A stretch of 64,000 nucleotides of DNA from a virus (IMGVR_UViG_3300031963_008158:1-64000), one strand, 5' to 3'. Counted from the stretch's first letter, positions 1 through 64,000 are shown. Made by a program: numbers and translations. Notes: generated by a model not told the origin, from the letters alone.

Positions 1-1
1 A

Positions 2-697
2 GTTAAAACAAGTAGCAATGGGTTATTTACAAATGTATCTTCAGGTATTGAAACACCATTTATATCTAATTTAAATACTAGTTTAACAAATACGTATTTA
101 ACATCAATACCAGTAATAAATAAAATACATAATGGTGGGTCATCACCATTTCCTACACATATACCATTAGAGAATAATGTTTTATTTAGTAGCACTGATT
201 TTTATGGTGATTTAGTTGATTATAACCAAAATGAGCTTATAGAAACGGTATTAGCTGATGTTTACCATAGATTTAATACAAACAATAGGGAAACTAACCC
301 ACAATTAGTTACAAATACAACAATTAATTTAGGACCTAGACAAGAGGGTTATTATTATAAATCACATCACTTGATTAAAATAAGAAACTTTTCAAGTTAT
401 ATTGAGCAAGGTGATGAATTTACAGAAAACAAACCATCATATGCTATTAACATGGGTGATGGTAGATATTTGTGGAGAGATTTATTACCAATTGGGTATA
501 ATGATACGACTAATGAATTCTTAGACTATCCTTTTACAAACAATGCTCATTATATGTATGGTAATTATTGTTTTTTAGTTAAAAGACAAGACCCATTTAA
601 TGAGTGGGGGTTATATTATGCTAAGTTTCCAGCTGACCCTATTGAAAATAAAGTTACAGATAGGTTTAATACCAATTCTGCTGAAGATGTTTGTTAA
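2..697 (+). CDS. Virion structural protein, 5'-truncated by window edge
   Basis: The frame is open from base 2 to the TAA at 695-697, so this is the last 231 codons of a larger gene whose start lies outside the window. The product is rich in Asn, Thr and Tyr with no membrane segment and is followed in the same direction by a run of similar structural genes. I infer a baseplate or tail component from the operon; I do not recognise a specific family. An internal TTG at 371 also begins an open frame, but the continuous upstream frame makes it an unlikely start. Confidence 0.7.
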   Translation, partial: VKTSSNGLFTNVSSGIETPFISNLNTSLTNTYLTSIPVINKIHNGGSSPFPTHIPLENNVLFSSTDFYGDLVDYNQNELIETVLADVYHRFNTNNRETNPQLVTNTTINLGPRQEGYYYKSHHLIKIRNFSSYIEQGDEFTENKPSYAINMGDGRYLWRDLLPIGYNDTTNEFLDYPFTNNAHYMYGNYCFLVKRQDPFNEWGLYYAKFPADPIENKVTDRFNTNSAEDVC

Positions 698-702
698 TTA
701 TT

Positions 703-1530
703 ATGAATAGATACCAAATAAGAATAGATAGTACAACAACAGCAACAACAATTAATATTCCATTTACTATGGAATATCAATTAGCTGACCAAGCAGAATT
801 AATAGATAGAGTATTTGTTGATGTTGAAACAGAAAATGCGATTAACCCTATCATAGATTTTGATAAAACAAGATATATACCAGTTGATTTAAATAATAAT
901 CAAATAAATAAGATTAATTATGTTGTTGATTTAAGTGGTTTAACAACTTATGGTGATATAGGATTTAGTGATGATGATATTAAATTTAAAAAATTAAATT
1001 TTAAACAAACGTTTTTAAATTTATCTTTTTATGATACAGATAACCCAATGACACAACAATTAGTAACAACACAGACTATTTTTTCTCAATTAAAACCTAG
1101 TGATTTGTTACCATTTAATACTATTGTTGGATTACCTGGTCAACCAAAACCAGCCAATCAAATACCATTGACATTTGTTTTAGAAAATCCTTTAACAAAT
1201 CAGAGAGGTTTCTTAGAAGGTTACTATTTATATGATTATAGAGATATATTAAAGGTTGGTGAGTTCAAATATTTATATATGAAAGCAAGTTTTAAAAACG
1301 CTAAAGATGGTAAGTCAACAAATCTAATGGTTAAGCCAAACGCACAACCAATAGATATTTTGATTAGAGAAGTTTATACCAGATATAAACTATTTAGAAC
1401 CCAGACAGGCTATTACTATCAAATAGATGATACATATCAAGGCAATGGTCCTTCCACACAAAATAACGTTACATACACACAAAACCCATCAAGTGTATCA
1501 ATAAATTTATTTAAAATACAAGCGTTATAA
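703..1530 (+). CDS. Virion structural protein (tail/baseplate region)
   Basis: A 275-residue protein. I chose the ATG at 703 over the TTG at 691, because that upstream start overlaps the previous gene and adds only four residues. The Asn/Thr/Tyr-rich beta-type composition matches its neighbours. The stop TAA shares its last base with the ATG of the next gene (TAATG), so the two are probably translationally coupled. No specific family is recognised; the structural role is inferred from the gene block. Confidence 0.65.
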   Translation: MNRYQIRIDSTTTATTINIPFTMEYQLADQAELIDRVFVDVETENAINPIIDFDKTRYIPVDLNNNQINKINYVVDLSGLTTYGDIGFSDDDIKFKKLNFKQTFLNLSFYDTDNPMTQQLVTTQTIFSQLKPSDLLPFNTIVGLPGQPKPANQIPLTFVLENPLTNQRGFLEGYYLYDYRDILKVGEFKYLYMKASFKNAKDGKSTNLMVKPNAQPIDILIREVYTRYKLFRTQTGYYYQIDDTYQGNGPSTQNNVTYTQNPSSVSINLFKIQAL

Positions 1531-2393
1531 TGGAGGTTATTAAAAGAAAAATATATTTAGAAGACAGTATATCCAGAACAGATAAGAACTGGGGTAAATT
1601 AACTGCTGATACTTTTTATATCAATGTTTTTTTAACGCAAAATATTGATAACATGGGGTTATTTACAGACATTGAATTTAATGAAAAAAGTCAAACACCT
1701 GTCAACTATAGTATATTAACAAATAAATTATCATCTAGTGGTATTACATTTCCATTTATGGTTGGTGTTACACCAACTATGCCACAAATAACAAACCCAA
1801 CAGAAAAATTAACAGTCAGATTACCATCTAAAGTTGAATCTGATTTTTATAATTATGGTAATAATGTATTAACTGGTTTTACTGAAAGTAAAATTGATGA
1901 AGTTACATCTTACGATAGAAATGATAGATATAAAGTTGGTTTAAATATACAAAAAGAAGGATATTTAAATTATAAAAATATACCAATAAGTGGTGTTAGT
2001 AGAGTTACAAGTAATTCAGAACCTAAAATATATGCTATTGACGCTGAAGATAATTTATTTGTCGGTACAAATAACCAAACAACAGGATTCTTATATTACG
2101 ATTATACTGGTACATCAAGACAAGTCTTAATAGATGGTAATTTAGAATTAGTACCGTTAACAACTTTTAAATACACAACTGAAGGAATAAATAATACAAA
2201 CGTTTCATTATCAGCGATAACCAAAGAAGAATATTTATTTGGAATAATTTCTCAACCAGAAGTTAGAAACGATGTATTTATAGATAGAACAATAACATCT
2301 GTTATAGATTTACATTTAAGATTATCTGAAATAAAGAATTTAGATAATTTAATTAAATATGGTAATGGATTTTATAATATAACAACAATTTAA
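1530..2393 (+). CDS. Virion structural protein (tail/baseplate region)
   Basis: A 287-residue protein whose ATG overlaps the previous stop by one base. It has no signal peptide or transmembrane stretch, and its composition resembles the flanking structural proteins. It sits in an uninterrupted co-directional series that runs to 13866. I recognise no defining motif; the role as a tail or baseplate subunit is inferred from position. Confidence 0.62.
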   Translation: MEVIKRKIYLEDSISRTDKNWGKLTADTFYINVFLTQNIDNMGLFTDIEFNEKSQTPVNYSILTNKLSSSGITFPFMVGVTPTMPQITNPTEKLTVRLPSKVESDFYNYGNNVLTGFTESKIDEVTSYDRNDRYKVGLNIQKEGYLNYKNIPISGVSRVTSNSEPKIYAIDAEDNLFVGTNNQTTGFLYYDYTGTSRQVLIDGNLELVPLTTFKYTTEGINNTNVSLSAITKEEYLFGIISQPEVRNDVFIDRTITSVIDLHLRLSEIKNLDNLIKYGNGFYNITTI

Positions 2394-2405
2394 AAAAATA
2401 AATAA

Positions 2406-3329
2406 ATGGCAACAGGAACAGTAGGTATAGTAAGACCATCAGATGTAAGTCCAGAGGATGTTGAAATATTTTATCATTTCACACCATCTAGAGATAAAAT
2501 AGGTAATACCAGCTTAATAAAATTGAATTCTAATGATGTGTTATTAAAAGTAGATAACCCTAATAAAACACAATCAAATGTAGTTGGTTTTGAAATTTTT
2601 GGTGGGTTATATACATTAAAATTACCAGCTACAACATTTGGTATTAAAGGTTTTTATACCATAATTATAAAACCTGTTGAAATACGTACAAGAATAGTTG
2701 ATATTGGTGTTTTATCGGCATATCCAGACATAAATGGTGTATTATTTGATACAGCAACAATACCAAGTAATTTTTTATCAAAATTTGAGAATAATAATTT
2801 AGTTGGATATAGGATAGAGTATTTAAATACAAATACATCAGCACCAGATGCTAAAATAAATAATTTATTTAGGATAGTAACATCAAATAATCGTGCAGAA
2901 CCAGTAAATCAGAATTTAACTAATTCTAATCAAAAAGCTATTAGATATAGATTCAATGATAATTCTACATTAGTATTTTGTACTTTATCACCATCATCTG
3001 CATCAAATGTTAAACCAAATGCTTTTCCTTTTATTGGTCAACCAAATCAACAAGTTATAATAACTAATACTTTTTTTAATCCTATTATGATTGAAATAGA
3101 GATGGTTGAATACGATATTGAATCACTTGCATTTGGATTATTTGGTAATCAGACTAAATCACTTGAAGATGGTATTTATACTATATATAACTTTAGTAAT
3201 GACATTTACAAACAATATACTCTATACGAAATTAAAGATGTGTTTAATGGTAATCCATTATTTGAAGTTAGAGAACAAAGAACTAATATTGATTTTACTA
3301 AATCATTCACTAATATTACATCAATCTAA
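2406..3329 (+). CDS. Virion structural protein (tail/baseplate region)
   Basis: A 307-residue protein starting after a 12-nt A/T-only spacer with no Shine-Dalgarno sequence, as is usual in Bacteroidetes, where AT-rich leaders suffice. It is polar and beta-rich in appearance, without cysteines or membrane segments. The next gene starts 7 nt after its stop, so it belongs to the same structural operon. Exact role unknown. Confidence 0.62.
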   Translation: MATGTVGIVRPSDVSPEDVEIFYHFTPSRDKIGNTSLIKLNSNDVLLKVDNPNKTQSNVVGFEIFGGLYTLKLPATTFGIKGFYTIIIKPVEIRTRIVDIGVLSAYPDINGVLFDTATIPSNFLSKFENNNLVGYRIEYLNTNTSAPDAKINNLFRIVTSNNRAEPVNQNLTNSNQKAIRYRFNDNSTLVFCTLSPSSASNVKPNAFPFIGQPNQQVIITNTFFNPIMIEIEMVEYDIESLAFGLFGNQTKSLEDGIYTIYNFSNDIYKQYTLYEIKDVFNGNPLFEVREQRTNIDFTKSFTNITSI

Positions 3330-3336
3330 AATATAA

Positions 3337-5991
3337 ATGTCAACTAGTAAAATAAAAGTAGTAGGTTATGCGCAAAAGGTAATATACGATAATGGTATAG
3401 AGTATCGTAATTTTTCACCTGACTTAGTTGGTTTACAAACCACAAGTATAGGTAGCACACCATTATTAACATTTGGTAATTTTAGTTTAACAACAAATTT
3501 AGAGCCTAAAAACAATAAGTTTTTTTTAACTAATAAATTTTCTAATTATTATACTTTAAATACATTAAGTGTTACACAACAAACAGCACCAACTATAATA
3601 AATGATAATGAAAAAGCTTATTTAAATTTAGATAAAAGAAATCTAAATTATTATGCTTTGTTTGGTTCTTTAACTGAATATGTAAGAGTTTCATTAGAAA
3701 ATATTATATTAAATTGGCCAGCTTCTTTATATGCAAACCCTATTTTTATTGATATCTTTGGTAGTGAACAAATTGGTTTTACAATAGAAAATTATACTTA
3801 TGATGTTTTAAGTGAAACATCAACATTTAAGGTAAATACAAATACATTAGTAAATAAATTTGGTATTAACTATACAAATAACACAAACCAACAAAATAAT
3901 TTAAGAAATTTAAATATTAATTATTTATCTTATAATATTTTTTATCAAAACCAAGAATATGATATTTTAAACTTTACGGGTTCTACTAATGTAAAAAATG
4001 ATTCAATATATTTTAAGGTAAAAGGTAATCCGTTTTCTGGTTTAACAAATGCCTACCCAACATATCATATAAAACCTAATAAGATTAAATATGATAGCTT
4101 TTTTAACACATTACCAGAACTTGAGGCTTATCTATTAAATCGTTCAGTAGTACCTTTATATACGGCTACATTTTCATTTCCAGTTAAGACTGAAAATGGT
4201 ATTATATTGTATTTTACTGATAGTGTAACATGGCCAGTAAGTGATGGATATAATATTGATTTTGATACAACAGAATATGTTTATTATGCCACAAGGTTAT
4301 TAGATATAGCAAAAAACAATGATATAAATAATAGTGATTTAATGAACAGGTTTTTGGTCGCTGAATCAATAACCGCATTTGATACTTCACCAATATATGT
4401 TACAAATATTGACCATGATGAAACTGGTCAAAAAATGAATAAAACACTTCAAATATATGGTGCTTCATATGATAAAATAAATAATTATATTACTGGTATA
4501 AAGTATGCGAATACTGTAACATATAATAAAATGGATAACACACCAGATATCTATTTAAAAAATATTGCTAGAGTATTAGGATGGGAATTGGTTTCATCAG
4601 TTGTTGAAAACGATTTATTAATGAATTACATTAACACACCAGTATCATCATTTTCTGGTCAAACATATGGTTTAACACCTGTTGAATATGATATTGAATT
4701 ATGGAGAAGAATAATATTAAATTCACCATGGCTTTGGAAATCAAAAGGTAGTAGAAAATCTATAGAATTTTTATTAAATTTTATTGGAACCCCAAATGGT
4801 TTAATTAAATTTAATGAACATATATATAGAGCAACAGCACCAATAGATATTGATTTATTTTTACAAGTATTAAGTAAAAATAATTTAGATTTAGATTTAT
4901 CTATATATCCGATAGATTCTAATGGTTATCCTAGAACTTTACCAGACACACCAGATATGTATTTCCAAAACTATGGTTTATGGTATAGAGAAACTGGTGG
5001 TAGTGGTGCAACAATAGATATTTTAACTGGTAATAATCCGCATTTAGGTCCATATGATGGTGGTTCTAGATATATTGACCAGTTTAGGTGTTTAATACCT
5101 AATTTTGTACCAACAATATTAAGTTCAATAACTGTAACAGAAAACGTAACAAATTTATATGAAAATTATGAAGATGGTACATTTGATAATAATTCTTTAA
5201 CTGCACAAACAGTAACAAATGTAGATATATTTGATGAATTTGGTGCTGCAATTGAAGATTGTGTTATTTTTAAACCAAGTATCATTCAAGACCCTAATTA
5301 TGATTTAAAATTAACAGAATGTGGTTGTAAAGATATTGGTCCAGATAATGTTTTAAGTCTTTGTTTGGAAAAAAATCCTAACCCAGATAATGGTAATTTA
5401 AATGTGTGTCCTGATATATTTGGTAAACCTTCTTCAGATAACACAGGTTTTTTAAATTTTTCATATTATCAAAAAGATATTAATGGTAATTATTTAATTG
5501 ATAATAACGGAAAATTTATTACTAATAACACAAAATATACAACACAAGAATGTTGTAAATCAAACAATGGAACACCAGTTTTAAATAAAGAATATTTTAA
5601 CAATATAGTTATAAATACTGGTTATTATTGTTGTGATAGTACTGGTAAATGTGGTTGTACATTAGCTTGTAAATGGAAAGTAAATATGAATCCATATGTT
5701 TCTGGTCCAGTAACTCAAACACAGATACCTAGGAATTTCTTACAATTCACAACTGAAGATGGTTCACAAGCTATAGTAACACCAGATGGTTGTAATTGTG
5801 TATCACCATATACAATCCCTGTACCAAATATAAAAGACCCATATACAGGTCAAATAGGGTATGCTTGTCAATTAACAGACAAAGGGTTACAAGATTTACA
5901 ATTAGGTATTTATGGTCAAATAAGCAACATTTATTTTCAAAGAAATATTGGTAAAATAAAATGTGACGAATCTGAGTTAAAAACAAAATAA
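3337..5991 (+). CDS. Large tail/baseplate protein with Cys-rich C-terminal region
   Basis: An 884-residue virion protein. The middle carries the segment SPWLWKSKGSRKSIEFLLNF (about residues 464-483), followed by a GTPNGLIKFNE stretch, a conserved-looking block I associate with baseplate or tail proteins of T4-like phages of Bacteroidetes. Residues from about 660 onward contain many Cys pairs (for example CGC, CC, CGCTLAC), suggesting metal binding or disulfides. Its size and place between structural genes fit a baseplate wedge or tail-fibre-attachment protein. The specific assignment is an inference. Confidence 0.6.
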   Translation: MSTSKIKVVGYAQKVIYDNGIEYRNFSPDLVGLQTTSIGSTPLLTFGNFSLTTNLEPKNNKFFLTNKFSNYYTLNTLSVTQQTAPTIINDNEKAYLNLDKRNLNYYALFGSLTEYVRVSLENIILNWPASLYANPIFIDIFGSEQIGFTIENYTYDVLSETSTFKVNTNTLVNKFGINYTNNTNQQNNLRNLNINYLSYNIFYQNQEYDILNFTGSTNVKNDSIYFKVKGNPFSGLTNAYPTYHIKPNKIKYDSFFNTLPELEAYLLNRSVVPLYTATFSFPVKTENGIILYFTDSVTWPVSDGYNIDFDTTEYVYYATRLLDIAKNNDINNSDLMNRFLVAESITAFDTSPIYVTNIDHDETGQKMNKTLQIYGASYDKINNYITGIKYANTVTYNKMDNTPDIYLKNIARVLGWELVSSVVENDLLMNYINTPVSSFSGQTYGLTPVEYDIELWRRIILNSPWLWKSKGSRKSIEFLLNFIGTPNGLIKFNEHIYRATAPIDIDLFLQVLSKNNLDLDLSIYPIDSNGYPRTLPDTPDMYFQNYGLWYRETGGSGATIDILTGNNPHLGPYDGGSRYIDQFRCLIPNFVPTILSSITVTENVTNLYENYEDGTFDNNSLTAQTVTNVDIFDEFGAAIEDCVIFKPSIIQDPNYDLKLTECGCKDIGPDNVLSLCLEKNPNPDNGNLNVCPDIFGKPSSDNTGFLNFSYYQKDINGNYLIDNNGKFITNNTKYTTQECCKSNNGTPVLNKEYFNNIVINTGYYCCDSTGKCGCTLACKWKVNMNPYVSGPVTQTQIPRNFLQFTTEDGSQAIVTPDGCNCVSPYTIPVPNIKDPYTGQIGYACQLTDKGLQDLQLGIYGQISNIYFQRNIGKIKCDESELKTK

Positions 5992-6012
5992 TTAAATAAT
6001 TATATATAAAAA

Positions 6013-8772
6013 ATGGGTTTAGATATAAATTTAGACATAAATGGTGAAATAGGTATTGGTGATTCTTCTGATGTCAGTGTGGATTTTATTAATTTACCTA
6101 AATGTTTAAGCGAAAAAGAAATTCTAACCAATGGTGGTCAAATAAAAGAAAATTCAGATGGTACTGTTAGTGTTTTTGTAGTTAATCCTATTGGGAATAC
6201 TAGTGGTTTAGTACCATATATTTTAAATGAATATTGTTGTACAAGATTAAAAAACGGATATGTTTTTGACAAAGAAACACAAAAATGTTTATGGGCTGAT
6301 AAACCACCTTGTAGTATAGAAAACACTTTTAAAATAGTGTTAAATCCAATTGGTAATGATGGTAGTATTTTTGAATTGGGTGAAACTGATAATTGCTTTG
6401 TTAAAGTTGATTTTGATTATTTGTTTAAAATAAAATGTGAAACTTTAGCTAGTTTTCTAAATCAAAATAACACACAAAATTCATTATCAACACAAATAAA
6501 AAATGATATAAATCAAAAAAACACAGAGATTGAAAATCAAAAAGCATTATGTGAATCAATCCAAAATGAAATAGATATAGTTACAACACAAATAACTAAT
6601 ACACCATATTCAATTTTTTGCAATCTAAAACAAAGTTTAAATACAAAACTTTTTTGTTTAACAGACCCTGATGGATTAACTGCTTGGGAAAATATTTTAG
6701 GTACTGTTAGATTTCAAGCATTTTTAAATGGTGACCAAAATTCTTTTGATTGTAATGATGTTACAAATTTATTATCACAAAATAATTCAACTAATGCTAA
6801 TTTAGTATATGAATGTGAAGTACCATTTAATACAAAATATTATTTAATAAAACAAAAAGAGTTATTAGAAATAAACAAAAAAATATGTGATGAAACATTA
6901 ACAACATTAGAGTCAGAATTAATTGAATTAGAAAACGAATTAGCTGAAAATACAGAGATATCTTGTACAAACCCTATTGATATGTTTGAAGGGTTAAATG
7001 TGTCTATGACATTAGAATATGTTGATTCTAATAATGTTTTACAAACAGCTTATGAAGATACTAATTTATTCCCAGAAATTGGTAGTGGATTATTATACTC
7101 TTATTTGTTAAATAATCCAAATAGCGGCTTTTATGTTTGTGGTGGACAATCATGCAAACCTTTTAATTTAAAATTAATACCAGACCCATCAGGTCTTAAT
7201 TATGCAAATGACACATCATGTAATTTAGTAATTAACAATATTATTCAAACATTATATGCACAATCTGGTTTAAGTGGAACAACAAATGGATTTAACACAT
7301 TTAAAAATACTTTATCAAATAGTGCTTTTACATCAAATTGGTTATCTTTTTCAACCATTATTAATGACCCTAATGTTATTAGTTTAATAGCTAATAAGAA
7401 AATAAAAGTAGGTTTAAAAATAAATCATACTTGTGGTGATGTATGTATTTTAATTGATAACATAAAACTTGATAAAGTTTGTCAAATAATTGAAAAAACG
7501 GAAATATTTGTAACTAAATGTCCTGGTTTTGAATTAGAAAAAGTAATAGATAATAAAAAGTCTTGGTTAAATAATACAACTAGAGTAAATAGAAACTTTA
7601 AAATTTCTGATATTGACGATACAAATAGTATAAGACAAACAAATTATGATGTCAATGATGAAAGATTAGTAATTAACACTAAAGAAATAGACTTAAATAT
7701 AGATATAGCATCAGCAATAGAAACTGATGTTTGGTGCTATACATTGGATAATCCATGTATATTAACTGGTGTGACTAATTGTAATTCATGTTATACTAGT
7801 TGCCCACCAATAGATGTAGATGGTATAACAACATCAAGTTGTGCTCCTTTTGATGCTTCTATGGACCCAATACCGTTTTCTCAAACTGATGACGGTTTAT
7901 TCCCACCATTGTGTTGTGGTGATAATAAAATAGATTTTAATAGTTTATTATCAACACCATTATCATCAACAACTAGTGTTGAAGAATTTGTTAATGTATT
8001 AGCAACTGAATTAATAGATGCTAAAAATAGACAAACAATATCAGCTTACCCTACAATAAAAGCATTATATGATAGGTATTTAAATAGTTTGAATTATTGT
8101 TCAACAAAAAGTTCAGCCTTTAATTATGTATCAATTGATAAATTTACTGAATTAATTAATGGTTATTGGTTTGATATAGTTGAACAAGTTGTACCATCAA
8201 CAACAATATGGGGTAGTGTAAAAGTTTATAAAAATTCAATCTTTGACCAACAAAAATTTAAATATAGGTCATATAGTTCATTGTTATGTAAAAACCCTTA
8301 CACTAATATATTACCAAATGTATTAAGCCCAATAAATAAACCAAATGGTCAATGTAAAAATAATATAGAAGTAATAACAACAAATATTAATTTAACTGGA
8401 GACACTGTTGATAATGATATAAAAAGTGTTTGTACAGAAATATGTTTAGCTCAGATGAATCATGGTTCTGAATTTATTGGTACTGTTTCAATTATAGGTA
8501 ATGAAAATACTGATAATGGTGAAACCTTTAATGATTTTGCTGAATGTTCTAAAAACCAACAAGTGATAACTAATTGTGATTTAAACGCAACAGTAATACT
8601 TAATGGTTTTAACGCTAGTTTAAATTTAATAAATGCAACGGCACCAGTTACTTATCAATGGAGTAATGGCTCAACAGATAGTACGACAACATTTAATATT
8701 GGTGGTATACATAGCGTGACAATAACAGATAGTGCTTGTTGTAAAATAACTAAAGATTTTGAAATAATTTAA
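6013..8772 (+). CDS. Large Cys-rich tail/fibre protein with SprB-like C-terminal repeat
   Basis: A 919-residue protein. It has Cys-rich sections throughout and a helical coiled-coil-like part around residues 155-195 and again near 275-320. The last 50 residues contain VTYQWSNGSTDSTTTF followed by a GG-H-SVTITDS stretch. That is the form of the SprB/PKD-like repeat of Bacteroidetes cell-surface adhesins (Y-W-SNG-T-S...G-Y-VTVTD). This suggests a host-contacting tail or fibre protein that has borrowed an adhesin module. The next gene follows after 1 nt. Confidence 0.6.
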   Translation: MGLDINLDINGEIGIGDSSDVSVDFINLPKCLSEKEILTNGGQIKENSDGTVSVFVVNPIGNTSGLVPYILNEYCCTRLKNGYVFDKETQKCLWADKPPCSIENTFKIVLNPIGNDGSIFELGETDNCFVKVDFDYLFKIKCETLASFLNQNNTQNSLSTQIKNDINQKNTEIENQKALCESIQNEIDIVTTQITNTPYSIFCNLKQSLNTKLFCLTDPDGLTAWENILGTVRFQAFLNGDQNSFDCNDVTNLLSQNNSTNANLVYECEVPFNTKYYLIKQKELLEINKKICDETLTTLESELIELENELAENTEISCTNPIDMFEGLNVSMTLEYVDSNNVLQTAYEDTNLFPEIGSGLLYSYLLNNPNSGFYVCGGQSCKPFNLKLIPDPSGLNYANDTSCNLVINNIIQTLYAQSGLSGTTNGFNTFKNTLSNSAFTSNWLSFSTIINDPNVISLIANKKIKVGLKINHTCGDVCILIDNIKLDKVCQIIEKTEIFVTKCPGFELEKVIDNKKSWLNNTTRVNRNFKISDIDDTNSIRQTNYDVNDERLVINTKEIDLNIDIASAIETDVWCYTLDNPCILTGVTNCNSCYTSCPPIDVDGITTSSCAPFDASMDPIPFSQTDDGLFPPLCCGDNKIDFNSLLSTPLSSTTSVEEFVNVLATELIDAKNRQTISAYPTIKALYDRYLNSLNYCSTKSSAFNYVSIDKFTELINGYWFDIVEQVVPSTTIWGSVKVYKNSIFDQQKFKYRSYSSLLCKNPYTNILPNVLSPINKPNGQCKNNIEVITTNINLTGDTVDNDIKSVCTEICLAQMNHGSEFIGTVSIIGNENTDNGETFNDFAECSKNQQVITNCDLNATVILNGFNASLNLINATAPVTYQWSNGSTDSTTTFNIGGIHSVTITDSACCKITKDFEII

Positions 8773-8773
8773 T

Positions 8774-9016
8774 ATGCCTACGTTAATTAAAAGTATTGAA
8801 GCTAAGTTTTATGATAACCATAATAGCAATGTAAAATATGTTAAATCAATAACATCTGATTTACAAAAAGAGGATTATATAAACATATATGGACTTGAGG
8901 CATTTCTACAAAATTTTTCAAAAACAGAACAGATATATTTATTAGAAAAACCAATAGAGTTTGGACTAAAAAATCAATATAACATACCAGTAATCAATAT
9001 AACAATAGATTATTAA
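8774..9016 (+). CDS. Small structural-operon protein
   Basis: An 80-residue protein packed between two fibre-like genes; its stop overlaps the next ATG by one base (TAATG). It is mixed charged and hydrophobic with no recognised domain. Tight coupling on both sides suggests a small tail component or fibre-assembly protein, but nothing in the sequence decides this. Confidence 0.55.
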   Translation: MPTLIKSIEAKFYDNHNSNVKYVKSITSDLQKEDYINIYGLEAFLQNFSKTEQIYLLEKPIEFGLKNQYNIPVINITIDY

Positions 9017-10440
9017 TGAGATATCAAGAATTAATATACATACAAAATGCCCATAGCGGTGCTAGGAATAGAGACTTATTAAATGTTAATATGAGTTCTG
9101 ATATTTGTATTTTTAATGCACCACAATTTACTATTAGTGGGGCATCAAAAATAGATTGTAGTGGTGTTACAGGTACATCTTATGTTATCAGTACAGCAAC
9201 AACAATACCATTAACTTTTAATTTTACTGCAAATACTGACACATTCACCGCAAATACTGCGACATTTAAATATGAAATATATAAATACAATAAAAATAAC
9301 TTAGCTTTTTTATTACCACCAGTTTATAAATCAGATAATTTATCTTATCCATCTTTTAGTGCAACTAATACAACATTACAAAATATACCAGTATCTGCAT
9401 TAACATTAGATGGTGAGTATCTAATAAAGGGTTATTATGATTTCCCTAGTTGTACAACTTTTTTAAATAAATTAGGTAAAACAATTGATACTTCTATTAA
9501 TAAAATTGGTCAACAATATAACCTATATAATAAAGATTTAGATTTTTATTTTATAGCGATGAAAGTAGCTGATAAACCAGTTATAATAAATAATAGCGAT
9601 AACACATTAACACCTGGTCAATTAACACAGCAAGTGATAATACCACAATCAGGACAAACTGAATTTGTTATTGGTGCACCATATTTTAATGATTTTATTG
9701 TTACATTAAACGGGTTAACATTAGCACCAAATTTAGATTACACATTCACAGGTAATGTTATAACACTAAGTGGTGAAACATATGAAGATGATATTGTAAC
9801 TGTAATTTATACAAATAGTGTGGTTGGTAAATTTTCACACGATATTATCAATGTTACAACAACAATTACCAGTGGTTCAACAAATAATCAAGGGTCAAAT
9901 AACCCTTATTTTAATACAACAACTGGTAAATATGAAATATACACTACAGTAACACCACTTAATCCTAACACAATCATTGTAATGATAAATGGTGTAACAT
10001 TAGCAAATAATGTTGATTATTATCAATCAACAACAAATCCAAAAAGAATAATTCTTAATGGAGATGTTATGATTGGTGATATAATCACTATTGTTTATTT
10101 TCCATTTATGAGTGTTGTTAATGATTTAATAACAAACAACCCAACAGTTTCATGGGAAATTAATACACCGCCACAAACAACTGCTGGTACATTTAGTTTA
10201 CAAGTTAGTACTGGAACTTCATTTAATACTTTCTATTCTACTGGTAATACACAATATATTGTCGGAACAACACTATATAGTGATAGTTTTATAGCTAGTG
10301 GTGATGTTGGTACAAAATTGTATTATAGAGTTAAAAATACAAAAAACTATGAAACAATATGTGGTGATATAATAACAAGTATTGAATATAGCGATACAAT
10401 ACCGATAACAATCGCAACTAATTCAATAAATTCTTACTAA
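9016..10440 (+). CDS. Tail-fibre-like protein with repeated beta modules
   Basis: A 474-residue protein. Two internal copies of a roughly 60-residue module are visible: one around FIVTLNGLTLAPNLDYTF and one around IIVMINGVTLANNVDYY, each followed by an ITL/IILNG strand and a D-IVTVIY / D-IITIVY strand. This V-LNG-x-L-x-x-DY pattern is typical of phage fibre and appendage repeats. The C-terminal part ends in a fibronectin-like YYRVKNTKNYE-C stretch. It is probably a tail fibre or tail appendage. It ends about 50 nt before a late-type promoter. Confidence 0.62.
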   Translation: MRYQELIYIQNAHSGARNRDLLNVNMSSDICIFNAPQFTISGASKIDCSGVTGTSYVISTATTIPLTFNFTANTDTFTANTATFKYEIYKYNKNNLAFLLPPVYKSDNLSYPSFSATNTTLQNIPVSALTLDGEYLIKGYYDFPSCTTFLNKLGKTIDTSINKIGQQYNLYNKDLDFYFIAMKVADKPVIINNSDNTLTPGQLTQQVIIPQSGQTEFVIGAPYFNDFIVTLNGLTLAPNLDYTFTGNVITLSGETYEDDIVTVIYTNSVVGKFSHDIINVTTTITSGSTNNQGSNNPYFNTTTGKYEIYTTVTPLNPNTIIVMINGVTLANNVDYYQSTTNPKRIILNGDVMIGDIITIVYFPFMSVVNDLITNNPTVSWEINTPPQTTAGTFSLQVSTGTSFNTFYSTGNTQYIVGTTLYSDSFIASGDVGTKLYYRVKNTKNYETICGDIITSIEYSDTIPITIATNSINSY

Positions 10441-10455
10441 ATTGTTTACAAGAAC

Positions 10456-10470
10456 ATATTTATAAATAAA
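10456..10470 (+). promoter_or_regulatory. Late-type promoter motif ATATTTATAAATAAA
   Basis: A clear copy of a motif shared by many genes in this window and close to the T4 late -10 box TATAAATA. It lies 19 nt before the ATG of the fibre-like gene at 10490. I infer that a phage sigma factor recognises it. Confidence 0.55.
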
Positions 10471-10489
10471 TTTTAATAAAAGAAAAGAT

Positions 10490-12631
10490 ATGAGTTATAT
10501 TATTAATACAAACAGTCCATTTGTTAGCATAAAACTAACTGAAAAAGGTCGTGAAAAATTATCAATGGGTAAATTAAATTTTTCTTATTGGGCAATAGGG
10601 GATTCAGAAATAAATTATGAAAGAGAAGCCATTGTAGATGCTAACCCTAATGATGTAACTTTATCTGCAAGTAGTAAAGTTTTAAGACCATTTGATAGAC
10701 AACCAAATATAAAATATTTTATATCACCTAATAATTCAGCAACACCTTATCAACCAATTAATTCATCTAATTTAAGTGTTGTTAAAGCAGTTGTTAATAA
10801 TGAAGCAACAGAAAGAGGTTTTTTTAGTGGTGCATCAAGTAACACCACTATATTGACATCTGGTTATACATCTAATAATCAGCTTATTCCAAACTCAAAT
10901 TTAAGTGGTTCAACTTCATTAACTTTAACTGGTTCAGTATCAAATATAAGTGTTGGAGATGTAATATTATTAAGATTATCAAACGGTACAACTGGTTCTA
11001 TTGCTGGTTCAAATACAACCACACCAATACCAAATTTATGGTATAAAGTTCAAAGTATAAGTGGTAGTACATTAGTATTAGATAGAAATTTACCAAATTA
11101 TTCTGGTGATTCGGCTAGCTCATATATTATTGCATATAAGGGTGGTGAAGTTTATGATACGATTGCTACAGGTAATACAACATCATATTGGGATTCTGGA
11201 ACATTATCATTTAATTCTTCTGTAAATGTAACATGTCATGATGTGCCAGTTTGGAATATGAATAATGTTTGGTGTGAAAGTTTAGCAGGTATGGTAACTG
11301 GAGACCCTACACCTAACGAACAATACACAAGTTTTGGGTCATACCCTTATTTGGGTACTAAGAACCCTTATTTGGAATATTTATGTGATTCTAGTGGTAA
11401 TACTGAGACTTTTAATTGTAATGGACCTGGTATTAGTTATCCAGATGACGTTTCTAAATCAGTGTCTATCATACATTTCACAAATAACTCTATTTCTAAC
11501 TTATATGGTGAATTTTTATATGTTGATGCAACCAATAATAAAATAGTCAAAGTAATTATGCCAGATTTAATGTACCACAGAAGAAATTTCTCAACAGGTA
11601 GTGGTACAACAATGGGTATGACATTTATTGCTTCAGGTGCTACAAAATATATCGGTACAAGTGATATTGAATATATAGATTTAATTGAAGAACCTTCACT
11701 TATTTCATCAACAGGTGCAACACCAATGGTTGTTGGTAAAGTATTACCACAATTAAAAATGATTGTAATACATGATGATGAAATAGTTTCAGCGATATCT
11801 TACAAATCAAATAGAAATTGGACATTACCTAACCTAGCTGCTAATATTGTATCACCAAGTGGTGGAACATCAACTGGTGTGTTGTTATCAAATCAAACGA
11901 TATATTTAACATATATTTTAGAAAATAGTTTATCAACTGGTTTAACAACAAGTTTACCTTGTCAAAATTATGTTAAAGTAACAAATAACACACCAAGTGC
12001 TAAAGACATACAATTTAGGATAAATCAAGTTGATGAATTACCATACATGAGAAAGAAAGAACTTGTTGGATATGACGGACTTGGTTTTTATGCTGATAAG
12101 TTTAAATTAGTATATCAAATTGTTTCAGCATCAACCACTAGACCAGACCCTAATGCATGGAAAGTATATGATTATACATCAACAGCAATAACAACTAATA
12201 GTGGTGAAACTATAAACCCAGTATCATTAGAAAATCAAAACCCTTTAACAAATGATTTTGTTTTAACGAAAGGTAGAGATACAGCATCATCACAATTTAA
12301 TTTAATAAATATTTTAAATATGCCAAATACCAATCAACCAAGTCTTTTACAATTTGGTGATGAAAGATTTTTCTATGGTAATATTCAAACATATATTGGT
12401 GCATCAATTTATAAAACAATATTTGATATACGTGTTGATTCTAATGTATTTAACACAACAACAAATCCAACAAGAAGTAAAGATTTAACTACTAATCCAG
12501 CTACTATTAGATTAACAGAAGTTGGCGTGTACGATTCTGATTTTAATTTAGTATGTATAGGTAAAGTTAGTAATCCAGTTAAATTAATACCTGCTAATAC
12601 TATTATGTTAGAATTAAGTATGGATTTTTAA
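10490..12631 (+). CDS. Tail fibre/appendage protein, paralogue A
   Basis: A 713-residue protein. Its N terminus (residues 8-35: V-IKLTEKGREKLS-GKLNFSYWAIGDSEINY) closely resembles that of the next gene (LTAKLTPIGRSKL...SFSFGDSDANY). The pattern is a probable attachment domain shared by fibre proteins. The remainder is Gly/Ser/Thr-rich beta sequence. The C terminus contains RLTEVGVYDSDFNLVCIGKV, again matched in the next protein (RISEVLLYDNVGNIIAIAKT). It starts the distal part of the structural block behind its own late-type promoter. The role as a fibre or appendage is inferred. Confidence 0.62.
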   Translation: MSYIINTNSPFVSIKLTEKGREKLSMGKLNFSYWAIGDSEINYEREAIVDANPNDVTLSASSKVLRPFDRQPNIKYFISPNNSATPYQPINSSNLSVVKAVVNNEATERGFFSGASSNTTILTSGYTSNNQLIPNSNLSGSTSLTLTGSVSNISVGDVILLRLSNGTTGSIAGSNTTTPIPNLWYKVQSISGSTLVLDRNLPNYSGDSASSYIIAYKGGEVYDTIATGNTTSYWDSGTLSFNSSVNVTCHDVPVWNMNNVWCESLAGMVTGDPTPNEQYTSFGSYPYLGTKNPYLEYLCDSSGNTETFNCNGPGISYPDDVSKSVSIIHFTNNSISNLYGEFLYVDATNNKIVKVIMPDLMYHRRNFSTGSGTTMGMTFIASGATKYIGTSDIEYIDLIEEPSLISSTGATPMVVGKVLPQLKMIVIHDDEIVSAISYKSNRNWTLPNLAANIVSPSGGTSTGVLLSNQTIYLTYILENSLSTGLTTSLPCQNYVKVTNNTPSAKDIQFRINQVDELPYMRKKELVGYDGLGFYADKFKLVYQIVSASTTRPDPNAWKVYDYTSTAITTNSGETINPVSLENQNPLTNDFVLTKGRDTASSQFNLINILNMPNTNQPSLLQFGDERFFYGNIQTYIGASIYKTIFDIRVDSNVFNTTTNPTRSKDLTTNPATIRLTEVGVYDSDFNLVCIGKVSNPVKLIPANTIMLELSMDF

Positions 12632-12663
12632 AAAATAAAAAAATAAATAAAATAAAATAAAAA

Positions 12664-13866
12664 ATGGGATTCAATAGTACCGCAACAACAACAACATTAA
12701 CTGCTAAATTAACACCAATAGGCAGGTCAAAATTAATATCTAATAATAACTCACTAATAACATCATTTAGTTTTGGTGATTCAGATGCTAATTATAACGT
12801 ACCTGTATTATTGGAAACAGGACAAATACCAGCTGATTCTGGTAATGTTGGTACAAATGGTTCAATTAGTAATAGTACAACAACTAATCCGCCTATAAGG
12901 AGTTTTTTGATTGCTAATCCAAGTGGGTCATTAATAAAGCCTGTAGAATCACAATCTACAACTATTATTAATGAGATTAAGTCTAATGGACAAGTAACTA
13001 TTACTGGTAATAACATTTCACAAAATGTTATAAATAGAAATAACTACACAACAGACCCATTAGTTAATTTATTTTATTCATTTGGTTTACCATTAAATCA
13101 AACACAAGACGCTAATTTTACTGGCACAACATTTGCAAATGGTGGTTTTTCTGATACAGCATACAGTGGTTTAGCACAAACAAACATAGTTGTGTTAGGT
13201 ATAAACAATTCAAACTATGGTGAATTATTAGATGGTAAACAAATAAAATTAGAATTACCTACATCAGCTGGTACTTATACTATTTATAGCACATTCCAAA
13301 ATAAAAGTACATCACTAAATGTTGAAGATGCTAACTATATTGAAACATCTGTAGTATCAACAAAAATAGGTAATAATATAGCTTTTTTATTTTCTGACAC
13401 GATTAAAAAACCAAACGGTGGTGATGCAACTTTAAGTTGGGCAACAGGTTTTGGTCAAGTAAAACCATTTACATTAGCAAATAAAAAATTATTTAACATT
13501 CAAGATAACCCTAATTTAGGTTTAAGTGCGGATACTATTGTTGGTGTTGCTTATTTAGATAAAGGATTTTTAGTTATAACTGACCCAACAATAGTAAATA
13601 ATTATAATACTGGAACATCAACAGGTGTATCAGTAACATTTAATAGTGTTTCAACAACAGTATTTCAAAATATCACATGTATTGCTGGTAGAGGTGAATT
13701 TGGAACGTCAACAAATCCTACATTTAAATCAAGTGATACACCAAGAATAAGTGAGGTGTTATTGTATGACAATGTTGGTAATATCATTGCGATTGCAAAG
13801 ACTGATAGACATGTAACAAAAAATGTTAATGAATTCTTAGCATTTAATATAAAAATTAATCTATAA
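12664..13866 (+). CDS. Tail fibre/appendage protein, paralogue B
   Basis: A 400-residue protein homologous at both ends to the preceding 713-residue protein: N-terminal LTPIGRSKL and FGDSDANY, C-terminal EVLLYDNVGNIIAIAKT. The centre differs, as expected for fibre paralogues that swap receptor-binding parts. It follows the previous gene after a 32-nt spacer made only of A and T plus the ATG. It is the last gene of the virion block. Confidence 0.62.
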   Translation: MGFNSTATTTTLTAKLTPIGRSKLISNNNSLITSFSFGDSDANYNVPVLLETGQIPADSGNVGTNGSISNSTTTNPPIRSFLIANPSGSLIKPVESQSTTIINEIKSNGQVTITGNNISQNVINRNNYTTDPLVNLFYSFGLPLNQTQDANFTGTTFANGGFSDTAYSGLAQTNIVVLGINNSNYGELLDGKQIKLELPTSAGTYTIYSTFQNKSTSLNVEDANYIETSVVSTKIGNNIAFLFSDTIKKPNGGDATLSWATGFGQVKPFTLANKKLFNIQDNPNLGLSADTIVGVAYLDKGFLVITDPTIVNNYNTGTSTGVSVTFNSVSTTVFQNITCIAGRGEFGTSTNPTFKSSDTPRISEVLLYDNVGNIIAIAKTDRHVTKNVNEFLAFNIKINL

Positions 13867-13922
13867 AGTCTTTATTTTTGTTATTTTTTAATTAACATAA
13901 TAATTAAAGTATATTAATTATT

Positions 13923-14564
13923 ATGGATAACAAACCAAAATTCATTTTATCGTTAGATGTAAGTACAAGTACTATCGGTATTGCATTATTTCAAGATAAT
14001 GGTAACAGTGGAGAACTTAAATTATTACATCATGTGACACCTAATATTAAACCAAAACCGACAAATAAAATGGAGGAATTGTTTAAAAAAGTTGAGGTGT
14101 TTAATGAAGAATTTTTAATCAAATATAAAGATTTTGGTATAACTAGAGTTATCATTGAAGAACCATTATTACAATCTAATAACGTATATACTATTGCAAC
14201 ATTATTAAGATTTAATGGGATGATATCTAAATCTGTTTTTGATGTTTTAGGGATTGTACCAGATTTCATTTCGTCTTATGATGCTAGAAAATTTGGTTTT
14301 CCAGAACTTATGGGTATTAGAAAATTTAAAAAAGATGGTACACCATTGACTGAAAAACAAATAGCTAAAAATGAACCAGTTTTATTTGGTGCGTATGACT
14401 ACAACGTAGATAAAAAAATGGTTATATTTGAAAAAGTATGTGAATTAGAACCACAGATAAAATGGTTTTTAGATAAAAACAACAAACTTAAAAAAGAGAA
14501 TTTTGATGTTAGTGATGCATACTGTGCTTGTATAGGCTACATGAAAAAAATGGGAATTTGGTGA
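13923..14564 (+). CDS. RuvC-like Holliday-junction resolvase
   Basis: A 213-residue RNase H-fold nuclease. The first strand LSLDVSTSTIGIAL puts a catalytic Asp at residue 12, the second acidic site is in VIIEEP (Glu79/80), and FDVSDAYCACIGY near the C terminus supplies the last Asp. These are the spacing and motifs of RuvC-type resolvases used by large phages for recombination and packaging junction resolution. It opens the replication/recombination cluster and is followed by primase. A general RNase H-fold nuclease is the alternative. Confidence 0.72.
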   Translation: MDNKPKFILSLDVSTSTIGIALFQDNGNSGELKLLHHVTPNIKPKPTNKMEELFKKVEVFNEEFLIKYKDFGITRVIIEEPLLQSNNVYTIATLLRFNGMISKSVFDVLGIVPDFISSYDARKFGFPELMGIRKFKKDGTPLTEKQIAKNEPVLFGAYDYNVDKKMVIFEKVCELEPQIKWFLDKNNKLKKENFDVSDAYCACIGYMKKMGIW

Positions 14565-14570
14565 TAAAAT

Positions 14571-14581
14571 TAGTATATTTG
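14571..14581 (+). promoter_or_regulatory. Bacteroidetes-type promoter TAGTATATTTG
   Basis: Matches the host primary-sigma -7 element (TANNTTTG). It lies only 6 nt before the GTG of the primase gene, so the transcript would be nearly leaderless. Confidence 0.6.
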
Positions 14582-14586
14582 TTTTT

Positions 14587-15537
14587 GTGAATGAATATCT
14601 AATCAACATACTTGAAAAATTTTTAGGTGATTATAGAAAACATAACGAAGATAATCACCAAATATCTTTTGATTGCCCTGCTTGTTCGGAAGATAAAGGA
14701 CTTGATAACGGTGATGGTAAAGGTAATTTAGAAATAAATTACAAATTTGGTGTATTTAAATGTTGGGCCTGTCAAGACACCAACAATATGCATGGTAAAA
14801 TACCTACTTTAATAAAAAGATATGGTAATAGACGATTATTAGATGAATTTAGTTTTTTAAATTTTGAATTTAATGACGTTGAAGATAAAGAAAAAAAGAT
14901 AACAGTTTCATTACCAAAAGAATACAAAAAACTTTCAGGTGTTGTTAAAAAAGATATTGATTATAATATCGCAATAAAATACTTAAAAAAACGAGGCATA
15001 ACTGAAGAAATCATTGAGAAATATAATATTGGTTATGCGACAGAAGGAAATTACAAAAATCGTATTATTATACCATCATATAACCAATTTAATAATGTAA
15101 ATTATTTTATAGGTAGATGGTATCATAATAACTACACTAAATTAAAATATTTAAATCCAGACGCAGAGAAAAGTGAAATAATATTCAATGAAGCCAAATT
15201 GAATTTTGATTCAAATATATATTTGGTTGAAGGTGTTTTTGACCACATAGTAGTTCCAAATTCAGTTCCTTTATTAGGTAAACATGTATCTGACAATTTG
15301 TTACACTTGTTACATGATAAGGCTTGTGGTGATATTATTGTAGTTTTTGATGGTGACGCATATAATGATGCGAAAGAAATATACCGAAAATTAAATTTTG
15401 GTGATTTATATGGTAGGATTAAGATAGTAAAATGTCCTGACGAATATGACCCAAGTAAAATATATGAATTATTAGGTAATAAAGGTATTGTAAAATTATT
15501 AATGACCGCTACTAAATTATCTGAATTTGAGATTTAA
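14587..15537 (+). CDS. DNA primase (zinc finger plus Toprim)
   Basis: A 316-residue primase. The N terminus has a zinc-binding pair of CxxC motifs (Cys30/33 in CPAC and Cys59/62 in CWAC). The centre has a primase-type region (YLKKRGITEEIIEKYNIGYA) and an RIIIPSY strand. The Toprim core is visible as YLVEGVFDH and later IIVVFDGDAYNDA. It would make RNA primers at the phage fork, like T4 gp61 or the DnaG-type primases. I use GTG at 14587 because the nearby ATG at 14591 is out of frame and stops at once. Confidence 0.82.
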   Translation: MNEYLINILEKFLGDYRKHNEDNHQISFDCPACSEDKGLDNGDGKGNLEINYKFGVFKCWACQDTNNMHGKIPTLIKRYGNRRLLDEFSFLNFEFNDVEDKEKKITVSLPKEYKKLSGVVKKDIDYNIAIKYLKKRGITEEIIEKYNIGYATEGNYKNRIIIPSYNQFNNVNYFIGRWYHNNYTKLKYLNPDAEKSEIIFNEAKLNFDSNIYLVEGVFDHIVVPNSVPLLGKHVSDNLLHLLHDKACGDIIVVFDGDAYNDAKEIYRKLNFGDLYGRIKIVKCPDEYDPSKIYELLGNKGIVKLLMTATKLSEFEI

Positions 15538-15548
15538 CTTTTTTTTAT

Positions 15549-15563
15549 ATATTTATGTATAAA
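15549..15563 (+). promoter_or_regulatory. Late-type promoter motif
   Basis: ATATTTATGTATAAA, a variant of the late-type motif, 8 nt before the ATG at 15572. Confidence 0.45.
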
Positions 15564-15571
15564 ATAAAATA

Positions 15572-15841
15572 ATGAAAGATTTGAAAAAAATTATGGAAAA
15601 AGATATTAACAAAATGATTGAAGATGGGTTTAAATTAGCCCAAAAACACGAACAAATTAGACAAGAAATGTTGGATAGTGATTCTTTACCACAAGAAATG
15701 AAAAAAGAATTACTTAAACTAAACCAAGAGTTTGAAGAACAACATTTAAAGGAAGAAAAATATATAGAGGATAATAAACATAGAAAAATTGTTGGGTATA
15801 ATCCAGAAAACTTTATACCAATCTACGAAGATGAAAAGTAG
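15572..15841 (+). CDS. Small charged helical protein
   Basis: An 89-residue protein made almost entirely of charged helix (many Lys, Glu, Gln) with no membrane segment. It has a late-type promoter immediately upstream and is followed by a dispersed promoter repeat. No family is recognised. The composition suggests an alpha-helical binding or scaffold protein. Confidence 0.55.
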   Translation: MKDLKKIMEKDINKMIEDGFKLAQKHEQIRQEMLDSDSLPQEMKKELLKLNQEFEEQHLKEEKYIEDNKHRKIVGYNPENFIPIYEDEK

Positions 15842-15854
15842 TATTGGTGCTAAC

Positions 15855-15978
15855 GGTTATGCGCAATACATCTTTATAACTAATTGATGTATATTTAATT
15901 ACAACAATATTTTAGGATAAAAATATCACGCAACTAAAACATTTTTTTGTTTAATTCGATTATTAATAGTATATTTGT
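15855..15978 (+). repeat. Dispersed promoter repeat, copy 1
   Basis: First of three copies of a roughly 124-bp element also found at 39331 and 57414. Each contains GG-TAT-CGCAATACAT, a hairpin-forming ATACAT...ATGTAT pair, the block AAAAATATCACG, a run CATTTTTTTGTTTA and a terminal TAGTATATTTG promoter. Here it supplies the promoter for the nuclease gene that begins at 15983. It is preceded by CTAACGGTTAT, similar to the flanks of the other copies. Confidence 0.8.
15967..15977 (+). promoter_or_regulatory. Bacteroidetes-type promoter TAGTATATTTG (in repeat copy 1)
   Basis: The downstream end of the dispersed repeat. It lies 5 nt before the ATG at 15983, with a TTG element upstream in the T-run. 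Confidence 0.6.
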
Positions 15979-15982
15979 TAAT

Positions 15983-16768
15983 ATGGGAAAAATTAAAAAA
16001 TGGGATAAATGTTTGGTTTATTTAGAACCAATTGAACACAAATATTATCATAAAGAAACTGGTAAGCGGTATAAATCTGTAACAACAACTCTAAGTTCTA
16101 TAGAACCACATTTTAATGCTGAAGATGTGTCATTAGCAATTTTTAACCAAAAAGACAATGTTAAACAAGAAGTTTACATTGGTATGACACAGCAACAGAT
16201 ATTAGATTATTGGCAACAACTTAATGATGAAGCCAACGAATATGGTACAAAAGTACATAATATATTAGAAGATTATTTATTAGCTAATAAATGGTATTTT
16301 CCACCAAATACTGACGAAGGGTTATTTGAACAAAAAGTTATTGATGGTTTTAACGAGCTTAAAATAGATGAAGGTGAAGCAATGTGGCCAGAAAGAATTC
16401 TTTTTGCTGAACAATATGAGTTGGCTGGAACATCAGATTTGATTATTGATATTGATTCTGTTTTTTTTGATGTAGCTGATTTTAAAACTAATAGAGTTTT
16501 TAATTTCTATAATCCTTATGGGTATGAGACATTAAAAAAACCATTCGATTATCTTCAAGCATGTCAATGGTCAATTTATACATTACAATTAAGTGTTTAT
16601 GCATACATGTATGAACTTGAGTTCCCTAAAAGAAAATGTAGACAGATATATGTTTTGTATTGGGATAAAGTTGCTGAAAAATTCAGTAAAATACAAATAA
16701 TGTATATGAAAAACGAAGCAAAAAAATTAATAGAAATGCATCATTATAATGTAATTAACGGAATATAA
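15983..16768 (+). CDS. PD-(D/E)XK exonuclease-like protein
   Basis: A 261-residue protein with the RecB/Cas4-like nuclease pattern. ANEYGTKVHNILEDYL supplies the early His/Glu helix, AGTSDLIIDID supplies an Asp, VADFKTN supplies the D-x-K motif, and LQACQWSIYTLQLSVYAYMYE is the Q-x-x-x-Y helix typical of this superfamily. I place the start at ATG 15983, because an upstream in-frame start at 15947 would lie inside the promoter repeat. It sits among recombination genes and probably processes DNA ends. The exact substrate is unknown. Confidence 0.7.
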   Translation: MGKIKKWDKCLVYLEPIEHKYYHKETGKRYKSVTTTLSSIEPHFNAEDVSLAIFNQKDNVKQEVYIGMTQQQILDYWQQLNDEANEYGTKVHNILEDYLLANKWYFPPNTDEGLFEQKVIDGFNELKIDEGEAMWPERILFAEQYELAGTSDLIIDIDSVFFDVADFKTNRVFNFYNPYGYETLKKPFDYLQACQWSIYTLQLSVYAYMYELEFPKRKCRQIYVLYWDKVAEKFSKIQIMYMKNEAKKLIEMHHYNVINGI

Positions 16769-16774
16769 TTTAAA

Positions 16775-18139
16775 ATGACAAAGAAAAATAACTTTATTAA
16801 AAAAGCTAAGAAGAGACCATTTTTTAATGGTGGTATGCCAGACATATCAATGTTAACTGAGAAACAACTTGAGATATATAACAAATTAAGTAAAATAGAA
16901 CTTGATGTTTTTTCTGAACATGTTTTAACTGGGTATGCTGGTACTGGTAAAACTTTTTTGGTTGGTAAAATAATAAATAAATTTTTATACGATAATAAAA
17001 CAGCATCAGTTGCAGTAACCGCAACAACACATAAAGCTGTTAAAGTATTAAAAGTATTAAATAATTTAAACCAAGATAATGAAAGTATTCAATTTTATAC
17101 ATTACATTCATTATTAGGTCTTAAACGTGAAATAAATAGTGATGGTAGTGAATCATATGTTTCAGATTTTTTAGGGTCAAAGGCTGAGGATTATTCATTA
17201 ATAATTGTTGATGAATCATCAATGTTAGACAATGATTTATATAAAAAATTAGTTAAAACAGCTAAAGGTCATTCAATACCGTTATTATTCATTGGTGATG
17301 AAAAACAGATTCCACCAGTAAACGGTGGTGACTTTGTGTTATTCACTAAAAAAATAGCTAATAAACATACACTTAGTGATATTATTAGACAAGAAAATGG
17401 TAATCCTATAATAGAGTTATCTAAAAATATTAGAGAAGGTAATAAACTAGAGTTTATTGATGAAATAAACGAAAATGGTTCTGTCAATTACATAAAACTT
17501 GGTGGTGAGGATTCATTCATTAATGAATATTTCACTAGTGAAGAATTTAAAAAGAATCCAAACTATATTAAAATACTTGCTTGGACTAATTCAGCTGTTG
17601 ATTATTATAATAATAAAGCTAGACAAGCAATATATGGTGAAAATTGCGACAGAATATGTATTGGTGAAAAAATGGTTCTTAATAGACCTATTGTTTTAGG
17701 TAAAAAAGTATTAATGAATAATAATGACGAATTTGAAGTCTTATCTTACGAAGTCAATACAGAAACAGTTGGGTTTCCTTTTAAATATTATTCTTTAGAA
17801 GTTATTAGTGAAGGTGAAACACATAGAATAAAACTATTACATGAAGATAGCTTTTTATCCTTTAATAATGTTTTACAATCCTTAAAAAAGGAAGCTATGA
17901 ATACAAAAGATAGTTATAGTAGACGTTTAAAATGGGTTAATTATTATAAATTAGCTGAAAAATATGTAGACGCTAAATATAATTATGCTTTAACCGTGCA
18001 TAAATCACAAGGCAGTACATTTGAAAACAGTATTGTTATCTATTGTGATGTATTAAGAATAAAAGATATTGAAGAACGTAATAAATTATTATATACTTCA
18101 GTAACAAGAGCTAAAAAGAATTTATATTTAATTTACTAA
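16775..18139 (+). CDS. Dda-like SF1B DNA helicase
   Basis: A 454-residue helicase. Walker A is GYAGTGKT at residues 53-60, THKAV follows as motif Ia, and LIIVDESSM (146-149 DESS) is motif II. GDEKQIPPV is motif III, and TVHKSQGSTFE with TSVTRAKKNLYL near the C terminus are motifs V and VI. Length and motifs match T4 Dda and RecD2-like helicases, which move 5' to 3' and help replication start and recombination. It lies between the nuclease and the gp47-like gene. Confidence 0.85.
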   Translation: MTKKNNFIKKAKKRPFFNGGMPDISMLTEKQLEIYNKLSKIELDVFSEHVLTGYAGTGKTFLVGKIINKFLYDNKTASVAVTATTHKAVKVLKVLNNLNQDNESIQFYTLHSLLGLKREINSDGSESYVSDFLGSKAEDYSLIIVDESSMLDNDLYKKLVKTAKGHSIPLLFIGDEKQIPPVNGGDFVLFTKKIANKHTLSDIIRQENGNPIIELSKNIREGNKLEFIDEINENGSVNYIKLGGEDSFINEYFTSEEFKKNPNYIKILAWTNSAVDYYNNKARQAIYGENCDRICIGEKMVLNRPIVLGKKVLMNNNDEFEVLSYEVNTETVGFPFKYYSLEVISEGETHRIKLLHEDSFLSFNNVLQSLKKEAMNTKDSYSRRLKWVNYYKLAEKYVDAKYNYALTVHKSQGSTFENSIVIYCDVLRIKDIEERNKLLYTSVTRAKKNLYLIY

Positions 18140-18143
18140 TAGT

Positions 18144-18962
18144 ATGGAAGTAAAATTTGTAATACACATTGGTGATATACATATCAGAACGTATAGATAT
18201 CACGAAGAATATAAGACCGTTTTAAATAATCTCTTTAATGATATTAAAAAGGTAATTGAAGGTCATAAACGAGAAGAAATTAGAATAGTTGTTGCTGGTG
18301 ATATTGTACATCAAAAGATAGTAATATCAAATGAGCAATTATTATTAACAACTTGGTTTCTTAAATCTTTAGAAGAAATAGCAACAGTTGTTATGATAGC
18401 TGGGAACCATGATATGTTAGAAAATAATAAAGACAGAATGGATTCATTAACACCAATTGTTCAATTATTATCTGATAAAGACATTAATTATTTTAAAGAG
18501 AGTAAATGTTATTTAGATAATAATATTGTTTGGTGCATCTATTCAATATTTGAAGAAAACGCTAGACCAGATATTGAATCTGCTAGAGAAGAGTTTGGTA
18601 ATGACAAAACATATATAGGTTTATTTCATGGTCCTATAAATGGTTTAAAAACTGATATAGGTTATGAGATTGAACATGGATATGGGTTGGAGATTTTTGA
18701 TGGTTGTGATATTGTTATGTGTGGTGATATACATAAAAGAAGTTGTTTAACTATTAATAACACAAAGGTAGTTATGCCTGGTAGTACAATACAACAAGAT
18801 TTTGGTGAAAATATAAATAATCATGGGTTTTTATTTTGGGATATTAAAAATAGAACATACACTGAACATGATGTTGCCAACCCTTTTTCTTTTTATAAAT
18901 TCACTATAAATAGTCTTGACGATTTAGAAAATAATTCTGAAAATTTAGTAAATTTAAATTAG
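18144..18962 (+). CDS. Recombination endonuclease subunit, gp47/SbcD-like
   Basis: A 272-residue metallophosphoesterase with all the expected motifs: HIGDIHIR (first metal site), AGDIVH, AGNHDM, LFHGP and CGDIHKR. This is the Mre11/SbcD/T4 gp47 nuclease that works with the SMC-like ATPase encoded two genes downstream to resect DNA ends for recombination-dependent replication. It ends with TAG and the next gene starts 2 nt later. Confidence 0.85.
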   Translation: MEVKFVIHIGDIHIRTYRYHEEYKTVLNNLFNDIKKVIEGHKREEIRIVVAGDIVHQKIVISNEQLLLTTWFLKSLEEIATVVMIAGNHDMLENNKDRMDSLTPIVQLLSDKDINYFKESKCYLDNNIVWCIYSIFEENARPDIESAREEFGNDKTYIGLFHGPINGLKTDIGYEIEHGYGLEIFDGCDIVMCGDIHKRSCLTINNTKVVMPGSTIQQDFGENINNHGFLFWDIKNRTYTEHDVANPFSFYKFTINSLDDLENNSENLVNLN

Positions 18963-18964
18963 AA

Positions 18965-19312
18965 ATGGAAATCCCTAAAGATTTAAAAAATGAGATATTT
19001 GATTATTGTAGGTTAAATGACATAACAAATATAGATAACTTTATGTTAAAGTTGATGAAACAAGGGTTTACTGTTGAAAAATTTGGTGCAACACCATCAA
19101 CAAAAATACAAGAAAAGATTGTTGAAAAAATTGTTGAAGTACCAGTTGAAAAAATTGTATATTTAACAGATAATTCAGAGATATCAACTTTAACTGAAAA
19201 AATAAATAGTTTGGAAAACACATTAGCTGAACAAATAGAAAAAAATAATCAGCTATCAGAAAAAATAAAATCATTAGAACAGAACAAAAAAAATATATAC
19301 GGAGAGTTATGA
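18965..19312 (+). CDS. Coiled-coil protein between gp47- and gp46-like genes
   Basis: A 115-residue protein. An N-terminal helical part (residues 1-40) contains MKQGFTVEKFGATPS. It is followed by a KIVEKIVEVPVEKIVY repeat and a C-terminal coiled coil (residues 70-110). Its end overlaps the gp46-like ATG by 4 nt (ATGA). Position between the two nuclease subunits suggests an accessory factor, but the function is not known to me. Confidence 0.6.
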   Translation: MEIPKDLKNEIFDYCRLNDITNIDNFMLKLMKQGFTVEKFGATPSTKIQEKIVEKIVEVPVEKIVYLTDNSEISTLTEKINSLENTLAEQIEKNNQLSEKIKSLEQNKKNIYGEL

Positions 19313-21660
19313 TTAACAAAAACGAAGTTTCAAAATATTCTAAAATTAAAGTAGAGTGGTCTGATAGACCTGAAAACTATTCTAAAGATGCTAAGAATAA
19401 AATAAAAAACCATTTTGCTAACAAATATGGTGTTAATAAAAACAATGTAACGGTTATTTACAAACCTGTAAAAATTAATAATAATGGTGAGTTAATTGAA
19501 GTTGATGGTGCTGGTATAGATAATATTATGGATATTAACTATCAAAGAGTGTTAATGAAGGAATTAATAAGTAGAGATGGTAAAGTAGTTGACTTCAATA
19601 GAATAATAGCACTTGATGATAAAGTTAATGCTGAAATAAATGTTGATTTGACTGAAACACAACATAAAAAATGGAATATAAAATGGATAATGATTGATAA
19701 CTTCTTGTCATTTGGTGAGAATAATTATGTTCCTATAAATAAGTTAAATGGGTTAACTGTTGTTAATTCCTCTCCAAGTAATATGGGTGGAAAAACTACA
19801 TTAACTATTGACAGTATGAAATTTTTGTTACATGGTAGTACAACAAAAACTGATAAGAACGAACAAATCTTTAATAGCTTTAGTGGCAAAAATGAGGTCG
19901 TTGTTAAGGGTATGATTGAGATTGATGGGCATGAGTTCATAATAGAGAGAAAGTTAAAGAGAACGGCTAAAAAGACTGGAGAATGGACTGTTGTCAGTAA
20001 AGTTAATTATTATGAGATTTTACCTGATGGTGAAGAAAAAATGTTGAATGAAGAAGATGCCAAAAGGACAACAATTAAACTAAGAGAAACTATTGGTACT
20101 GAAAAAGATTTTGAGATGCTAGTATTAGCGACAGAAAGAAATCTTGATGATATGATTGGTTTAACAACTACTGAATCTGGTAAAGTATTAACAAGATTAA
20201 TTGGTCTTGAAATATTGGAACAGAAAGAAGCTGCTGTTAGGATTATGTATAATGAATTTTCAAGAAAAAAGAAATCAAATGATTATGATATAGTAACATT
20301 AACAACAGAGATTGAAGAACATAATGAAAAGATAAATCAATTTAATGAACTTGAAGTAAAGTTAAATGATAAATTAACTGAAACAAAAGTAAAAATAGAA
20401 AAAACAAAGGGAGATATTGAAAATTATATTTCAAGTAAAGAAAAGATAGATGTTACTATAAGCACTTTAAATCCTGAAACATTAAATTCTAAGATAGAAG
20501 AATTAACAAAGATAGGTAAAACAACAAAAGAAAAAATAACCAATATTAATACAGAAATAGATAATATTGGTGAATTAAACTTTGATGAGGATGAATACCA
20601 TGAATTAAATAAAAAATACAATAAAAAAAATTCAGATAAAGCTGTAATCACATCAGATATTAATCGTTTAAAGAAAGTTGTTAAAGATTTAATAGCTGGA
20701 GGTATTTGCCAATCATGTAATAGAAAATTAGATGATGTTGATAATACATCACACATTAACAAACATAATGACGAAATAGAAGAAAAAGAAAATAATTTAT
20801 TAATTATAGAAAAAGAATTAAAACTATTAACTAATAAAATAGAGTCATTAAATGAGGTTAAAGTAAAAATAGATAAAAAAAATAAATTAGAGTTAGATAG
20901 AGATAGATTAGAAGTTGAAATTGATGGTCTAAGAAATAAGGTTATTGAAAAAAAGAATGAATTGACTAAATACAACCTGAATTTAGATGCTATTCAACAT
21001 AATAAAAATGTTGAAATTCTAATCACTAAAAGTAGGACAGATTTAAACGTTTTAGAAGTTGAGAAAGACGATTTAATAAAAAGAATAGAAAGAGTTAGTT
21101 CTGATATAACTAACAATAAAAACGACATACAAACAAAAACTAAATTAATTGAAACGATTAAAAAAGAAGAAGAGATTGAAAAGATTTTTAAAATCTATAT
21201 TGAGTTGGTTGGAAAAAAAGGAATCAGTAAATTGGTTTTACGTTCAGTATTACCAATTATAAATTCAGAAGTACAAAGATTACTTGAAGATGTTTGTGAT
21301 TTTGAAGTAGAAATTTATATAGATGAAAAAAATGATGTTCAGTTTTTAATAAATAAAGATGATACAACAAAATTATTAAAATCTGGTAGTGGGTTTGAGA
21401 AAACAGCGTCAAGTTTAGCTCTTAGAAGTGTCTTAGGAAAAGTATCAACATTACCGATGCCTAATTTTATAACTTTCGATGAAGTATTGGGTAAAGTTGC
21501 TCCTGATAATATAGAAAAATTAAAAGCATTATTTGATAAAATTAAAACAATGTATGATATTGTTTTTCTAATAACGCATAATGATATGGTAAAAGATTGG
21601 GCAAATAATGTTATTACCGTAACAAAAAATAATAACATATCTAATGTTATTATTAAATAA
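19309..21660 (+). CDS. Recombination ATPase subunit, gp46/SbcC/Rad50-like
   Basis: A 783-residue SMC-like ATPase. The N-terminal nucleotide site is SPSNMGGKTTL (about residue 157-165); the usual first Gly of Walker A is Ser. Long coiled-coil arms flank a zinc hook GGICQSCNRKLDD (near residue 466). The signature-like KSGSGFEKTASSLALR lies near residue 690 and Walker B (PNFITFDEVLG) near 720. It pairs with the gp47-like nuclease for DNA end processing. About 150 residues precede the Walker A segment, more than in T4 gp46, and part of them may be a separate N-terminal domain. Confidence 0.82.
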   Translation: MINKNEVSKYSKIKVEWSDRPENYSKDAKNKIKNHFANKYGVNKNNVTVIYKPVKINNNGELIEVDGAGIDNIMDINYQRVLMKELISRDGKVVDFNRIIALDDKVNAEINVDLTETQHKKWNIKWIMIDNFLSFGENNYVPINKLNGLTVVNSSPSNMGGKTTLTIDSMKFLLHGSTTKTDKNEQIFNSFSGKNEVVVKGMIEIDGHEFIIERKLKRTAKKTGEWTVVSKVNYYEILPDGEEKMLNEEDAKRTTIKLRETIGTEKDFEMLVLATERNLDDMIGLTTTESGKVLTRLIGLEILEQKEAAVRIMYNEFSRKKKSNDYDIVTLTTEIEEHNEKINQFNELEVKLNDKLTETKVKIEKTKGDIENYISSKEKIDVTISTLNPETLNSKIEELTKIGKTTKEKITNINTEIDNIGELNFDEDEYHELNKKYNKKNSDKAVITSDINRLKKVVKDLIAGGICQSCNRKLDDVDNTSHINKHNDEIEEKENNLLIIEKELKLLTNKIESLNEVKVKIDKKNKLELDRDRLEVEIDGLRNKVIEKKNELTKYNLNLDAIQHNKNVEILITKSRTDLNVLEVEKDDLIKRIERVSSDITNNKNDIQTKTKLIETIKKEEEIEKIFKIYIELVGKKGISKLVLRSVLPIINSEVQRLLEDVCDFEVEIYIDEKNDVQFLINKDDTTKLLKSGSGFEKTASSLALRSVLGKVSTLPMPNFITFDEVLGKVAPDNIEKLKALFDKIKTMYDIVFLITHNDMVKDWANNVITVTKNNNISNVIIK

Positions 21661-21680
21661 TTGTTTTATTTTTAAAAAAA

Positions 21681-21691
21681 TAGTATATTTG
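21681..21691 (+). promoter_or_regulatory. Bacteroidetes-type promoter TAGTATATTTG
   Basis: Lies 5 nt before the ATG at 21696. A TTG element is present upstream at about 21660, so the transcript is nearly leaderless. Confidence 0.6.
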
Positions 21692-21695
21692 TATT

Positions 21696-22250
21696 ATGAT
21701 ATTTAAGAATTATTGTTTGATTTTATTGGGTAAGTTTGATAAAGAAGTTGCATTTGAAGAACTAAATAAAATTAGTGAGGTTAAAATTAATTATATATAC
21801 ACTACTGGTTTATATATTGCAACTTTTTCAACAATTATGACACCAAAAGAAATGAAAAATTTGTTGAAAACATGTAAAAATAATTATTTTATTTTTGAGT
21901 TAAATGAGGATGTTACTTCTTTTAATTTACAAGATAAAACTGTTGAAAATGGTTTATTTAGTTTTTTAGGTGATATTGATTTGGATGAAATGTCTAAAAA
22001 TTTTATTAATGACATAAACGATACTAATGACATTCCTGAAATCCATGAAATAAAACATGGTGATGAAATAAATGGTTATAATAAAACAAATGATAAAATA
22101 ATTTTTAATAACCATAAAATAGATATAACCGAATTTATATCATCTTTATCAAAAGATGAGAAAGAAGCTTTATTTAACGAATTAATAGATAAGGGTGTTG
22201 ATAAATTAAGCGATTTAGATAAAAGACTGCTTACTTTATTATCAAAATAA
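21696..22250 (+). CDS. Uncharacterised protein upstream of sigma factor
   Basis: A 184-residue protein. Residues 1-80 look like a small alpha/beta domain (YCLILLGKF, YIYTTGLYIATF), then comes an acidic Asn/Asp linker, then a helical C terminus (SLSKDEKEALFNELI). It shares a host-type promoter with the sigma factor gene 24 nt downstream. The linker between two small domains could suit a transcription or replication accessory protein, but this is only contextual. Confidence 0.5.
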   Translation: MIFKNYCLILLGKFDKEVAFEELNKISEVKINYIYTTGLYIATFSTIMTPKEMKNLLKTCKNNYFIFELNEDVTSFNLQDKTVENGLFSFLGDIDLDEMSKNFINDINDTNDIPEIHEIKHGDEINGYNKTNDKIIFNNHKIDITEFISSLSKDEKEALFNELIDKGVDKLSDLDKRLLTLLSK

Positions 22251-22274
22251 CAAAATATGTAATAAATGTAATTA

Positions 22275-23114
22275 ATGAAAAAAAATAATCAAATTTTTTA
22301 TGAAAAAGATTCTTTAAACAATTTAAATTTATATTTTAAAGATTTAAGAAAAAGTAAAGTAATAACAAAAGAAGAAGAGATAATTCTTTCTGAAAGAATA
22401 AAAAACGGTGATGAAGATGCCGTTAAAAGTTTAGTGGAAGCAAATTTAAAATTTGTTGTAACAATAGCTAAAGAATATCAAAATCAAGGCTTACCGATAA
22501 ATGATTTAATAAATGAAGGTAATTATGGTTTATTAAAAGCAGCTAAGAAATTTGACCACACAATGGGTTTTAGATTCATTTCTTATGCTGTTTGGTGGGT
22601 AAGACAATCAATAATCAATAGTCTAAACGAAAACGCTAGAACGGTAAGATTACCAACAAATGTTATAAACAGATTATCTAATTTAAATAAAGAAATATTA
22701 AAAGAGTTAAAAAAATACGATAATTTTAACTATGAAAATGAAGAATTAACAAATGAGGCTGAACATCTTGGTTTATCAGTGTATAATCAAAATAAATCAT
22801 TAAATGATTTTGTTAATGATAACAATGATGAATTAATTGATTTGATAGGGATTGATGAAAAAGAAGAAGATAAATATGAATTAACTTCAGATATAAAAAA
22901 TGGTATAGTGAATATTCTTAATATTTTGGATGAAAGAGAAAAAGACATTATCATATCTTATTTTGGTTTAAATCCAGATGTTGAAAGTATGACATTAGAA
23001 GCTATTGGTGAAAAATATAACCTAACAAAAGAAAGAATACGTCAAATAAAAGAAAGTTCGTTACGTAAATTAAGGTACAATTCAGGTGAATTATATTCAC
23101 TAATTAATGAATAA
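22275..23114 (+). CDS. Sigma-70 family RNA polymerase sigma factor
   Basis: A 279-residue sigma factor with regions in order. Region 1.2 is LNLYFKDLRKSKVITKEEE. Region 2 includes LVEANLKFVVTIA, DLINEGNYGLLKAAKKFD and FRFISYAVWWVRQSI. It has a short region 3, and region 4 has the helix-turn-helix (TLEAIGEKYNLTKERIRQIK). It resembles compact primary sigma factors of Bacteroidetes. A phage-encoded sigma of this kind would redirect host RNA polymerase; the late-type ATATTTAT motif is a candidate target. A second, more divergent sigma is at 45166. Confidence 0.88.
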   Translation: MKKNNQIFYEKDSLNNLNLYFKDLRKSKVITKEEEIILSERIKNGDEDAVKSLVEANLKFVVTIAKEYQNQGLPINDLINEGNYGLLKAAKKFDHTMGFRFISYAVWWVRQSIINSLNENARTVRLPTNVINRLSNLNKEILKELKKYDNFNYENEELTNEAEHLGLSVYNQNKSLNDFVNDNNDELIDLIGIDEKEEDKYELTSDIKNGIVNILNILDEREKDIIISYFGLNPDVESMTLEAIGEKYNLTKERIRQIKESSLRKLRYNSGELYSLINE

Positions 23115-23129
23115 TTTTTTTCGTTTTAT

Positions 23130-23143
23130 ATATTTATAAATAA
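23130..23143 (+). promoter_or_regulatory. Late-type promoter motif ATATTTATAAATAA
   Basis: A perfect match to the late-type motif, 8 nt before the ATG at 23152. Confidence 0.55.
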
Positions 23144-23151
23144 TTAAGATT

Positions 23152-24411
23152 ATGAAAATTAGATTTAGTTATATAATATTATTTTTTGCGTTAGTTGTTG
23201 CAGCTTGTGCAGCATATTTTTCTGTTTTTGGATTAAGTCAGTTGTTTGCTGGTGCCAGTGTTGCTGTTATTATAATGGCCAGTGTATTAGAAATAAGTAA
23301 AATTATTGCTACAACAGCATTACATAATTATTGGGATAAAATAGCCAATGGATTAAAAATTTATTTAACGATAAGTATATTAGTTTTAATGGCTATAACT
23401 TCAATAGGTATTTATGGGTTTTTATCAAACGCTTATCAAAAAACAGCTAACAAACTTGAAATACATCAAGGAGAAATAAATGTTTTGGATAGTAAAAAAG
23501 CTATTATTGAAAAAAGTGTTGATGATAATCAAAAAATTATTGAAAGTAAAAATAAAAGAATTGAACAATTATCAGCATTAAGGTCAACTCAAGAAAATAG
23601 ATTAGATAACGCTAAAAATAATTTAGGTAGAAATAACGCTAGAAATGATATTAAATCATCAAATGATGAAATACAGAGATTAAATAATGAGATAGATGAA
23701 TTAAATAAAAAAAATAATGTTTTATCTGATTCAATAAATACTTTTACAATTAAAGCATTGGAACTAAATGCTAATAGTGAAATAGCTGGTGAAATAGGTC
23801 CATTAAAATATTTATCTGAATTAACTAATCAAGAAATGTCAAAAATAGTTAATATATTGATATTACTATTTATTTTCGTTTTTGACCCTCTGGCTGTTGC
23901 TTTAATATTAATTGCTAACAAAGTATTACAAATAGAAAGAAATGAGCATACAGAACCTAAAAACAAGCAAGAAAAAAAAGTTAATAAACTATTTAATAAA
24001 GCTAATTTATTAGATAGTATAACTAAAGTTATCAATAGTAAAAAAAACAATGAAAAAGAAGTAATTGTTGAACCTATTGTAGAAAAAACTATAGAGGAAA
24101 ATGCAACAAAAATAGAAGAAGATGAATATGTAGAACAAAATGAACAAATAGAAGAGCAAATAGAAGAACAAATAGAAGAGCAAATAGAAGAAAATAAAAA
24201 TGAAGAAAAAATAAAAGAAGAAGAGGTTAAAGACCAACCAAAAAAGAATAAAATAACTTTAGAAGATATTAAAGAAATAAAAGAGCAAAACAGAGGTTAT
24301 TCAGTTAATGTACCTATGCCAAAAGGAAATAACATGATTGAATCAATAGGCGCAAATAAAATAATTAGAGATGGTAATAAAGATAAAGTTATTTTTAAAC
24401 GATATAAATGA
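23152..24411 (+). CDS. Multi-pass membrane protein with coiled coil
   Basis: A 419-residue protein. It has hydrophobic segments at about residues 5-30, 33-50 and 75-100, then a long coiled coil (about 105-215), another membrane segment (LILLFIFVFDPLAVALILIA, near 237-256), and an acidic tail with an EQIEEQIEEQIEE repeat. This architecture (N-terminal FSYIILFFALVVAACAAYFS) is common in T4-like phages of aquatic bacteria, where its role is unknown. Its end overlaps the amidase-like gene by 4 nt, so a role near the envelope or lysis is plausible. Confidence 0.65.
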   Translation: MKIRFSYIILFFALVVAACAAYFSVFGLSQLFAGASVAVIIMASVLEISKIIATTALHNYWDKIANGLKIYLTISILVLMAITSIGIYGFLSNAYQKTANKLEIHQGEINVLDSKKAIIEKSVDDNQKIIESKNKRIEQLSALRSTQENRLDNAKNNLGRNNARNDIKSSNDEIQRLNNEIDELNKKNNVLSDSINTFTIKALELNANSEIAGEIGPLKYLSELTNQEMSKIVNILILLFIFVFDPLAVALILIANKVLQIERNEHTEPKNKQEKKVNKLFNKANLLDSITKVINSKKNNEKEVIVEPIVEKTIEENATKIEEDEYVEQNEQIEEQIEEQIEEQIEENKNEEKIKEEEVKDQPKKNKITLEDIKEIKEQNRGYSVNVPMPKGNNMIESIGANKIIRDGNKDKVIFKRYK

Positions 24412-25019
24412 TAATAGATGACAAAACGTATAAATTAGATGTAAATAAATATGTCCCATTAGAAAGTGAAAAAAAACAAATTGTTTTAGGTAACACTTTT
24501 AATGATGGTATGAGACATGTTTTTGGTTGGGAAACACGTTATAATGGTAAATATAAAAAAACAGCTTCTTTTACCATAGATAAAAAGGGTAAAATTTATC
24601 AACATTTTGACCCAAAGTATTATTCAAGATATTTTAATAATCCAGACCAAAACACTAAATCTGTCGTTATATTAATAGAAAATATTGGTTGGTTAACAAA
24701 AGATAATAAGAAAAATGAATACACAAATTGGTTTAATGAAAAATATTATGGTAAAATTGATGGTATAATGGAAAAAAAATGGAGAGATTATGTTTATTGG
24801 GCACCATACAATGATGAACAATTAGAATCCGCAATAAAATTAGTTAGAACATTATGTAGTGACTTAAATATACCTAAATTAGTTGTTGCTCATAACACTA
24901 AAATAGATGACTTATATGACTTTGAAGGTGTGTTATATAAAAGTAATATTGAAAAACATTTTACAGATTTAAACCCTAATTGGAAATTTGATATATTTAA
25001 AGATAAAATAGAACTATGA
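24408..25019 (+). CDS. Amidase-like (Amidase_2 fold) endolysin candidate
   Basis: A 203-residue protein with the layout of the Amidase_2/PGRP fold: an opening IVLGNTF strand, ASFTIDKKGKIYQHF, SVVILIENIG, and LVVAHNTKID. Family members cut the amide bond between N-acetylmuramic acid and L-alanine. However, the first zinc His (normally in IHHT) is replaced in VLGNT, and the usual WHAG His site reads SRYF, so the metal site looks incomplete. It could be an inactive wall-binding relative. The overlapping neighbours form a lysis-like cluster. Confidence 0.55.
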   Translation: MIIDDKTYKLDVNKYVPLESEKKQIVLGNTFNDGMRHVFGWETRYNGKYKKTASFTIDKKGKIYQHFDPKYYSRYFNNPDQNTKSVVILIENIGWLTKDNKKNEYTNWFNEKYYGKIDGIMEKKWRDYVYWAPYNDEQLESAIKLVRTLCSDLNIPKLVVAHNTKIDDLYDFEGVLYKSNIEKHFTDLNPNWKFDIFKDKIEL

Positions 25020-25492
25020 AAGAAATTATAAATGAACATGACATGACAAAAAAAATGATGAATGTCATAAGAAGTGGTTATAAAAAATTAATAAATGAGG
25101 TCGAAGAACCGATAACTGGTCCAGATATGAAACCAATACCTGACGACCAAAAAGATACTATAGCACCAAAAGAAGGTGACCCATTATTTAAAGAAGAGTT
25201 AACCAAACTACAAAACACTATTGACCCAAGAGTTAAAATAACTAATTTCAAAATTTATGTTAAAGATAATGATGTGTTATTAGAAGGGTCTTTTTTAAAT
25301 AAAAACTATGGTGAAAGTGGTATTAACTTTAAAATGTCTTTAGCTAGTGGTGAGATTGAAACAACAATGAAAAATGTTGAATTAACTAATGAAGTAAATA
25401 CAATATTAACAAAATTAAAAGGCTATTATGATGTTTGGGCAAAAGAATGGTCTTTAAAATTAACAAATGAATACAATGTCAATAGGCAATAA
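25016..25492 (+). CDS. Uncharacterised protein with leader-like N terminus
   Basis: A 158-residue protein. The first 28 residues are basic and amphipathic and end in KKLINE, resembling the hydrophobic-x-Glu end of T4-type capsid-targeting leaders found on several other proteins here. The rest has a Pro-rich linker and a small alpha/beta domain. It overlaps the amidase-like gene by 4 nt and the next gene by 26 nt. Function not recognised. Confidence 0.5.
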   Translation: MKEIINEHDMTKKMMNVIRSGYKKLINEVEEPITGPDMKPIPDDQKDTIAPKEGDPLFKEELTKLQNTIDPRVKITNFKIYVKDNDVLLEGSFLNKNYGESGINFKMSLASGEIETTMKNVELTNEVNTILTKLKGYYDVWAKEWSLKLTNEYNVNRQ

Positions 25493-26042
25493 AATATTAA
25501 TAATATTAATTGGGTTGATAATGTTATTGTCAACATCTCTTTATTTTTTATATAATTTATATACTAATGAGAAAGAAGAGAGAAAAAGGTTTACAGAAAA
25601 TGTAAATAGTTTGATTTTAGATAAATCTAGACAACAAGAATATACAGTAAATGAATTAAAAGCTTTATATCCTAGATTAGATAGTCTTGCTGAAAAGATA
25701 AACATTAAGACTAAGAATGTAACAAATATTGTTGAAACAACCTATAATTATAAAGATACTACGATTAAATCAACAACACTTAAAGTCGATACTTTAAGAA
25801 AAAGATTAACTTTCGATTTCAATCAAAAATGTTATGGTTTTTCTGGATTTATTAATAAAGATACAATATTTTTTGATAAAACCACTTTTAATGATACGTT
25901 AACAACATTTATATATAAAGATTGGGATAAAAAGTATTTCTTTAAACTTATTAAACTTAAACCACATTATAGGGCTGCTGTATATAGCCAATGTATAGGA
26001 GATACAATAACTGTAACAAATAACATAAAAATAAAAAAATAA
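25467..26042 (+). CDS. Inner-membrane anchored protein, spanin-like
   Basis: A 191-residue protein with one N-terminal transmembrane helix (about residues 9-29: ILIILIGLIMLLSTSLYFLY), then charged coiled-coil sequence and a Thr/Lys-rich periplasmic part. The topology and place directly after an amidase-like gene resemble an inner-membrane spanin (Rz-like) or a DUF6549-type phage membrane protein. The start could also be the ATG at 25476 (MSIGNK). A strong terminator follows immediately. Confidence 0.5.
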   Translation: MNTMSIGNKILIILIGLIMLLSTSLYFLYNLYTNEKEERKRFTENVNSLILDKSRQQEYTVNELKALYPRLDSLAEKINIKTKNVTNIVETTYNYKDTTIKSTTLKVDTLRKRLTFDFNQKCYGFSGFINKDTIFFDKTTFNDTLTTFIYKDWDKKYFFKLIKLKPHYRAAVYSQCIGDTITVTNNIKIKK

Positions 26043-26064
26043 ACCCATTTATATGGGTTTTTTT
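26041..26064 (+). terminator. Rho-independent terminator after lysis-like cluster
   Basis: Perfect 8-bp stem AAACCCAT / ATGGGTTT with loop TTAT, followed by T4. It ends the 23152-26042 operon. Confidence 0.8.
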
Positions 26065-26075
26065 ATTTATAAATT

Positions 26076-26089
26076 ATATTTATTGTTAA
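26076..26089 (+). promoter_or_regulatory. Late-type promoter motif
   Basis: ATATTTATTGTTAA, directly after the terminator and 12 nt before the ATG at 26102. Confidence 0.45.
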
Positions 26090-26101
26090 GTTATTTTAAC
26101 A

Positions 26102-26353
26102 ATGGATAGAAATAAAATATTAATAAAAGAAGAGCTTAAAAAATCAGATGTAACAAAAGAGCTAAAAAACTTTATTGACTCAAAGTCATTTGAATCAAAA
26201 ATAGAGAAAATAATTAAAGACCGTTACAAAAATGATAAAGAGCTTGAGGATAAAATTGTTGACATTACAAAAAATGTTTTAACACAATTATATAAAACAT
26301 TATGGATAAAAAGAGCAACTTGGATTAATAATTTAGACAATAAAACAAATTAA
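26102..26353 (+). CDS. Small charged helical protein
   Basis: An 83-residue, Lys/Glu-rich helical protein starting MDRNKILIKEELKK, similar in style to the basic leader-like N termini of other late proteins. It is followed after 2 nt by the ArdC/zinc-protease gene and shares its late-type promoter. No domain recognised; possibly an internal virion or assembly protein. Confidence 0.5.
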   Translation: MDRNKILIKEELKKSDVTKELKNFIDSKSFESKIEKIIKDRYKNDKELEDKIVDITKNVLTQLYKTLWIKRATWINNLDNKTN

Positions 26354-26355
26354 AG

Positions 26356-28797
26356 ATGAAAAGAATAAAAATAACCAAAGAACAATATAATCTTATAAAA
26401 GAAAATTTGAATAAATCGCCTAAAGTAAAAGGTGGTGAAACAAGAGTTGATAAATTATTTAAAAAATATTTTAGTGAGGGTGAGATAGAACCTATAACGT
26501 ATTCAAACACAATTAAACCAAAAAGAACAAATCCTAGTGTGTCAAATATAGATAAAGTCGGAAAACAAATAATGGAAAACGAGTCAAAGATTGATTACAA
26601 AAAATTGTCTGAAAATTTTCTTAATTATTTATATATTGATGAAATAAAAGAATTACAGAAAAATGGTAAAGCACAGCATATTAATGTTTCAGATATTGAG
26701 TTTCCTAGTATATTATCAGAAAAGAATTTAACTTTTGGTAGTGTTGTTAAATCTTTGGTTGAACAAAATGTTTTAGTATTTGATGTTGACGAAAATAAAT
26801 ACATTGTCAATAGAATCCATTCTACTAAAGATGATGCGCTTAAAAGTCTTGAAAACGGTTTTAAAGTTATATTAGAACCAAACGAAAAAGAATTTCCGCA
26901 GCTTTGGTATAGACTAGTAAAGAGTGCCAAAAAATCACGAAATTTATATGAGAATGCTGACTTCATTATGGAGATACATGAAGATGGTAGTTGTAAATTG
27001 AAATATAAAGATGATGGCCAAGAAAAATTAATTGATGAAAATGTATTAAATGAGTTAAAAAAAATATATGAAAAAGATAAACATTTAATGTCTATAATAG
27101 AATCTGAGTTTAGTGATGTATGGCAAAAATTTAAAGGTGATTTACAAAAAGCTAGGGGAATAGATTCAAATAAGAAAAAAACTAATAGAGAAGAATTATT
27201 AGCTAAGATAGCTGATATAAGAAAAAAAGAATTAGAAAAAAGAGAAAAAGAAGAAGAAGAAGAAGAAGAAGAAGAAGAAGATATAAATGAAATAACTACT
27301 GCTGGTTCTTCTGGACAATACACTGGATTATTTAGCAAACCGATAACCAGACCAACAATAGCTGGTAAAATACCAGTAGTTTATGAAACAACACAAGGTA
27401 CTGATAGTGTTGGTCCATATGATACAAATGCTTTAATAGGGATTAACAGAGATGGCACTTTTAAACCAGTTAAAAAAACAAAAGCACAGAAAAAAACACA
27501 ATATCCTGATGGCGGATTTGTAGAATTCAATGATTGTGTTAAACTTAATAATAAACCAGCTGGTAGTGGTTGTAGTACTGGTGCTATTGATAATGTTGTT
27601 AAGATAAAGAAAACTAAAGGTAATATAATTTCACCATCTTTAAATGAGGCTTTAAAATTACAAATTAATAAAGAAAAAAATGAATTAATTGTAATATCTG
27701 ATTTAGAAGGTAAAGCAGCTAGTCAAGAGACATTTACAAATAAAAATATTTTAAAACAAAATGGTTTTCAATGGAATGGTAGTAATTGGGTGATAAGTAA
27801 AGATAAAATGGATATTGCTAAAAAAACACTATCATTAGTAAATAAAGTTGAATATATTGTAGATAGTTTAGAAGAATTAGAAGAAGCGATTGATAATTCG
27901 GCTACTGATAAAAAATCATTATTAAAAAGCAAAATTGAAATGTATATTAATGATTTAGCTAACGCTACAGATGAAAAAGCTTTATCTGCTGAAATAAGAA
28001 GATATTTAACATTTTTTTCTAAATTTCATAATTATAGTTTCTATAATAGAATGTTAATTTTTATACAAAATCCAAATGCAACACGTGTAGCATCATATAA
28101 AAAATGGCAAGAAAAAAATAGACAAGTTAAAAAGGGTGCTAAAAGTATTTTTATTTTAGCACCAATAATAACAAAGACAAAAGATTCAGATGAAGAAATT
28201 GGTGATGAATTGGGTTTCAAAAAAGATGTTAGCGGATTTAGAGCAGTACCTGTATTTGATATTGCCGATACTGAAGCCACAAGTCCAGAAGGTGAAATAC
28301 CAGAAACGCCACAATGGTGGGGAGATAACACACCATCAGAAACAGCTGATGAATTATTTGAATATGTTAAAGATATAGCTAATAATATGGGAATTAAAGT
28401 AACATCTTCAGATTCTAAAAGTGGTGAGAAAGGTTATTCGGCAGGTGACCATATTAATTTAACTTCTAGCGTAACTGGTGTTGCTAGATTATCAACAATG
28501 ATACATGAAATAGCACATGAATTAATGCATTGGAAAAAATCATCAATATATTATATTGATAATGGTGAAGGTAAAGAAAAAAATGAATTGGTTGAATTAC
28601 AAGCTGAAAGTGTATCTTATGTTGTATTAAAACATTATGATTTACCAGTTAAACATCATTCAACTTATTTGGCACTTTGGAAAGCTAATAAAGAAAAAAT
28701 TCAAAATAATTTAGAAATTATATCTAAAGTTTCTGAATTCATAATAAATATGATTGATAAAGAAGCTGAACAGGCTAAAAAAAATAAAATAAATTAA
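26356..28797 (+). CDS. ArdC-like ssDNA-binding domain plus zinc metallopeptidase
   Basis: An 813-residue multidomain protein. The N terminus (MKRIKITKEQYNLIKENL) is leader-like. A glutamate run lies near residue 300. Residues about 550-620 match the ArdC N-terminal ssDNA-binding domain (FHNYSFYNRMLIF, then ATRVASYKKWQEKNRQVKKG and SIFILAPI). The C-terminal zincin has MIHEIAHELMH (HExxH near residue 717) and a downstream ELQAESVSYVV Glu. ArdC proteins are antirestriction factors of plasmids that protect incoming DNA. In a late phage protein this suggests virion-delivered protection. The fusion to a long N-terminal region is unusual. Confidence 0.72.
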   Translation: MKRIKITKEQYNLIKENLNKSPKVKGGETRVDKLFKKYFSEGEIEPITYSNTIKPKRTNPSVSNIDKVGKQIMENESKIDYKKLSENFLNYLYIDEIKELQKNGKAQHINVSDIEFPSILSEKNLTFGSVVKSLVEQNVLVFDVDENKYIVNRIHSTKDDALKSLENGFKVILEPNEKEFPQLWYRLVKSAKKSRNLYENADFIMEIHEDGSCKLKYKDDGQEKLIDENVLNELKKIYEKDKHLMSIIESEFSDVWQKFKGDLQKARGIDSNKKKTNREELLAKIADIRKKELEKREKEEEEEEEEEEDINEITTAGSSGQYTGLFSKPITRPTIAGKIPVVYETTQGTDSVGPYDTNALIGINRDGTFKPVKKTKAQKKTQYPDGGFVEFNDCVKLNNKPAGSGCSTGAIDNVVKIKKTKGNIISPSLNEALKLQINKEKNELIVISDLEGKAASQETFTNKNILKQNGFQWNGSNWVISKDKMDIAKKTLSLVNKVEYIVDSLEELEEAIDNSATDKKSLLKSKIEMYINDLANATDEKALSAEIRRYLTFFSKFHNYSFYNRMLIFIQNPNATRVASYKKWQEKNRQVKKGAKSIFILAPIITKTKDSDEEIGDELGFKKDVSGFRAVPVFDIADTEATSPEGEIPETPQWWGDNTPSETADELFEYVKDIANNMGIKVTSSDSKSGEKGYSAGDHINLTSSVTGVARLSTMIHEIAHELMHWKKSSIYYIDNGEGKEKNELVELQAESVSYVVLKHYDLPVKHHSTYLALWKANKEKIQNNLEIISKVSEFIINMIDKEAEQAKKNKIN

Positions 28798-28815
28798 CTT
28801 TATTTAAATTATACA

Positions 28816-28830
28816 ATATTTATTAATAAA
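28816..28830 (+). promoter_or_regulatory. Late-type promoter motif ATATTTATTAATAAA
   Basis: Lies 6 nt before the ATG at 28837. The same 15-bp sequence recurs on the minus strand at 43022-43036. Confidence 0.5.
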
Positions 28831-28836
28831 AAAAGT

Positions 28837-30948
28837 ATGGGTAATAAAAACAAAATACAACAAAAATTACATAGTTTATTCATATCTGAAGATGCCACAC
28901 CAGCCATTTCTATGAATAATTCTATAAGAAATCAAAATAATAAGATAAATAAAAAAGGGTTATCTGATACTAGTAAAGAATTAACTAACTATGAAAAAGG
29001 TTTAGGTAAAGAAGAAGCTGGTGGTGATAAAATACCTGTAAATAAATTTAATTACACAAATGAAGATGAAGTTGAATACCATAATGAAATTGAAATAAGA
29101 AATGGTATGGAGATGTTAGAATATGATAGAGAACCAAGCGAAGGATTTAAAAAAAGAAATAAAGAAGCAATCGAAGGTTCTACTAGAATGGGTAACAAAG
29201 GTGGTAAAGAAGTAGGTAATGCTCAAGAAACATTTGGTGCATCTTCAGATGATTTTGGTAAAAATTTTAATAGAATATCAAAATCATCTTTTGATAAAAG
29301 AATAAAAGCTGAAAAAGGTATTTATAGTTTTGGTGACGATGTTGAAAGTACAACAGAATCTAATAAAGGTAATAAAACTATTGTTAAACATTCAATGTTT
29401 GAAAATAAAGAGAATAATAATAAATTAACAGAAAACAATAAAATGAAAAGACTTAAGTTTAAAAAAGAATTTAATGGTTTAGGTAATGCTTTAAAATTAA
29501 TACCAGAATCATATAAAACTAATAATAAAGTATTTGAAATGACTGATGGTAATGAAAGTTACAGAATCAGATGGGAAGGTTCAAATAATGGTAAACCAGT
29601 TGTATTAGTAGCTTCAGATAAAAATTTAGTTAATGAAGATATCACAAGAATGAAACAACTTTTTGGTTATAAATCACAAGATACTTTAGGTATTGTTAAA
29701 GGTAATGAAAGAATTAATGAGAATAAAGTATTTGGTAGTATTTTAGATAAAACAAAAAAACTATTAAGTGAAGGTTCTGATATGGAAGGTGTTAAAGCAA
29801 CAGAAGGTAATTGGGATGAAGTTACTAAAAAAGCACCTGAAGCAACAAAACACATTCATGGTTCTGTTAGCAAAGACACCCCAATAGCAAAGGCAACAGC
29901 TGGTAATCCAGATAAAGCTAAAAAACAAGCACCTGAAGCTAAAAAACCACTTAAAAGTTCTTCTGGTAAAAATATAGAATCACAAGCTGACTATAATGAA
30001 GGTAATTTTGACGAAGTTACTAAAAAAGCACCTGAAGCAACAAAACATATTAACTCAGGTAAAACAAAAATGTCTGCTGTTAAAAAAGAAACAACAGAGA
30101 TGCCAAAGAATAAAGTAAAACAAGCACCTGAAGCTAAAAAACATATTAAAGAATCTGATTATATGTCAACAGAAGGTCGTATGAATCTTGATGAACTTGA
30201 TTATATGGATGAAAACATGTACGAAGGTATGTACGAAGATATGCACGAAGATATGTACGAAGGTATGTATGAAGGTATGGATGAAGGTATATACGAAGAT
30301 ATGGACGGTGATATTGATGAAAACATATATGAAATTGAAGTTAGTGAGAGTAATTACCCTCCAGGCGCTGAGTATGACCCTAGAGCACCTTGGAACCAAG
30401 ACGAAGATGAAGATGAAGATGACGAATGGTGGAATGCTATGACAAGAGGTGATGAAAAAAGAAAAGCGGATTTAGAAGACAGAGAAGATGAAGAAGATGT
30501 AGAAGATGTAGAAGATAATTATAGCTATTCTGACGAAGAGAACAGATTTTACCGTGAAGAGGATTTAGATGACATTGTTTATGAAGTAACATTAGATGAT
30601 GAAGAAGAAGATGAAGAAGAAGATGAAACTGATACTGAAGAGGAAACAGAAGATGAGGAATTAGAAATAGAAGATAAACCAGAAATAGAAGATGATTCTA
30701 TGATAGAATTAGAACCATCTGATGTTGATTTAAACAAAGAAAAATCACCAGAAAATTTTATAGGTGATTCTAATAAGGCGATGTTATTAAGAAACGCTGA
30801 CAATCCTAGTGAATATATCGTAAAAAAAGGAAATACGATGTATTCAGTACCTAGCCAGTTTTTAGACAGGTATGCTACTTCTAAAAATAGGGCTGAAAGA
30901 ATATTTACAGCGATTGAAGATTCGCAAGAAGATTCAGGATTAGATTAA
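28837..30948 (+). CDS. Long acidic repeat protein with leader-like N terminus
   Basis: A 703-residue low-complexity protein. The first 18 residues (MGNKNKIQQKLHSLFISE) are basic and amphipathic and end in Ile-Ser-Glu, as expected for a prohead-protease cleavage leader. Four copies of a roughly 20-residue repeat (EGN-DEVTKKAPEATKHI and variants with QAPEAKKPL) lie around residues 325-445. A tetrapeptide repeat (MYEG/MYED type) lies near 460-495, and a very acidic C-terminal third follows. I infer an abundant internal or scaffold-type virion protein. A terminator follows. Confidence 0.55.
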   Translation: MGNKNKIQQKLHSLFISEDATPAISMNNSIRNQNNKINKKGLSDTSKELTNYEKGLGKEEAGGDKIPVNKFNYTNEDEVEYHNEIEIRNGMEMLEYDREPSEGFKKRNKEAIEGSTRMGNKGGKEVGNAQETFGASSDDFGKNFNRISKSSFDKRIKAEKGIYSFGDDVESTTESNKGNKTIVKHSMFENKENNNKLTENNKMKRLKFKKEFNGLGNALKLIPESYKTNNKVFEMTDGNESYRIRWEGSNNGKPVVLVASDKNLVNEDITRMKQLFGYKSQDTLGIVKGNERINENKVFGSILDKTKKLLSEGSDMEGVKATEGNWDEVTKKAPEATKHIHGSVSKDTPIAKATAGNPDKAKKQAPEAKKPLKSSSGKNIESQADYNEGNFDEVTKKAPEATKHINSGKTKMSAVKKETTEMPKNKVKQAPEAKKHIKESDYMSTEGRMNLDELDYMDENMYEGMYEDMHEDMYEGMYEGMDEGIYEDMDGDIDENIYEIEVSESNYPPGAEYDPRAPWNQDEDEDEDDEWWNAMTRGDEKRKADLEDREDEEDVEDVEDNYSYSDEENRFYREEDLDDIVYEVTLDDEEEDEEEDETDTEEETEDEELEIEDKPEIEDDSMIELEPSDVDLNKEKSPENFIGDSNKAMLLRNADNPSEYIVKKGNTMYSVPSQFLDRYATSKNRAERIFTAIEDSQEDSGLD
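30214..30321 (+). repeat. 12-bp coding tandem repeat
   Basis: About nine units of a 12-bp repeat (consensus ATGTACGAAGGT) inside the acidic protein gene, giving a (M/I)(Y/H/D)E(G/D) tetrapeptide array. Unit variation is mostly third-base and Gly/Asp changes. Confidence 0.75.
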
Positions 30949-30953
30949 TTAAA

Positions 30954-30982
30954 AAAACCCCTACAAATGTAGGGGTTTTTTG
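30954..30982 (+). terminator. Rho-independent terminator
   Basis: Perfect 12-bp stem AAAACCCCTACA / TGTAGGGGTTTT with a 2-nt loop, ending in a T-run, directly after the acidic protein gene. Confidence 0.85.
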
Positions 30983-30992
30983 TTTGTTTTAA

Positions 30993-31010
30993 CTATTTAT
31001 TAATAAATAA
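30993..31010 (+). promoter_or_regulatory. Late-type promoter motif
   Basis: CTATTTATTAATAAATAA, just downstream of the terminator and 24 nt before the ATG at 31035. Confidence 0.45.
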
Positions 31011-31034
31011 TTTTATTTAAATTATATATTAATA

Positions 31035-31451
31035 ATGGGAACAAACAATAATAACATAAATGTCACATATATAGCAAATAATATAAAATTTGAAAGATGT
31101 GAATTATATAGTGATTTTGTACAATCATTATTAATGTTAATATATGACACTTATTTAGGTGATGATATAACAAATAAAAAACAACAGAAAAAACATTATG
31201 ATTGGTGTTGGGATAAAAACGTAGATAATTTTTTAAAAGAAGGTTTTCATTTAACAAATGAAAAATCAAAGGAATATTTTTTTCAGTTTCTAAATGAAAC
31301 TTTTTATAATAACACTAATAAAGATAGTGATTATACCGATAAAAAAAGTTTAAAGTTTTGGTTAGATGTTTTTGATTATGTTAAACCAAAAACTAAATCT
31401 GAATTAGATGTCTTAATTGAAATATATAAGATATTAGAAAAAAAAGATTAA
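31035..31451 (+). CDS. Uncharacterised conserved-looking phage protein
   Basis: A 138-residue protein of mixed helix and strand, with YDWCWDKNVDNFLKEGF and YFFQFLNETFY segments that look like a compact folded domain. It stands alone between a terminator and a host-type promoter. I recognise the style from T4-like phages of Bacteroidetes but not a function. Confidence 0.5.
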   Translation: MGTNNNNINVTYIANNIKFERCELYSDFVQSLLMLIYDTYLGDDITNKKQQKKHYDWCWDKNVDNFLKEGFHLTNEKSKEYFFQFLNETFYNNTNKDSDYTDKKSLKFWLDVFDYVKPKTKSELDVLIEIYKILEKKD

Positions 31452-31478
31452 AAAAGTATTGATATACTGAATTAAAGT

Positions 31479-31489
31479 TAGTATATTTG
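31479..31489 (+). promoter_or_regulatory. Bacteroidetes-type promoter TAGTATATTTG
   Basis: Lies 4 nt before the ATG at 31494. It drives the small-gene cluster including the Hc1 histone. Confidence 0.6.
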
Positions 31490-31493
31490 TTAT

Positions 31494-31721
31494 ATGGATT
31501 ATAATAGGGTATTTCAAATCTTAACTATGGAATTAACTTCTGATATATTGAAGTCAGAAGACGAATTAGAGAGGTTAATGAATTCAAATATTGACATTAA
31601 TGAAAAAATAAGTAAAATTAAAGAACAATTAAGCAAAATAAACACGTTAGAACATAATTTAAACAAATTAACAAATATGTTAAAACGTGACGAAAATAAT
31701 AACAATAATAACAATAATTAA
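31494..31721 (+). CDS. Small coiled-coil protein
   Basis: A 75-residue protein, almost wholly helical with heptad-like Leu/Ile spacing (ILKSEDELERLMNS, ISKIKEQLSKINTLEHNLNKL) and an Asn run at the C terminus. It shares a promoter with the Hc1-type histone gene that follows. Probable oligomeric coiled coil; function unknown. Confidence 0.5.
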   Translation: MDYNRVFQILTMELTSDILKSEDELERLMNSNIDINEKISKIKEQLSKINTLEHNLNKLTNMLKRDENNNNNNNN

Positions 31722-31731
31722 ATTAAAATTT

Positions 31732-31908
31732 ATGGAAACATTTCTAGAACTAAAAAACTTAATCCTATCATTAGAAAATGATGCAAACAAATTCTTTGAA
31801 AAAGAAAACAAATCTGCTGGTACCAGACTTAGAAAAGGTATGCAAGAAGTTAAAGCATTAGCACAAACTTTAAGGGTTAATGTATCTGACGCAAAGAAAA
31901 ATAACTAA
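31732..31908 (+). CDS. Histone H1-like Hc1-family nucleoid protein
   Basis: A 58-residue protein starting at ATG 31732; an apparent upstream start at 31687 lies inside the previous gene. The segments LKNLILSLENDANKFFEKEN, KSAGTRLRKGMQEVKALAQ and LRVNVSDAKK match the short Hc1-like proteins of Bacteroidetes, which carry K-AGTR-RKGMQELK. Host versions bind and compact DNA. The lysine-rich tail of chlamydial Hc1 is absent, as in the Bacteroidetes form. It is probably acquired from the host and may act on phage or host DNA. Confidence 0.75.
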   Translation: METFLELKNLILSLENDANKFFEKENKSAGTRLRKGMQEVKALAQTLRVNVSDAKKNN

Positions 31909-31928
31909 TACTATCATATTTTTATATC

Positions 31929-32135
31929 ATGGATAAAATATTAATGATTTTGTTTTTCTTATCAATATTGAATATTGTAAGACATGGTTATTTTTTGTTT
32001 CAAACAATTATAGTCAATAGTAATAATACAGATGAACAAATAGAACCAGTTAAATATAAATTAAGTGAAAAATCATTAATTTTATTAGGATTATCAATAT
32101 CATATGTATTAACTGTTTTAATCACGCTTTTTTAA
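31929..32135 (+). CDS. Small two-helix membrane protein
   Basis: A 68-residue protein with hydrophobic helices at about residues 4-20 and 46-68, joined by a charged loop. It starts about 20 nt after the histone gene and ends 8 nt before the next gene. Holin-like topology is possible, but it is far from the amidase-like gene, so I leave the function open. Confidence 0.5.
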   Translation: MDKILMILFFLSILNIVRHGYFLFQTIIVNSNNTDEQIEPVKYKLSEKSLILLGLSISYVLTVLITLF

Positions 32136-32142
32136 ATTTAAT

Positions 32143-32745
32143 ATGGCTAACATCCAAAAAACATTAGAATCATTACAACCTTATGTTATAGGTATTAGAT
32201 ACTTAGATGGTAAACCGCTTATAGATGTTGTATTTAAAAATGATTGGGTTGTTACAAACGACCCAAAAATTAAAAAAGTAAAAGGTAATGATGAAGTCAA
32301 CTATTTTATGTTTTATAGCGAAACAAATGAAATAGGTATTGATGAATTATTAGAGAATGTTAGAAAAATAATTAATTTAAACATTGAACATGAAAAGAAA
32401 CAAGAATTGTTAAAAGTAAAGTTTAATGAGTTAAAAAAATTATTTAAAGAAAATTCATTAGAGAAATTAAAAGAGTTAAAATTTGTTTTTAATTCTCATG
32501 ATGATGACTTTCTACCAATGATTGATAATACATCAATAAATGAAGAAACACCAGAACCTATTACAAATGATACTTATTACGAAGAAACCATTAATGAAGA
32601 ATCTACAAATGTTATAAATGAAATACCATATTTAGATGAACATGGTAATCCTCTTCAATTAAGTGAAGAAGAACTTGAAATGATAGAGGAAGAAAAAAGA
32701 GCTGAAATAAACAGAAAAATGTTGAAGAATAAAAAAACCACATAA
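32143..32745 (+). CDS. Uncharacterised phage protein, acidic C terminus
   Basis: A 200-residue protein. The N-terminal ~75 residues form an alpha/beta domain (VIGIRYLDGKPLIDVVFKND). A charged helical part follows, then an acidic Glu/Asn-rich tail ending in KKNKKTT-like basic residues. It precedes a bidirectional terminator. Proteins of this layout occur in T4-like phages without known function. Confidence 0.5.
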   Translation: MANIQKTLESLQPYVIGIRYLDGKPLIDVVFKNDWVVTNDPKIKKVKGNDEVNYFMFYSETNEIGIDELLENVRKIINLNIEHEKKQELLKVKFNELKKLFKENSLEKLKELKFVFNSHDDDFLPMIDNTSINEETPEPITNDTYYEETINEESTNVINEIPYLDEHGNPLQLSEEELEMIEEEKRAEINRKMLKNKKTT

Positions 32746-32761
32746 TTAATGTGGTTTTTTT
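32732..32761. terminator. Bidirectional terminator between convergent genes
   Basis: Stem CCACAT / ATGTGG with loop AATTA, flanked by A-run and T-run, so it works for the plus-strand gene ending at 32745 and the minus-strand gene ending at 32765. Confidence 0.8.
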
Positions 32762-32764
32762 ATT

Positions 32765-33091
32765 TTATTTTTTGTGGTGTCTTTCAAACGCTTCTTCAAA
32801 ATTATGAATTAACCAAACACAACCGCTAGTAAAACAACCATCTAAGAAAATCTTTAGATACAAAATATCAACACCATATGTTGTAAATGGTGTTTCATAA
32901 TTTAAATAAGAAAAAAAATAAGATAGAATAAAACCAACCCATGTCGAAAGACACATAGGACAAGTGAATAACTTACCAAAAAAATTAGGGCTATATTTTA
33001 AGCAAAAATTTCTCCAACCAGAGAAAATACTACCAAATAATAAAATATTTGTTATACCATAAGAAAGTAAAATAAATAATAATGTGTTCAT
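32765..33091 (-). CDS. DUF1360-like membrane protein
   Basis: A 108-residue membrane protein on the minus strand. It has an N-terminal hydrophobic helix, the motif FTCPMCLSTWVGFILSYFF at about residues 41-59, and another helix near residues 83-100. The CPxC-hydrophobic pattern is that of DUF1360 proteins seen in phages and bacteria, whose role is unknown. It is one of few minus-strand genes here and is isolated by a shared terminator. Confidence 0.6.
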   Translation of the reverse strand: MNTLLFILLSYGITNILLFGSIFSGWRNFCLKYSPNFFGKLFTCPMCLSTWVGFILSYFFSYLNYETPFTTYGVDILYLKIFLDGCFTSGCVWLIHNFEEAFERHHKK

Positions 33092-33126
33092 AATCTTTGT
33101 TAACTATATATAAATTATATTTTTTT

Positions 33127-33137
33127 TAGTATATTTG
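33127..33137 (+). promoter_or_regulatory. Bacteroidetes-type promoter TAGTATATTTG
   Basis: Lies 36 nt before the Nudix gene. An ATATTTATTTAAATAAA stretch immediately downstream also resembles the late-type motif, so this gene may have both promoter types. Confidence 0.55.
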
Positions 33138-33173
33138 TAAATATTTATTTAAATAAATAAATAAATAAATCAT

Positions 33174-33707
33174 ATGGACAACAAAATTATAATAACTAAA
33201 CTATTAAAAGAAGAAATAAATAAAATAGTTAATTGCTCAAGCTGTGGTTGGTCTTGGAATACAGTAGACTCTGATGAACATGATAAATATGTTTGCCATA
33301 AATGTGGTCATGATAATTCTAATAATTATTCAACAAAACCAAATGTTGCCGCTGGAGTACTTATTAAATGTTTATCAACTGATAGAATATTCTTATTATT
33401 AAGAAATGATAAAAAACCAACTTGGTCATGTGTTGCTGGACATATAGAAAAAAATGAAGATATTTTAGAAGGGTTAAAGAGAGAAATAAAAGAAGAAATC
33501 TCAATAAACCCTGATATAATTGATTTTAAAAAAATAAATGTGGTTAAAAATGATGATGGGGTTACATTTCATTATTATGAAGGTTTTACTGAAGATGAAT
33601 TTAAAGCTAAATTAGATGATGAAAATCTAAAATGTGGATGGTTCTCAAAAAAAAGAATACCGTTACCTTTATACCGTGATATGAAAGAAAAAATAATTAA
33701 AATATGA
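33174..33707 (+). CDS. Nudix hydrolase with N-terminal zinc ribbon
   Basis: A 177-residue protein. A basic hydrophobic N terminus (IIITKLLKEEINKIV) is followed by a zinc ribbon with Cys21/24 and Cys41/44. The Nudix box is G89-x5-E95-x7-R103E104-x2-E107E108 in GHIEKNEDILEGLKREIKEE. Nudix enzymes cleave nucleoside diphosphates linked to another group, such as modified dNTPs, NAD-type cofactors or RNA caps. The leader-like N terminus resembles that of the late proteins. The stop overlaps the next gene by 4 nt. Confidence 0.75.
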   Translation: MDNKIIITKLLKEEINKIVNCSSCGWSWNTVDSDEHDKYVCHKCGHDNSNNYSTKPNVAAGVLIKCLSTDRIFLLLRNDKKPTWSCVAGHIEKNEDILEGLKREIKEEISINPDIIDFKKINVVKNDDGVTFHYYEGFTEDEFKAKLDDENLKCGWFSKKRIPLPLYRDMKEKIIKI

Positions 33708-33925
33708 ATAATAAAGACTTATTAGTAAGAGAGCTTAAAAAACTTGAAAAAGAAGCAAAAAATGACGAGTATTTGACTTCTTTAAAAAAACAACAATTCA
33801 TTAACGAATTAAAAAATGGTTTAGGTGATGAAATGAAAAAAAATTTAACAACCATAAAAATAATAAAAAAACCATGGTACGTTAAATTAAAAGAATCAAT
33901 TAAAAATTTTTTCAAAACAATTTAA
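33704..33925 (+). CDS. Small basic helical protein
   Basis: A 73-residue, lysine-rich, predominantly helical protein overlapping the Nudix gene by 4 nt (ATGA). It begins MNNKDLLVRELKKLEKEAK and ends with a KNFFKTI segment. No domain recognised. Confidence 0.48.
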   Translation: MNNKDLLVRELKKLEKEAKNDEYLTSLKKQQFINELKNGLGDEMKKNLTTIKIIKKPWYVKLKESIKNFFKTI

Positions 33926-33927
33926 TC

Positions 33928-34152
33928 ATGACTTACGAAAAACTAATAGAAACAATATCAGCTATTATCCAAGAACCTAATATCTATAAAAATGGGTTAA
34001 CTTTAACTTATAGCCTTACAAATCAAGAACATACAGCGTTAAACGAAGAATTATTCAGACAAACTAATCAATATTCTAAGACATTCACACCAAATGATGA
34101 GTTTGAGGTAGAGATTGATGGGATATTAGTTAAATTTGTTAAATTACCTTAA
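33928..34152 (+). CDS. Small uncharacterised protein
   Basis: A 74-residue soluble protein 3 nt after the previous stop, ending the Nudix operon. The C-terminal FEVEIDGILVKFVKLP looks like paired strands. No family recognised. Confidence 0.48.
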   Translation: MTYEKLIETISAIIQEPNIYKNGLTLTYSLTNQEHTALNEELFRQTNQYSKTFTPNDEFEVEIDGILVKFVKLP

Positions 34153-34190
34153 TTTTTTTTAAAAAAAATTTGTTTTTTAGGTTTAAAATG

Positions 34191-34201
34191 TAGTATCTTT
34201 G
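34191..34201 (+). promoter_or_regulatory. Bacteroidetes-type promoter TAGTATCTTTG
   Basis: A TTTGTTTT element lies about 20 nt upstream, giving a full host-type promoter 22 nt before the Ro60-like gene. Confidence 0.65.
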
Positions 34202-34223
34202 TATAAAGATTTAAAAACGACTT

Positions 34224-35654
34224 ATGAGTAACTTATTTAACGGTATGACAAGTAATGATACGCTAACAACAAATGGTATGTTGGCTAATAGTACGACAAG
34301 CAATCATTGTGTTGATTTGTTTTTCAGTATTGGTGCGTTAAGAGGTAAACACAATAAGCAAACGTTGATGAATAACTTCATTAAAGCATACCATGAGAAT
34401 AAATTAATAGCACTTAAAATTTTATTTTGGAGTCGTGATGTAAGAGAAGGTGCAGGTGAACGTCAAATCTTTAAAGATGTTATTACTTACCTTGCTGATA
34501 ACGATTTAAATACGTTAATTAATAATATCCATTTAATTAGCGAATATGGGCGATGGGATGACATGTTACCTTTGATTGATACCAAGGCAAAGGATAACGT
34601 ATTAACGCTCATTAGAGAGGGTTTAAAAGCCAAAGACGGGTTATGTGCAAAATGGTTACCAAGACCTAATGTTAATAATAAAGATAAAAAACGTTGGGCT
34701 AATCAAATTAGAAAAAGTTTAGGATTGTCACCTAAAGAATATAGAATATTACTAAGTGACTTGTCAAATACTGTTGAACAACTTATGTGTTCTAATAAAT
34801 GGGGTTCTATTGAATATAATAAAATACCATCAAAAGCCATGAGTGATTACATGTCAGTATTTATTAGACATGATAAAGAAAGATTTTTATCTTTTATTAA
34901 TGATGTTAAGACAGGTAAAACCACTATTAAAGCTGGTGCAGTATATCCATACGATATTATTAAAAATATGCGTTATGGTAATAAAGATGGTGCGGATGTT
35001 CAATGGAATTCATTACCTAATTATATGGAAGGTAATAAAAAAAGACTATTACCTATCGTAGATGTTTCTGGTTCTATGTCATGTCCTGCTGGTAGTAGTA
35101 AAACAATAACATGTTTAGATGTTGCTATATCTTTAGGTATATACATTTCTGAAAGAAATCAAGGGTTATTTAAAGATGGTTTTGTTACATTTTCATCATC
35201 ACCGACATTAGAAATACTTAAAGGTACTTTAAGTGAAAGGTTTATCCAAATGAGCAATTCTCATTGGGGTATGTCAACCAATTTAGAGAGTGTTTTCAAT
35301 TTAGTATTAAATTCAGCTGTTAAAAACAAAGTTTCAGCTGATGAAATGCCAGATACACTTGTGATATTGTCAGATATGCAGTTTAATCAAGGTGTTAAAT
35401 ATAATACATCTGCACAAGAGATGATTGAAAGGATGTATAATGATGCTGGTTATAAAATGCCTAGTGTTATTTACTGGAATTTAAATGGTGCTAATAATAA
35501 TTTCCCAGTAAAATACGATAAGAGTGGTGTTTGTTTAGTTAGTGGTTTTTCACCAACATTACTTAAAAATATTTTAGGTGATGTTGACTATTCACCAGAA
35601 AAAATAATGTTAGATATTGTTAACTCAGAAAGATATTCAAAAATAAGTTTGTAA
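34224..35654 (+). CDS. Ro60-like TROVE/vWA protein (DUF2828-like)
   Basis: A 476-residue protein. Residues about 25-240 are helical HEAT-type repeats (ALKILFWSRDVREGAGERQ, LISEYGRWDDMLPLI) as in TROVE/DUF2828 proteins. Residues about 275-470 form a von Willebrand A domain with a MIDAS motif DVSGSMS (280-286), later TNLESVF and LVILSDMQF. Ro60 and bacterial Rsr proteins form a ring that binds Y RNAs and misfolded RNA ends and act in RNA quality control. The tRNA-like and stem-closed RNAs at 43816-44394 and 57541 are candidate partners; that link is inference. Confidence 0.75.
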   Translation: MSNLFNGMTSNDTLTTNGMLANSTTSNHCVDLFFSIGALRGKHNKQTLMNNFIKAYHENKLIALKILFWSRDVREGAGERQIFKDVITYLADNDLNTLINNIHLISEYGRWDDMLPLIDTKAKDNVLTLIREGLKAKDGLCAKWLPRPNVNNKDKKRWANQIRKSLGLSPKEYRILLSDLSNTVEQLMCSNKWGSIEYNKIPSKAMSDYMSVFIRHDKERFLSFINDVKTGKTTIKAGAVYPYDIIKNMRYGNKDGADVQWNSLPNYMEGNKKRLLPIVDVSGSMSCPAGSSKTITCLDVAISLGIYISERNQGLFKDGFVTFSSSPTLEILKGTLSERFIQMSNSHWGMSTNLESVFNLVLNSAVKNKVSADEMPDTLVILSDMQFNQGVKYNTSAQEMIERMYNDAGYKMPSVIYWNLNGANNNFPVKYDKSGVCLVSGFSPTLLKNILGDVDYSPEKIMLDIVNSERYSKISL

Positions 35655-35657
35655 GAT

Positions 35658-36122
35658 ATGAAAAGAATAGTAATTAAACAATTAAGCAATAGTGACATTA
35701 TCGTTTATTATCGTCATAATAAAGTTAATGTACAAGCAACAATCGCTAAAGATAAGAAAGAGGTTAACAATATAGTTAATGAATATCTATCAAATTATTT
35801 TGAAGGTGAGGATTACAAGTTAAGTGATGTTATTGAAAAAGAATTTACTAATCCACATCCATTAATTTTAGTTTTTTATCTTGATAGGGATTTAATGGCT
35901 AATAAAGAAATTATTGGTCCTTTTGCTGAATCTGTTAATAGAATGTTACATGAGAAACAATCAAATGTTTTAGCATTCTTTTTACCAACAGATGGTGTTG
36001 AAAGAATTGAGTGTATAAACCCTGTAATTGTTTCAGAACCAGATATGGAAAGGATAAATGGTATTATTAATGATATAAAAACTACTTTTTCAATTGATTC
36101 CACTAAACCACTTGAAAGTTAA
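35658..36122 (+). CDS. Uncharacterised protein downstream of Ro60-like gene
   Basis: A 154-residue alpha/beta protein, 3 nt after the Ro60-like gene and surely co-transcribed. Features are HPLILVFYLDRDL and VLAFFLPTDGVERIECINPVIV strands with helices between. No catalytic motif recognised. Confidence 0.5.
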   Translation: MKRIVIKQLSNSDIIVYYRHNKVNVQATIAKDKKEVNNIVNEYLSNYFEGEDYKLSDVIEKEFTNPHPLILVFYLDRDLMANKEIIGPFAESVNRMLHEKQSNVLAFFLPTDGVERIECINPVIVSEPDMERINGIINDIKTTFSIDSTKPLES

Positions 36123-36123
36123 T

Positions 36124-36780
36124 TTAAGGTCTTGTGGTCATTCTTCTAACTTTTGGGTAATCCCAACCTGTTTTTTCAACTATTAAGTCATACATAACAC
36201 TTATCATATATTTACTGGCAGTGCCCATAAACATAAGATGTCTATATCTATGTTTTTTGGCTATCTTATGTAGTGTATGATGTAATCTTTGTGCATCTTC
36301 AGTGTTTTTGCATAGGACTAAATCAAAGTCTGTTTCGTTATAAATAACTAATTTGTTATTAACTACGATTACTTGTTTCACTAATTTAGCTGAATATGCG
36401 TTAACCATTAGTTTTTTAACAATTTCTTTAATTGTTGGTCTATTTTTTTTAGAGTCATGTCCGAATATCCAGAATTTTTCTTCAACTTCGTATGAATCAG
36501 AATGTAATATAGTCCAATCACCTAATGGTTTTTCTACATATACTTTACCATAATCATCTCTTAGTAATCTAAAAGTATCTGTATCTTCAGTAGGTTTAGT
36601 TACACATATTTGAAACTTAACTGGTTTTATTTTTTTTGTGTTTAAGTATTTTTTAGGGAAATAAACATTATTAGCTTTTTTTAATTTATGGAATTTTATG
36701 AAAGCTGATTCCCTTGTTTTACATCTATACAAGGTTTTTTTATATTCACCATTACTTAATAAAACTACTCTATATGTCAT
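36124..36780 (-). CDS. Uncharacterised minus-strand phage protein
   Basis: A 218-residue basic protein. It has an N-terminal strand region (YRVVLLSNGEYKKTLYRCKTRESAFIKF) that resembles a small RNA- or nucleotide-binding fold, a central FWIFGHDSKKNRPTIKEI segment and a helical C terminus. It converges on the previous gene, with 1 nt between stops. The function is not recognised. Confidence 0.5.
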   Translation of the reverse strand: MTYRVVLLSNGEYKKTLYRCKTRESAFIKFHKLKKANNVYFPKKYLNTKKIKPVKFQICVTKPTEDTDTFRLLRDDYGKVYVEKPLGDWTILHSDSYEVEEKFWIFGHDSKKNRPTIKEIVKKLMVNAYSAKLVKQVIVVNNKLVIYNETDFDLVLCKNTEDAQRLHHTLHKIAKKHRYRHLMFMGTASKYMISVMYDLIVEKTGWDYPKVRRMTTRP

Positions 36781-36805
36781 TTTGTTTGTTTATATCATAA
36801 ATATA

Positions 36806-36816
36806 TAGTATTTTTG
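36806..36816 (+). promoter_or_regulatory. Bacteroidetes-type promoter TAGTATTTTTG
   Basis: Lies 19 nt before the dnaJ ATG. Confidence 0.5.
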
Positions 36817-36835
36817 TTAAAAAGTAAATAAAGCT

Positions 36836-37828
36836 ATGTCAAAGAAAGATTATTATGCTATTTTAAACGTTGCTAAAGATGCAACAAAGGATGAGATTAA
36901 AAAAGCCTATAGAACGTTGGCAAAGCAATATCATCCAGATAAGAATCCTGACAACAAAGAAGCTGAAGAAAAATTTAAAGACATATCTGAGGCTTATGGT
37001 GTATTATCTGATGATGAAAAAAGGTCAAATTATGATAGATTTGGTACAGAAAAAAGACGTTCAATATTTGATTTTAATGATTTTGCGAAACCACAAAAGA
37101 TTGGTAGTGATGTTTTATTAGAAATTAAATTAAATCTTAACGAGATACATAATGGTGTAAAAAACAAATATAGATTTGATAGATTGGATAGTTGTAAAAC
37201 ATGTAATGGTCATGGTGGTACAAATTCTAAGACTTGCCCTAAATGTAATGGTGATGGTGTTATTATTAATGTAACACAAACACCATTTGGTTATTTCCAA
37301 CAAGCAACAACTTGTAATGTTTGTGAAGGTGATGGTATTGTTTATGAGGATGTTTGTGGTGATTGTAATGGTAGTGGTACTAAAAAGATAACAGACGAAA
37401 TAGAATTAGAAATACCAAAAGGTGTTTTTGAAAATATGGGTTTTAATATAAATGGTAGAGGTAATGCTGTTAGGAATGGTATAAATGGTAATCTAATCGT
37501 CAGAATTAAAGAATTACCACATGACACGTATGTTAGGTCTGGTGATGATTTAAAGTTAAATGTTAAGCTAAGATATGACCAATTAGTATTAGGTGATAAA
37601 ATAGATATAGAAACGATTGATGGTGGTAAAATAAGAATTAACATACCAGAACATACTGAATTAAATAAAATGTTTAGAATACCACAAAAAGGATTAAATA
37701 AATTTAAAAGCAATTCACGTGGTGATTTATTTGTTATTGCTGATATATCAATACCAAAAAGCATAACAGAAGAACAAAAAGAAGTGATAAATAAATTAAG
37801 AATTATTGAAAACAATATAACCGAATAA
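36836..37828 (+). CDS. dnaJ: DnaJ-type co-chaperone
   Basis: A 330-residue protein with a complete J domain (HPD at residues 33-35) and a short G/F-like linker. Four CxxCxGxG zinc-finger repeats follow ([32 protein letters not shown]), then the C-terminal substrate-binding domain. It would stimulate host DnaK, probably for phage protein folding or replisome remodelling. It is slightly shorter than host DnaJ. It is followed by a small gene after 8 nt. Confidence 0.88.
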
Positions 37829-37836
37829 CTAAAAAA

Positions 37837-38094
37837 ATGAGTAGTAATAAACAACCTGTTGTTATAGGTAGTGCTTTTGTTTCAATTTTTGATAGATTCG
37901 GTGTTACTGATTATAATGAACATAATACTATTGAAGATGCAATTAAATCATTAGAATATGGAAGTGATGAAGGGTTAATTATGGATATTGCTGTAATTGA
38001 AACAAAGACTAAACAAATGGTATGGTATCAAAAATTTTTAGGTAAAGCAGAATGCCAAGCAAAAGTAGATAGGTTCGTCAAGCATTACCTATAA
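37837..38094 (+). CDS. Small uncharacterised protein
   Basis: An 85-residue protein downstream of dnaJ. It contains AFVSIFDRFGVTDYNEHNTIEDAIKSLEYG and a C-terminal KAECQAKVDRFVKHYL helix. The stop codon lies within the start of the first attC-like inverted repeat (TATAAC at 38090), so the cassette region begins exactly at its end. No function recognised. Confidence 0.5.
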   Translation: MSSNKQPVVIGSAFVSIFDRFGVTDYNEHNTIEDAIKSLEYGSDEGLIMDIAVIETKTKQMVWYQKFLGKAECQAKVDRFVKHYL

Positions 38095-38219
38095 CGTTCC
38101 GCAGATTGCCGAAGGTGGCGAAATCGAAGCACTAAACTTGATATAAACACAAATGTTAAACCGAAGCACAACAGTTGATATTAGCACTAAACCGCCACTT
38201 TTGGCAATGTGCTGTTATA
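38090..38219. repeat. attC-like imperfect inverted repeat 1
   Basis: Outer TATAAC (38090-38095) pairs with GTTATA (38214-38219). Inner 16-nt arms (38105-38120 and 38193-38208) match at 14 of 16 positions. The stop codon of one gene lies in it and a cassette-like ORF starts 30 nt after it. This is the layout of integron attC sites, but no integrase is visible. Confidence 0.5.
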
Positions 38220-38248
38220 AGCCGTTTTTCTTCACAAATCAAAAATAA

Positions 38249-38587
38249 ATGGACTTACGAATTGAACACATTTTCAGAGAAGAAATGAAAGGAGATACAT
38301 CTTTTCAAGAAAAAGAAAGCGGATTAAGTTTGCTTTTTGGAACTCATAAATACTCTAAAGTTGAAATGAGAGAAACTTGGGATAGAGGAATTAAACACGG
38401 AATTGAAATAGGGTTAAGAAAAGCAAGTTTAGAAGGGCAAAGGATTGAACTTAACCACAACACTCCAGAAGGTAAGCATAAGGAGTTTCTTGAAAAGTTT
38501 TATCAATTAGCTGCTGAATATAAATGTGCTATCCAATATCATCCAGAGGTCGGAATGGTTGTAGTAGCTCGTCAAAATGGCTTATAA
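38249..38587 (+). CDS. Host-like cassette ORF 1
   Basis: A 112-residue protein of unknown function, with GC content visibly higher than its phage neighbours. It contains FREEMKGDTSFQEKESG, ETWDRGIKHGIEIGLRKA and PEVGMVVVARQNGL. It is bounded on both sides by attC-like inverted repeats, its stop lying in the second one. Together with the next two ORFs it appears to be an inserted host-derived gene cassette. Confidence 0.5.
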   Translation: MDLRIEHIFREEMKGDTSFQEKESGLSLLFGTHKYSKVEMRETWDRGIKHGIEIGLRKASLEGQRIELNHNTPEGKHKEFLEKFYQLAAEYKCAIQYHPEVGMVVVARQNGL

Positions 38588-38635
38588 CGTCCGATGATAA
38601 ACAATCGTTTTAATGTTGTTTATCATTTGTTAGGT
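38583..38635. repeat. attC-like inverted repeat 2
   Basis: Begins TATAAC, contains perfect 11-bp arms ATGATAAACAA (38594-38604) and TTGTTTATCAT (38616-38626), and ends GTTAGGT (38629-38635), matching the attC GTTRRRY core. It overlaps the stop of cassette ORF 1. Confidence 0.55.
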
Positions 38636-38653
38636 TTAGTCATTAATTTGTTT

Positions 38654-38661
38654 TACCTTTG
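38654..38661 (+). promoter_or_regulatory. Bacteroidetes-type promoter TACCTTTG
   Basis: A variant -7 box with a TTTG upstream, 14 nt before the ATG of cassette ORF 2. Its form differs from the phage's TAGTATATTTG copies, which agrees with host origin. Confidence 0.4.
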
Positions 38662-38675
38662 TAAAAAATATAAAT

Positions 38676-38858
38676 ATGGAAAATAAACGAAAAGAAGAAA
38701 TTATCAAAAAATGGGAAGAGAGTGGTCTATTAGATGGACTTACTGAAATGGATAAAGACCATCCAATGTTGAATGTTATTGAGTCAATTGGAAAACAGGG
38801 GATAAACGAACTTCCAGATGTGAAACCAATAGATGATTCAAAACAAATTAATGATTAA
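38676..38858 (+). CDS. Host-like cassette ORF 2
   Basis: A 60-residue, highly charged small protein (WEESGLLDGLTEMDKDHPM, IGKQGINELPDVKPIDD) with its own promoter. Small orphan ORFs between attC-like sites are typical of integron cassettes. No function recognised. Confidence 0.45.
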   Translation: MENKRKEEIIKKWEESGLLDGLTEMDKDHPMLNVIESIGKQGINELPDVKPIDDSKQIND

Positions 38859-39015
38859 ACCTAATGACTACAGTTTGGTGAAGTGTGTGATAATACCTAC
38901 AAAAACAGATAAAAATTACTAATGTTTAAATAACTACAAAAAATGATAGAAAAAAGTCAACCCCAATTTTGCCAAACCGATGTTATGTGCTGGGCGGTTT
39001 ATCAGCACTAAATTT
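38859..39015. repeat. Cassette-flanking repeat 3
   Basis: Short arms GTTTGG (38873-38878) and CCAAAC (38972-38977), followed by GATGTTATGTGCTGGGCGG, a type of sequence I associate with repeated intergenic elements of Bacteroidetes. It lies between cassette ORFs 2 and 3. Weaker symmetry than repeats 1 and 2. Confidence 0.35.
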
Positions 39016-39028
39016 AATTTGAAATGAA

Positions 39029-39313
39029 ATGATTTACGTTGAAATTTATACACACAGTAGCGTAGTTGATGGCTCAATTTCTTTTGAAGAATTTGATTTG
39101 AGAGTTGCTTCAATTGGAGATAATGAAACATTGGTAAAAAAAGATTTTGATAAACTTTGGGAATCGGTTAATGAAATTGATACTAAAGATTTAAAGGCAG
39201 AAGAATGGTATATGCTTGGCTTTAAAAGAAATTGGGAAGATGATGGTAGCGGTTCATATAATCAATGCTGGTTTGAACTTGTCGAAACATCTTTGATTGA
39301 AATTGAACTGTAG
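39029..39313 (+). CDS. Host-like cassette ORF 3
   Basis: A 94-residue protein of acidic composition (VDGSISFEEFDLRVASIG, WYMLGFKRNWEDDGSG). Its codon and base use resemble host rather than phage genes. The stop TAG lies within a small TAGCCT/AGGCTA inverted repeat, again an attC-like arrangement. Function unknown; possible immunity-type or cassette protein. Confidence 0.48.
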   Translation: MIYVEIYTHSSVVDGSISFEEFDLRVASIGDNETLVKKDFDKLWESVNEIDTKDLKAEEWYMLGFKRNWEDDGSGSYNQCWFELVETSLIEIEL

Positions 39314-39335
39314 CCTTGCACATAACAACAGGCTA
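39311..39335. repeat. attC-like inverted repeat 4
   Basis: TAGCCT (39311-39316) pairs with AGGCTA (39330-39335) around TTGCACATAACAAC. It includes the stop of cassette ORF 3 and abuts copy 2 of the dispersed promoter repeat. Confidence 0.45.
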
Positions 39336-39454
39336 TACGCAATACATTTTTATAACTAATTGATATGTATTTAATTACGACAGTATTTTAGAATAAAAAT
39401 ATCACGAAATTAAAACATTTTTTTGTTTAGTTCGATTATTATTAGTATATTTGT
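39331..39454 (+). repeat. Dispersed promoter repeat, copy 2
   Basis: Second copy of the roughly 124-bp element (see 15855 and 57414), with the same ATACAT/ATGTAT hairpin, AAAAATATCACG block, T7 run and final TAGTATATTTG. The preceding CACATAACAACAGGCTATACGC is also similar before copy 3. It drives the gene at 39487. Confidence 0.8.
39443..39453 (+). promoter_or_regulatory. Bacteroidetes-type promoter TAGTATATTTG (in repeat copy 2)
   Basis: End of the dispersed repeat, 33 nt before the ATG at 39487. Confidence 0.6.
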
Positions 39455-39486
39455 ATTATAAATAACAAGTTAAAAAAAAAGTAATT

Positions 39487-39927
39487 ATGGCAAGATTTGA
39501 AGAACCTTATGAGGACATTGAAAGTTTATTTGATGAAGTGGTTGTTAACCAATCAACATTACCACCAAGTGTAAACATTAAGTTATTAGCAGATAACAAA
39601 TCAAAAAAGATTTTTAAAGTTATGAGGGCTAATGATTTGTTAAAGTACAGAACTGGTGATGATGTTATCATTATTATTAATCAAAACATTTTTGAACAAT
39701 TAACCGATGTGCAAAAAATGATTGTTGCTGAAGAAGCTGTAGCATATATCGCTTATGACATGGATAAAGATAAAGTATTAATTACTGAACCAGACTTTTT
39801 GGCTCATAGCGGTATCTTAAGAAAACATACATTTGAAGTTATTGAAAATGTTAGAGAAACAATTAAAAGTCTTTACGATGCTGAAAACCAATCTGAAGAC
39901 GAATCTTTAAGTAGAACAGGGAGGTAA
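39487..39927 (+). CDS. Uncharacterised protein upstream of thymidine kinase
   Basis: A 146-residue protein. It starts ARFEEPYEDIESLFDEVV and has a middle alpha/beta part (DDVIIIINQNIFEQLTDVQK, MIVAEEAVAYIAYDMDKDK) that resembles a small putative metallopeptidase-like phage fold without a HExxH. It is followed after 2 nt by thymidine kinase, so it may act in nucleotide metabolism, but nothing proves this. Confidence 0.5.
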   Translation: MARFEEPYEDIESLFDEVVVNQSTLPPSVNIKLLADNKSKKIFKVMRANDLLKYRTGDDVIIIINQNIFEQLTDVQKMIVAEEAVAYIAYDMDKDKVLITEPDFLAHSGILRKHTFEVIENVRETIKSLYDAENQSEDESLSRTGR

Positions 39928-39929
39928 TA

Positions 39930-40466
39930 GTGATTGAGGTTATTTGTGGCCCTATGTTTTCAGGTAAAACAGAAGAGTTGATTAGAAGAATTAAAAGAGT
40001 TATAATTTCTGAAACAAGTTTCATTGTTTTCAAACCTAACATTGATAGTAGAAACGAAAAGGAAAATAATGCAATAGCAACACATGATTTATGTGGTGAA
40101 TTACAAGCTGTTGTTGTCGATAACATTGATGATATCTACAATAAGAGTAAAGATTATGAAGTTATTGCAATAGATGAAGCTCAATTCTTTGATGAAGATT
40201 TATACAAGATTGTATTAAGAATGGCTGATGAAGGTAAAAGAATAATAATAAGTGGTTTAGATTTGGATTATGAAAGAAATCCGTTTATAACAATGTCTAA
40301 ATTATTTTCAATTGCTGATAAAGTTGATAAGATTAATTCAATTTGTATGGTCTGTAAGAAAAATTTGGCAAACTATTCTAAAAGAATGGTTAATAATACT
40401 GATTTGATGTATATCGGTGATAAAAAAACTTATATACCTATATGTAGGAAATGCTTTAATAATTAA
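39930..40466 (+). CDS. tdk: Thymidine kinase (type II)
   Basis: A 178-residue enzyme with GTG start. P-loop GPMFSGKT (residues 7-14), Walker B-like IAIDEAQFF, the lasso-type region IISGLDLDYERNPF, and zinc-binding Cys pairs (CMVCKK and CRKC near the C terminus). It phosphorylates thymidine to dTMP in the salvage pathway. Length and motifs match bacterial and T4 type II kinases. Confidence 0.9.
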   Translation: MIEVICGPMFSGKTEELIRRIKRVIISETSFIVFKPNIDSRNEKENNAIATHDLCGELQAVVVDNIDDIYNKSKDYEVIAIDEAQFFDEDLYKIVLRMADEGKRIIISGLDLDYERNPFITMSKLFSIADKVDKINSICMVCKKNLANYSKRMVNNTDLMYIGDKKTYIPICRKCFNN

Positions 40467-40468
40467 TC

Positions 40469-40660
40469 ATGGAAAAGAATATTGGTTTTAGAATAACAGT
40501 TGAGTTTGATTGTACAGAAATGATTGACGAGAAAACATTTCATGACGAATTTAATTGTAATCCAACAGCAGCATATAGATTTATATCAGATAATTTTAAC
40601 GATAGTCCGTTAAATTTTTCTTCTGATGATAGAATAATTAAAATTGAAGTTATTAAATAA
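40469..40660 (+). CDS. Small uncharacterised protein
   Basis: A 63-residue acidic protein with IGFRITVEFDCTEM at the start and IIKIEVIK at the end. It lies 2 nt after thymidine kinase in the same transcript. No family recognised. Confidence 0.48.
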   Translation: MEKNIGFRITVEFDCTEMIDEKTFHDEFNCNPTAAYRFISDNFNDSPLNFSSDDRIIKIEVIK

Positions 40661-40663
40661 AAT

Positions 40664-40915
40664 ATGAAAGAACAGATAGAATTGATTAATCCAGAAGCAC
40701 TAATGTGTGATGGGTTTGATGATGCAATAATAGGTATTGCGGAAAGAATTAATTTAAACCCAGTTGTAACATATGATGTAGAAAAAATGTTATCAATATT
40801 AATCGATAAATATGATATGTCATATGATGAAGCCGAAGAATATTATCATTTTAATATTTTAGGTGCTTGGCTAGGTGAAAATACACCAATTTATGTTAGA
40901 AGTTTAAACAATTAA
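40664..40915 (+). CDS. Small uncharacterised protein
   Basis: An 83-residue acidic protein (CDGFDDAIIGIAERINLNPVV, MLSILIDKYDMSYDEAEEYYHFNILG). The pattern recalls small phage proteins that carry a conserved Y-EAEEYF-FN motif with unknown function. Part of the thymidine kinase-ClpP operon. Confidence 0.5.
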   Translation: MKEQIELINPEALMCDGFDDAIIGIAERINLNPVVTYDVEKMLSILIDKYDMSYDEAEEYYHFNILGAWLGENTPIYVRSLNN

Positions 40916-40922
40916 AAAAAAA

Positions 40923-41639
40923 ATGGAAAATTTAGTAGACACTGGTATGCATGAAGAATTCAAATCTTATGCAACAAAACACATGGGCATAAGCAGTATG
41001 CAACTATATTATTGGGAAAAACTGCAAGAAAACATTTATTCAAATGTAAATGTATTTGGTTCTTTATCACCGATGATTTTGGAAGAAAGAGAATTCAGAG
41101 CAACACTAATGTCAGTGTTTGATAGAATGATGATGGATAGGATTATATGGTTAGCTGGACCAGTTAACGATAGGATGAGCACGGTTGTTCAAGCACAATT
41201 AATGTTTCTTGATAATATGGAAACAAAAGATATTACTCTACATATTGATACACCTGGTGGTAGCGTTAAAAGTGGTTTATCAATTGTTGATGTTATTGGT
41301 TATATATCTTCTGATATCGTCACTATAAACACAGGTATGGCCGCTAGTATGGGTAGTGTATTATTAGGTGCTGGAACCAAAGGTAAAAGGTATAGTTTAA
41401 GTTTCAGTAGAGTTATGCTACACCAAGTTTCTTCTTCAATGGGGGGTACTATTCAAGACATGCGATTAACAATTGCTGAAACTGAGAAATATAATGAAAT
41501 ATTATTTGGGTTGCTTGGTGAGTACACAAACAAAACTGCAAAACAAGTTATGAAAGATGCTGACAGGGACCTTTGGTTGAATGCTGATGAAGCACTTAAA
41601 TATGGTATTATTGATTCGGTAATAAGTAGAAAAAAATAA
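40923..41639 (+). CDS. clpP: ClpP-like serine protease
   Basis: A 238-residue ClpP with an added N-terminal region of about 70 residues. The catalytic Ser142 is in NTGMAASMGSVLL, His167 in VMLHQVSS, and an Asp in DADRDLWL (Asp214 or 216). The oxyanion segment DTPGGSVKSG is intact. It could act with host Clp ATPases or mature phage proteins. ClpP-like enzymes also serve as prohead proteases in some phages, so that is an alternative, although this one is outside the head genes seen here. Confidence 0.82.
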   Translation: MENLVDTGMHEEFKSYATKHMGISSMQLYYWEKLQENIYSNVNVFGSLSPMILEEREFRATLMSVFDRMMMDRIIWLAGPVNDRMSTVVQAQLMFLDNMETKDITLHIDTPGGSVKSGLSIVDVIGYISSDIVTINTGMAASMGSVLLGAGTKGKRYSLSFSRVMLHQVSSSMGGTIQDMRLTIAETEKYNEILFGLLGEYTNKTAKQVMKDADRDLWLNADEALKYGIIDSVISRKK

Positions 41640-41648
41640 TTAATAATA

Positions 41649-42173
41649 ATGGCGACAAGATATTGTAAAACAACTATAAAACATATTGCTGATTACTGGA
41701 TAAAAAATAGTAATATAAGTGAACTAGAATTAAATTTCGATTGGGCCGATGCACACACACACTGTTGGAATTGTGGTGATGACAGATTTAGAAAATCACA
41801 TAAAACCCCTTCATTAGAAAGATGTCATATAGTTCCACATAGTTTAGGTGGTAGTGATTCACCTGACAACTATGTTCTTCTATGTAAAGATTGTCATCAA
41901 GAAGCACCAAACACAAACAACCCTAATGACATGTGGGATTGGATAAAATCAAACTATATGCCGTTTTCTTTTTACGGCACGTACAGCGTTAGAAAAGCGT
42001 TAATCATATTTCAAGAAAGGGAGGGTTTTTCATTTATAGAAAAAGCATCAACCATAAACAATATTTCTGATGTTATTAAAAATGAATTTAATAATGTTAG
42101 TACTCACGGTGCTAAAACAACTATTAGCACATATTATTACATGTTTAAAACTATTATTGATAAATACACATAA
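41649..42173 (+). CDS. HNH endonuclease
   Basis: A 174-residue nuclease with Cys39/Cys42 (CWNC), LERCHIVPHSLGG (His60), DNYVLLCKDCH (Asn74, Cys79/82, His83). This is a complete HNH motif with structural zinc. It starts 9 nt after clpP. It could be a free-standing homing endonuclease or a host-DNA-degrading enzyme. Confidence 0.8.
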   Translation: MATRYCKTTIKHIADYWIKNSNISELELNFDWADAHTHCWNCGDDRFRKSHKTPSLERCHIVPHSLGGSDSPDNYVLLCKDCHQEAPNTNNPNDMWDWIKSNYMPFSFYGTYSVRKALIIFQEREGFSFIEKASTINNISDVIKNEFNNVSTHGAKTTISTYYYMFKTIIDKYT

Positions 42174-42210
42174 TATTTATTAAATAATATTTGTTTTTAT
42201 TTGTATCTTT

Positions 42211-42221
42211 TAGTATATTTG
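42211..42221 (+). promoter_or_regulatory. Bacteroidetes-type promoter TAGTATATTTG for tmRNA
   Basis: The box lies 20 nt before the mature tmRNA 5' end; a TTTG lies about 20 nt upstream. Confidence 0.65.
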
Positions 42222-42240
42222 TAATAATTATTAAAACAAT

Positions 42241-42593
42241 GGGGCGATATTAGAATCGACTGGTTATAGTCGTAAGTATTAAGCATGTAGTGTTAGATGG
42301 AAACACTTAAATACCCTATCAAAACAAACAAATGGCAACGATTTAGTTGTTTCTGAAAATTTCCTTAACGAAGTTACATGTAGCTTCGCTGGAGAGCTTG
42401 CGGTAGCCTGATATCGCTGATAGTAATAACTTACTTAATTGTAGTATTTTCTACAACATAATGGTAGTCCATTAGTTTCTAATCAGAGAACTTAACAAAT
42501 TTGATGTATTTTGAATGGTTAGAAAACCATTATAAACATGTAGAAAGGTATTGAAGAATAACCAACACGTTGGTGCAACTCCGACTCGCTCCA
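42241..42593 (+). ncRNA. ssrA: Transfer-messenger RNA (tmRNA)
   Basis: The 5' GGGGCGA pairs with 3' TCGCTCC to give a 7-bp acceptor stem. Its third pair is G-U, the alanine identity element of tmRNA, and the discriminator is A. The T arm is GTTGG-TGCAACT-CCGAC. The tag reading frame ends at TGA (42409-42411) and reads ...GELAVA, a hydrophobic Ala-ending degradation tag. It probably resumes near GTT at 42349 after TTAGTT. CCA is not encoded (the sequence reads CTA). It would rescue stalled ribosomes. A promoter and a terminator frame it. Confidence 0.85.
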
Positions 42594-42596
42594 CTA

Positions 42597-42629
42597 AAAA
42601 CCTTACAATTATTTTGTAAGGTTTTTTTT
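42597..42629 (+). terminator. Rho-independent terminator of tmRNA
   Basis: Stem CCTTACAA / TTGTAAGG, loop TTATT, then eight T. Confidence 0.85.
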
Positions 42630-42637
42630 ATTTCAGC

Positions 42638-42652
42638 ATATTTATAAATAAA
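42638..42652 (+). promoter_or_regulatory. Late-type promoter motif ATATTTATAAATAAA
   Basis: Identical to the motif at 10456, 9 nt before the ATG at 42662. Confidence 0.55.
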
Positions 42653-42661
42653 TTAAATATT

Positions 42662-42919
42662 ATGGGAAAGTTCTTTATGTCATTATTATTGGTTGAGAAT
42701 AAAGTATCAAGTAAGCGTTTTGTGACCTTAATGGCGTTTATTTTTATGGCTATAGGGTTTATATCAGATTTATTCTTTGAATACACTGTAAACGAGTTTA
42801 TATATGAATATATGGCTTGGATTGTGTTAGGTGGTTTAGGGTTTACAGCATCCGAACAATTTTCTAGTAGAAGAACAAAAAAAGATACAACCCAAAATGA
42901 AAATATTGAAAACATTTAA
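42662..42919 (+). CDS. Small membrane protein, holin-like topology
   Basis: An 85-residue protein. It has two transmembrane helices (about residues 19-36 and 48-64), a short linker and a charged C terminus (SSRRTKKDTTQNENIEN). A late-type promoter precedes it and a strong hairpin follows. The size and topology fit a class II holin, but lysis genes are elsewhere, so this is only a suggestion. Confidence 0.55.
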   Translation: MGKFFMSLLLVENKVSSKRFVTLMAFIFMAIGFISDLFFEYTVNEFIYEYMAWIVLGGLGFTASEQFSSRRTKKDTTQNENIENI

Positions 42920-42923
42920 AATA

Positions 42924-42950
42924 ATTAAGGGGATTTAAAATCCCCTTAAT
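42924..42950. terminator. Strong hairpin, probable bidirectional terminator
   Basis: Nearly perfect palindrome ATTAAGGGGATTT / AAATCCCCTTAAT. There is no long T-run, so terminator activity is less certain. It lies between the holin-like gene and a possible minus-strand microgene. Confidence 0.5.
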
Positions 42951-42956
42951 ACATGG

Positions 42957-42995
42957 TTATTTTTTACAACCACATTCTCTTACTTGATTTTTCAT
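42957..42995 (-). CDS. Possible 12-residue microprotein
   Basis: On the minus strand an ATG opens MKNQVRECGCKK then TAA. The late-type sequence ATATTTATTAATAAA lies about 27 nt upstream on the same strand, and the hairpin at 42924 could end the transcript. The CxC plus basic tail is the only feature. It may be chance. Confidence 0.2.
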   Translation of the reverse strand: MKNQVRECGCKK

Positions 42996-43021
42996 GATTT
43001 AAATTATTTAGCTAAATGTTA

Positions 43022-43036
43022 TTTATTAATAAATAT
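43022..43036 (-). promoter_or_regulatory. Late-type motif on minus strand
   Basis: Reads ATATTTATTAATAAA on the minus strand, identical to the copy before 28837. It is partly palindromic. Confidence 0.35.
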
Positions 43037-43057
43037 CGTTCATTAATTAAAAAAATG

Positions 43058-43068
43058 TAGTAAATTTG
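43058..43068 (+). promoter_or_regulatory. Bacteroidetes-type promoter TAGTAAATTTG
   Basis: Lies 4 nt before the ATG at 43073. Confidence 0.55.
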
Positions 43069-43072
43069 ACTT

Positions 43073-43315
43073 ATGTTTAAGAAAAAAAATAATATAAGGT
43101 TTATAGATGTAAATTGGAAGATTTTAAAAAATGATATCCAAATGAATGTTATTCCTAAAAAAAATGAATTACTTTTCTTTAATGATATATATTACGAAGT
43201 GGTTAATGTAATTTATGATATTTCAAAAATAGAAAAACAACAAATAATAGTTGTTTTAACAGAACTTAAACCTAAAGTAGATTTTAAATTGGTTAATAAT
43301 CAAATAATTACATAA
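43073..43315 (+). CDS. Small uncharacterised protein
   Basis: An 80-residue basic protein. IRFIDVNWKILKNDI, then VIPKKNELLFFNDIYYEVVNVIYDI and IVVLTELKP look like a small beta barrel, as in phage head-tail or SH3-like proteins. It stands alone with its own promoter, just before the RNA region. Confidence 0.48.
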   Translation: MFKKKNNIRFIDVNWKILKNDIQMNVIPKKNELLFFNDIYYEVVNVIYDISKIEKQQIIVVLTELKPKVDFKLVNNQIIT

Positions 43316-43352
43316 AAAACAGAAAATAAATTTGTTTTCATGAGGTAAAGGT

Positions 43353-43363
43353 TAGTATATTTG
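43353..43363 (+). promoter_or_regulatory. Bacteroidetes-type promoter TAGTATATTTG
   Basis: Directly upstream of structured RNA element A; a TTTGTTTT lies about 20 nt upstream. Confidence 0.6.
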
Positions 43364-43373
43364 TATTATAAAA

Positions 43374-43438
43374 AGTGGTTACAGCAAAACAAAAAAGAAT
43401 AATTATGCAAAATTATAGAAACCCACTTTGAAATTATT
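43374..43438 (+). ncRNA. Structured RNA element A (CAGCAAAA family)
   Basis: AAGTGG pairs with CCACTT. Between them lie TTACAGCAAAAC just after the 5' strand and AGAAACC just before the 3' strand, then TTTGAAATTATT. It shares its order of parts with elements B and C. It begins about 12 nt after a promoter box. Function unknown. Confidence 0.45.
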
Positions 43439-43449
43439 TTAGTTATTTT

Positions 43450-43525
43450 GAAGAATTATTTCAGCAAAATTAAATTATCGATGAATCTTTTAAATTCAAC
43501 CCGAAAAACCGATTCTGTAAATAAC
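43450..43525 (+). ncRNA. Structured RNA element B (CAGCAAAA family)
   Basis: AGAAT pairs with ATTCT. The 5' strand is followed by TATTTCAGCAAAATTA, the 3' strand is preceded by GAAAAACCG and followed by GTAAATAA. Same layout as elements A and C. Confidence 0.45.
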
Positions 43526-43534
43526 TAAAAATAT

Positions 43535-43588
43535 TACCCTATAGGGTATAAAAATAATAAAACAAATAAATTAATACCATATAGGGTA
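43535..43588. repeat. Two copies of palindrome TACC-TATAGGGTA
   Basis: TACCCTATAGGGTA at 43535-43548 is a perfect palindrome. TACCATATAGGGTA at 43575-43588 differs at one base. Both are followed by TAAAAATAA, and their centres are 40 bp apart, about four helical turns. They may be an operator for a dimeric repressor, placed before the promoter of element C. Confidence 0.5.
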
Positions 43589-43623
43589 TAAAAATAAAAA
43601 AAATTGTTTTAATGTTAAAAAGT

Positions 43624-43634
43624 TAGTAAATTTG
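43624..43634 (+). promoter_or_regulatory. Bacteroidetes-type promoter TAGTAAATTTG
   Basis: Upstream TTGTTTT at about 43604 gives a full promoter for element C and probably the following tRNA cluster. Confidence 0.6.
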
Positions 43635-43650
43635 TAATATAAATTATTTT

Positions 43651-43723
43651 AAAGGATAGATTCAGCAAAAGTTACATTCAAATTCAAAATAGATAAAGTC
43701 AACTAACGCTATCCTGTAAATAA
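43651..43723 (+). ncRNA. Structured RNA element C (CAGCAAAA family)
   Basis: AGGATAG pairs with CTATCCT (7 bp). ATTCAGCAAAAGTTA follows the 5' strand, and CTAACG precedes the 3' strand, which is followed by GTAAATAA. It sits about 18 nt after a promoter and directly before tRNA-Leu. Confidence 0.5.
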
Positions 43724-43729
43724 TAAAAT

Positions 43730-43815
43730 GGTTAGATGATGAAATAGGAAAACATGCAAGACTTAAAATCTTGTGGGCAGAAACGCCCTTGTGGGTTCGA
43801 CCCCCACTCTAACTA
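43730..43815 (+). tRNA. tRNA-Leu (anticodon TAA)
   Basis: Acceptor GGTTAGA/TCTAACT. Anticodon stem CAAGA/TCTTG with loop CTTAAAA gives anticodon TAA. A long variable arm has GGGC/GCCC stem, the T arm is GTGGG-TTCGACC-CCCAC, and the discriminator is A. All class II tRNA-Leu features are present. CCA is not encoded. It reads TTA, a very common codon in this AT-rich genome. Confidence 0.9.
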
Positions 43816-44083
43816 CAATGAGTAAGAGATACTCAGAGTCTTTAATTCAAGACTTAAACAATGAATAGGGTATTAGACTGGACATCCTAATATCTATAAA
43901 GAAGACTATCACATTTTGGTAGAAACTGGTTATAGCTCTATAAAACGCCAGTCTCTTTGGAATAAAGCTAGGTAACAGAGGCTCCAAGTAGTTTGACTAA
44001 TTTTAAGAGGGTAAGACCCACAGGTTTATTGAAAGAAAGAAAACCGATACATCTACTCACCAGTAATCTCAAGGTGGGGTGGA
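43816..44083 (+). ncRNA. Highly structured noncoding region between tRNAs
   Basis: No tRNA or ORF of note, but consecutive hairpins are visible: GAGTA/TACTC, AGTCTT/AAGACT, GGTATTAG/CTAATATC, CTATC/GGTAG with a 7-nt loop, ACTGG/CCAGT enclosing TTATA/TATAA, CTTT/AAAG, GGGT/ACCC and CTCACC/GGTGGG. The density of perfect short helices suggests a functional RNA. It does not match RNase P RNA, 6S RNA or group I intron cores that I can recall. Confidence 0.4.
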
Positions 44084-44185
44084 AGTTAGGTGGCGGAATT
44101 GGTAGACGCACGCATGGCTCGGCAGTATCGTGAAAAGAGCCTGTAATTAAGATACTGCGTACAGGTTCGAATCCTGTCCTAACAA
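44084..44185 (+). tRNA. tRNA-Leu-like RNA with aberrant anticodon domain
   Basis: Canonical parts: acceptor GTTAGG/CCTAAC, a Leu-type D arm TGGCGGAATTGGTAGACGC, T arm ACAGG-TTCGAAT-CCTGT. The region between D and T arms is 51 nt, against about 32 in a normal tRNA-Leu. It offers no normal 5-bp/7-nt anticodon arm. ACGCA (44110-44114) pairs with TGCGT (44156-44160). Inside, GGCTC/GAGCC and GCAGTATC/GATACTGC interleave as a possible pseudoknot. It may be a tRNA mimic rather than a decoding tRNA. Confidence 0.55.
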
Positions 44186-44187
44186 CA

Positions 44188-44313
44188 AAAATAACTAATG
44201 ACTCTGAAAAGAGCAAGCTGGATTGGGTTGCTAGCATTCCCGTTCGAGTCGGGCAAGAATAGAAATATTCAAGTGGGCCAGCTAGGAGAAACGAAGACCT
44301 CATTAGTTATTTT
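44188..44313 (+). ncRNA. Stem-closed tRNA-like noncoding RNA (Y-RNA-like candidate)
   Basis: A perfect 14-bp terminal helix (44188-44201 with 44300-44313) closes the RNA. Inside are CTCT-GAAA-AGAG, then AGCTGG/CCAGCT. The latter encloses a D-arm-like GCT...AGC with ATTGGGTT in its loop, a T-arm-like CCCG-TTCGAGT-CGGG, and GAATA-GAAA-TATTC. There is no anticodon arm and no acceptor next to the T arm, so it is not a tRNA. A long closing stem plus D/T mimicry is the description of bacterial Y RNAs (YrlA), partners of Ro60-type proteins. Confidence 0.5.
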
Positions 44314-44316
44314 CTT

Positions 44317-44394
44317 AGTCAGGTGGCGGAATTGGTTGCCAAGATAGCGGACTCTAAGGAGCGTCTATTACAGGTTCGAATCCTGTCCTGATTA
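44317..44394 (+). tRNA. tRNA-like gene with irregular anticodon arm
   Basis: Acceptor AGTCAGG/CCTGATT, discriminator A, D arm beginning TGGCGGAATTGGTT, and T arm ACAGG-TTCGAAT-CCTGT identical to the RNA at 44084. GATAG/CTATT (5 bp) abuts the T arm and encloses CTC-TAAG-GAG. No normal 7-nt anticodon loop with a paired stem can be drawn. Loop readings CTA or AAG are possible but poorly supported. Amino acid not assigned. Confidence 0.5.
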
Positions 44395-44419
44395 CAATTA
44401 ATTTAAACATAAAAAAAAT

Positions 44420-44596
44420 ATGAAAAACTTTTTAAAAGAACTATTTAAGTGTTGGTTATTGACATGTCCGATAACCATTTTATTTATCTTTATTAAACCT
44501 ATTGGTTATCATTGGTATGATTACATTATATTTTATAGTATAATTGGTGTTGTATCTTATTATTATAAAGAAATTTATAAGTTTCTAGGTTTTTAA
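44420..44596 (+). CDS. Small membrane protein
   Basis: A 58-residue protein (ATG 44420, stop overlapping the next ATG by one base). Hydrophobic helices lie at about residues 12-26 and 34-48 (ITILFIFIKPIGY, YIIFYSIIGVVSYYY). Coupled to the kinase-like gene by TAATG. Function unknown. Confidence 0.5.
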   Translation: MKNFLKELFKCWLLTCPITILFIFIKPIGYHWYDYIIFYSIIGVVSYYYKEIYKFLGF

Positions 44597-45102
44597 TGGG
44601 TAAAAACGTTAAGTTATGTTTAATTGGTTCAGCTAGATGGGGAAAAGACTCACTAGCTGAAATTTTTAATGAGCAGTTTGGTTTAAAATACACATCTTCA
44701 TCTGAAGCATGTGCTGACATATTCATATATGATAAATTAAAAGATTTATATGGTTATAGTAGTGTTAAAGAATGTTTTAACGATAGGTTTAAACATAGAG
44801 CAGAATGGTTTAATTTAATAAGTGAGTATAATAAAGATGACAAAGCTAGATTAGCTAAAGAAATCATGAAAAATAACGACATTTATGTTGGTATGAGAAG
44901 TAGAGATGAGATAGAAGAGTGTTTAAGACAAAATGTGTTTAATTTAGTTATATGGGTTGATGGTAGTAAAAGGCTACCATTTGAATCAAAAGATTCTTTT
45001 GATATTGATTCATTATGTGCAGATATCATTATTGAAAATAATGATACGTATGAAAATTTTCAACGTAGAGCGATAAATTTAGGGAATTTATTATTCAAGT
45101 AA
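44596..45102 (+). CDS. Deoxynucleoside monophosphate kinase-like P-loop protein
   Basis: A 168-residue protein with P-loop GSARWGKDSL (residues 11-20). KEIMKNNDIYVGMRSRDEIE follows as the R-containing lid region, and VFNLVIWVDGSKRLP resembles T4 gp1-type dNMP kinases and adenylate-kinase-fold proteins. It probably phosphorylates dNMPs for phage DNA synthesis. The GKD form of the P-loop is typical of the gp1 family. Confidence 0.65.
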   Translation: MGKNVKLCLIGSARWGKDSLAEIFNEQFGLKYTSSSEACADIFIYDKLKDLYGYSSVKECFNDRFKHRAEWFNLISEYNKDDKARLAKEIMKNNDIYVGMRSRDEIEECLRQNVFNLVIWVDGSKRLPFESKDSFDIDSLCADIIIENNDTYENFQRRAINLGNLLFK

Positions 45103-45135
45103 TCTAAAAAAAAATTTGTTTCGTATCGTATTTTT

Positions 45136-45146
45136 TAATATCTTTG
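45136..45146 (+). promoter_or_regulatory. Bacteroidetes-type promoter TAATATCTTTG
   Basis: A TTTGTTTCG lies about 20 nt upstream. It lies 19 nt before the second sigma gene, placing it under host sigma control. Confidence 0.55.
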
Positions 45147-45165
45147 TATTAAATAAATAAAGTAT

Positions 45166-46053
45166 ATGATAACAGATTTCGGTAAAAAAAGACTTGGTAA
45201 TGATGATTTTTTTGTAAACACATTATCTAAAGAATCTTTAAAAGCTTATTACAGTCAAATTGAAAAGCTTAAACCTTTAACCAAAGAAGAAGAAAAAGAA
45301 CTATTCATAAAGTTGTCTGAGACAACTGATGAATTAGACAGAAAAAAAATAAAAGATAAAATAATAAATCATAATCTTTTATTTGTTGTTTCTGTTGCAA
45401 GAACATATGCTAAAAAAATAACCAGTGGTGATATTGGTGTTGAAGAATTGATATGTGAGGGCAATATTGGCTTAAGTGAAGCTATTGAACAATTCAAAAC
45501 AGATTCAGATAATAAATTTATTTCATATGCTATTTGGCATATAAGAAAAAGAATTTTATTGTTTTTAAATGAAAATTTATATGTAGCTAACATATCTTCA
45601 AACATTATGCCTAAAATTAAAATAATAAATAATTTGAAAGCAAAAATGGAGAAAGAATGTGGTCATGAACTTGATTACGAATATGTTATTAATAATTCTG
45701 ATATTGGTACAGATAGAATAAAAAATAGTGTATTGATGGCTATTAAATCTAGTGTTGTTACTAAATCATTAATAACTGAAGAAAATGATTATTTATTCAA
45801 ACACAATGATTTTGAAGTAGATAGTGAAGAAAAAGAATCAAACGAAGTATTAAAAAAGGTAATATATTCTTTAAACCCTATAAGTAGAGTTATTATTTGT
45901 CATTATTATGGTTTGTATGACTATAAACAATTAACAATTAAACAAATGTCAGAAGAGTATAATATGACAACTATAAGAATTAAAAAAATAATAGAGTTTG
46001 CGATAAGAGACCTTAAAAAAAATGAAGATTTAAAAGATTTTTTTGGTTGTTAA
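45166..46053 (+). CDS. Divergent sigma-70 family factor (late sigma candidate)
   Basis: A 295-residue sigma factor. Region 1.2-like LKAYYSQIEKLKPLTKEEEKEL, region 2 with NHNLLFVVSVARTYA, LICEGNIGLSEAIEQFK and KFISYAIWHIRKRI, and a region 4 helix-turn-helix (TIKQMSEEYNMTTIRIKKII). It is more divergent than the sigma at 22275; the WWVRQ of region 2 reads WHIRK, which alters the melting surface. It is a good candidate to recognise the ATATTTATAAATAA late-type motif, one copy of which lies just downstream at 46075. Confidence 0.85.
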   Translation: MITDFGKKRLGNDDFFVNTLSKESLKAYYSQIEKLKPLTKEEEKELFIKLSETTDELDRKKIKDKIINHNLLFVVSVARTYAKKITSGDIGVEELICEGNIGLSEAIEQFKTDSDNKFISYAIWHIRKRILLFLNENLYVANISSNIMPKIKIINNLKAKMEKECGHELDYEYVINNSDIGTDRIKNSVLMAIKSSVVTKSLITEENDYLFKHNDFEVDSEEKESNEVLKKVIYSLNPISRVIICHYYGLYDYKQLTIKQMSEEYNMTTIRIKKIIEFAIRDLKKNEDLKDFFGC

Positions 46054-46074
46054 TAATTTAATAGTTTAAGATAT

Positions 46075-46088
46075 ATATTTATTATATA
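46075..46088 (+). promoter_or_regulatory. Late-type promoter motif
   Basis: ATATTTATTATATA, ending at the ATG of the ART/CCA fusion gene, which leaves almost no leader if it acts at the usual distance. Another copy (GATATATATT) overlaps. Confidence 0.4.
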
Positions 46089-47653
46089 TGAAAAACTATA
46101 TTAAATTCAAATTAAGAAACTTATTAAACGAAACGGAATTTAATTACCATAAAGGTGATATAGAAAATGTAGAAAATATAAGACCATATGGTTCAGATAA
46201 TTTATTTCGTATGCAAGGTCGTGGAACTGGGCATTTTGGTTCTGGTCTTTATTTTTCTACTTATAGTTGTGAAAATTTTGATGATTCCGATAACTCAAAA
46301 AAAGAATTAACTAAAATAAAAGATAATATTTATCGTGTTGATTTTGATATTTATAAAAATTTATTTAGGGTTAAATCACCAGACCATGCTGAAATGTTAT
46401 TTAAAACATTAAAACTAATAAATGAAAGTTTTTATTTAGTTGTTAGAGTTTATGATAGCAAATTTGAAATGGATAACAAATTCAAAATTATTTATTTAAA
46501 AATAATAAATAATGCACAATACCTAGGTTTAAATATTCCAAAATATCGTGAATATATAAATATGGTTAAAGAAGCCGCAAATGACATGAAGAACAAAACC
46601 AATTTAGCATCCATGTCAACAAGAATAATGGAGTACAATGGTTTTAATGGTGTTAATGTTAGCGGTATAGATGGGTATGATAATACATTACACGGGTCTG
46701 TTATATATGATTTATCTAAACTATCGTCTAATCCAGTAGAAGTTAAAAACCCAGAACTATTTTGTAAAATAAAACGTGATGTGATAACTAATTTCCCAAA
46801 TATGCGTTCAGATGCTTTAGCTGGTGATAAATTAAGTATTGATTTTTTTAATAAATTAAAAAATAATGAAAAAATAATTTATATAAAAAATTTTGAATAT
46901 TATTTTGAACCTTATCAATTAGATGAGTTAGATGAAAACTTAAAAAAAGTTTATTATAATTCATTACCAATTAAATTTAAGAATGGTTTATTAGAAAAAT
47001 TACCACATTATAAAATGGTTAAAAAAATGATTGATGATGGTTATATTAAATTAATTTATGATGAAAACATTAAAGTAAATGATGTAACTATATTAGAAGA
47101 TATTTTAGAAGATTTTTGGAAGTATGATGAAAAACATCAAGAATTGATTTTAAAAAACATAAATAGACCATTAAATGATGAAGAAGAACGTTTATTAAAT
47201 AACGTGAAAGAAGATGATGAATATAAACAATTTTTTACCGAAAACGAAAATAAATTAAATACTTCATCTGAAATAAGAATTAAATATGATATTAACTTAC
47301 CAAAGGACATAATAGATATTAAAGATATTTTTGTTAAGAATGGTTATGATTTATATCTTGTTGGTGGTTCAGTAAGGGATGTTTTACTAAATAAAGAACC
47401 AAAAGATTATGATTTAGCAACAAATGCTAAACCAGATGATATTGAAAACATATTACAAGAAAACGGTTATAAAACAATAGCAACAGGAAAAGCATTTGGT
47501 GTCATTAATGTTATAACAGATAGTGATGAATATGAAATAGCCACATTCAGAATAGACCAATATAAAGGTTATGATTTAGAAGGGTTTAAAGATTATTTAA
47601 AACGTTTAAATAATGGTAGTTACGAAAAATTTTTAACTAAATTAATGAAATAG
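46088..47653 (+). CDS. ADP-ribosyltransferase-like domain fused to N-terminal half of CCA-adding enzyme (split)
   Basis: A 521-residue protein. Residues 1-15 (MKNYIKFKLRNLLNE) form a leader-like segment. Residues about 18-230 resemble an ADP-ribosyltransferase: YHKGD, GTGHFGSGLYFST, and YNGFNGVNVSGIDGYDN followed by HGSVIYDLS. A helical middle follows. From about residue 418 there is a tRNA nucleotidyltransferase head: LYLVGGSVRDVLLNKEPKDYDLAT with the DxD site, then YEIATFRID. The gene stops soon after and a GIY-YIG gene follows. The rest of the nucleotidyltransferase is encoded from 48411. The fusion and the split are both unusual. Confidence 0.7.
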   Translation: MKNYIKFKLRNLLNETEFNYHKGDIENVENIRPYGSDNLFRMQGRGTGHFGSGLYFSTYSCENFDDSDNSKKELTKIKDNIYRVDFDIYKNLFRVKSPDHAEMLFKTLKLINESFYLVVRVYDSKFEMDNKFKIIYLKIINNAQYLGLNIPKYREYINMVKEAANDMKNKTNLASMSTRIMEYNGFNGVNVSGIDGYDNTLHGSVIYDLSKLSSNPVEVKNPELFCKIKRDVITNFPNMRSDALAGDKLSIDFFNKLKNNEKIIYIKNFEYYFEPYQLDELDENLKKVYYNSLPIKFKNGLLEKLPHYKMVKKMIDDGYIKLIYDENIKVNDVTILEDILEDFWKYDEKHQELILKNINRPLNDEEERLLNNVKEDDEYKQFFTENENKLNTSSEIRIKYDINLPKDIIDIKDIFVKNGYDLYLVGGSVRDVLLNKEPKDYDLATNAKPDDIENILQENGYKTIATGKAFGVINVITDSDEYEIATFRIDQYKGYDLEGFKDYLKRLNNGSYEKFLTKLMK

Positions 47654-47697
47654 CGACTTTTAGATTAATCCATGATATTTATAATAAAAAGAATGTC

Positions 47698-48405
47698 ATG
47701 GAATCAAAATATTATGTCTATGTTTACCTAGACCCAAGAAAAAAAGGTGAATTTACATATGGTGATTATAAATTTGAATATGAACCATTTTATGTTGGAA
47801 AGGGATGTTACAAAAGATGCTTAGAACACTTAAACCCTAATAGGATGAAGTGTGATAATAACACATATAAAATTAGAAAAATTAATAAAATAATAAATAT
47901 TGGTTTAAAACCAATAATTTTAAAAATTAGTGAAAATATATTTGAAGTTGATGCTTTCGAGTTAGAAAAAAAATTAATATTAGTTATTGGTAGGAATGAT
48001 TTAAAAAATGGTCCATTAACCAACCTTACCAATGGAGGCGATGGTGTTTCTGGTCACATAAGGTCGTTAGAGTATAGGAATAAAATCAGTCAAAACAATA
48101 AAAATAGGGAGGTTAGTAATATAACAAGAGAAAAAATAAGTCAATCATTAATTGGTAAACCTGGTAGAAATACTGGTAATAAACACAGCGAAGAGACTAA
48201 AAAACAAATATCAGAAACCAAAAAAGGTACTTTGTCTTGGAACGCAACACCAGTATTACAATTATCTAAAGATAGTGAATTAATTAAAGAATGGGTTAGT
48301 GCAACAGCAGCAGCAAAAGAATTAGGGTTGAGTCAAGGCAATATTTGGTCGGTAATAAATGGTAATAGAAATAAGTGTGGTGGTTATAAATGGAAATTAA
48401 AATAA
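47698..48405 (+). CDS. GIY-YIG homing endonuclease with NUMOD domains
   Basis: A 235-residue protein. The GIY-YIG core is YYVYVYLDP...EPFYVGKGCYKRCLEHL, with the downstream Glu in VDAFELEKKLI and NLTNGGDG. NUMOD3-type repeats follow (HSEETKKQISETKKG), then a C-terminal DNA-binding IENR1-like motif (VSATAAAKELGLSQGNIWSVI). It lies exactly where the CCA-adding enzyme gene is interrupted. Only 45 nt precede it and almost none follow, so there is no room for a group I intron core outside the ORF. I infer a free-standing insertion. Confidence 0.85.
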   Translation: MESKYYVYVYLDPRKKGEFTYGDYKFEYEPFYVGKGCYKRCLEHLNPNRMKCDNNTYKIRKINKIINIGLKPIILKISENIFEVDAFELEKKLILVIGRNDLKNGPLTNLTNGGDGVSGHIRSLEYRNKISQNNKNREVSNITREKISQSLIGKPGRNTGNKHSEETKKQISETKKGTLSWNATPVLQLSKDSELIKEWVSATAAAKELGLSQGNIWSVINGNRNKCGGYKWKLK

Positions 48406-48410
48406 TTAAA

Positions 48411-49304
48411 ATGGAAAATTGGGAACAAATAGCTAAAGAATTCTTTAAAAAAGAATTTGAAGATTATGAAAAAACTTTAGCTGATAAAAGAAGACCAGAT
48501 TCAGTCGAATTCACAGATATATATCAAGATGTGCTAAGAAGAGATATAACAATAAATGCTTTATTTTACGATATTAAAAATAAAGAAATTGTTGACCTTG
48601 TTGGTGGTATTGAAGATATAAAAAATGGTGTGATTAGAACCGTTGGTAAACCAGAAGATAGATTCAATGAAGATAGACTTAGGATTTTAAGAGTTCTAAG
48701 ATTCTCAGCCAGATTAGATAGTGATATAGACCAACAAACAGATGAAGCATTACAAAAAGATGCTAGTTTAGAAGGTATATCTGCTGAGAGAGTAAAAGAT
48801 GAATTTATTAAAGGAATTAAATCAGCTAAAAATGTTTCTTTCTTTCTATCTTTAATAGATAGATATAATTTATTTGATTGGATTTTTCCTAAACTTAATA
48901 TTAATAAGAATTTCAAAAACTTAACAGATGATTATATCATAACAATATCAACTTTATTAAAATTAAATAACCCTAAAAACATTGGTAACAAATTAAATGA
49001 ATTAAGATACACTATTGATGAGATAAGAAACATTCAATTTTTACTTAGTTTTTTAAATATAAGTATTGATACAGCCGTAGCATTAAAAAAGATGCAAAAA
49101 AATATAACATTGAATGATGAACAAATAAAAAAATTCGGTCAAATAAATAATTTAGATAAAAAGTTAGTTGATGCTTTTATAGATTTTGAATTGTCTGTTA
49201 ATTCACAAGAAGTAATGGATAAATTTAATCTTAAACCTAGTCAAGAACTTGGTAATAAAATAACATCGTTAGAAACAGATAACTTTAAAAAAACAATTAA
49301 ATAA
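48411..49304 (+). CDS. C-terminal part of split CCA-adding enzyme
   Basis: A 297-residue protein. After MENWEQIAKEFFKKEFEDYE come RRPDSVEFTD, DVLRRDITINALFYD, DLVGGIEDIKNGVIRTVG and RFNEDRLRILRVLRFSARL. These are the motifs that normally follow the YEIATFRID found in the upstream ORF. Together the two pieces cover the class II tRNA nucleotidyltransferase. I start at ATG 48411; the in-frame ATG at 48390 lies inside the GIY-YIG gene. If the halves associate, the enzyme could add CCA to phage tRNAs and tmRNA, none of which encode it. Confidence 0.8.
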   Translation: MENWEQIAKEFFKKEFEDYEKTLADKRRPDSVEFTDIYQDVLRRDITINALFYDIKNKEIVDLVGGIEDIKNGVIRTVGKPEDRFNEDRLRILRVLRFSARLDSDIDQQTDEALQKDASLEGISAERVKDEFIKGIKSAKNVSFFLSLIDRYNLFDWIFPKLNINKNFKNLTDDYIITISTLLKLNNPKNIGNKLNELRYTIDEIRNIQFLLSFLNISIDTAVALKKMQKNITLNDEQIKKFGQINNLDKKLVDAFIDFELSVNSQEVMDKFNLKPSQELGNKITSLETDNFKKTIK

Positions 49305-49329
49305 TATTTATTTTTTTTAATTAAAATAC

Positions 49330-49345
49330 ATATTTATATTATAAA
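49330..49345 (+). promoter_or_regulatory. Late-type promoter motif
   Basis: ATATTTATATTATAAA, 9 nt before the ATG at 49355. Confidence 0.45.
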
Positions 49346-49354
49346 AAAGCAAAC

Positions 49355-49738
49355 ATGAGTAAATATTTAGCAATTTATACTGATAACATTAATAACATAG
49401 ATGTCTTCGGATTAAAATTAATGTCAGATAAAGACATGGAACGTTATGAGAGCTTAGCTATGTCAATAACTTGGAGTTTTTCTTATAATTTATCTGAGTT
49501 TGATTATGCTGACTTTGTTGATGGTGAAGACTATTTAAATAAAATTGAATTTAAAGAAATTACTGACGAAGAATTTAACACAATTAATAATTTATTTGGG
49601 TTAAAGTTTGGTTATTTTATAGATGAAGATTATCTAAAGATTATTTTATCAGATGATGATTTAGATATTGAAACTGGTGATGACGATAATTATGATGATG
49701 ATAATTATCTATTTTCATCTGATGGTGACGATTATTAA
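49355..49738 (+). CDS. Small acidic protein
   Basis: A 127-residue, strongly acidic protein, ending in an Asp-rich tail (DDLDIETGDDDNYDDDNYL). The net charge suggests a DNA-mimic or a binding protein for basic partners, but no family is recognised. Confidence 0.5.
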   Translation: MSKYLAIYTDNINNIDVFGLKLMSDKDMERYESLAMSITWSFSYNLSEFDYADFVDGEDYLNKIEFKEITDEEFNTINNLFGLKFGYFIDEDYLKIILSDDDLDIETGDDDNYDDDNYLFSSDGDDY

Positions 49739-49766
49739 AAAAAAATTTGTTTTCTTTTGTTTAATG

Positions 49767-49777
49767 TAGTATATTTG
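49767..49777 (+). promoter_or_regulatory. Bacteroidetes-type promoter TAGTATATTTG
   Basis: TTTGTTTTC at about 49746 serves as the upstream element. It lies 23 nt before the ATG at 49801. Confidence 0.65.
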
Positions 49778-49800
49778 TATTATAAAAAAATTAAATAGTT

Positions 49801-50049
49801 ATGAGTACAAAAAATCAACAAAGAAGCAAGACACAGATTAGTGTCGAAAATGGAATTAAAATTTTGAAAAACGCTATTAAGCGCAAAATTTCACTTTCTG
49901 AAGCATCAAGAAGAGCAAACTTTGGTAGAAACTATGTCTACACGATTAAATCAAGATTGTCTGACAATTACAAAAATCGTGCGGTTACAAGAGAATCCTA
50001 TCAAGAATTCAGAACATTAGTTAAAGAATACAATTCACTAAATTCTTAA
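49801..50049 (+). CDS. Helix-turn-helix DNA-binding protein
   Basis: An 82-residue basic protein with a clear helix-turn-helix (ISLSEASRRANFGRNYVYTI, residues about 35-54) followed by KSRL. It is a monocistronic gene with its own promoter and terminator, which suits an early regulator. A regulatory target such as the TACCCTATAGGGTA palindrome is possible but untested. Confidence 0.62.
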   Translation: MSTKNQQRSKTQISVENGIKILKNAIKRKISLSEASRRANFGRNYVYTIKSRLSDNYKNRAVTRESYQEFRTLVKEYNSLNS

Positions 50050-50078
50050 TTTTTTAACTTATCTTTTTAAATAAAAAA

Positions 50079-50107
50079 AACCTCCATTTGTATGGTGGTT
50101 TTTTTTT
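50079..50107 (+). terminator. Rho-independent terminator
   Basis: AACCTCCAT / ATGGTGGTT with one T-T mismatch, loop TTGT, then a long T-run. Confidence 0.75.
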
Positions 50108-50129
50108 ATGTCATAACTACTTATAATTA

Positions 50130-50321
50130 ATGAGTATTAATTGTGGTGGAAATATAAAAAAAATAGGTGTAGAAAAGAACAAAACCTTTTTAAAAAATTT
50201 TGATTCCGTTTATGATAGATATAAAAAAAAGGCTATTGAAATGGGTTATCATAAAGATTTAATAATAATAAGGGAACACGGTAAAGTTTTAATATATATT
50301 TGTCTAGATAATAAGAGATAA
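50130..50321 (+). CDS. Small basic protein
   Basis: A 63-residue basic protein (GGNIKKIGVEKNKTFLKNFD, DLIIIREHGKVLIYICLDNK). No domain recognised. It lies between a terminator and a late-type promoter. Confidence 0.42.
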   Translation: MSINCGGNIKKIGVEKNKTFLKNFDSVYDRYKKKAIEMGYHKDLIIIREHGKVLIYICLDNKR

Positions 50322-50334
50322 TTGATTAATTAAA

Positions 50335-50349
50335 ATATTTATATATAAA
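50335..50349 (+). promoter_or_regulatory. Late-type promoter motif ATATTTATATATAAA
   Basis: Lies 9 nt before the ATG at 50359. Confidence 0.5.
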
Positions 50350-50358
50350 TTAATTAAT

Positions 50359-50862
50359 ATGAACCAACTAATAACAATTAAAAAAATGTTAACGAATTAT
50401 CTTAACGAATCAATAGAGGATTACTCAAAATGGAAACGTAATAATGTCACCTACAGAGGGATTAAAGAATTTGGGAAACCAAATGAAGTTTATGGTTCGC
50501 TTGGTAATGGATTATATACAGTACCTTTGAGTAATAAAGCAATGGCAAAACAATATGGTGACTTATATTATGTTGTTAATGCTAAACCAACAAAACCAAA
50601 AATAGTTAATGGATTAAATAACGCTGAATTACTAATTCAAAATTTAATCGATAATTTCTGTAAAGAAAATGGACAGGGCTATAGTAGAAGTTTTTTTGAA
50701 CAAAATACAACTATCGAAAAAGAAATGTTAAAGTTAGGTTATAACGGTATAATAATAAAAGGTAGAGAAATGGTTAACTATGAACCAATAAACATTAAAT
50801 ATTTTAAAACTGAAAAGGAATTATTAAATTATTACGATTCAATTAAAAACATAGAAAGTTAA
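50359..50862 (+). CDS. ADP-ribosyltransferase-like protein with leader-like N terminus
   Basis: A 167-residue protein. The first 17 residues (MNQLITIKKMLTNYLNE) are basic and amphipathic and end in Leu-Asn-Glu, like a capsid-targeting leader. The body shows an ART layout: VTYRGIKEFG (first strand with Arg), GNGLYTVPLSNKAMAKQYG (second block), and LGYNGIIIKGREMVNYEP (third block with Glu). Enzymes of this fold transfer ADP-ribose from NAD to proteins or nucleic acids. Position behind a late-type promoter suits a packaged effector. Confidence 0.62.
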   Translation: MNQLITIKKMLTNYLNESIEDYSKWKRNNVTYRGIKEFGKPNEVYGSLGNGLYTVPLSNKAMAKQYGDLYYVVNAKPTKPKIVNGLNNAELLIQNLIDNFCKENGQGYSRSFFEQNTTIEKEMLKLGYNGIIIKGREMVNYEPINIKYFKTEKELLNYYDSIKNIES

Positions 50863-50866
50863 AAAA

Positions 50867-51325
50867 ATGAATAACAAAGAATTCATAATTGGCAAGTTAA
50901 AGGAAAGTGAGTTTGCGAAACTTTTCACTAATGTAACACCATCATCTAGAGAAGATGATATGTATTTACATTTTGATTTAACAATAAGTGCCAAGATAGA
51001 TGTTAAATCAATGAAAAAAGGGGCTAGATATGACCCTAGATATAATGAAAATTTTCATTGGGTTGAACTTAAAAATGTTAGAGGTGAGAAATCATGGTTA
51101 TTTGGTGAGGCTGATTATTTTGCGTTTGAAACTGAAGATTATTGGATAATAGTCGAAAAAGAAAAGTTACAACATTTCATAGACGAAAAAATTAAAGGTA
51201 AAGAAATTGGTAGTAATAAAGACCCATATGAGTTATATAGACGCACTAATAGAAAAGATGTTATAACTAGAGTTAAAACAATAGATTTAATTTATCTTTC
51301 ATTAACTTTGATAAAAAAAGAATAA
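50867..51325 (+). CDS. Possible PD-(D/E)XK-fold protein
   Basis: A 152-residue protein co-transcribed with the ART-like gene. Residues 35-110 include HFDLTISAKIDVKSMKK, HWVELKNVRGEKSWLFG and ADYFAFETEDYWIIVEKEKL. These look like the core of a restriction-endonuclease-like fold with D and ExK residues. T4-like phages carry similar genes of unknown role. The N terminus MNNKEFIIGKLKESE is also weakly leader-like. Confidence 0.5.
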   Translation: MNNKEFIIGKLKESEFAKLFTNVTPSSREDDMYLHFDLTISAKIDVKSMKKGARYDPRYNENFHWVELKNVRGEKSWLFGEADYFAFETEDYWIIVEKEKLQHFIDEKIKGKEIGSNKDPYELYRRTNRKDVITRVKTIDLIYLSLTLIKKE

Positions 51326-51352
51326 ATAATATTTGTTTATTAATAATATTAA

Positions 51353-51363
51353 TAGTATCTTTG
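51353..51363 (+). promoter_or_regulatory. Bacteroidetes-type promoter TAGTATCTTTG for tRNA pair
   Basis: A TTTGTTTAT lies about 20 nt upstream. It lies 12 nt before the first tRNA. Confidence 0.65.
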
Positions 51364-51375
51364 TATTATAATTTA

Positions 51376-51449
51376 GGGCCTCTAGCTCAAGCGGTTAGAG
51401 CACTTGACTCATAATCAAGGGGTTACAGGTTCAAGTCCTGTGAGGCCCA
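51376..51449 (+). tRNA. tRNA with anticodon CAT (Met or Ile2)
   Basis: Acceptor GGGCCTC/GAGGCCC, D arm with AAGCGGTTAGAGC, anticodon stem CTTGA/TCAAG with loop CTCATAA, T arm ACAGG-TTCAAGT-CCTGT, discriminator A, no encoded CCA. CAT serves elongator Met or, after lysidine modification, Ile reading ATA. ATA is very common in this genome, so Ile2 is plausible, but the GGGGTTACAGG variable/T region also resembles elongator Met. Confidence 0.9.
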
Positions 51450-51460
51450 CAATTAAACAT

Positions 51461-51532
51461 GGCTCTATAGTTAAACGGATATAACAAATTCCTTCTAAGA
51501 ATTAGTTTTTGGTTCAATTCCAAGTGGGGCTA
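51461..51532 (+). tRNA. tRNA-Arg (anticodon TCT)
   Basis: Anticodon stem AATTC/GAATT with loop CTTCTAA gives TCT. T arm TTTGG-TTCAATT-CCAAG; acceptor GGCTCTA/TGGGGCT with several G-U pairs; discriminator A; no encoded CCA. It reads AGA, the dominant Arg codon here. It lies 11 nt after the CAT tRNA and shares its promoter. Confidence 0.85.
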
Positions 51533-51558
51533 CTAAAACATTTAAAAATAAATCACTT

Positions 51559-52050
51559 ATGAATTACACACAATTATTTTATTGGCTAACGGTAGCCGAC
51601 AATGCCAAATATTTTTTTGGTACTATGATAGTTATTTTCACTTTAATATCTGTCATATCAACAATATGTTATCTTTTTAATAAGAACTCTGAAGATGAAG
51701 ATAACCAAAGAATGTCAAGAAAATGGATGTGGTGGTCTTATCCTTTTTGTATTTTATTTTGGTTATTACAAATAGCAACACCTTCTAAAAAAGATGCTTT
51801 ATTAATTGTTGCTGGTGGGGAAACGTTAAATTTCTTAACCACAGATTCAACAGCTAGGCAGATACCACATGAATTAACTAGTTTTGTTGTGACTGAATTA
51901 AAGAACATGGCTTCTGATGCTAAAGTGGAGTTAAACATTAATAATCAGAAAGAAAAAATATTAAATGAAGCTAAAAATATGTCAAGTTCTGAATTAATGG
52001 AAAAAATGAAATCAGATACAGCATTTGCTAAAATTATTTTAAATAATTAA
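51559..52050 (+). CDS. Membrane protein with helical cytoplasmic/periplasmic part
   Basis: A 163-residue protein. Two transmembrane helices (about residues 20-38 and 58-74: WWSYPFCILFWLLQIATPS) flank a charged loop. A helical C-terminal domain follows, starting ALLIVAGGETLNFLTTDS. Not recognised; probably works at the inner membrane. Confidence 0.55.
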   Translation: MNYTQLFYWLTVADNAKYFFGTMIVIFTLISVISTICYLFNKNSEDEDNQRMSRKWMWWSYPFCILFWLLQIATPSKKDALLIVAGGETLNFLTTDSTARQIPHELTSFVVTELKNMASDAKVELNINNQKEKILNEAKNMSSSELMEKMKSDTAFAKIILNN

Positions 52051-52061
52051 ATAAAAAAAAT

Positions 52062-52334
52062 ATGGAAGTTTCTATGGATGGTTTGAGAAAAAGGTTAATT
52101 ATAGATTATAATTCATTAACCAAAAAATTAAATAACTCTATTAAAAAATATGATACATTTAATTCAGAAATAATAATCGAACCAGAAGATATTAGAACAG
52201 AAATGGATGGGCTTAGAATTGGTTTAGCTACATTAGCCTTTTCATATCTTGATGGCCCAAATGGTTTTTCATCTTTAGATGAAGAAACATTAATCGAAGA
52301 ATATCTACCAGAAAATGACGAAGAAAGAGATTAA
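52062..52334 (+). CDS. Small acidic helical protein
   Basis: A 90-residue protein with GLRKRLIIDYNSLTKKLNNS and MDGLRIGLATLAFSYLDGPN segments, ending in an acidic tail. It overlaps the next small ORF by 20 nt. Function unknown. Confidence 0.48.
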   Translation: MEVSMDGLRKRLIIDYNSLTKKLNNSIKKYDTFNSEIIIEPEDIRTEMDGLRIGLATLAFSYLDGPNGFSSLDEETLIEEYLPENDEERD

Positions 52335-52428
52335 AGAATGGATTGATAGGTGGTCAAAGTTAAAACCATGTCAAACTAGGGATAAAGTAATTGAAATTTG
52401 GGCTAAAGTATATAATAACATCGCATGA
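52315..52428 (+). CDS. 37-residue overlapping small protein
   Basis: A short ORF starting at ATG 52315 inside the end of the previous gene and ending in TGA, overlapping the next ATG by 4 nt (ATGA). The product MTKKEIKEWIDRWSKLKPCQ... is amphipathic and helical. Overlaps at both ends suggest a real, coupled gene, although it is short. Confidence 0.45.
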   Translation: MTKKEIKEWIDRWSKLKPCQTRDKVIEIWAKVYNNIA

Positions 52429-52667
52429 TTAAATGCATTTTTAAATATTATGTAACCGATAACTACACATATGGTTACGATTTAATTATCCCTTTTGAAT
52501 GTAATGATTTAATTGAGTTTATTTATAATCAGATAAAAAAACTTCAAAAATCGGAATACGGATGTGATATTTTAGGCGTTTATGTTGAAAAAGATAAATT
52601 AGATGAAATAGAATATTCATTTTTAACATTAGAAGAATGGTTCAATAAAGAAAAAAAAATTGGTTAA
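52425..52667 (+). CDS. Small uncharacterised protein
   Basis: An 80-residue protein with a beta-type start (CIFKYYVTDNYTYGYDLIIP) and EWFNKEKKI end. Start overlaps the previous stop (ATGA). No domain recognised. Confidence 0.48.
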   Translation: MIKCIFKYYVTDNYTYGYDLIIPFECNDLIEFIYNQIKKLQKSEYGCDILGVYVEKDKLDEIEYSFLTLEEWFNKEKKIG

Positions 52668-52671
52668 AAAT

Positions 52672-52938
52672 ATGACAGAAGAAAAATTCAAAGAAATACA
52701 GGCTATTAAAGATGAGATATCTTTAGTTAAAACTGAATTAAGAAAACTTGAAAAATTATTTAATTGTTGTAGTCTACAACTAGTGGTCACTGGTTTAAAC
52801 AGGATGACTACTTTTAAGGACACTATTTTATTTGATTTAAATTTTTCAAATGAAGATATTAAATGTTTGTTAGATAACAAAAAACAAGAATTAAATTCAA
52901 AGTTATCTCGATTAGAAAAAGAATTCGAAAAACTTTAA
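52672..52938 (+). CDS. Coiled-coil protein
   Basis: An 88-residue protein. I start at ATG 52672 rather than at the TTG of 52660. The N- and C-terminal parts are coiled-coil-like (IKDEISLVKTELRKLEKLF and NKKQELNSKLSRLEKEFEKL), linked by a CC-containing loop. Function unknown. Confidence 0.48.
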   Translation: MTEEKFKEIQAIKDEISLVKTELRKLEKLFNCCSLQLVVTGLNRMTTFKDTILFDLNFSNEDIKCLLDNKKQELNSKLSRLEKEFEKL

Positions 52939-52968
52939 AAAAAAAAAATTGTTAGTTAACAAAATAAT

Positions 52969-52979
52969 TAGTAACTTTG
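52969..52979 (+). promoter_or_regulatory. Bacteroidetes-type promoter TAGTAACTTTG
   Basis: TTGTTAG at about 52949 is the upstream element. It lies 4 nt before the ATG at 52984. Confidence 0.6.
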
Positions 52980-52983
52980 TATT

Positions 52984-53169
52984 ATGAAAAAAATATATTT
53001 AATGTCATCCATACCAATTTTATTGGTAGTTGTGTTTATGATTTGGACTTTAATTTTAGAAGGTTTTTCTTCAAGTTCAGATTATTTAGTTCTTTTATCC
53101 GCATTGGCTAGCGGAGTATTAATGATAGCCTTATACAAAACAATCAAATTTTATTTAAAACAATTTTAA
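52984..53169 (+). CDS. Small two-helix membrane protein
   Basis: A 61-residue protein with hydrophobic helices at about residues 5-23 and 33-50. It lies 3 nt before the SPFH lipoprotein and is co-transcribed with it, so it may be its membrane partner. Confidence 0.52.
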   Translation: MKKIYLMSSIPILLVVVFMIWTLILEGFSSSSDYLVLLSALASGVLMIALYKTIKFYLKQF

Positions 53170-53172
53170 TTC

Positions 53173-53976
53173 ATGAAAAAGTCAGTAAAAACAATTTTTT
53201 TAATTTTCGGTGCATTTTTGATAATGCAAGGTTGTGCATGTTCTCGGATTGATGCTGGACATGAGGGTGTTAAAGTTAATCTTGTAGCATCCGATAAAGG
53301 TGTTGATGGTGTTGCTCTTGTAACTGGTTGGCAGTTTTATAATCCATTAACAACGAGTGTATATGAATTCCCAACATTTGTTCAAACAGTTGATTACGAA
53401 GCGTTCACTGTTAATGCTAAAGACGGTTCAGTGTTTACAGTTGACCCAACTTTAAGTATTAAAGTTATTGATGGACATTCACCAGTTATTTTTACGAAAT
53501 ATCGTAAGGAGCTATCAGAGATTGTTAACACAACTATTTACAATTATGTAAGGGATGCGTTTAGGATTCAATTTAATTCTTTCACAACAGATAGTGTTAT
53601 TTCTAATAGGGCAACATTTGAAAACATGGTTCAAATGATGCTTGATAGTACTTTACAAAAAGAAGGTTTTAAGCTTGAGCAAATGACATCTGGTATGCAA
53701 TATCCACCTACGATTGTTCAAGCTATTGAGGCCAAAAATAAGGCGATACAAGATGGACTTAGTGCCCAAAACAAGCTTGTTGAAGCTAAAGCACAAGCTG
53801 AGATTAAAGTAACTCAAGCTAAAGCTGAAGCCGATGCATATGCTCTTAAAGAAAGGTCACTATCACCAATGTTGTTGACTCAACAATACATTGAAAAGTG
53901 GAATGGTAGTTATGGTGAGGGGAATGTTTTTAGTTCTGAACAATTAACATTACTTAAAAATGTTGGTAAACGATAA
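53173..53976 (+). CDS. SPFH/Band 7 (prohibitin-like) lipoprotein
   Basis: A 267-residue protein. The N-terminal signal ends in FLIMQGC, a probable lipobox with Cys near residue 21. The SPFH domain follows (RIDAGHEGVKVNL, GWQFYNPLTTSVYEFPTFVQ, VDPTLSIKVID), then the typical Ala/Glu/Lys-rich flotillin-type helix (NKLVEAKAQAEIKVTQAKAEA). Prohibitin-like proteins form membrane rings and bind proteases; in phages they are suspected in superinfection or envelope control. Strong terminator downstream. Confidence 0.78.
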   Translation: MKKSVKTIFLIFGAFLIMQGCACSRIDAGHEGVKVNLVASDKGVDGVALVTGWQFYNPLTTSVYEFPTFVQTVDYEAFTVNAKDGSVFTVDPTLSIKVIDGHSPVIFTKYRKELSEIVNTTIYNYVRDAFRIQFNSFTTDSVISNRATFENMVQMMLDSTLQKEGFKLEQMTSGMQYPPTIVQAIEAKNKAIQDGLSAQNKLVEAKAQAEIKVTQAKAEADAYALKERSLSPMLLTQQYIEKWNGSYGEGNVFSSEQLTLLKNVGKR

Positions 53977-54000
53977 TATCAATAATATAGAACAACAAAA

Positions 54001-54036
54001 AAAATATACTCATTAATTTGGGTATATTTTTTTTGT
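54001..54036 (+). terminator. Rho-independent terminator
   Basis: ATATACTC / GGGTATAT stem (one G-U), 8-nt loop, followed by a run of T. Confidence 0.8.
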
Positions 54037-54043
54037 TTTAAAG

Positions 54044-54056
54044 ATATTTATTATCA
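54044..54056 (+). promoter_or_regulatory. Late-type promoter motif
   Basis: ATATTTATTATC, immediately before the ATG at 54056. Confidence 0.4.
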
Positions 54057-54718
54057 TGGAAACAAAAATAATAATTAAAACATTATTAAGAGAAAGTTTA
54101 TTGGATGAAGATTATCCAGAAAGTTTTAATATGGATAAATTTAAATCCCTAACAACTTTTAAAGATAGGGTTAATTATTGTAGTGAACATTTAAAAAGGA
54201 TATCTAGTGGCACTAGTAGAATCGTATATAAAATTGATGATGAAAAGGTTTTGAAATTAGCCAGAAATAAAAAGGGGTTAGCACAAAATGAAGTTGAGGT
54301 TGATTATTCTAAGGAATATGTTATTGAAAGCATTTTAGCTAAAGTTTTTGATTATCATGAAGATTATTTATGGGTTGAGATGGAATTAGCTAGACCAGTA
54401 ACTGAAAAAATATTTAAACAAGTTAATGGATATAGTTTCGGATTATATTCATTAGCAATAAATAATTATTATTACGGTAGTTTAAAACCAAATAATAGAA
54501 ATGTTAGACATATAGATGGTTTAGAACAAGCTATTCAAGATTTATGGGAAGATGAATTCGCTTATGATATTTTTCAATATTTAGGTAATTTTAACGTACC
54601 TGTTGGGGATTTAATGAAATTGTCTTCTTATGGTTTAGTTAAAAGAAATGGTCAAGATACTATTGTTTTAATTGATTATGGTCTTGACCATGATACGCTA
54701 GAAAAATATTATAGTTAA
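54056..54718 (+). CDS. Protein-kinase-like virion protein candidate
   Basis: A 220-residue protein. A leader-like N terminus (METKIIIKTLLRESLLDE, Glu18) is followed by a reduced kinase fold. SSGTSRIVYKIDD is like the Gly loop, KVLKLARNKKG supplies the lysine, GLAQNEVEVD a helix Glu, LWVEMELARPV the hinge, and TIVLIDYGLDHD a DYG in place of DFG. No HRD-type catalytic loop is obvious, so activity is uncertain. It starts an operon with a multi-ART protein. T4-like phages carry similar small kinase-like proteins. Confidence 0.55.
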   Translation: METKIIIKTLLRESLLDEDYPESFNMDKFKSLTTFKDRVNYCSEHLKRISSGTSRIVYKIDDEKVLKLARNKKGLAQNEVEVDYSKEYVIESILAKVFDYHEDYLWVEMELARPVTEKIFKQVNGYSFGLYSLAINNYYYGSLKPNNRNVRHIDGLEQAIQDLWEDEFAYDIFQYLGNFNVPVGDLMKLSSYGLVKRNGQDTIVLIDYGLDHDTLEKYYS

Positions 54719-54722
54719 CTTT

Positions 54723-56309
54723 ATGAATAAAACATATATTAAAGAATCATTAAGGAAATATTTGAACACTAATATATTATTAGAAGGTTGGTTTCATGGT
54801 ACTTATGATTCTAGAGAAATAGAAAAAGAAGGTGGTTTTACTAATAAAACTATTAGAGTAGAATATGTTAATAACCCTAAAGCTCTTGATAAATTACAAG
54901 AAAAAATGAATAAAGCTAAAATTTCAGGTGATGAAGAATTATATTTTAGTTTATTAAATAAAGTTTCTAATTTTAAAGATTATTATTCGTATAACAAACC
55001 ATTATTCATAACTGACAAATATTCTGTTGCTAAAACATATGCTGATGCTAAAAGAGCTTTTGATTATCAAAACGCTATTGAAAAAGTGTATGAAGTTGAT
55101 GTTGATTGTGATAAAATAGTTAAGATAATAGCAATTGGTGATAGATTTAGTTATATTAGTTTAGATAAAGTTAAAAATGGTTTTATTAATGCTGGTATAT
55201 CTGAAGAAAGAATTGATGAATTAATATCAATGTTTAATTATTATTATAATGATAAAGGAATTAAAACAGATGTTATAGGAGCAATAGGGAACATTTTAAA
55301 TTTTGATTGTATAGATGTTATTGGTGTTTTGGATTCATATCATGGTGGTACTATTAAATCAACAGTTAGAATGGTTTTAGACCCATCAAAAGTCAAAATA
55401 AAAACAAAACAAAATTTAAATGAAAACATAATTTTAACTGAAGAATTAAAAACATTATATCACGGTAATAAATCTGGTTATAAATTAGATAACATAACTT
55501 TTGATAATAACAATTATTTTTATTTAACACCAATTTTTAGATATGCGTTAATGTATGCTAAAGGAAATGAAGATGGCGTTACAGGATTAAAGATAGATAC
55601 ATCTAAATTATTAGATTTAAGGTCACTAGGTACAAATAAAATTGATAGTAAAACATTCTATAAAGAGACAAAACAATATTTTCCATCAAAACTTTTAACT
55701 AAGAATCAAAATAATTCTTTATGGGAATTAATTAGATTAGATTTTGATGGTGATATTAAAAAAACTTTTCAAAGTAGAGGATATGATGGTTTAATAATAA
55801 TTGAACAAAAAGATGGTGAAAAATTTGAATCATATGTCTTATTTAATAGCAATCCAATTATTGATATATTAAACACAAATATTTTTGGTCATAGATTAGA
55901 TGTGTTATTAGATATTATTGGTGACAAAGTAGATAACCCAAAAAAATTCATAAAAGATAAAATATATGATTTGAAAACAATTCAAAAACAATCATCAATA
56001 ATATTGTATAGGGTTGTTTATATAAAAAACCCAGATAAGTTAAATAAGAATAATTTTGGACATCATTATGTCTTAAGTACAGAAGATTTTCATGAAGAAA
56101 TGTTAGATTATTTATACCAAAATGCGAGAAAGCTAGATAAAAATTTGGAAGAAGATGATGTTTATTTGATAGAAGTTGAAACACCAACATCAAATATAGA
56201 TTATTATGAGACTATGAGAACATTTGTTTTGCATCCTTGGGAAAATGAAATAACAATTAAAGATGATACGAAGGTTAAATTAAAAAACATTACTAATTTT
56301 TTTGGTTAA
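54723..56309 (+). CDS. Multi-domain ADP-ribosyltransferase-like protein
   Basis: A 528-residue protein. Leader-like residues 1-21 end in ILLE. Domain 1 has WFHGTYDSREIEKEGGF, PLFITDKYSVAKTYAD and VIGVLDSYHGG. Domain 2 (from about residue 240) has TLYHGNKSGYKL, NYFYLTPIFRYALMYAKGN and RGYDGLIIIEQKDGEKFESY, a clear ART pattern. A third region has ILYRVVYIKNPDKL, HHYVLSTEDFHEEM and DVYLIEVETP, which may be another degenerate copy. Two or three ART modules in one chain is unusual. It overlaps nothing but follows the kinase-like gene by 4 nt. Confidence 0.62.
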   Translation: MNKTYIKESLRKYLNTNILLEGWFHGTYDSREIEKEGGFTNKTIRVEYVNNPKALDKLQEKMNKAKISGDEELYFSLLNKVSNFKDYYSYNKPLFITDKYSVAKTYADAKRAFDYQNAIEKVYEVDVDCDKIVKIIAIGDRFSYISLDKVKNGFINAGISEERIDELISMFNYYYNDKGIKTDVIGAIGNILNFDCIDVIGVLDSYHGGTIKSTVRMVLDPSKVKIKTKQNLNENIILTEELKTLYHGNKSGYKLDNITFDNNNYFYLTPIFRYALMYAKGNEDGVTGLKIDTSKLLDLRSLGTNKIDSKTFYKETKQYFPSKLLTKNQNNSLWELIRLDFDGDIKKTFQSRGYDGLIIIEQKDGEKFESYVLFNSNPIIDILNTNIFGHRLDVLLDIIGDKVDNPKKFIKDKIYDLKTIQKQSSIILYRVVYIKNPDKLNKNNFGHHYVLSTEDFHEEMLDYLYQNARKLDKNLEEDDVYLIEVETPTSNIDYYETMRTFVLHPWENEITIKDDTKVKLKNITNFFG

Positions 56310-56321
56310 TTTTAATTCTGA

Positions 56322-56337
56322 ATATCTATATATAAAA
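56322..56337 (+). promoter_or_regulatory. Late-type promoter motif
   Basis: ATATCTATATATAAAA, one mismatch from the late-type core, 6 nt before the ATG at 56344. Confidence 0.42.
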
Positions 56338-56343
56338 TAAAAG

Positions 56344-56829
56344 ATGAAAGATTTTAAACAAGTGATTAAAACTAAGATACGAGAATTTATTGAACAACAA
56401 GAGTTTAATGAAGGCATATTTGATAGATTTAAAAGGAATGAAATTTTTAAACAAAAACCTAATATTTGGACACATGCTACCTCTTCTGATGAATTAATAA
56501 ATCATTTAAAAAGTGGTGGTGACTTTATAGGTGAAAAAGAAGATTTAAGTAAGTTTAATATAGAAAAGATAGGTCCTTTTGCTACATTTGTTAATCAACA
56601 TTCACCAAACTTTAAAAAGGGGTCAATATTTCACGGATTTGAACAACATCCATATTTGATTACAACCGAATTACCAGATAGTGCTTTCCAACCAAATTGG
56701 AATCGTAAAAATTATGATAACTTGAATGATAGTTCAAATGTTGGTGTTTTGAAACCAGAATATCGTGATTCTAAAAATTTCAAGTTGTGGAAAAGAAATA
56801 ATAAAGGTGAATTTGAATTAATAAAATAA
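56344..56829 (+). CDS. Leader-bearing protein, possible small ART
   Basis: A 161-residue protein. Residues 1-23 (basic, amphipathic, ending EFNE) are leader-like. The body has IWTHATSSDELINHLKSGG, HPYLITTELPDSAF and NVGVLKPEYRDSKNFKLWKR. Their order is reminiscent of compact ADP-ribosyltransferases (H-x-T/S, then T-x-L, then a late R/E block), but the match is weak. Monocistronic behind a late-type promoter. Confidence 0.45.
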   Translation: MKDFKQVIKTKIREFIEQQEFNEGIFDRFKRNEIFKQKPNIWTHATSSDELINHLKSGGDFIGEKEDLSKFNIEKIGPFATFVNQHSPNFKKGSIFHGFEQHPYLITTELPDSAFQPNWNRKNYDNLNDSSNVGVLKPEYRDSKNFKLWKRNNKGEFELIK

Positions 56830-56854
56830 AAGTGCGTTGGATTTTAGTTTTTAA

Positions 56855-56869
56855 CTATTTATATATAAA
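56855..56869 (+). promoter_or_regulatory. Late-type promoter motif CTATTTATATATAAA
   Basis: Lies 9 nt before the ATG at 56879. Confidence 0.5.
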
Positions 56870-56878
56870 GATAAAACT

Positions 56879-57391
56879 ATGAGTAAAGAAATGAGAAGAT
56901 TGATAGATACATTCAAAAGGTTTAATTTGAATGAGAGTCGTAAGAATCTAAAATTAGATATTTTAAAAGATAGAGAAGAACTTATAGATATATTCAAATG
57001 GATTTCATATGATGATTATAACGGAGAAAATCCTAATTTTCAATTACAAGGCACACCAAACAACATTATACTTCATTTTCAAAGATTTTTTGGTGAGAAC
57101 CAATTCGAAATTAAAGAGTGGTTGATAAGTGGTGTTAATTATGTTATGGAGGTTTATGGATATAAATATGGAAATTCAAAACCAGTTAGCATTTCATATG
57201 AATTAGATAATCCTAATTATGATGAACTTGCTGATTTATTACATGATGAAGAAGGTGTTATTGCTGGTGGTAAATCACCTAAAAATTCAAATAAAAAGAT
57301 AATAGAATCCAAAACCTTTGATAAAATTGAAGATGTTTTAGGATTAAAAGTAAATACCTTATCTATAAGAATATCAAAAGTGGGTGGGTAA
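56879..57391 (+). CDS. Leader-bearing protein of unknown function
   Basis: A 170-residue protein. The first 19 residues (MSKEMRRLIDTFKRFNLNE) fit the leader pattern, ending Leu-Asn-Glu. The rest is an alpha/beta domain with DIFKWISYDDYNGENPNF, FQRFFGENQFEIKEWLIS and ADLLHDEEGVIAGG. No enzyme motif recognised. It is followed by the third dispersed promoter repeat. Confidence 0.5.
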   Translation: MSKEMRRLIDTFKRFNLNESRKNLKLDILKDREELIDIFKWISYDDYNGENPNFQLQGTPNNIILHFQRFFGENQFEIKEWLISGVNYVMEVYGYKYGNSKPVSISYELDNPNYDELADLLHDEEGVIAGGKSPKNSNKKIIESKTFDKIEDVLGLKVNTLSIRISKVGG

Positions 57392-57413
57392 AAAATTATT
57401 ACACATAACAATA

Positions 57414-57537
57414 GGTTATACGCAATACATTTTTATAACTAATTGCTATGTATTTAATTACAACAGTATTTTAGGATAAAAATATCACGCAACTAAAATA
57501 TTTTTTTGTTTAATTATATTATTAATAGTATATTTGT
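57414..57537 (+). repeat. Dispersed promoter repeat, copy 3
   Basis: Third copy of the roughly 124-bp element (see 15855, 39331), preceded by CACATAACAATA as in copy 2. It ends in a TAGTATATTTG promoter that here drives a small RNA instead of directly a protein gene. Confidence 0.8.
57526..57536 (+). promoter_or_regulatory. Bacteroidetes-type promoter TAGTATATTTG (in repeat copy 3)
   Basis: The predicted transcription start lies at about 57541, exactly at the 5' strand of the stem-closed small RNA. Confidence 0.6.
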
Positions 57538-57540
57538 AAT

Positions 57541-57632
57541 AATGAATGTTCTCAAACTCATTTAATAGTGGTTGCAACCATCTGTTATTAAGGTTAACTA
57601 CCTGATGTCCCTGAGAACATTCGTTTTATTTT
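57541..57632 (+). ncRNA. Stem-closed small RNA upstream of RNA-repair genes
   Basis: AATGAATGTTCTCA (57541-57554) pairs with TGAGAACATTCGTT (57612-57625) over 14 bp, including one G-U. The loop holds two hairpins, TGG-TTGCAA-CCA and AGGT-TAACT-ACCT. A TTTTATTTT tract follows, so the closing helix could act as its own terminator. A promoter lies directly upstream and the kinase/2H gene starts at 57641. It could be a free small RNA with paired ends (as Y RNAs have) or a leader that controls the downstream gene. Confidence 0.6.
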
Positions 57633-57640
57633 AAAAACAT

Positions 57641-58567
57641 ATGAAAATAAGAAATATATTAGAACAATTGAACGGAACAAATATAATAAATGTTCCAATA
57701 ACCAGAGATAATCAAGAATTGATTATAATGGTTGGTATACCTGGTAGCGGTAAAAGCACAAAAGCTAAATCTATAGTTGGTAATGGTATTATCCATTCAA
57801 CAGATGATTTAATTGAAGCTACTGGTGATTATAACGAATTCTTTAATAATATGATGGCAAATAAAGATTTTGGACCATTAAGTAATATGCATAAACAAAA
57901 TCTTAAAAACGCTATAAAATCTATGAAAGATGGTATTACACCAGTTATAATTGATAATACCAATTTAAGCCCAAGTGAACCAAAACAATATGTTATGGCT
58001 GCATTAGAAATGGGTTACGATGATAAGAACATAAAATTTATTAATATCGGTACTGGTGGATTAACAGCAGAAGAATTGGCCAAAAGAAATACACATAATG
58101 TGCCTTTAGATAAGATTAAATCAATGATTGATAAATATAAGACACATAACCCAATAACAATTGAAAAAGTGATTAATAGCAAAGATATGGGTAAAAAAGA
58201 TGATGTGTTATATTCAGCAGTTGTATTGGATGAAGAATCACATAATAAATTGATTAATATGTTTTCAGATATCATACCTGAAGATTGGAAAGTTTATGCA
58301 CATCATATGACAATTCAATTTGGAAAAGGTGTTGAGAATGAAAAAGATTTGGATAAAGAAGTGATATTACAAGGTAATAAATTAGGTATATCAGATAAAG
58401 CAATTGCCATAGAAGTAAGTGGATATGAATCAAAAAAAAATATACCACATATAACTATAGCTATTAGTCCAGATGGTTCACCTAAAATGAGTAATGATAT
58501 AACTGATTGGGAAAAAATTAAACCAATTAAATTAACTGGCGTGGTTAAAAACATTTTGAAAAAATAA
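57641..58567 (+). CDS. Polynucleotide kinase fused to 2H phosphoesterase
   Basis: A 308-residue protein. Residues 26-180 form a Pnk-type kinase: P-loop VGIPGSGKST (31-40), STDDLIEAT, DNTNLSPSE and an Arg at 149 in LAKRNTHNVP. Residues 190-308 carry two HxT motifs, AHHMTIQF (His222, Thr224) and PHITIAI (His270, Thr272), of the 2H cyclic phosphodiesterase family. This combination heals both RNA ends (5' phosphorylation and opening of 2',3'-cyclic phosphate) before ligation, as in fungal tRNA ligase. RNA ligases are encoded at 58918 and 61771. Confidence 0.8.
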   Translation: MKIRNILEQLNGTNIINVPITRDNQELIIMVGIPGSGKSTKAKSIVGNGIIHSTDDLIEATGDYNEFFNNMMANKDFGPLSNMHKQNLKNAIKSMKDGITPVIIDNTNLSPSEPKQYVMAALEMGYDDKNIKFINIGTGGLTAEELAKRNTHNVPLDKIKSMIDKYKTHNPITIEKVINSKDMGKKDDVLYSAVVLDEESHNKLINMFSDIIPEDWKVYAHHMTIQFGKGVENEKDLDKEVILQGNKLGISDKAIAIEVSGYESKKNIPHITIAISPDGSPKMSNDITDWEKIKPIKLTGVVKNILKK

Positions 58568-58590
58568 TTTTGTATTATTAATAAAATTAT

Positions 58591-58601
58591 TAGTACCTTT
58601 G
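58591..58601 (+). promoter_or_regulatory. Bacteroidetes-type promoter TAGTACCTTTG
   Basis: TTGTATTAT at about 58570 is the upstream element. It lies 4 nt before the ATG at 58606. Confidence 0.6.
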
Positions 58602-58605
58602 TAGT

Positions 58606-58911
58606 ATGGAAAATAATATGTTAGAACGTAGAGCCGAAATAAGCTCAAAATTATTTGAAATGGGAACTTCTTTATGTAAAGAAAGCCATGAAACTGGTGA
58701 TTATTGTGTTAATAAAGCTGGTAGTTTATTAATATTTATCGCTGGTGTTATGTTAGATGAAAAAGATGTCGAAGAATATGGGTTAATTTCATCAATGTAT
58801 GCTGCAAAAAGGATTATGGATGACCTTGAAGAAAAAAACATAAGAATTTCAGAGATACTAAAATATTTTAATAATTTAGATGGCGAAGAACAAAACTTTA
58901 AAGATAATTAA
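58606..58911 (+). CDS. Small helical protein upstream of RNA ligase
   Basis: A 101-residue, mainly helical protein (SKLFEMGTSLCKESHETGD, AGSLLIFIAGVMLDEKDVEE, AAKRIMDDLEEKNIRISEIL). It lies 6 nt before the RNA ligase gene and shares its promoter. Function unknown. Confidence 0.5.
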   Translation: MENNMLERRAEISSKLFEMGTSLCKESHETGDYCVNKAGSLLIFIAGVMLDEKDVEEYGLISSMYAAKRIMDDLEEKNIRISEILKYFNNLDGEEQNFKDN

Positions 58912-58917
58912 AATAAA

Positions 58918-60042
58918 ATGTTAAAAATAGTTGAAAAGTTAAATAGAGATGGGTTAGAAAAAACCGTATCTGATTTAGAGTTAAAACATAAGTTATACTA
59001 TGATAAAGTCATATTAAAGTATGACCAATTATCATCACCAGTAATAATGGCTTTGGAAGAAGTTCAAGAATGTCGTGGATTAATTCTCGAATTAGACACA
59101 TGGAAAGTTATTGGTATGGCTTTTAAAAAATTCTTTAATCATAGTGAAACTAATGCTCATACAATTAATTGGAATACCGCAAGAATCCTTGAGAAGTGTG
59201 ATGGTTCTTTAATTAATTTACACTACGATTGGAATAAAGATAAGTGGTTTGCTGCAACAACAGGAACTGCTGAAGGTGAAGGGAATGTTAATGGAATGTT
59301 AGATTTAACATTTAATCAACTGTTTTGGAATACAGCTTCAAAATATGGTTTAACTGAAAATAAATTAACAAAAGGTTTTAGTTATGTTTTTGAATTAATG
59401 ACACCTTATAATATTGTTGTTAAACCACATTCTGAATCTTCACTAACATTATTAACAATAAGGGATTTAAAGACCTTAAACGAATTATCTTACAATGATG
59501 TAATGGAAGTATCAAAACAAATAAATATCCCTGTGGTGACTGAATATGACCTAAATAAGAACATAGATTCTTTGGTTAAGACTTTTGAAAATATGCCATT
59601 TTCAGAAGAGGGGTATGTTATTGTTGATAATGATTTTAACAGAGTTAAATTAAAGAATCCTGAATATGTTTTGGTTCACCATTTAAAAGATAAATTATCT
59701 TTTTATAATATATTGGGGATAATAAAGAATAATGAAGTTGAAGAATTCATATCAACATTCAAAGAACGTGAAAATGAGATACTTGAACTAAGAGAAAAGT
59801 ATTATGGGTTAATACGTGCGTTAAATCATTATTGGTATGTTTTATATGAATTTAAACCTAAGAACAACACAAAAGAAGAACGTAAAAATTACGCCACAAA
59901 TGTATTTAAAGTTTGTTCAGAGAATAATTTAATGTTATTTTCAAATATGTTTTTCTCTTTGATTGACGGTAAAACACCATCACCAGAAGAATACCTTAAA
60001 GACTTTGATAACAAGAGGTTATACGAACATTTAAAAAAATGA
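58918..60042 (+). CDS. RNA ligase 1 (T4 Rnl1-like)
   Basis: A 374-residue ligase. The catalytic motif is KCDGS with Lys93. CRGLILELD precedes it, as in T4 Rnl1. Further motifs are FSYVFELMTPYNIVV, EEGYVIVDNDFNRVKLKNPEYV and a helical C-terminal domain. T4 Rnl1 seals tRNA cut by host anticodon nucleases after Pnk healing. Here the Pnk-like protein is two genes upstream, giving a complete repair pathway. The stop overlaps the next ATG by 4 nt. Confidence 0.88.
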   Translation: MLKIVEKLNRDGLEKTVSDLELKHKLYYDKVILKYDQLSSPVIMALEEVQECRGLILELDTWKVIGMAFKKFFNHSETNAHTINWNTARILEKCDGSLINLHYDWNKDKWFAATTGTAEGEGNVNGMLDLTFNQLFWNTASKYGLTENKLTKGFSYVFELMTPYNIVVKPHSESSLTLLTIRDLKTLNELSYNDVMEVSKQINIPVVTEYDLNKNIDSLVKTFENMPFSEEGYVIVDNDFNRVKLKNPEYVLVHHLKDKLSFYNILGIIKNNEVEEFISTFKERENEILELREKYYGLIRALNHYWYVLYEFKPKNNTKEERKNYATNVFKVCSENNLMLFSNMFFSLIDGKTPSPEEYLKDFDNKRLYEHLKK

Positions 60043-60284
60043 AAACTATAAAAGAACTTAGAAATATTGGTCTAAAAGTTGAAGAAGCTTGCTCAAGCGT
60101 AAAGTACTTTAAACAATTAAATATTGATTGGGATGTTTTCTTAGAAACAAGAGGTAAGAACTTACAGCGTGATTTTGTTTGGGATTTAAATCAAAAACGT
60201 GAATTAATATGGTCTGTGTTGATTGGTAGACATATTCCACATATGGCTTTAATAAACACTATAGATGAACTACCCATTGGCTAA
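60039..60284 (+). pseudogene. DUF262-like gene truncated by transposon
   Basis: An 81-residue remnant. GKNLQRDFVWDLNQKRELIW and SVLIGRHIPHMALINTIDE match the start of DUF262 (GmrSD-type, ParB-like) proteins, which should continue to a DGQQRL motif. The frame ends in the hairpin of the TnpB transposon, which supplies its last residues. Beyond the transposon, a short open stretch at about 61627-61695 may be its tail, but I cannot confirm this. It is probably inactive. Confidence 0.65.
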
Positions 60285-61624
60285 AGACCAATGGGTTTCT
60301 TAACAATATTGTTAAGAATTTTAGACGTTTCACCGATTGTGCCAACGGATGTTGGTCTTATTTCATCTCCACGTCTGTAATCGTCAGTTCCTGACGATAA
60401 TATCTTATTTCCTTCTTTAAGGATATTTATGCTTGCGTTTAAATATCTATCTAATTTAGTATTACATGATGGGCAAACCCATTCTCTAATATTTAATTTT
60501 AAATTTTGATTAATATAACCACAACAATTACATGTTTTACTACTAGGAAAAAACCTATCTATGTTAACTATTTTTTTATCATTCCATTCAGATTTATAAC
60601 GTAACATTGTTACAAATTTTCCCCATGAAACATCTAAAATATGTTTAGATAATTTATGATTTTTAACCATACCCTTAATATTTAAATCTTCCAATACAAT
60701 TAAATCATATTTTTTAATTAAATCTGTGGATATTTTATGTAGATTATCTATTCTAGAATTGGTTATCTTCTTATGAATAGTGGCCACTTTTAATTTTTGT
60801 TTATTATATCTGTTACTACCTTTTATTTTTCTGCTTAAATGTTGTTGATGTTCTTTAAGTTTTTTAGCGTATGTTTTTGTGTATCTATTATTTTTATATT
60901 TATAACCATCAGATGTTATAACAAACTCTTTAATACCTAAATCAATACCAACAGATTTGTTAGTTTTTGGTAATTTATTATGTTCAGTTTCAACCAAAAT
61001 AGATACAAAATATTCATTTGTTGGTGTTTTTGAAATAGTACATTGTTTAATTAAACCATTAAATTTTCTATCTATAATGACTTTAATAGGGTCTTTAAAT
61101 TTAGGTATAGATAATTCATTTTTATTTAATTTAACAAATTGAGGTATTGTAAAACTATTTTTATCGTGTTTAGATTTAAATTTAGGAAAACCTTTTTTGA
61201 ATCTAAAAAAATTCTTATAAGCTGTTTCTAAATTTTTTAATGAATCCTGTAATGATTGTGAATTAATTTCTTTTAACCATGAATAATTATCTTGTTTTTT
61301 TAATTCAGTTAATGATTTAGCGTTATCATAATAATTAATTGAGTTTTTGTTTGTTTCATATTCATGTTTTCTTTCATTTAAAAAATAATTATATATAAAC
61401 CTAATTGAACCAAAGTGTTTATTCAATAAAACAATTTGTTCATTAGTTGGTTTAAGTTTATATTTATATGATTTTAACATTATTTATCAGATTAACTCTA
61501 TATATGATAAATATATGATAATATTAAAAAAGACATATTTTAAGAAAAAAAAATATTTATTTGTTTATTTGTTTATTTATTTGTATTTTTGTAGTGCTTA
61601 TATCACATAAGCTAAAGACTTATG
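60273..61624 (-). mobile_element. IS200/IS605-family element carrying only tnpB
   Basis: Both ends have hairpins with the same loop CTAAAGA: CCCATTGG/CCAATGGG at 60273-60295 and CATAAG/CTTATG at 61606-61624. Both are followed on the plus strand by GGGTTT. Such subterminal hairpins are the recognition sites of IS200/IS605 transposases. There is no tnpA, so the element needs a helper. tnpB is on the minus strand, so the guide-RNA end lies at the low-coordinate side, abutting the DUF262 remnant. Exact cut sites are not defined. Confidence 0.72.
60281..61480 (-). CDS. tnpB: TnpB RNA-guided nuclease
   Basis: A 399-residue protein, apparently intact. The RuvC acidic residues are Asp180 (GIDLGIKEF), Glu264 (VLEDLNIKG) and Asp344 (TKLDRYLNAS). 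The zinc finger has CNCC (Cys317/320) and CPSC (Cys336/339). The N-terminal helix-turn-helix region (MLKSYKYKLKPTNEQ, IRFIYNYFLNERK) is complete. TnpB uses an RNA from the transposon's right end to cut the empty donor site and so keep the element. The reading frame ends inside the right-end hairpin. Confidence 0.9.
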   Translation of the reverse strand: MLKSYKYKLKPTNEQIVLLNKHFGSIRFIYNYFLNERKHEYETNKNSINYYDNAKSLTELKKQDNYSWLKEINSQSLQDSLKNLETAYKNFFRFKKGFPKFKSKHDKNSFTIPQFVKLNKNELSIPKFKDPIKVIIDRKFNGLIKQCTISKTPTNEYFVSILVETEHNKLPKTNKSVGIDLGIKEFVITSDGYKYKNNRYTKTYAKKLKEHQQHLSRKIKGSNRYNKQKLKVATIHKKITNSRIDNLHKISTDLIKKYDLIVLEDLNIKGMVKNHKLSKHILDVSWGKFVTMLRYKSEWNDKKIVNIDRFFPSSKTCNCCGYINQNLKLNIREWVCPSCNTKLDRYLNASINILKEGNKILSSGTDDYRRGDEIRPTSVGTIGETSKILNNIVKKPIGL

Positions 61625-61770
61625 GGTTTTACGCATTCAATATAAAAGAGATTTTCCAAATGAAAATTTTTGGATAGAAGAAATAAATATATCTTAATTT
61701 TAATCCTATAATAAAAAAAATATTTGCACATTAAAAAACTTTTTAGTAACTTTGTAAAAAAAAAAGAAAT
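61481..61770. other. Transposon left end and flanking intergenic region
   Basis: Contains the left-end hairpin at 61606-61624, an AT-rich TTTATTTG/TTTGTTTA repeat at about 61557-61592 and the promoter for the gene at 61771. No convincing ORF; a short open stretch follows the hairpin. Confidence 0.5.
61744..61754 (+). promoter_or_regulatory. Bacteroidetes-type promoter TAGTAACTTTG
   Basis: Lies 16 nt before the second RNA ligase gene; a TTTG lies about 20 nt upstream. Confidence 0.6.
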
Positions 61771-63042
61771 ATGATAAAACCAGTTGAAATTGTTGAAGTA
61801 AATAAAATCATTCCTGTATACAAGAATGGTGAAGAGGCTAATAGTATCCAAGTAATCAACTTTAAGTTTAAGAATGGTGATGAATGTGGGTACAATGTCA
61901 TTGCACAAAAAGGGTTATATGAAATAGGGTCAAAAGCCTGTTATATTCAACCTGATTATTGCTTATCAGACATTGGATTATTCAATAGTTTTACAATGCC
62001 AGATAATGACCCTAAGAAAAGCAGGTTAGGTAAAAACAATAGGGTTAGGGCAATTAAATTTAATTTCTCATTTGCTGAATCAACAGACCCTATCTATTCT
62101 TTTGGTGTTTTATTACCAAAGAGTGAAGTTGATTCATTTATTGGTAAAGATTCAGATACTGATGATATAACAGAAATTCTTGGTATTACAAAATATGAAG
62201 AACCTGAAACAGCTGGTTCTGGTTTGATTGCTGGTGATTTCCCATCTTTCTTATATAAAACGGATGAAGAAAATTATTCAAACCTTAAATCAAGGGTTAT
62301 GAAGTTATGTGATGGTAACACAGTGTTTGGTGTTACAATTAAACATGATGGTTCATCACACACGACATATTTTAAACTTATTGATGGTGAATATAAGGTT
62401 GGTGTGTGTTCAAGAAGTTTAGAGAAAAAACTTGAACAAAAAGCGATTACAAATTATTTTGATGCTAATAACAACAATTATCATAAATATATTAACCCAG
62501 AAACGAAAGAAAAGGGTTGGTATTGTGATGCGTTAAATGATTTCAGAACAAATGAAGAACTTGATTCATTAACCCCAATTTTTGTTGATGTAAAAGATTC
62601 TTGGGTTGATTTAGCGTATTCAAGTGGTTTAATTGATAAAGGATTAGAATATTGTAAAACACATGGTTTGGAATTAGCATTTAGAGGTGAAATTTATGGT
62701 CAGGGGTTAAAGGGTTCTGGTAACAAATATAATCCAGATTCTAATAAAAAACAAACACTTAGAATGTTTGGTATTGATAATTTATCTGAAGGTTTTTCAA
62801 AAAGATTAAACTATTCAAGTGAATTTAATCTTGAAACTGTATGTGTCGCTTTAGGTTTGGAATACACAAAACCAGAATTGGTTAAACCATCTTCATATGA
62901 AGAATTATGTCAGTTTTGTGATTCAATTATTGCAAAAGAAAAAGAACAAGGTAGAGTTATTGAAGGTGTTGTTATTAGGACACATTTTAGTAATGACTTA
63001 TCTTGTAAATATATGAACCCAGAATATGATGCTAAGAAATAA
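61771..63042 (+). CDS. Second RNA ligase (Rnl2/DRL-like)
   Basis: A 423-residue protein. The catalytic motif is KHDGSS with Lys191 in GVTIKHDGSSHTTYF. VGVCSRS, LAFRGEIYGQGLKGS and EGVVIRTHF...CKYMNPEYDAKK supply motifs III, IIIa, IV and V. The first ~150 residues form an N-terminal OB-like domain (VEIVEVNKIIPVYKNGEEAN), a layout of RNA ligases of the Rnl2/DRL type. It would seal duplex or bridged RNA nicks, complementing the Rnl1-like enzyme. Having both types in one locus suggests RNA repair is important to this phage. Confidence 0.82.
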   Translation: MIKPVEIVEVNKIIPVYKNGEEANSIQVINFKFKNGDECGYNVIAQKGLYEIGSKACYIQPDYCLSDIGLFNSFTMPDNDPKKSRLGKNNRVRAIKFNFSFAESTDPIYSFGVLLPKSEVDSFIGKDSDTDDITEILGITKYEEPETAGSGLIAGDFPSFLYKTDEENYSNLKSRVMKLCDGNTVFGVTIKHDGSSHTTYFKLIDGEYKVGVCSRSLEKKLEQKAITNYFDANNNNYHKYINPETKEKGWYCDALNDFRTNEELDSLTPIFVDVKDSWVDLAYSSGLIDKGLEYCKTHGLELAFRGEIYGQGLKGSGNKYNPDSNKKQTLRMFGIDNLSEGFSKRLNYSSEFNLETVCVALGLEYTKPELVKPSSYEELCQFCDSIIAKEKEQGRVIEGVVIRTHFSNDLSCKYMNPEYDAKK

Positions 63043-63043
63043 T

Positions 63044-63247
63044 ATGGAAATAAATAATGTAAGGTACAAATTAACAGAAGATGTTTCATTAACTAATGAA
63101 ATAACTTTAAAGAAAGGTCAAGAGATTGGCGTATTAAATTATGTTGTGTATGTTGATGGTAATTTAATACCACCATTGATGCAACAGATGTTTTATGGTT
63201 TCATTAAAAACAATCAAAACATATTAAAAGATATATCGAATCTTTAA
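63044..63247 (+). CDS. Small uncharacterised protein
   Basis: A 67-residue protein; ATG 63044 is chosen, 1 nt after the ligase stop, over the overlapping ATG at 63026. It contains VRYKLTEDVSLTNEITLKKG and an IPPLMQQMFYGFIK helix. Beta-rich start; function unknown. Confidence 0.48.
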   Translation: MEINNVRYKLTEDVSLTNEITLKKGQEIGVLNYVVYVDGNLIPPLMQQMFYGFIKNNQNILKDISNL

Positions 63248-63394
63248 TTATTTGCCTTGGCCTCGATATCTTTTTAAATAATTTTTAGTTTTTTTGCCTC
63301 TACTTGCTTTGCTTTTAGCGTGAATTCCTTTTCTGCGAACCCTTGGTTTGGTTAATAATGATGAAGAACCTGAAGATTTAATTTGTTTTCCCAT
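63248..63394 (-). CDS. Short strongly basic protein
   Basis: A 48-residue minus-strand protein (63394 to 63248). Start MGKQIKSSGSSSLLTKPRVR, then RKGIHAKSKASRGKKTKNYL and KRYRGQGK. Small K/R-rich proteins with RRKGIHAKSK...YRGQG occur in many large phages, probably binding nucleic acid. It ends exactly where the plus-strand neighbour stops. Confidence 0.6.
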   Translation of the reverse strand: MGKQIKSSGSSSLLTKPRVRRKGIHAKSKASRGKKTKNYLKRYRGQGK

Positions 63395-63436
63395 TTATAT
63401 TTTTTTTAATATAAATAGTGATAACATTAAAAAAAA

Positions 63437-63760
63437 TTAAATTAAATTAACTTTTTCGTTATATGAATTAATAATTTCATCATATTCTTTACAGGTTATG
63501 GTGAAATTATTAATTTCTTCATTAGTTAATTGGAACCATTCGTTATTAGCTTCAGTTTTTTGGCTATAGAATTTTCCATGTAACCATTTTTCAAGAAGTT
63601 TATAATTTTTAGTTTCGAATGTTTTCAATAATGATATATTATTTGAATTACCAGTTTGCAAAGATTTAACTCTTTTTTCTGGATTGTTTTTTGTAAAACC
63701 TATTTTGCATCTTTCGTTACCAAAAGCATCGACTTCAAGAATTAAATAAATGTATCCCAT
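63437..63760 (-). CDS. T5orf172/GIY-YIG-type endonuclease domain protein
   Basis: A 107-residue protein. GYIYLILEV, CKIGFTKNNPEKRVKSLQTG, LLKTFETKNYKLLEKWLHGKF and EWFQLTNEEI are the successive motifs of the T5orf172 (GIY-YIG superfamily) domain. Such small proteins can nick DNA or act as free-standing mobile endonucleases. Minus strand, next to another minus-strand gene. Confidence 0.75.
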   Translation of the reverse strand: MGYIYLILEVDAFGNERCKIGFTKNNPEKRVKSLQTGNSNNISLLKTFETKNYKLLEKWLHGKFYSQKTEANNEWFQLTNEEINNFTITCKEYDEIINSYNEKVNLI

Positions 63761-63820
63761 GTATTATTTTAATTAAACTTAATTGACAAAAAAGTAAATG
63801 GTCATATATTTAAAGTAAAT

Positions 63821-64000
63821 ATGGTAAAGGTAAGATTCGAAAAATATTGTAAAAATGAGGTATTTAAATGGTTATTTAAAATCAAGAAATTTAATTTATT
63901 TAAAGGTTTTGAAATAACCATATTTGGTTTGAATATATCAGTTATTGAGAAAGAATTCTTCAATAAGATTGGCACAATTTCTTTTTGTAGTTTCGTTTTT
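63821..64000 (+). CDS. Uncharacterised protein, 3'-truncated by window edge
   Basis: An ATG at 63821 opens 60 codons that run off the window. The sequence is basic and aromatic (FEKYCKNEVFKWLFKIKKF, FKGFEITIFGLNISVIEKE). Diverges from the minus-strand gene at 63760. Too little is visible for a call. Confidence 0.45.
   Translation, partial: MVKVRFEKYCKNEVFKWLFKIKKFNLFKGFEITIFGLNISVIEKEFFNKIGTISFCSFVF

What the first reader, a model, noticed from the sequence alone, without database searches (positions are those of the whole stretch)
46088..49304. CCA-adding enzyme split by a GIY-YIG endonuclease gene without an intron
The upstream ORF ends with nucleotidyltransferase motifs (GGSVRDVLL, KDYDL, YEIATFRID) and the downstream ORF resumes with RRPDSVEF, RRDITINAL and RFNEDRLRILR. 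Between them is a complete GIY-YIG/NUMOD gene with only 45 nt before it and essentially none after it. This leaves too little space for a group I intron core. The result would be a two-polypeptide enzyme, similar to T4-family genes split by mobile endonucleases.
Basis: partly seen in the sequence, partly recalled or inferred. Interest (0 to 1): 0.66.

Follow-up and report, generated by a model that had tools for sequence, protein, structure and literature searches.

The report
Mobile element splits CCA enzyme, adds tails
A selfish DNA-cutting gene in these uncultured phages repeatedly inserts into the gene for the tRNA-finishing CCA enzyme, cutting it into two proteins, and brings along two short protein tails that probably hold the halves together, so the phage tolerates the parasite without any intron.

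Summary
In detail: an N-half (46088-47653), a GIY-YIG/NUMOD endonuclease gene (47698-48405) and a C-half (real start probably 48411) of a class II CCA-adding enzyme. Against intact relatives the insert is about 937 nt, of which about 230 nt lie outside the endonuclease gene, enough for a small intron. Those extra bases encode two protein tails absent from intact enzymes: a C-terminal tail on the N-half (about 30 aa) and an N-terminal tail on the C-half (about 26 aa). I found nine more split cca loci at the same site with homologous tails. Split alleles are scattered among intact ones and have intact sisters (one pair 98.5% identical in flanking DNA), so the cassette is mobile and carries the tails. 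The tails evolve as protein, show no RNA structure or intron match, and one locus keeps both without the endonuclease. The split falls in the flexible loop that switches CTP to ATP. Best reading: an intronless homing cassette whose tails reassemble the enzyme from two polypeptides, as in phage Aeh1 NrdA, but recurrent. A conserved out-of-frame copy of the target site upstream of the endonuclease gene resembles I-TevI's operator. Assembly and activity are untested.

The parts
46088..47653 (+). N-half gene: ~394-aa unassigned N-terminal extension (46088-47269), then first part of the class II nucleotidyltransferase head (motif A GGSVRD...KDYD, ends at EIATFRID), then N-tail
47534..47551 (+). coding target sequence for EIATFR, left edge of the insertion site
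47558..47650 (+). N-tail: QYKGYDLEGFKDYLKRLNNGSYEKFLTKLMK, absent from intact enzymes, homologous in 9 split loci
47644..47664 (+). conserved DNA block AATGAAATAGCGACTTTTAGA: out-of-frame copy of the EIATFR target (47647-47664, 15/18 identical to the exon, differences only synonymous); overlaps the N-tail stop; proposed operator or relic
47675..47682 (+). ATATTTAT box, a promoter-like motif enriched upstream of ORFs in this window, 23 nt before the endonuclease ATG
47698..48405 (+). GIY-YIG (LEM-3-like) / NUMOD3 / I-HmuI-like NUMOD homing endonuclease gene
48411..48488 (+). C-tail: MENWEQIAKEFFKKEFEDYEKTLADK, N-terminal tail of the C-half, absent from intact enzymes, homologous in 10 split loci
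48411..49304 (+). C-half gene: C-tail, then RRPDSVEF onward (motif B RRDITINA, motif D EDRLR, RNA-binding part); longest ORF starts at 48390 but the conserved start is 48411

Best explanation
The region is a cca gene carrying an intronless homing cassette. The cassette is one mobile unit: N-tail coding segment, target-site copy and promoter-like box, GIY-YIG endonuclease gene, C-tail coding segment. It inserts where the gene encodes the flexible loop of a class II CCA-adding enzyme, between FRxD and (G)RRPDSV. Steps and status: (1) the endonuclease cuts intact cca alleles and the cassette is copied in by repair (inferred from its family and from split/intact sister alleles); (2) insertion replaces the loop and gives the two halves tails that are part of the cassette (shown by comparison with intact sisters); (3) no RNA or protein splicing occurs; two proteins are made (inferred from absence of intron or intein features and from protein-level selection on the tails); (4) the tails, predicted helical hairpins, bind each other or the partner half and hold the enzyme together (inferred, by analogy with Aeh1 NrdA-a/NrdA-b); (5) the enzyme still serves phage tRNAs, which lack encoded CCA (inferred); (6) the endonuclease may repress its own gene by binding the target-site copy (inferred, weaker).
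For: Ten distinct split cca loci at one site, all with homologous tails. Tail models match both tails in exactly the eight split records among 47 searched and full-length in none of the intact ones. Insert bounds: L008 vs intact L080 homology stops at 3975/4014 and resumes at 5075/4027; L006 vs intact L007 is 98.5% identical beyond the C-tail, which L007 lacks. Tree: 10 split rows need 10 changes, at least 5 forced, with sister pairs L006/L007, L008/L080, L044/L047 at 100% bootstrap support. The endonuclease C-terminal 100 aa are more alike than the CCA body in all 36 pairs, mean 68% vs 47%. N-tail core pN/pS 0.38 vs 1.07 and 1.66 in shifted frames; C-tail 0.56 vs 1.00 and 1.07. L097 keeps split and tails with no endonuclease gene. 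Catalytic motifs A, B and D present in 8 of 9 loci with both halves. No intron RNA. AlphaFold of an L044 read-through: both halves form one fold (core pLDDT >90; PDB 6q52 TM 0.76 by target, E 3e-10), tails helical; the C-tail of the window's C-half is two helices. Window tRNAs lack CCA. The junction aligns to TFRTE-SSYSDN-RRPDSVEF of PhaCCA, the flexible loop region (PMC8563995).
Against: No expression, interaction or activity data. Tail confidence in AlphaFold is modest (pLDDT about 50-72), the read-through had only two tail-bearing rows, and contacts between the tails could not be inspected. C-tail pN/pS of 0.56 is only moderate. A very divergent intron could escape Rfam. Several split loci sit on long branches and one (L114) has lost motif D's Asp, so some copies may be decaying. 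Records are metagenomic fragments.
Confidence: 0.77

Rival explanations
1. A self-splicing intron (group I or an unknown type) containing the endonuclease gene; the tails are just read-through of intron sequence and the mature mRNA encodes one intact enzyme.
For: About 230 nt outside the endonuclease gene, and a 328-nt endonuclease-free insert in L097, are long enough for small group I introns (about 206 nt in Jug phages, PMC12363816). Phage endonuclease genes often sit in introns.
Against: No Rfam intron match in the window or nine other split loci, nor at E<=10 around the window insert or in L097. RNAalifold finds no consensus pairs on the upstream side in eight loci; L097 insert folding z-score -1.15. 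Tails show protein-level selection, in-frame length changes and a conserved start codon.
Confidence: 0.07
2. The gene is simply broken: insertion inactivated cca and both halves are decaying remnants; the host enzyme does the work.
For: Long branches for several split copies; L114 lost the Asp of motif D and the RRPDSV loop.
Against: Open frames and motifs A, B, D kept in 8 of 9 loci across deep divergence; tails themselves conserved; split retained in L097 without the endonuclease.
Confidence: 0.09
3. Tails are remnants of a split intein that trans-splices the halves.
For: Endonuclease genes between split-intein halves are known (fractured genes, Dassa et al. 2009; from memory). None of the tool results favours it.
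Against: Tails of about 31 and 26 aa are too short; no consistent Cys/Ser/Thr at the N-junction and no HN-C/S/T at the C-junction (sequences, read by eye).
Confidence: 0.02
4. The two halves work as a two-chain enzyme, but the tails mainly replace the flexible loop and change activity (for example CC-only addition) or bind tRNA, not mainly glue the halves.
For: The split lies in the loop that mediates the CTP-to-ATP switch and is deleted in bacterial CC-adding enzymes (PMC8563995, PMC7014341).
Against: The basic/acidic residues before the loop (FRxD/E) and RRPD after it are kept in nearly all split loci. One N-tail helix and the C-tail core look like amphipathic helices (p about 0.03), which suits an interface.
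Confidence: 0.12

Closest known systems
Aeromonas phage Aeh1 nrdA-a / mobE / nrdA-b (Friedrich et al. 2007; Crona et al. 2011)
   Same: Homing endonuclease gene without intron splits an enzyme gene; both halves carry extra tails; reviews state the split RNR is fully functional as (alpha-a+alpha-b)2 beta2 (PMC2988022, PMC3267527); the tails are described as interaction domains derived from the mobile element (title of Crona 2011; paper itself not held; details from memory).
   Different: Different host gene, an HNH rather than a GIY-YIG endonuclease, and no sequence similarity between tails. Here the same tails recur in ten loci with scattered gains; Aeh1 is a single case.
Split gene 43 (DNA polymerase) of Aeromonas phage 25 and T4 gene 60/mobA
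   Same: Genes split near endonuclease insertions, halves co-purify or assemble (PMC2988022).
   Different: No conserved mobile tails described in the passages read; different genes.
T4 td intron endonuclease I-TevI
   Same: GIY-YIG enzyme; its operator, upstream of its ORF at the promoter, resembles the homing site 15/20 nt (PMC2988022), like the 15/18 target copy here.
   Different: I-TevI lies in a self-splicing intron; none found here. Repression not tested here.
Class II CCA-adding enzymes (PhaCCA 6ibp/6q52, B. stearothermophilus 1miv)
   Same: Sequence and fold of the assembled halves.
   Different: Solved enzymes are one chain with a short flexible loop; here the loop is replaced by two tails on separate chains.
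Bacterial and eukaryotic CC- plus A-adding enzyme pairs
   Same: CCA addition shared by two polypeptides; the same loop region is involved (PMC7014341).
   Different: Those are two whole enzymes with partial activities, not two halves of one.

Membership tests
Class II CCA-adding / poly(A) polymerase-like nucleotidyltransferase (PF01743) | PolyA_pol head domain | tested here: met
   complementary parts 1-72 and 69-126 in the two ORFs, above cut-off
Class II CCA-adding / poly(A) polymerase-like nucleotidyltransferase (PF01743) | motif A GGxVRD...DxD, motif B RRDxTxNA, motif D EDxxR | tested here: met
   all present in the window; L114 alone lacks EDxxR
[quoted passage not shown]
   interrupted and replaced by tails
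Class II CCA-adding / poly(A) polymerase-like nucleotidyltransferase (PF01743) | adds CCA to tRNA (not CC or poly(A)) | not testable with these tools
   needs an assay
GIY-YIG homing endonuclease | GIY-YIG domain plus NUMOD DNA-binding repeats | tested here: met
   PF22945, PF07460, PF22083 above cut-off; phrog_314 homing endonuclease
GIY-YIG homing endonuclease | mobility into alleles lacking the element | tested here: met
   inferred from scattered split/intact sisters; not shown biochemically
Group I intron | conserved catalytic RNA core | tested here: not met
   no Rfam match, no conserved pairs
Split intein | splice-junction residues and splicing blocks | tested here: not met
   tail sequences, read by eye; no intein family among Pfam matches of the halves
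Endonuclease-split gene with interaction tails (Aeh1 NrdA type) | intronless endonuclease gene between two parts of one gene | tested here: met
Endonuclease-split gene with interaction tails (Aeh1 NrdA type) | element-derived tails on both halves | tested here: met
Endonuclease-split gene with interaction tails (Aeh1 NrdA type) | tails required for assembly and activity | not testable with these tools
   needs co-expression
Endonuclease-split gene with interaction tails (Aeh1 NrdA type) | tails homologous to Aeh1 tails (not required for the same kind of solution) | tested here: not met
   no alignment at E<=100

The most novel reading that the evidence does not exclude
A third way for a homing element to be harmless: neither RNA splicing (intron) nor protein splicing (intein) but a mobile cassette that carries a matched pair of protein-interaction tails, so that each insertion automatically yields a working two-chain enzyme; repeated gains across diverse phages show that the tails are part of the mobile unit, and the split can become permanent after the endonuclease is lost.
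Probability: 0.6. Interest if true: 0.78.

Novelty: new variant of a known kind. Interest (0 to 1): 0.64.

Why it matters
Introns and inteins explain how homing elements avoid killing the genes they invade; a cassette that brings its own assembly tails is a little-studied third answer, known to me from one phage RNR. This family gives about ten natural replicates with intact sister alleles, an endonuclease-free descendant and an easily assayed host enzyme. [quoted passage not shown] The tails could be useful as a natural protein-pairing module.

Tried and rejected
tblastn of the short tails against isolate phages found nothing (short queries are insensitive). Tail-only scans of IMG/VR found no tail on any gene other than cca. 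Group I intron and split intein considered and rejected as above. Homology to Aeh1 tails rejected. The Crona 2011 paper is not held. The L097 gap shows no convincing endonuclease remnant. The EIATFR copy is not beyond chance locus by locus everywhere (null matches 0-45 of 200), but it recurs at the same position in all nine loci with an N-half, though diverged in L008, whose best-scoring match lies elsewhere.

Full report
Observation. The window holds three consecutive + strand ORFs: 46088-47653, 47698-48405, 48390-49304. The outer two carry complementary parts of one PolyA_pol domain (profile positions 1-72 and 69-126), the last also the RNA-binding part; the middle one is a GIY-YIG/NUMOD3/I-HmuI-like NUMOD endonuclease. 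The 115.7-kb record has no other PolyA_pol match, nor do ten other records with split genes; all are fragments, so a second copy is not excluded.

The tails. The window's N-half does not stop at the junction: it continues for about 30 residues (QYKGYDLEGFKDYLKRLNNGSYEKFLTKLMK), and the C-half begins with about 26 residues (MENWEQIAKEFFKKEFEDYEKTLADK) before RRPDSVEF. The insert is thus about 937 nt, not 750, so the 'no room for an intron' argument fails.

More cases. Scans of IMG/VR with the C-half, with an alignment, with each tail and with the endonuclease gave nine further distinct split loci: L006, L008, L014, L036, L044 (same arrangement in four records), L097, L108, L113, L114 (ORFs). 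All split at the same place, all with homologous tails: N-tail pattern F..[YF]LK..N...[YF]..F...LMK-stop with some variation in the nine loci with an N-half (the tenth contig, L006, ends before it), C-tail pattern M..W..IA....P.E[FY]..[FY] with some variation. Tail models searched over 47 phage records hit full-length, both tails together, in exactly the eight records known to be split. No tail was seen on any other gene.

Mobility. L008 and its intact sister L080 are 81-88% identical on both sides; homology stops at the FR codons and resumes at GRRPD, so roughly 1.1 kb replaces about 12 nt and both tails lie inside the insert. L006 matches intact L007 at 98.5% starting just after the C-tail. 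In a tree of 68 CCA C-bodies the ten split rows need ten changes, at least five forced by well-supported branches; L006/L007, L008/L080 and L044/L047 are split/intact sisters with high support. The endonuclease's C-terminal 100 residues are more alike than the CCA body in all 36 pairs (mean 68% vs 47%). The cassette, tails included, has therefore most likely spread horizontally. The endonuclease itself exists with two different GIY-YIG domains joined to one conserved C-terminal part.

Protein, not RNA. The N-tail core has pN/pS 0.38 in frame and 1.07/1.66 in the other frames; the C-tail 0.56 against 1.00/1.07. Lengths vary by whole codons and the C-half start codon is conserved. No Rfam intron match appears in the window or nine loci, nor at E<=10 around the window insert or the L097 insert; RNAalifold finds no common pairs upstream of the endonuclease in eight loci; the L097 insert folds little better than shuffles (z -1.15). 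L097 keeps split and tails with only 145 nt and no endonuclease gene between the halves.

Function. Catalytic motifs A, B and D are kept in 8 of 9 loci with both halves. An AlphaFold model of the L044 read-through (N-half, endonuclease, C-half in one frame, stops as Gly) puts both halves in one fold with pLDDT above 90; Foldseek aligns it along its whole length to class II CCA enzymes (6q52: TM 0.76 by target, E 3e-10). Tails are predicted as helices with modest confidence (about 50-72); one N-tail helix and the C-tail core are weakly amphipathic (p about 0.03). That the tails bind each other is inference. The window's tRNA genes lack encoded CCA, so CCA addition is needed by phage tRNAs.

The site. 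The junction aligns to TFRTE-SSYSDN-RRPDSVEF of the Planococcus enzyme. [quoted passage not shown] Whether the two-chain enzyme adds the final A is an open question.

Target copy. In all nine loci with an N-half, the N-tail's stop codon lies in a DNA block, consensus AATGAAATAGCGACTTTTAGA (diverged in L008 and L114), that reads EIATFR in another frame; in the window it differs from the real exon copy only at synonymous positions (15/18). It sits just before an ATATTTAT box that is enriched upstream of ORFs in this window (14 of 81 ORFs, against 1.4% of random stretches). I-TevI represses itself by binding an operator that resembles its homing site 15/20 nt (PMC2988022), so autorepression is the likeliest use; a relic of the original insertion is the alternative.

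Known relatives. The closest system is Aeh1 nrdA-a/mobE/nrdA-b, a functional split RNR. Its tails and HNH endonuclease are unrelated in sequence. It works like that system; whether tails are required here is untested. I file it as a new variant of that kind: new gene, new endonuclease class, and recurrence that shows the tails to be part of the mobile unit. Searches of the held literature found no description of a split phage CCA enzyme, which is not proof of absence.

Noticed in passing
window 46088-47269: About 394-aa N-terminal extension fused to the CCA N-half, not seen in the other split relatives; no Pfam or PHROG match; by eye it resembles an ADP-ribosyltransferase-like region.
   Followed up: partly
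window 42241-42596: Match to tmRNA (RF00023, 48.5 bits, cut-off 47) in a phage genome, near tRNA genes.
   Followed up: no
L008 4787-5032; L014 3687-3998; L036 3817-4044; L044 3799-3999; L108 4480-4683 and 4625-5020: Different small ORFs of unknown function between the endonuclease gene and the C-half in several split loci; those tested had no Pfam match.
   Followed up: partly
window 47698-48405 vs L008 4128-4802 and L044 3143-3817: Two different GIY-YIG catalytic domains joined to the same conserved DNA-binding C-terminus: domain swapping within one homing-site lineage.
   Followed up: partly
L060, L062-L065, L076, L085: Intact cca domain embedded in very long open frames (roughly 800 to 2,000 aa), apparently part of giant fused phage proteins.
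   Followed up: no
L114 3803-5456: Split CCA enzyme with motif D changed to EHRIR and the RRPDSV loop changed to TKPETAY: possibly altered or dead enzyme.
   Followed up: no
window 48429-48434 and equivalents: C-tail codons ATA-GCW are invariant at DNA level in all ten split loci, more than protein conservation demands; may be a DNA site.
   Followed up: no
window, upstream of many ORFs: ATATTTAT box mostly about 21-34 nt before start codons in 14 of 81 ORFs: likely a phage promoter motif.
   Followed up: partly
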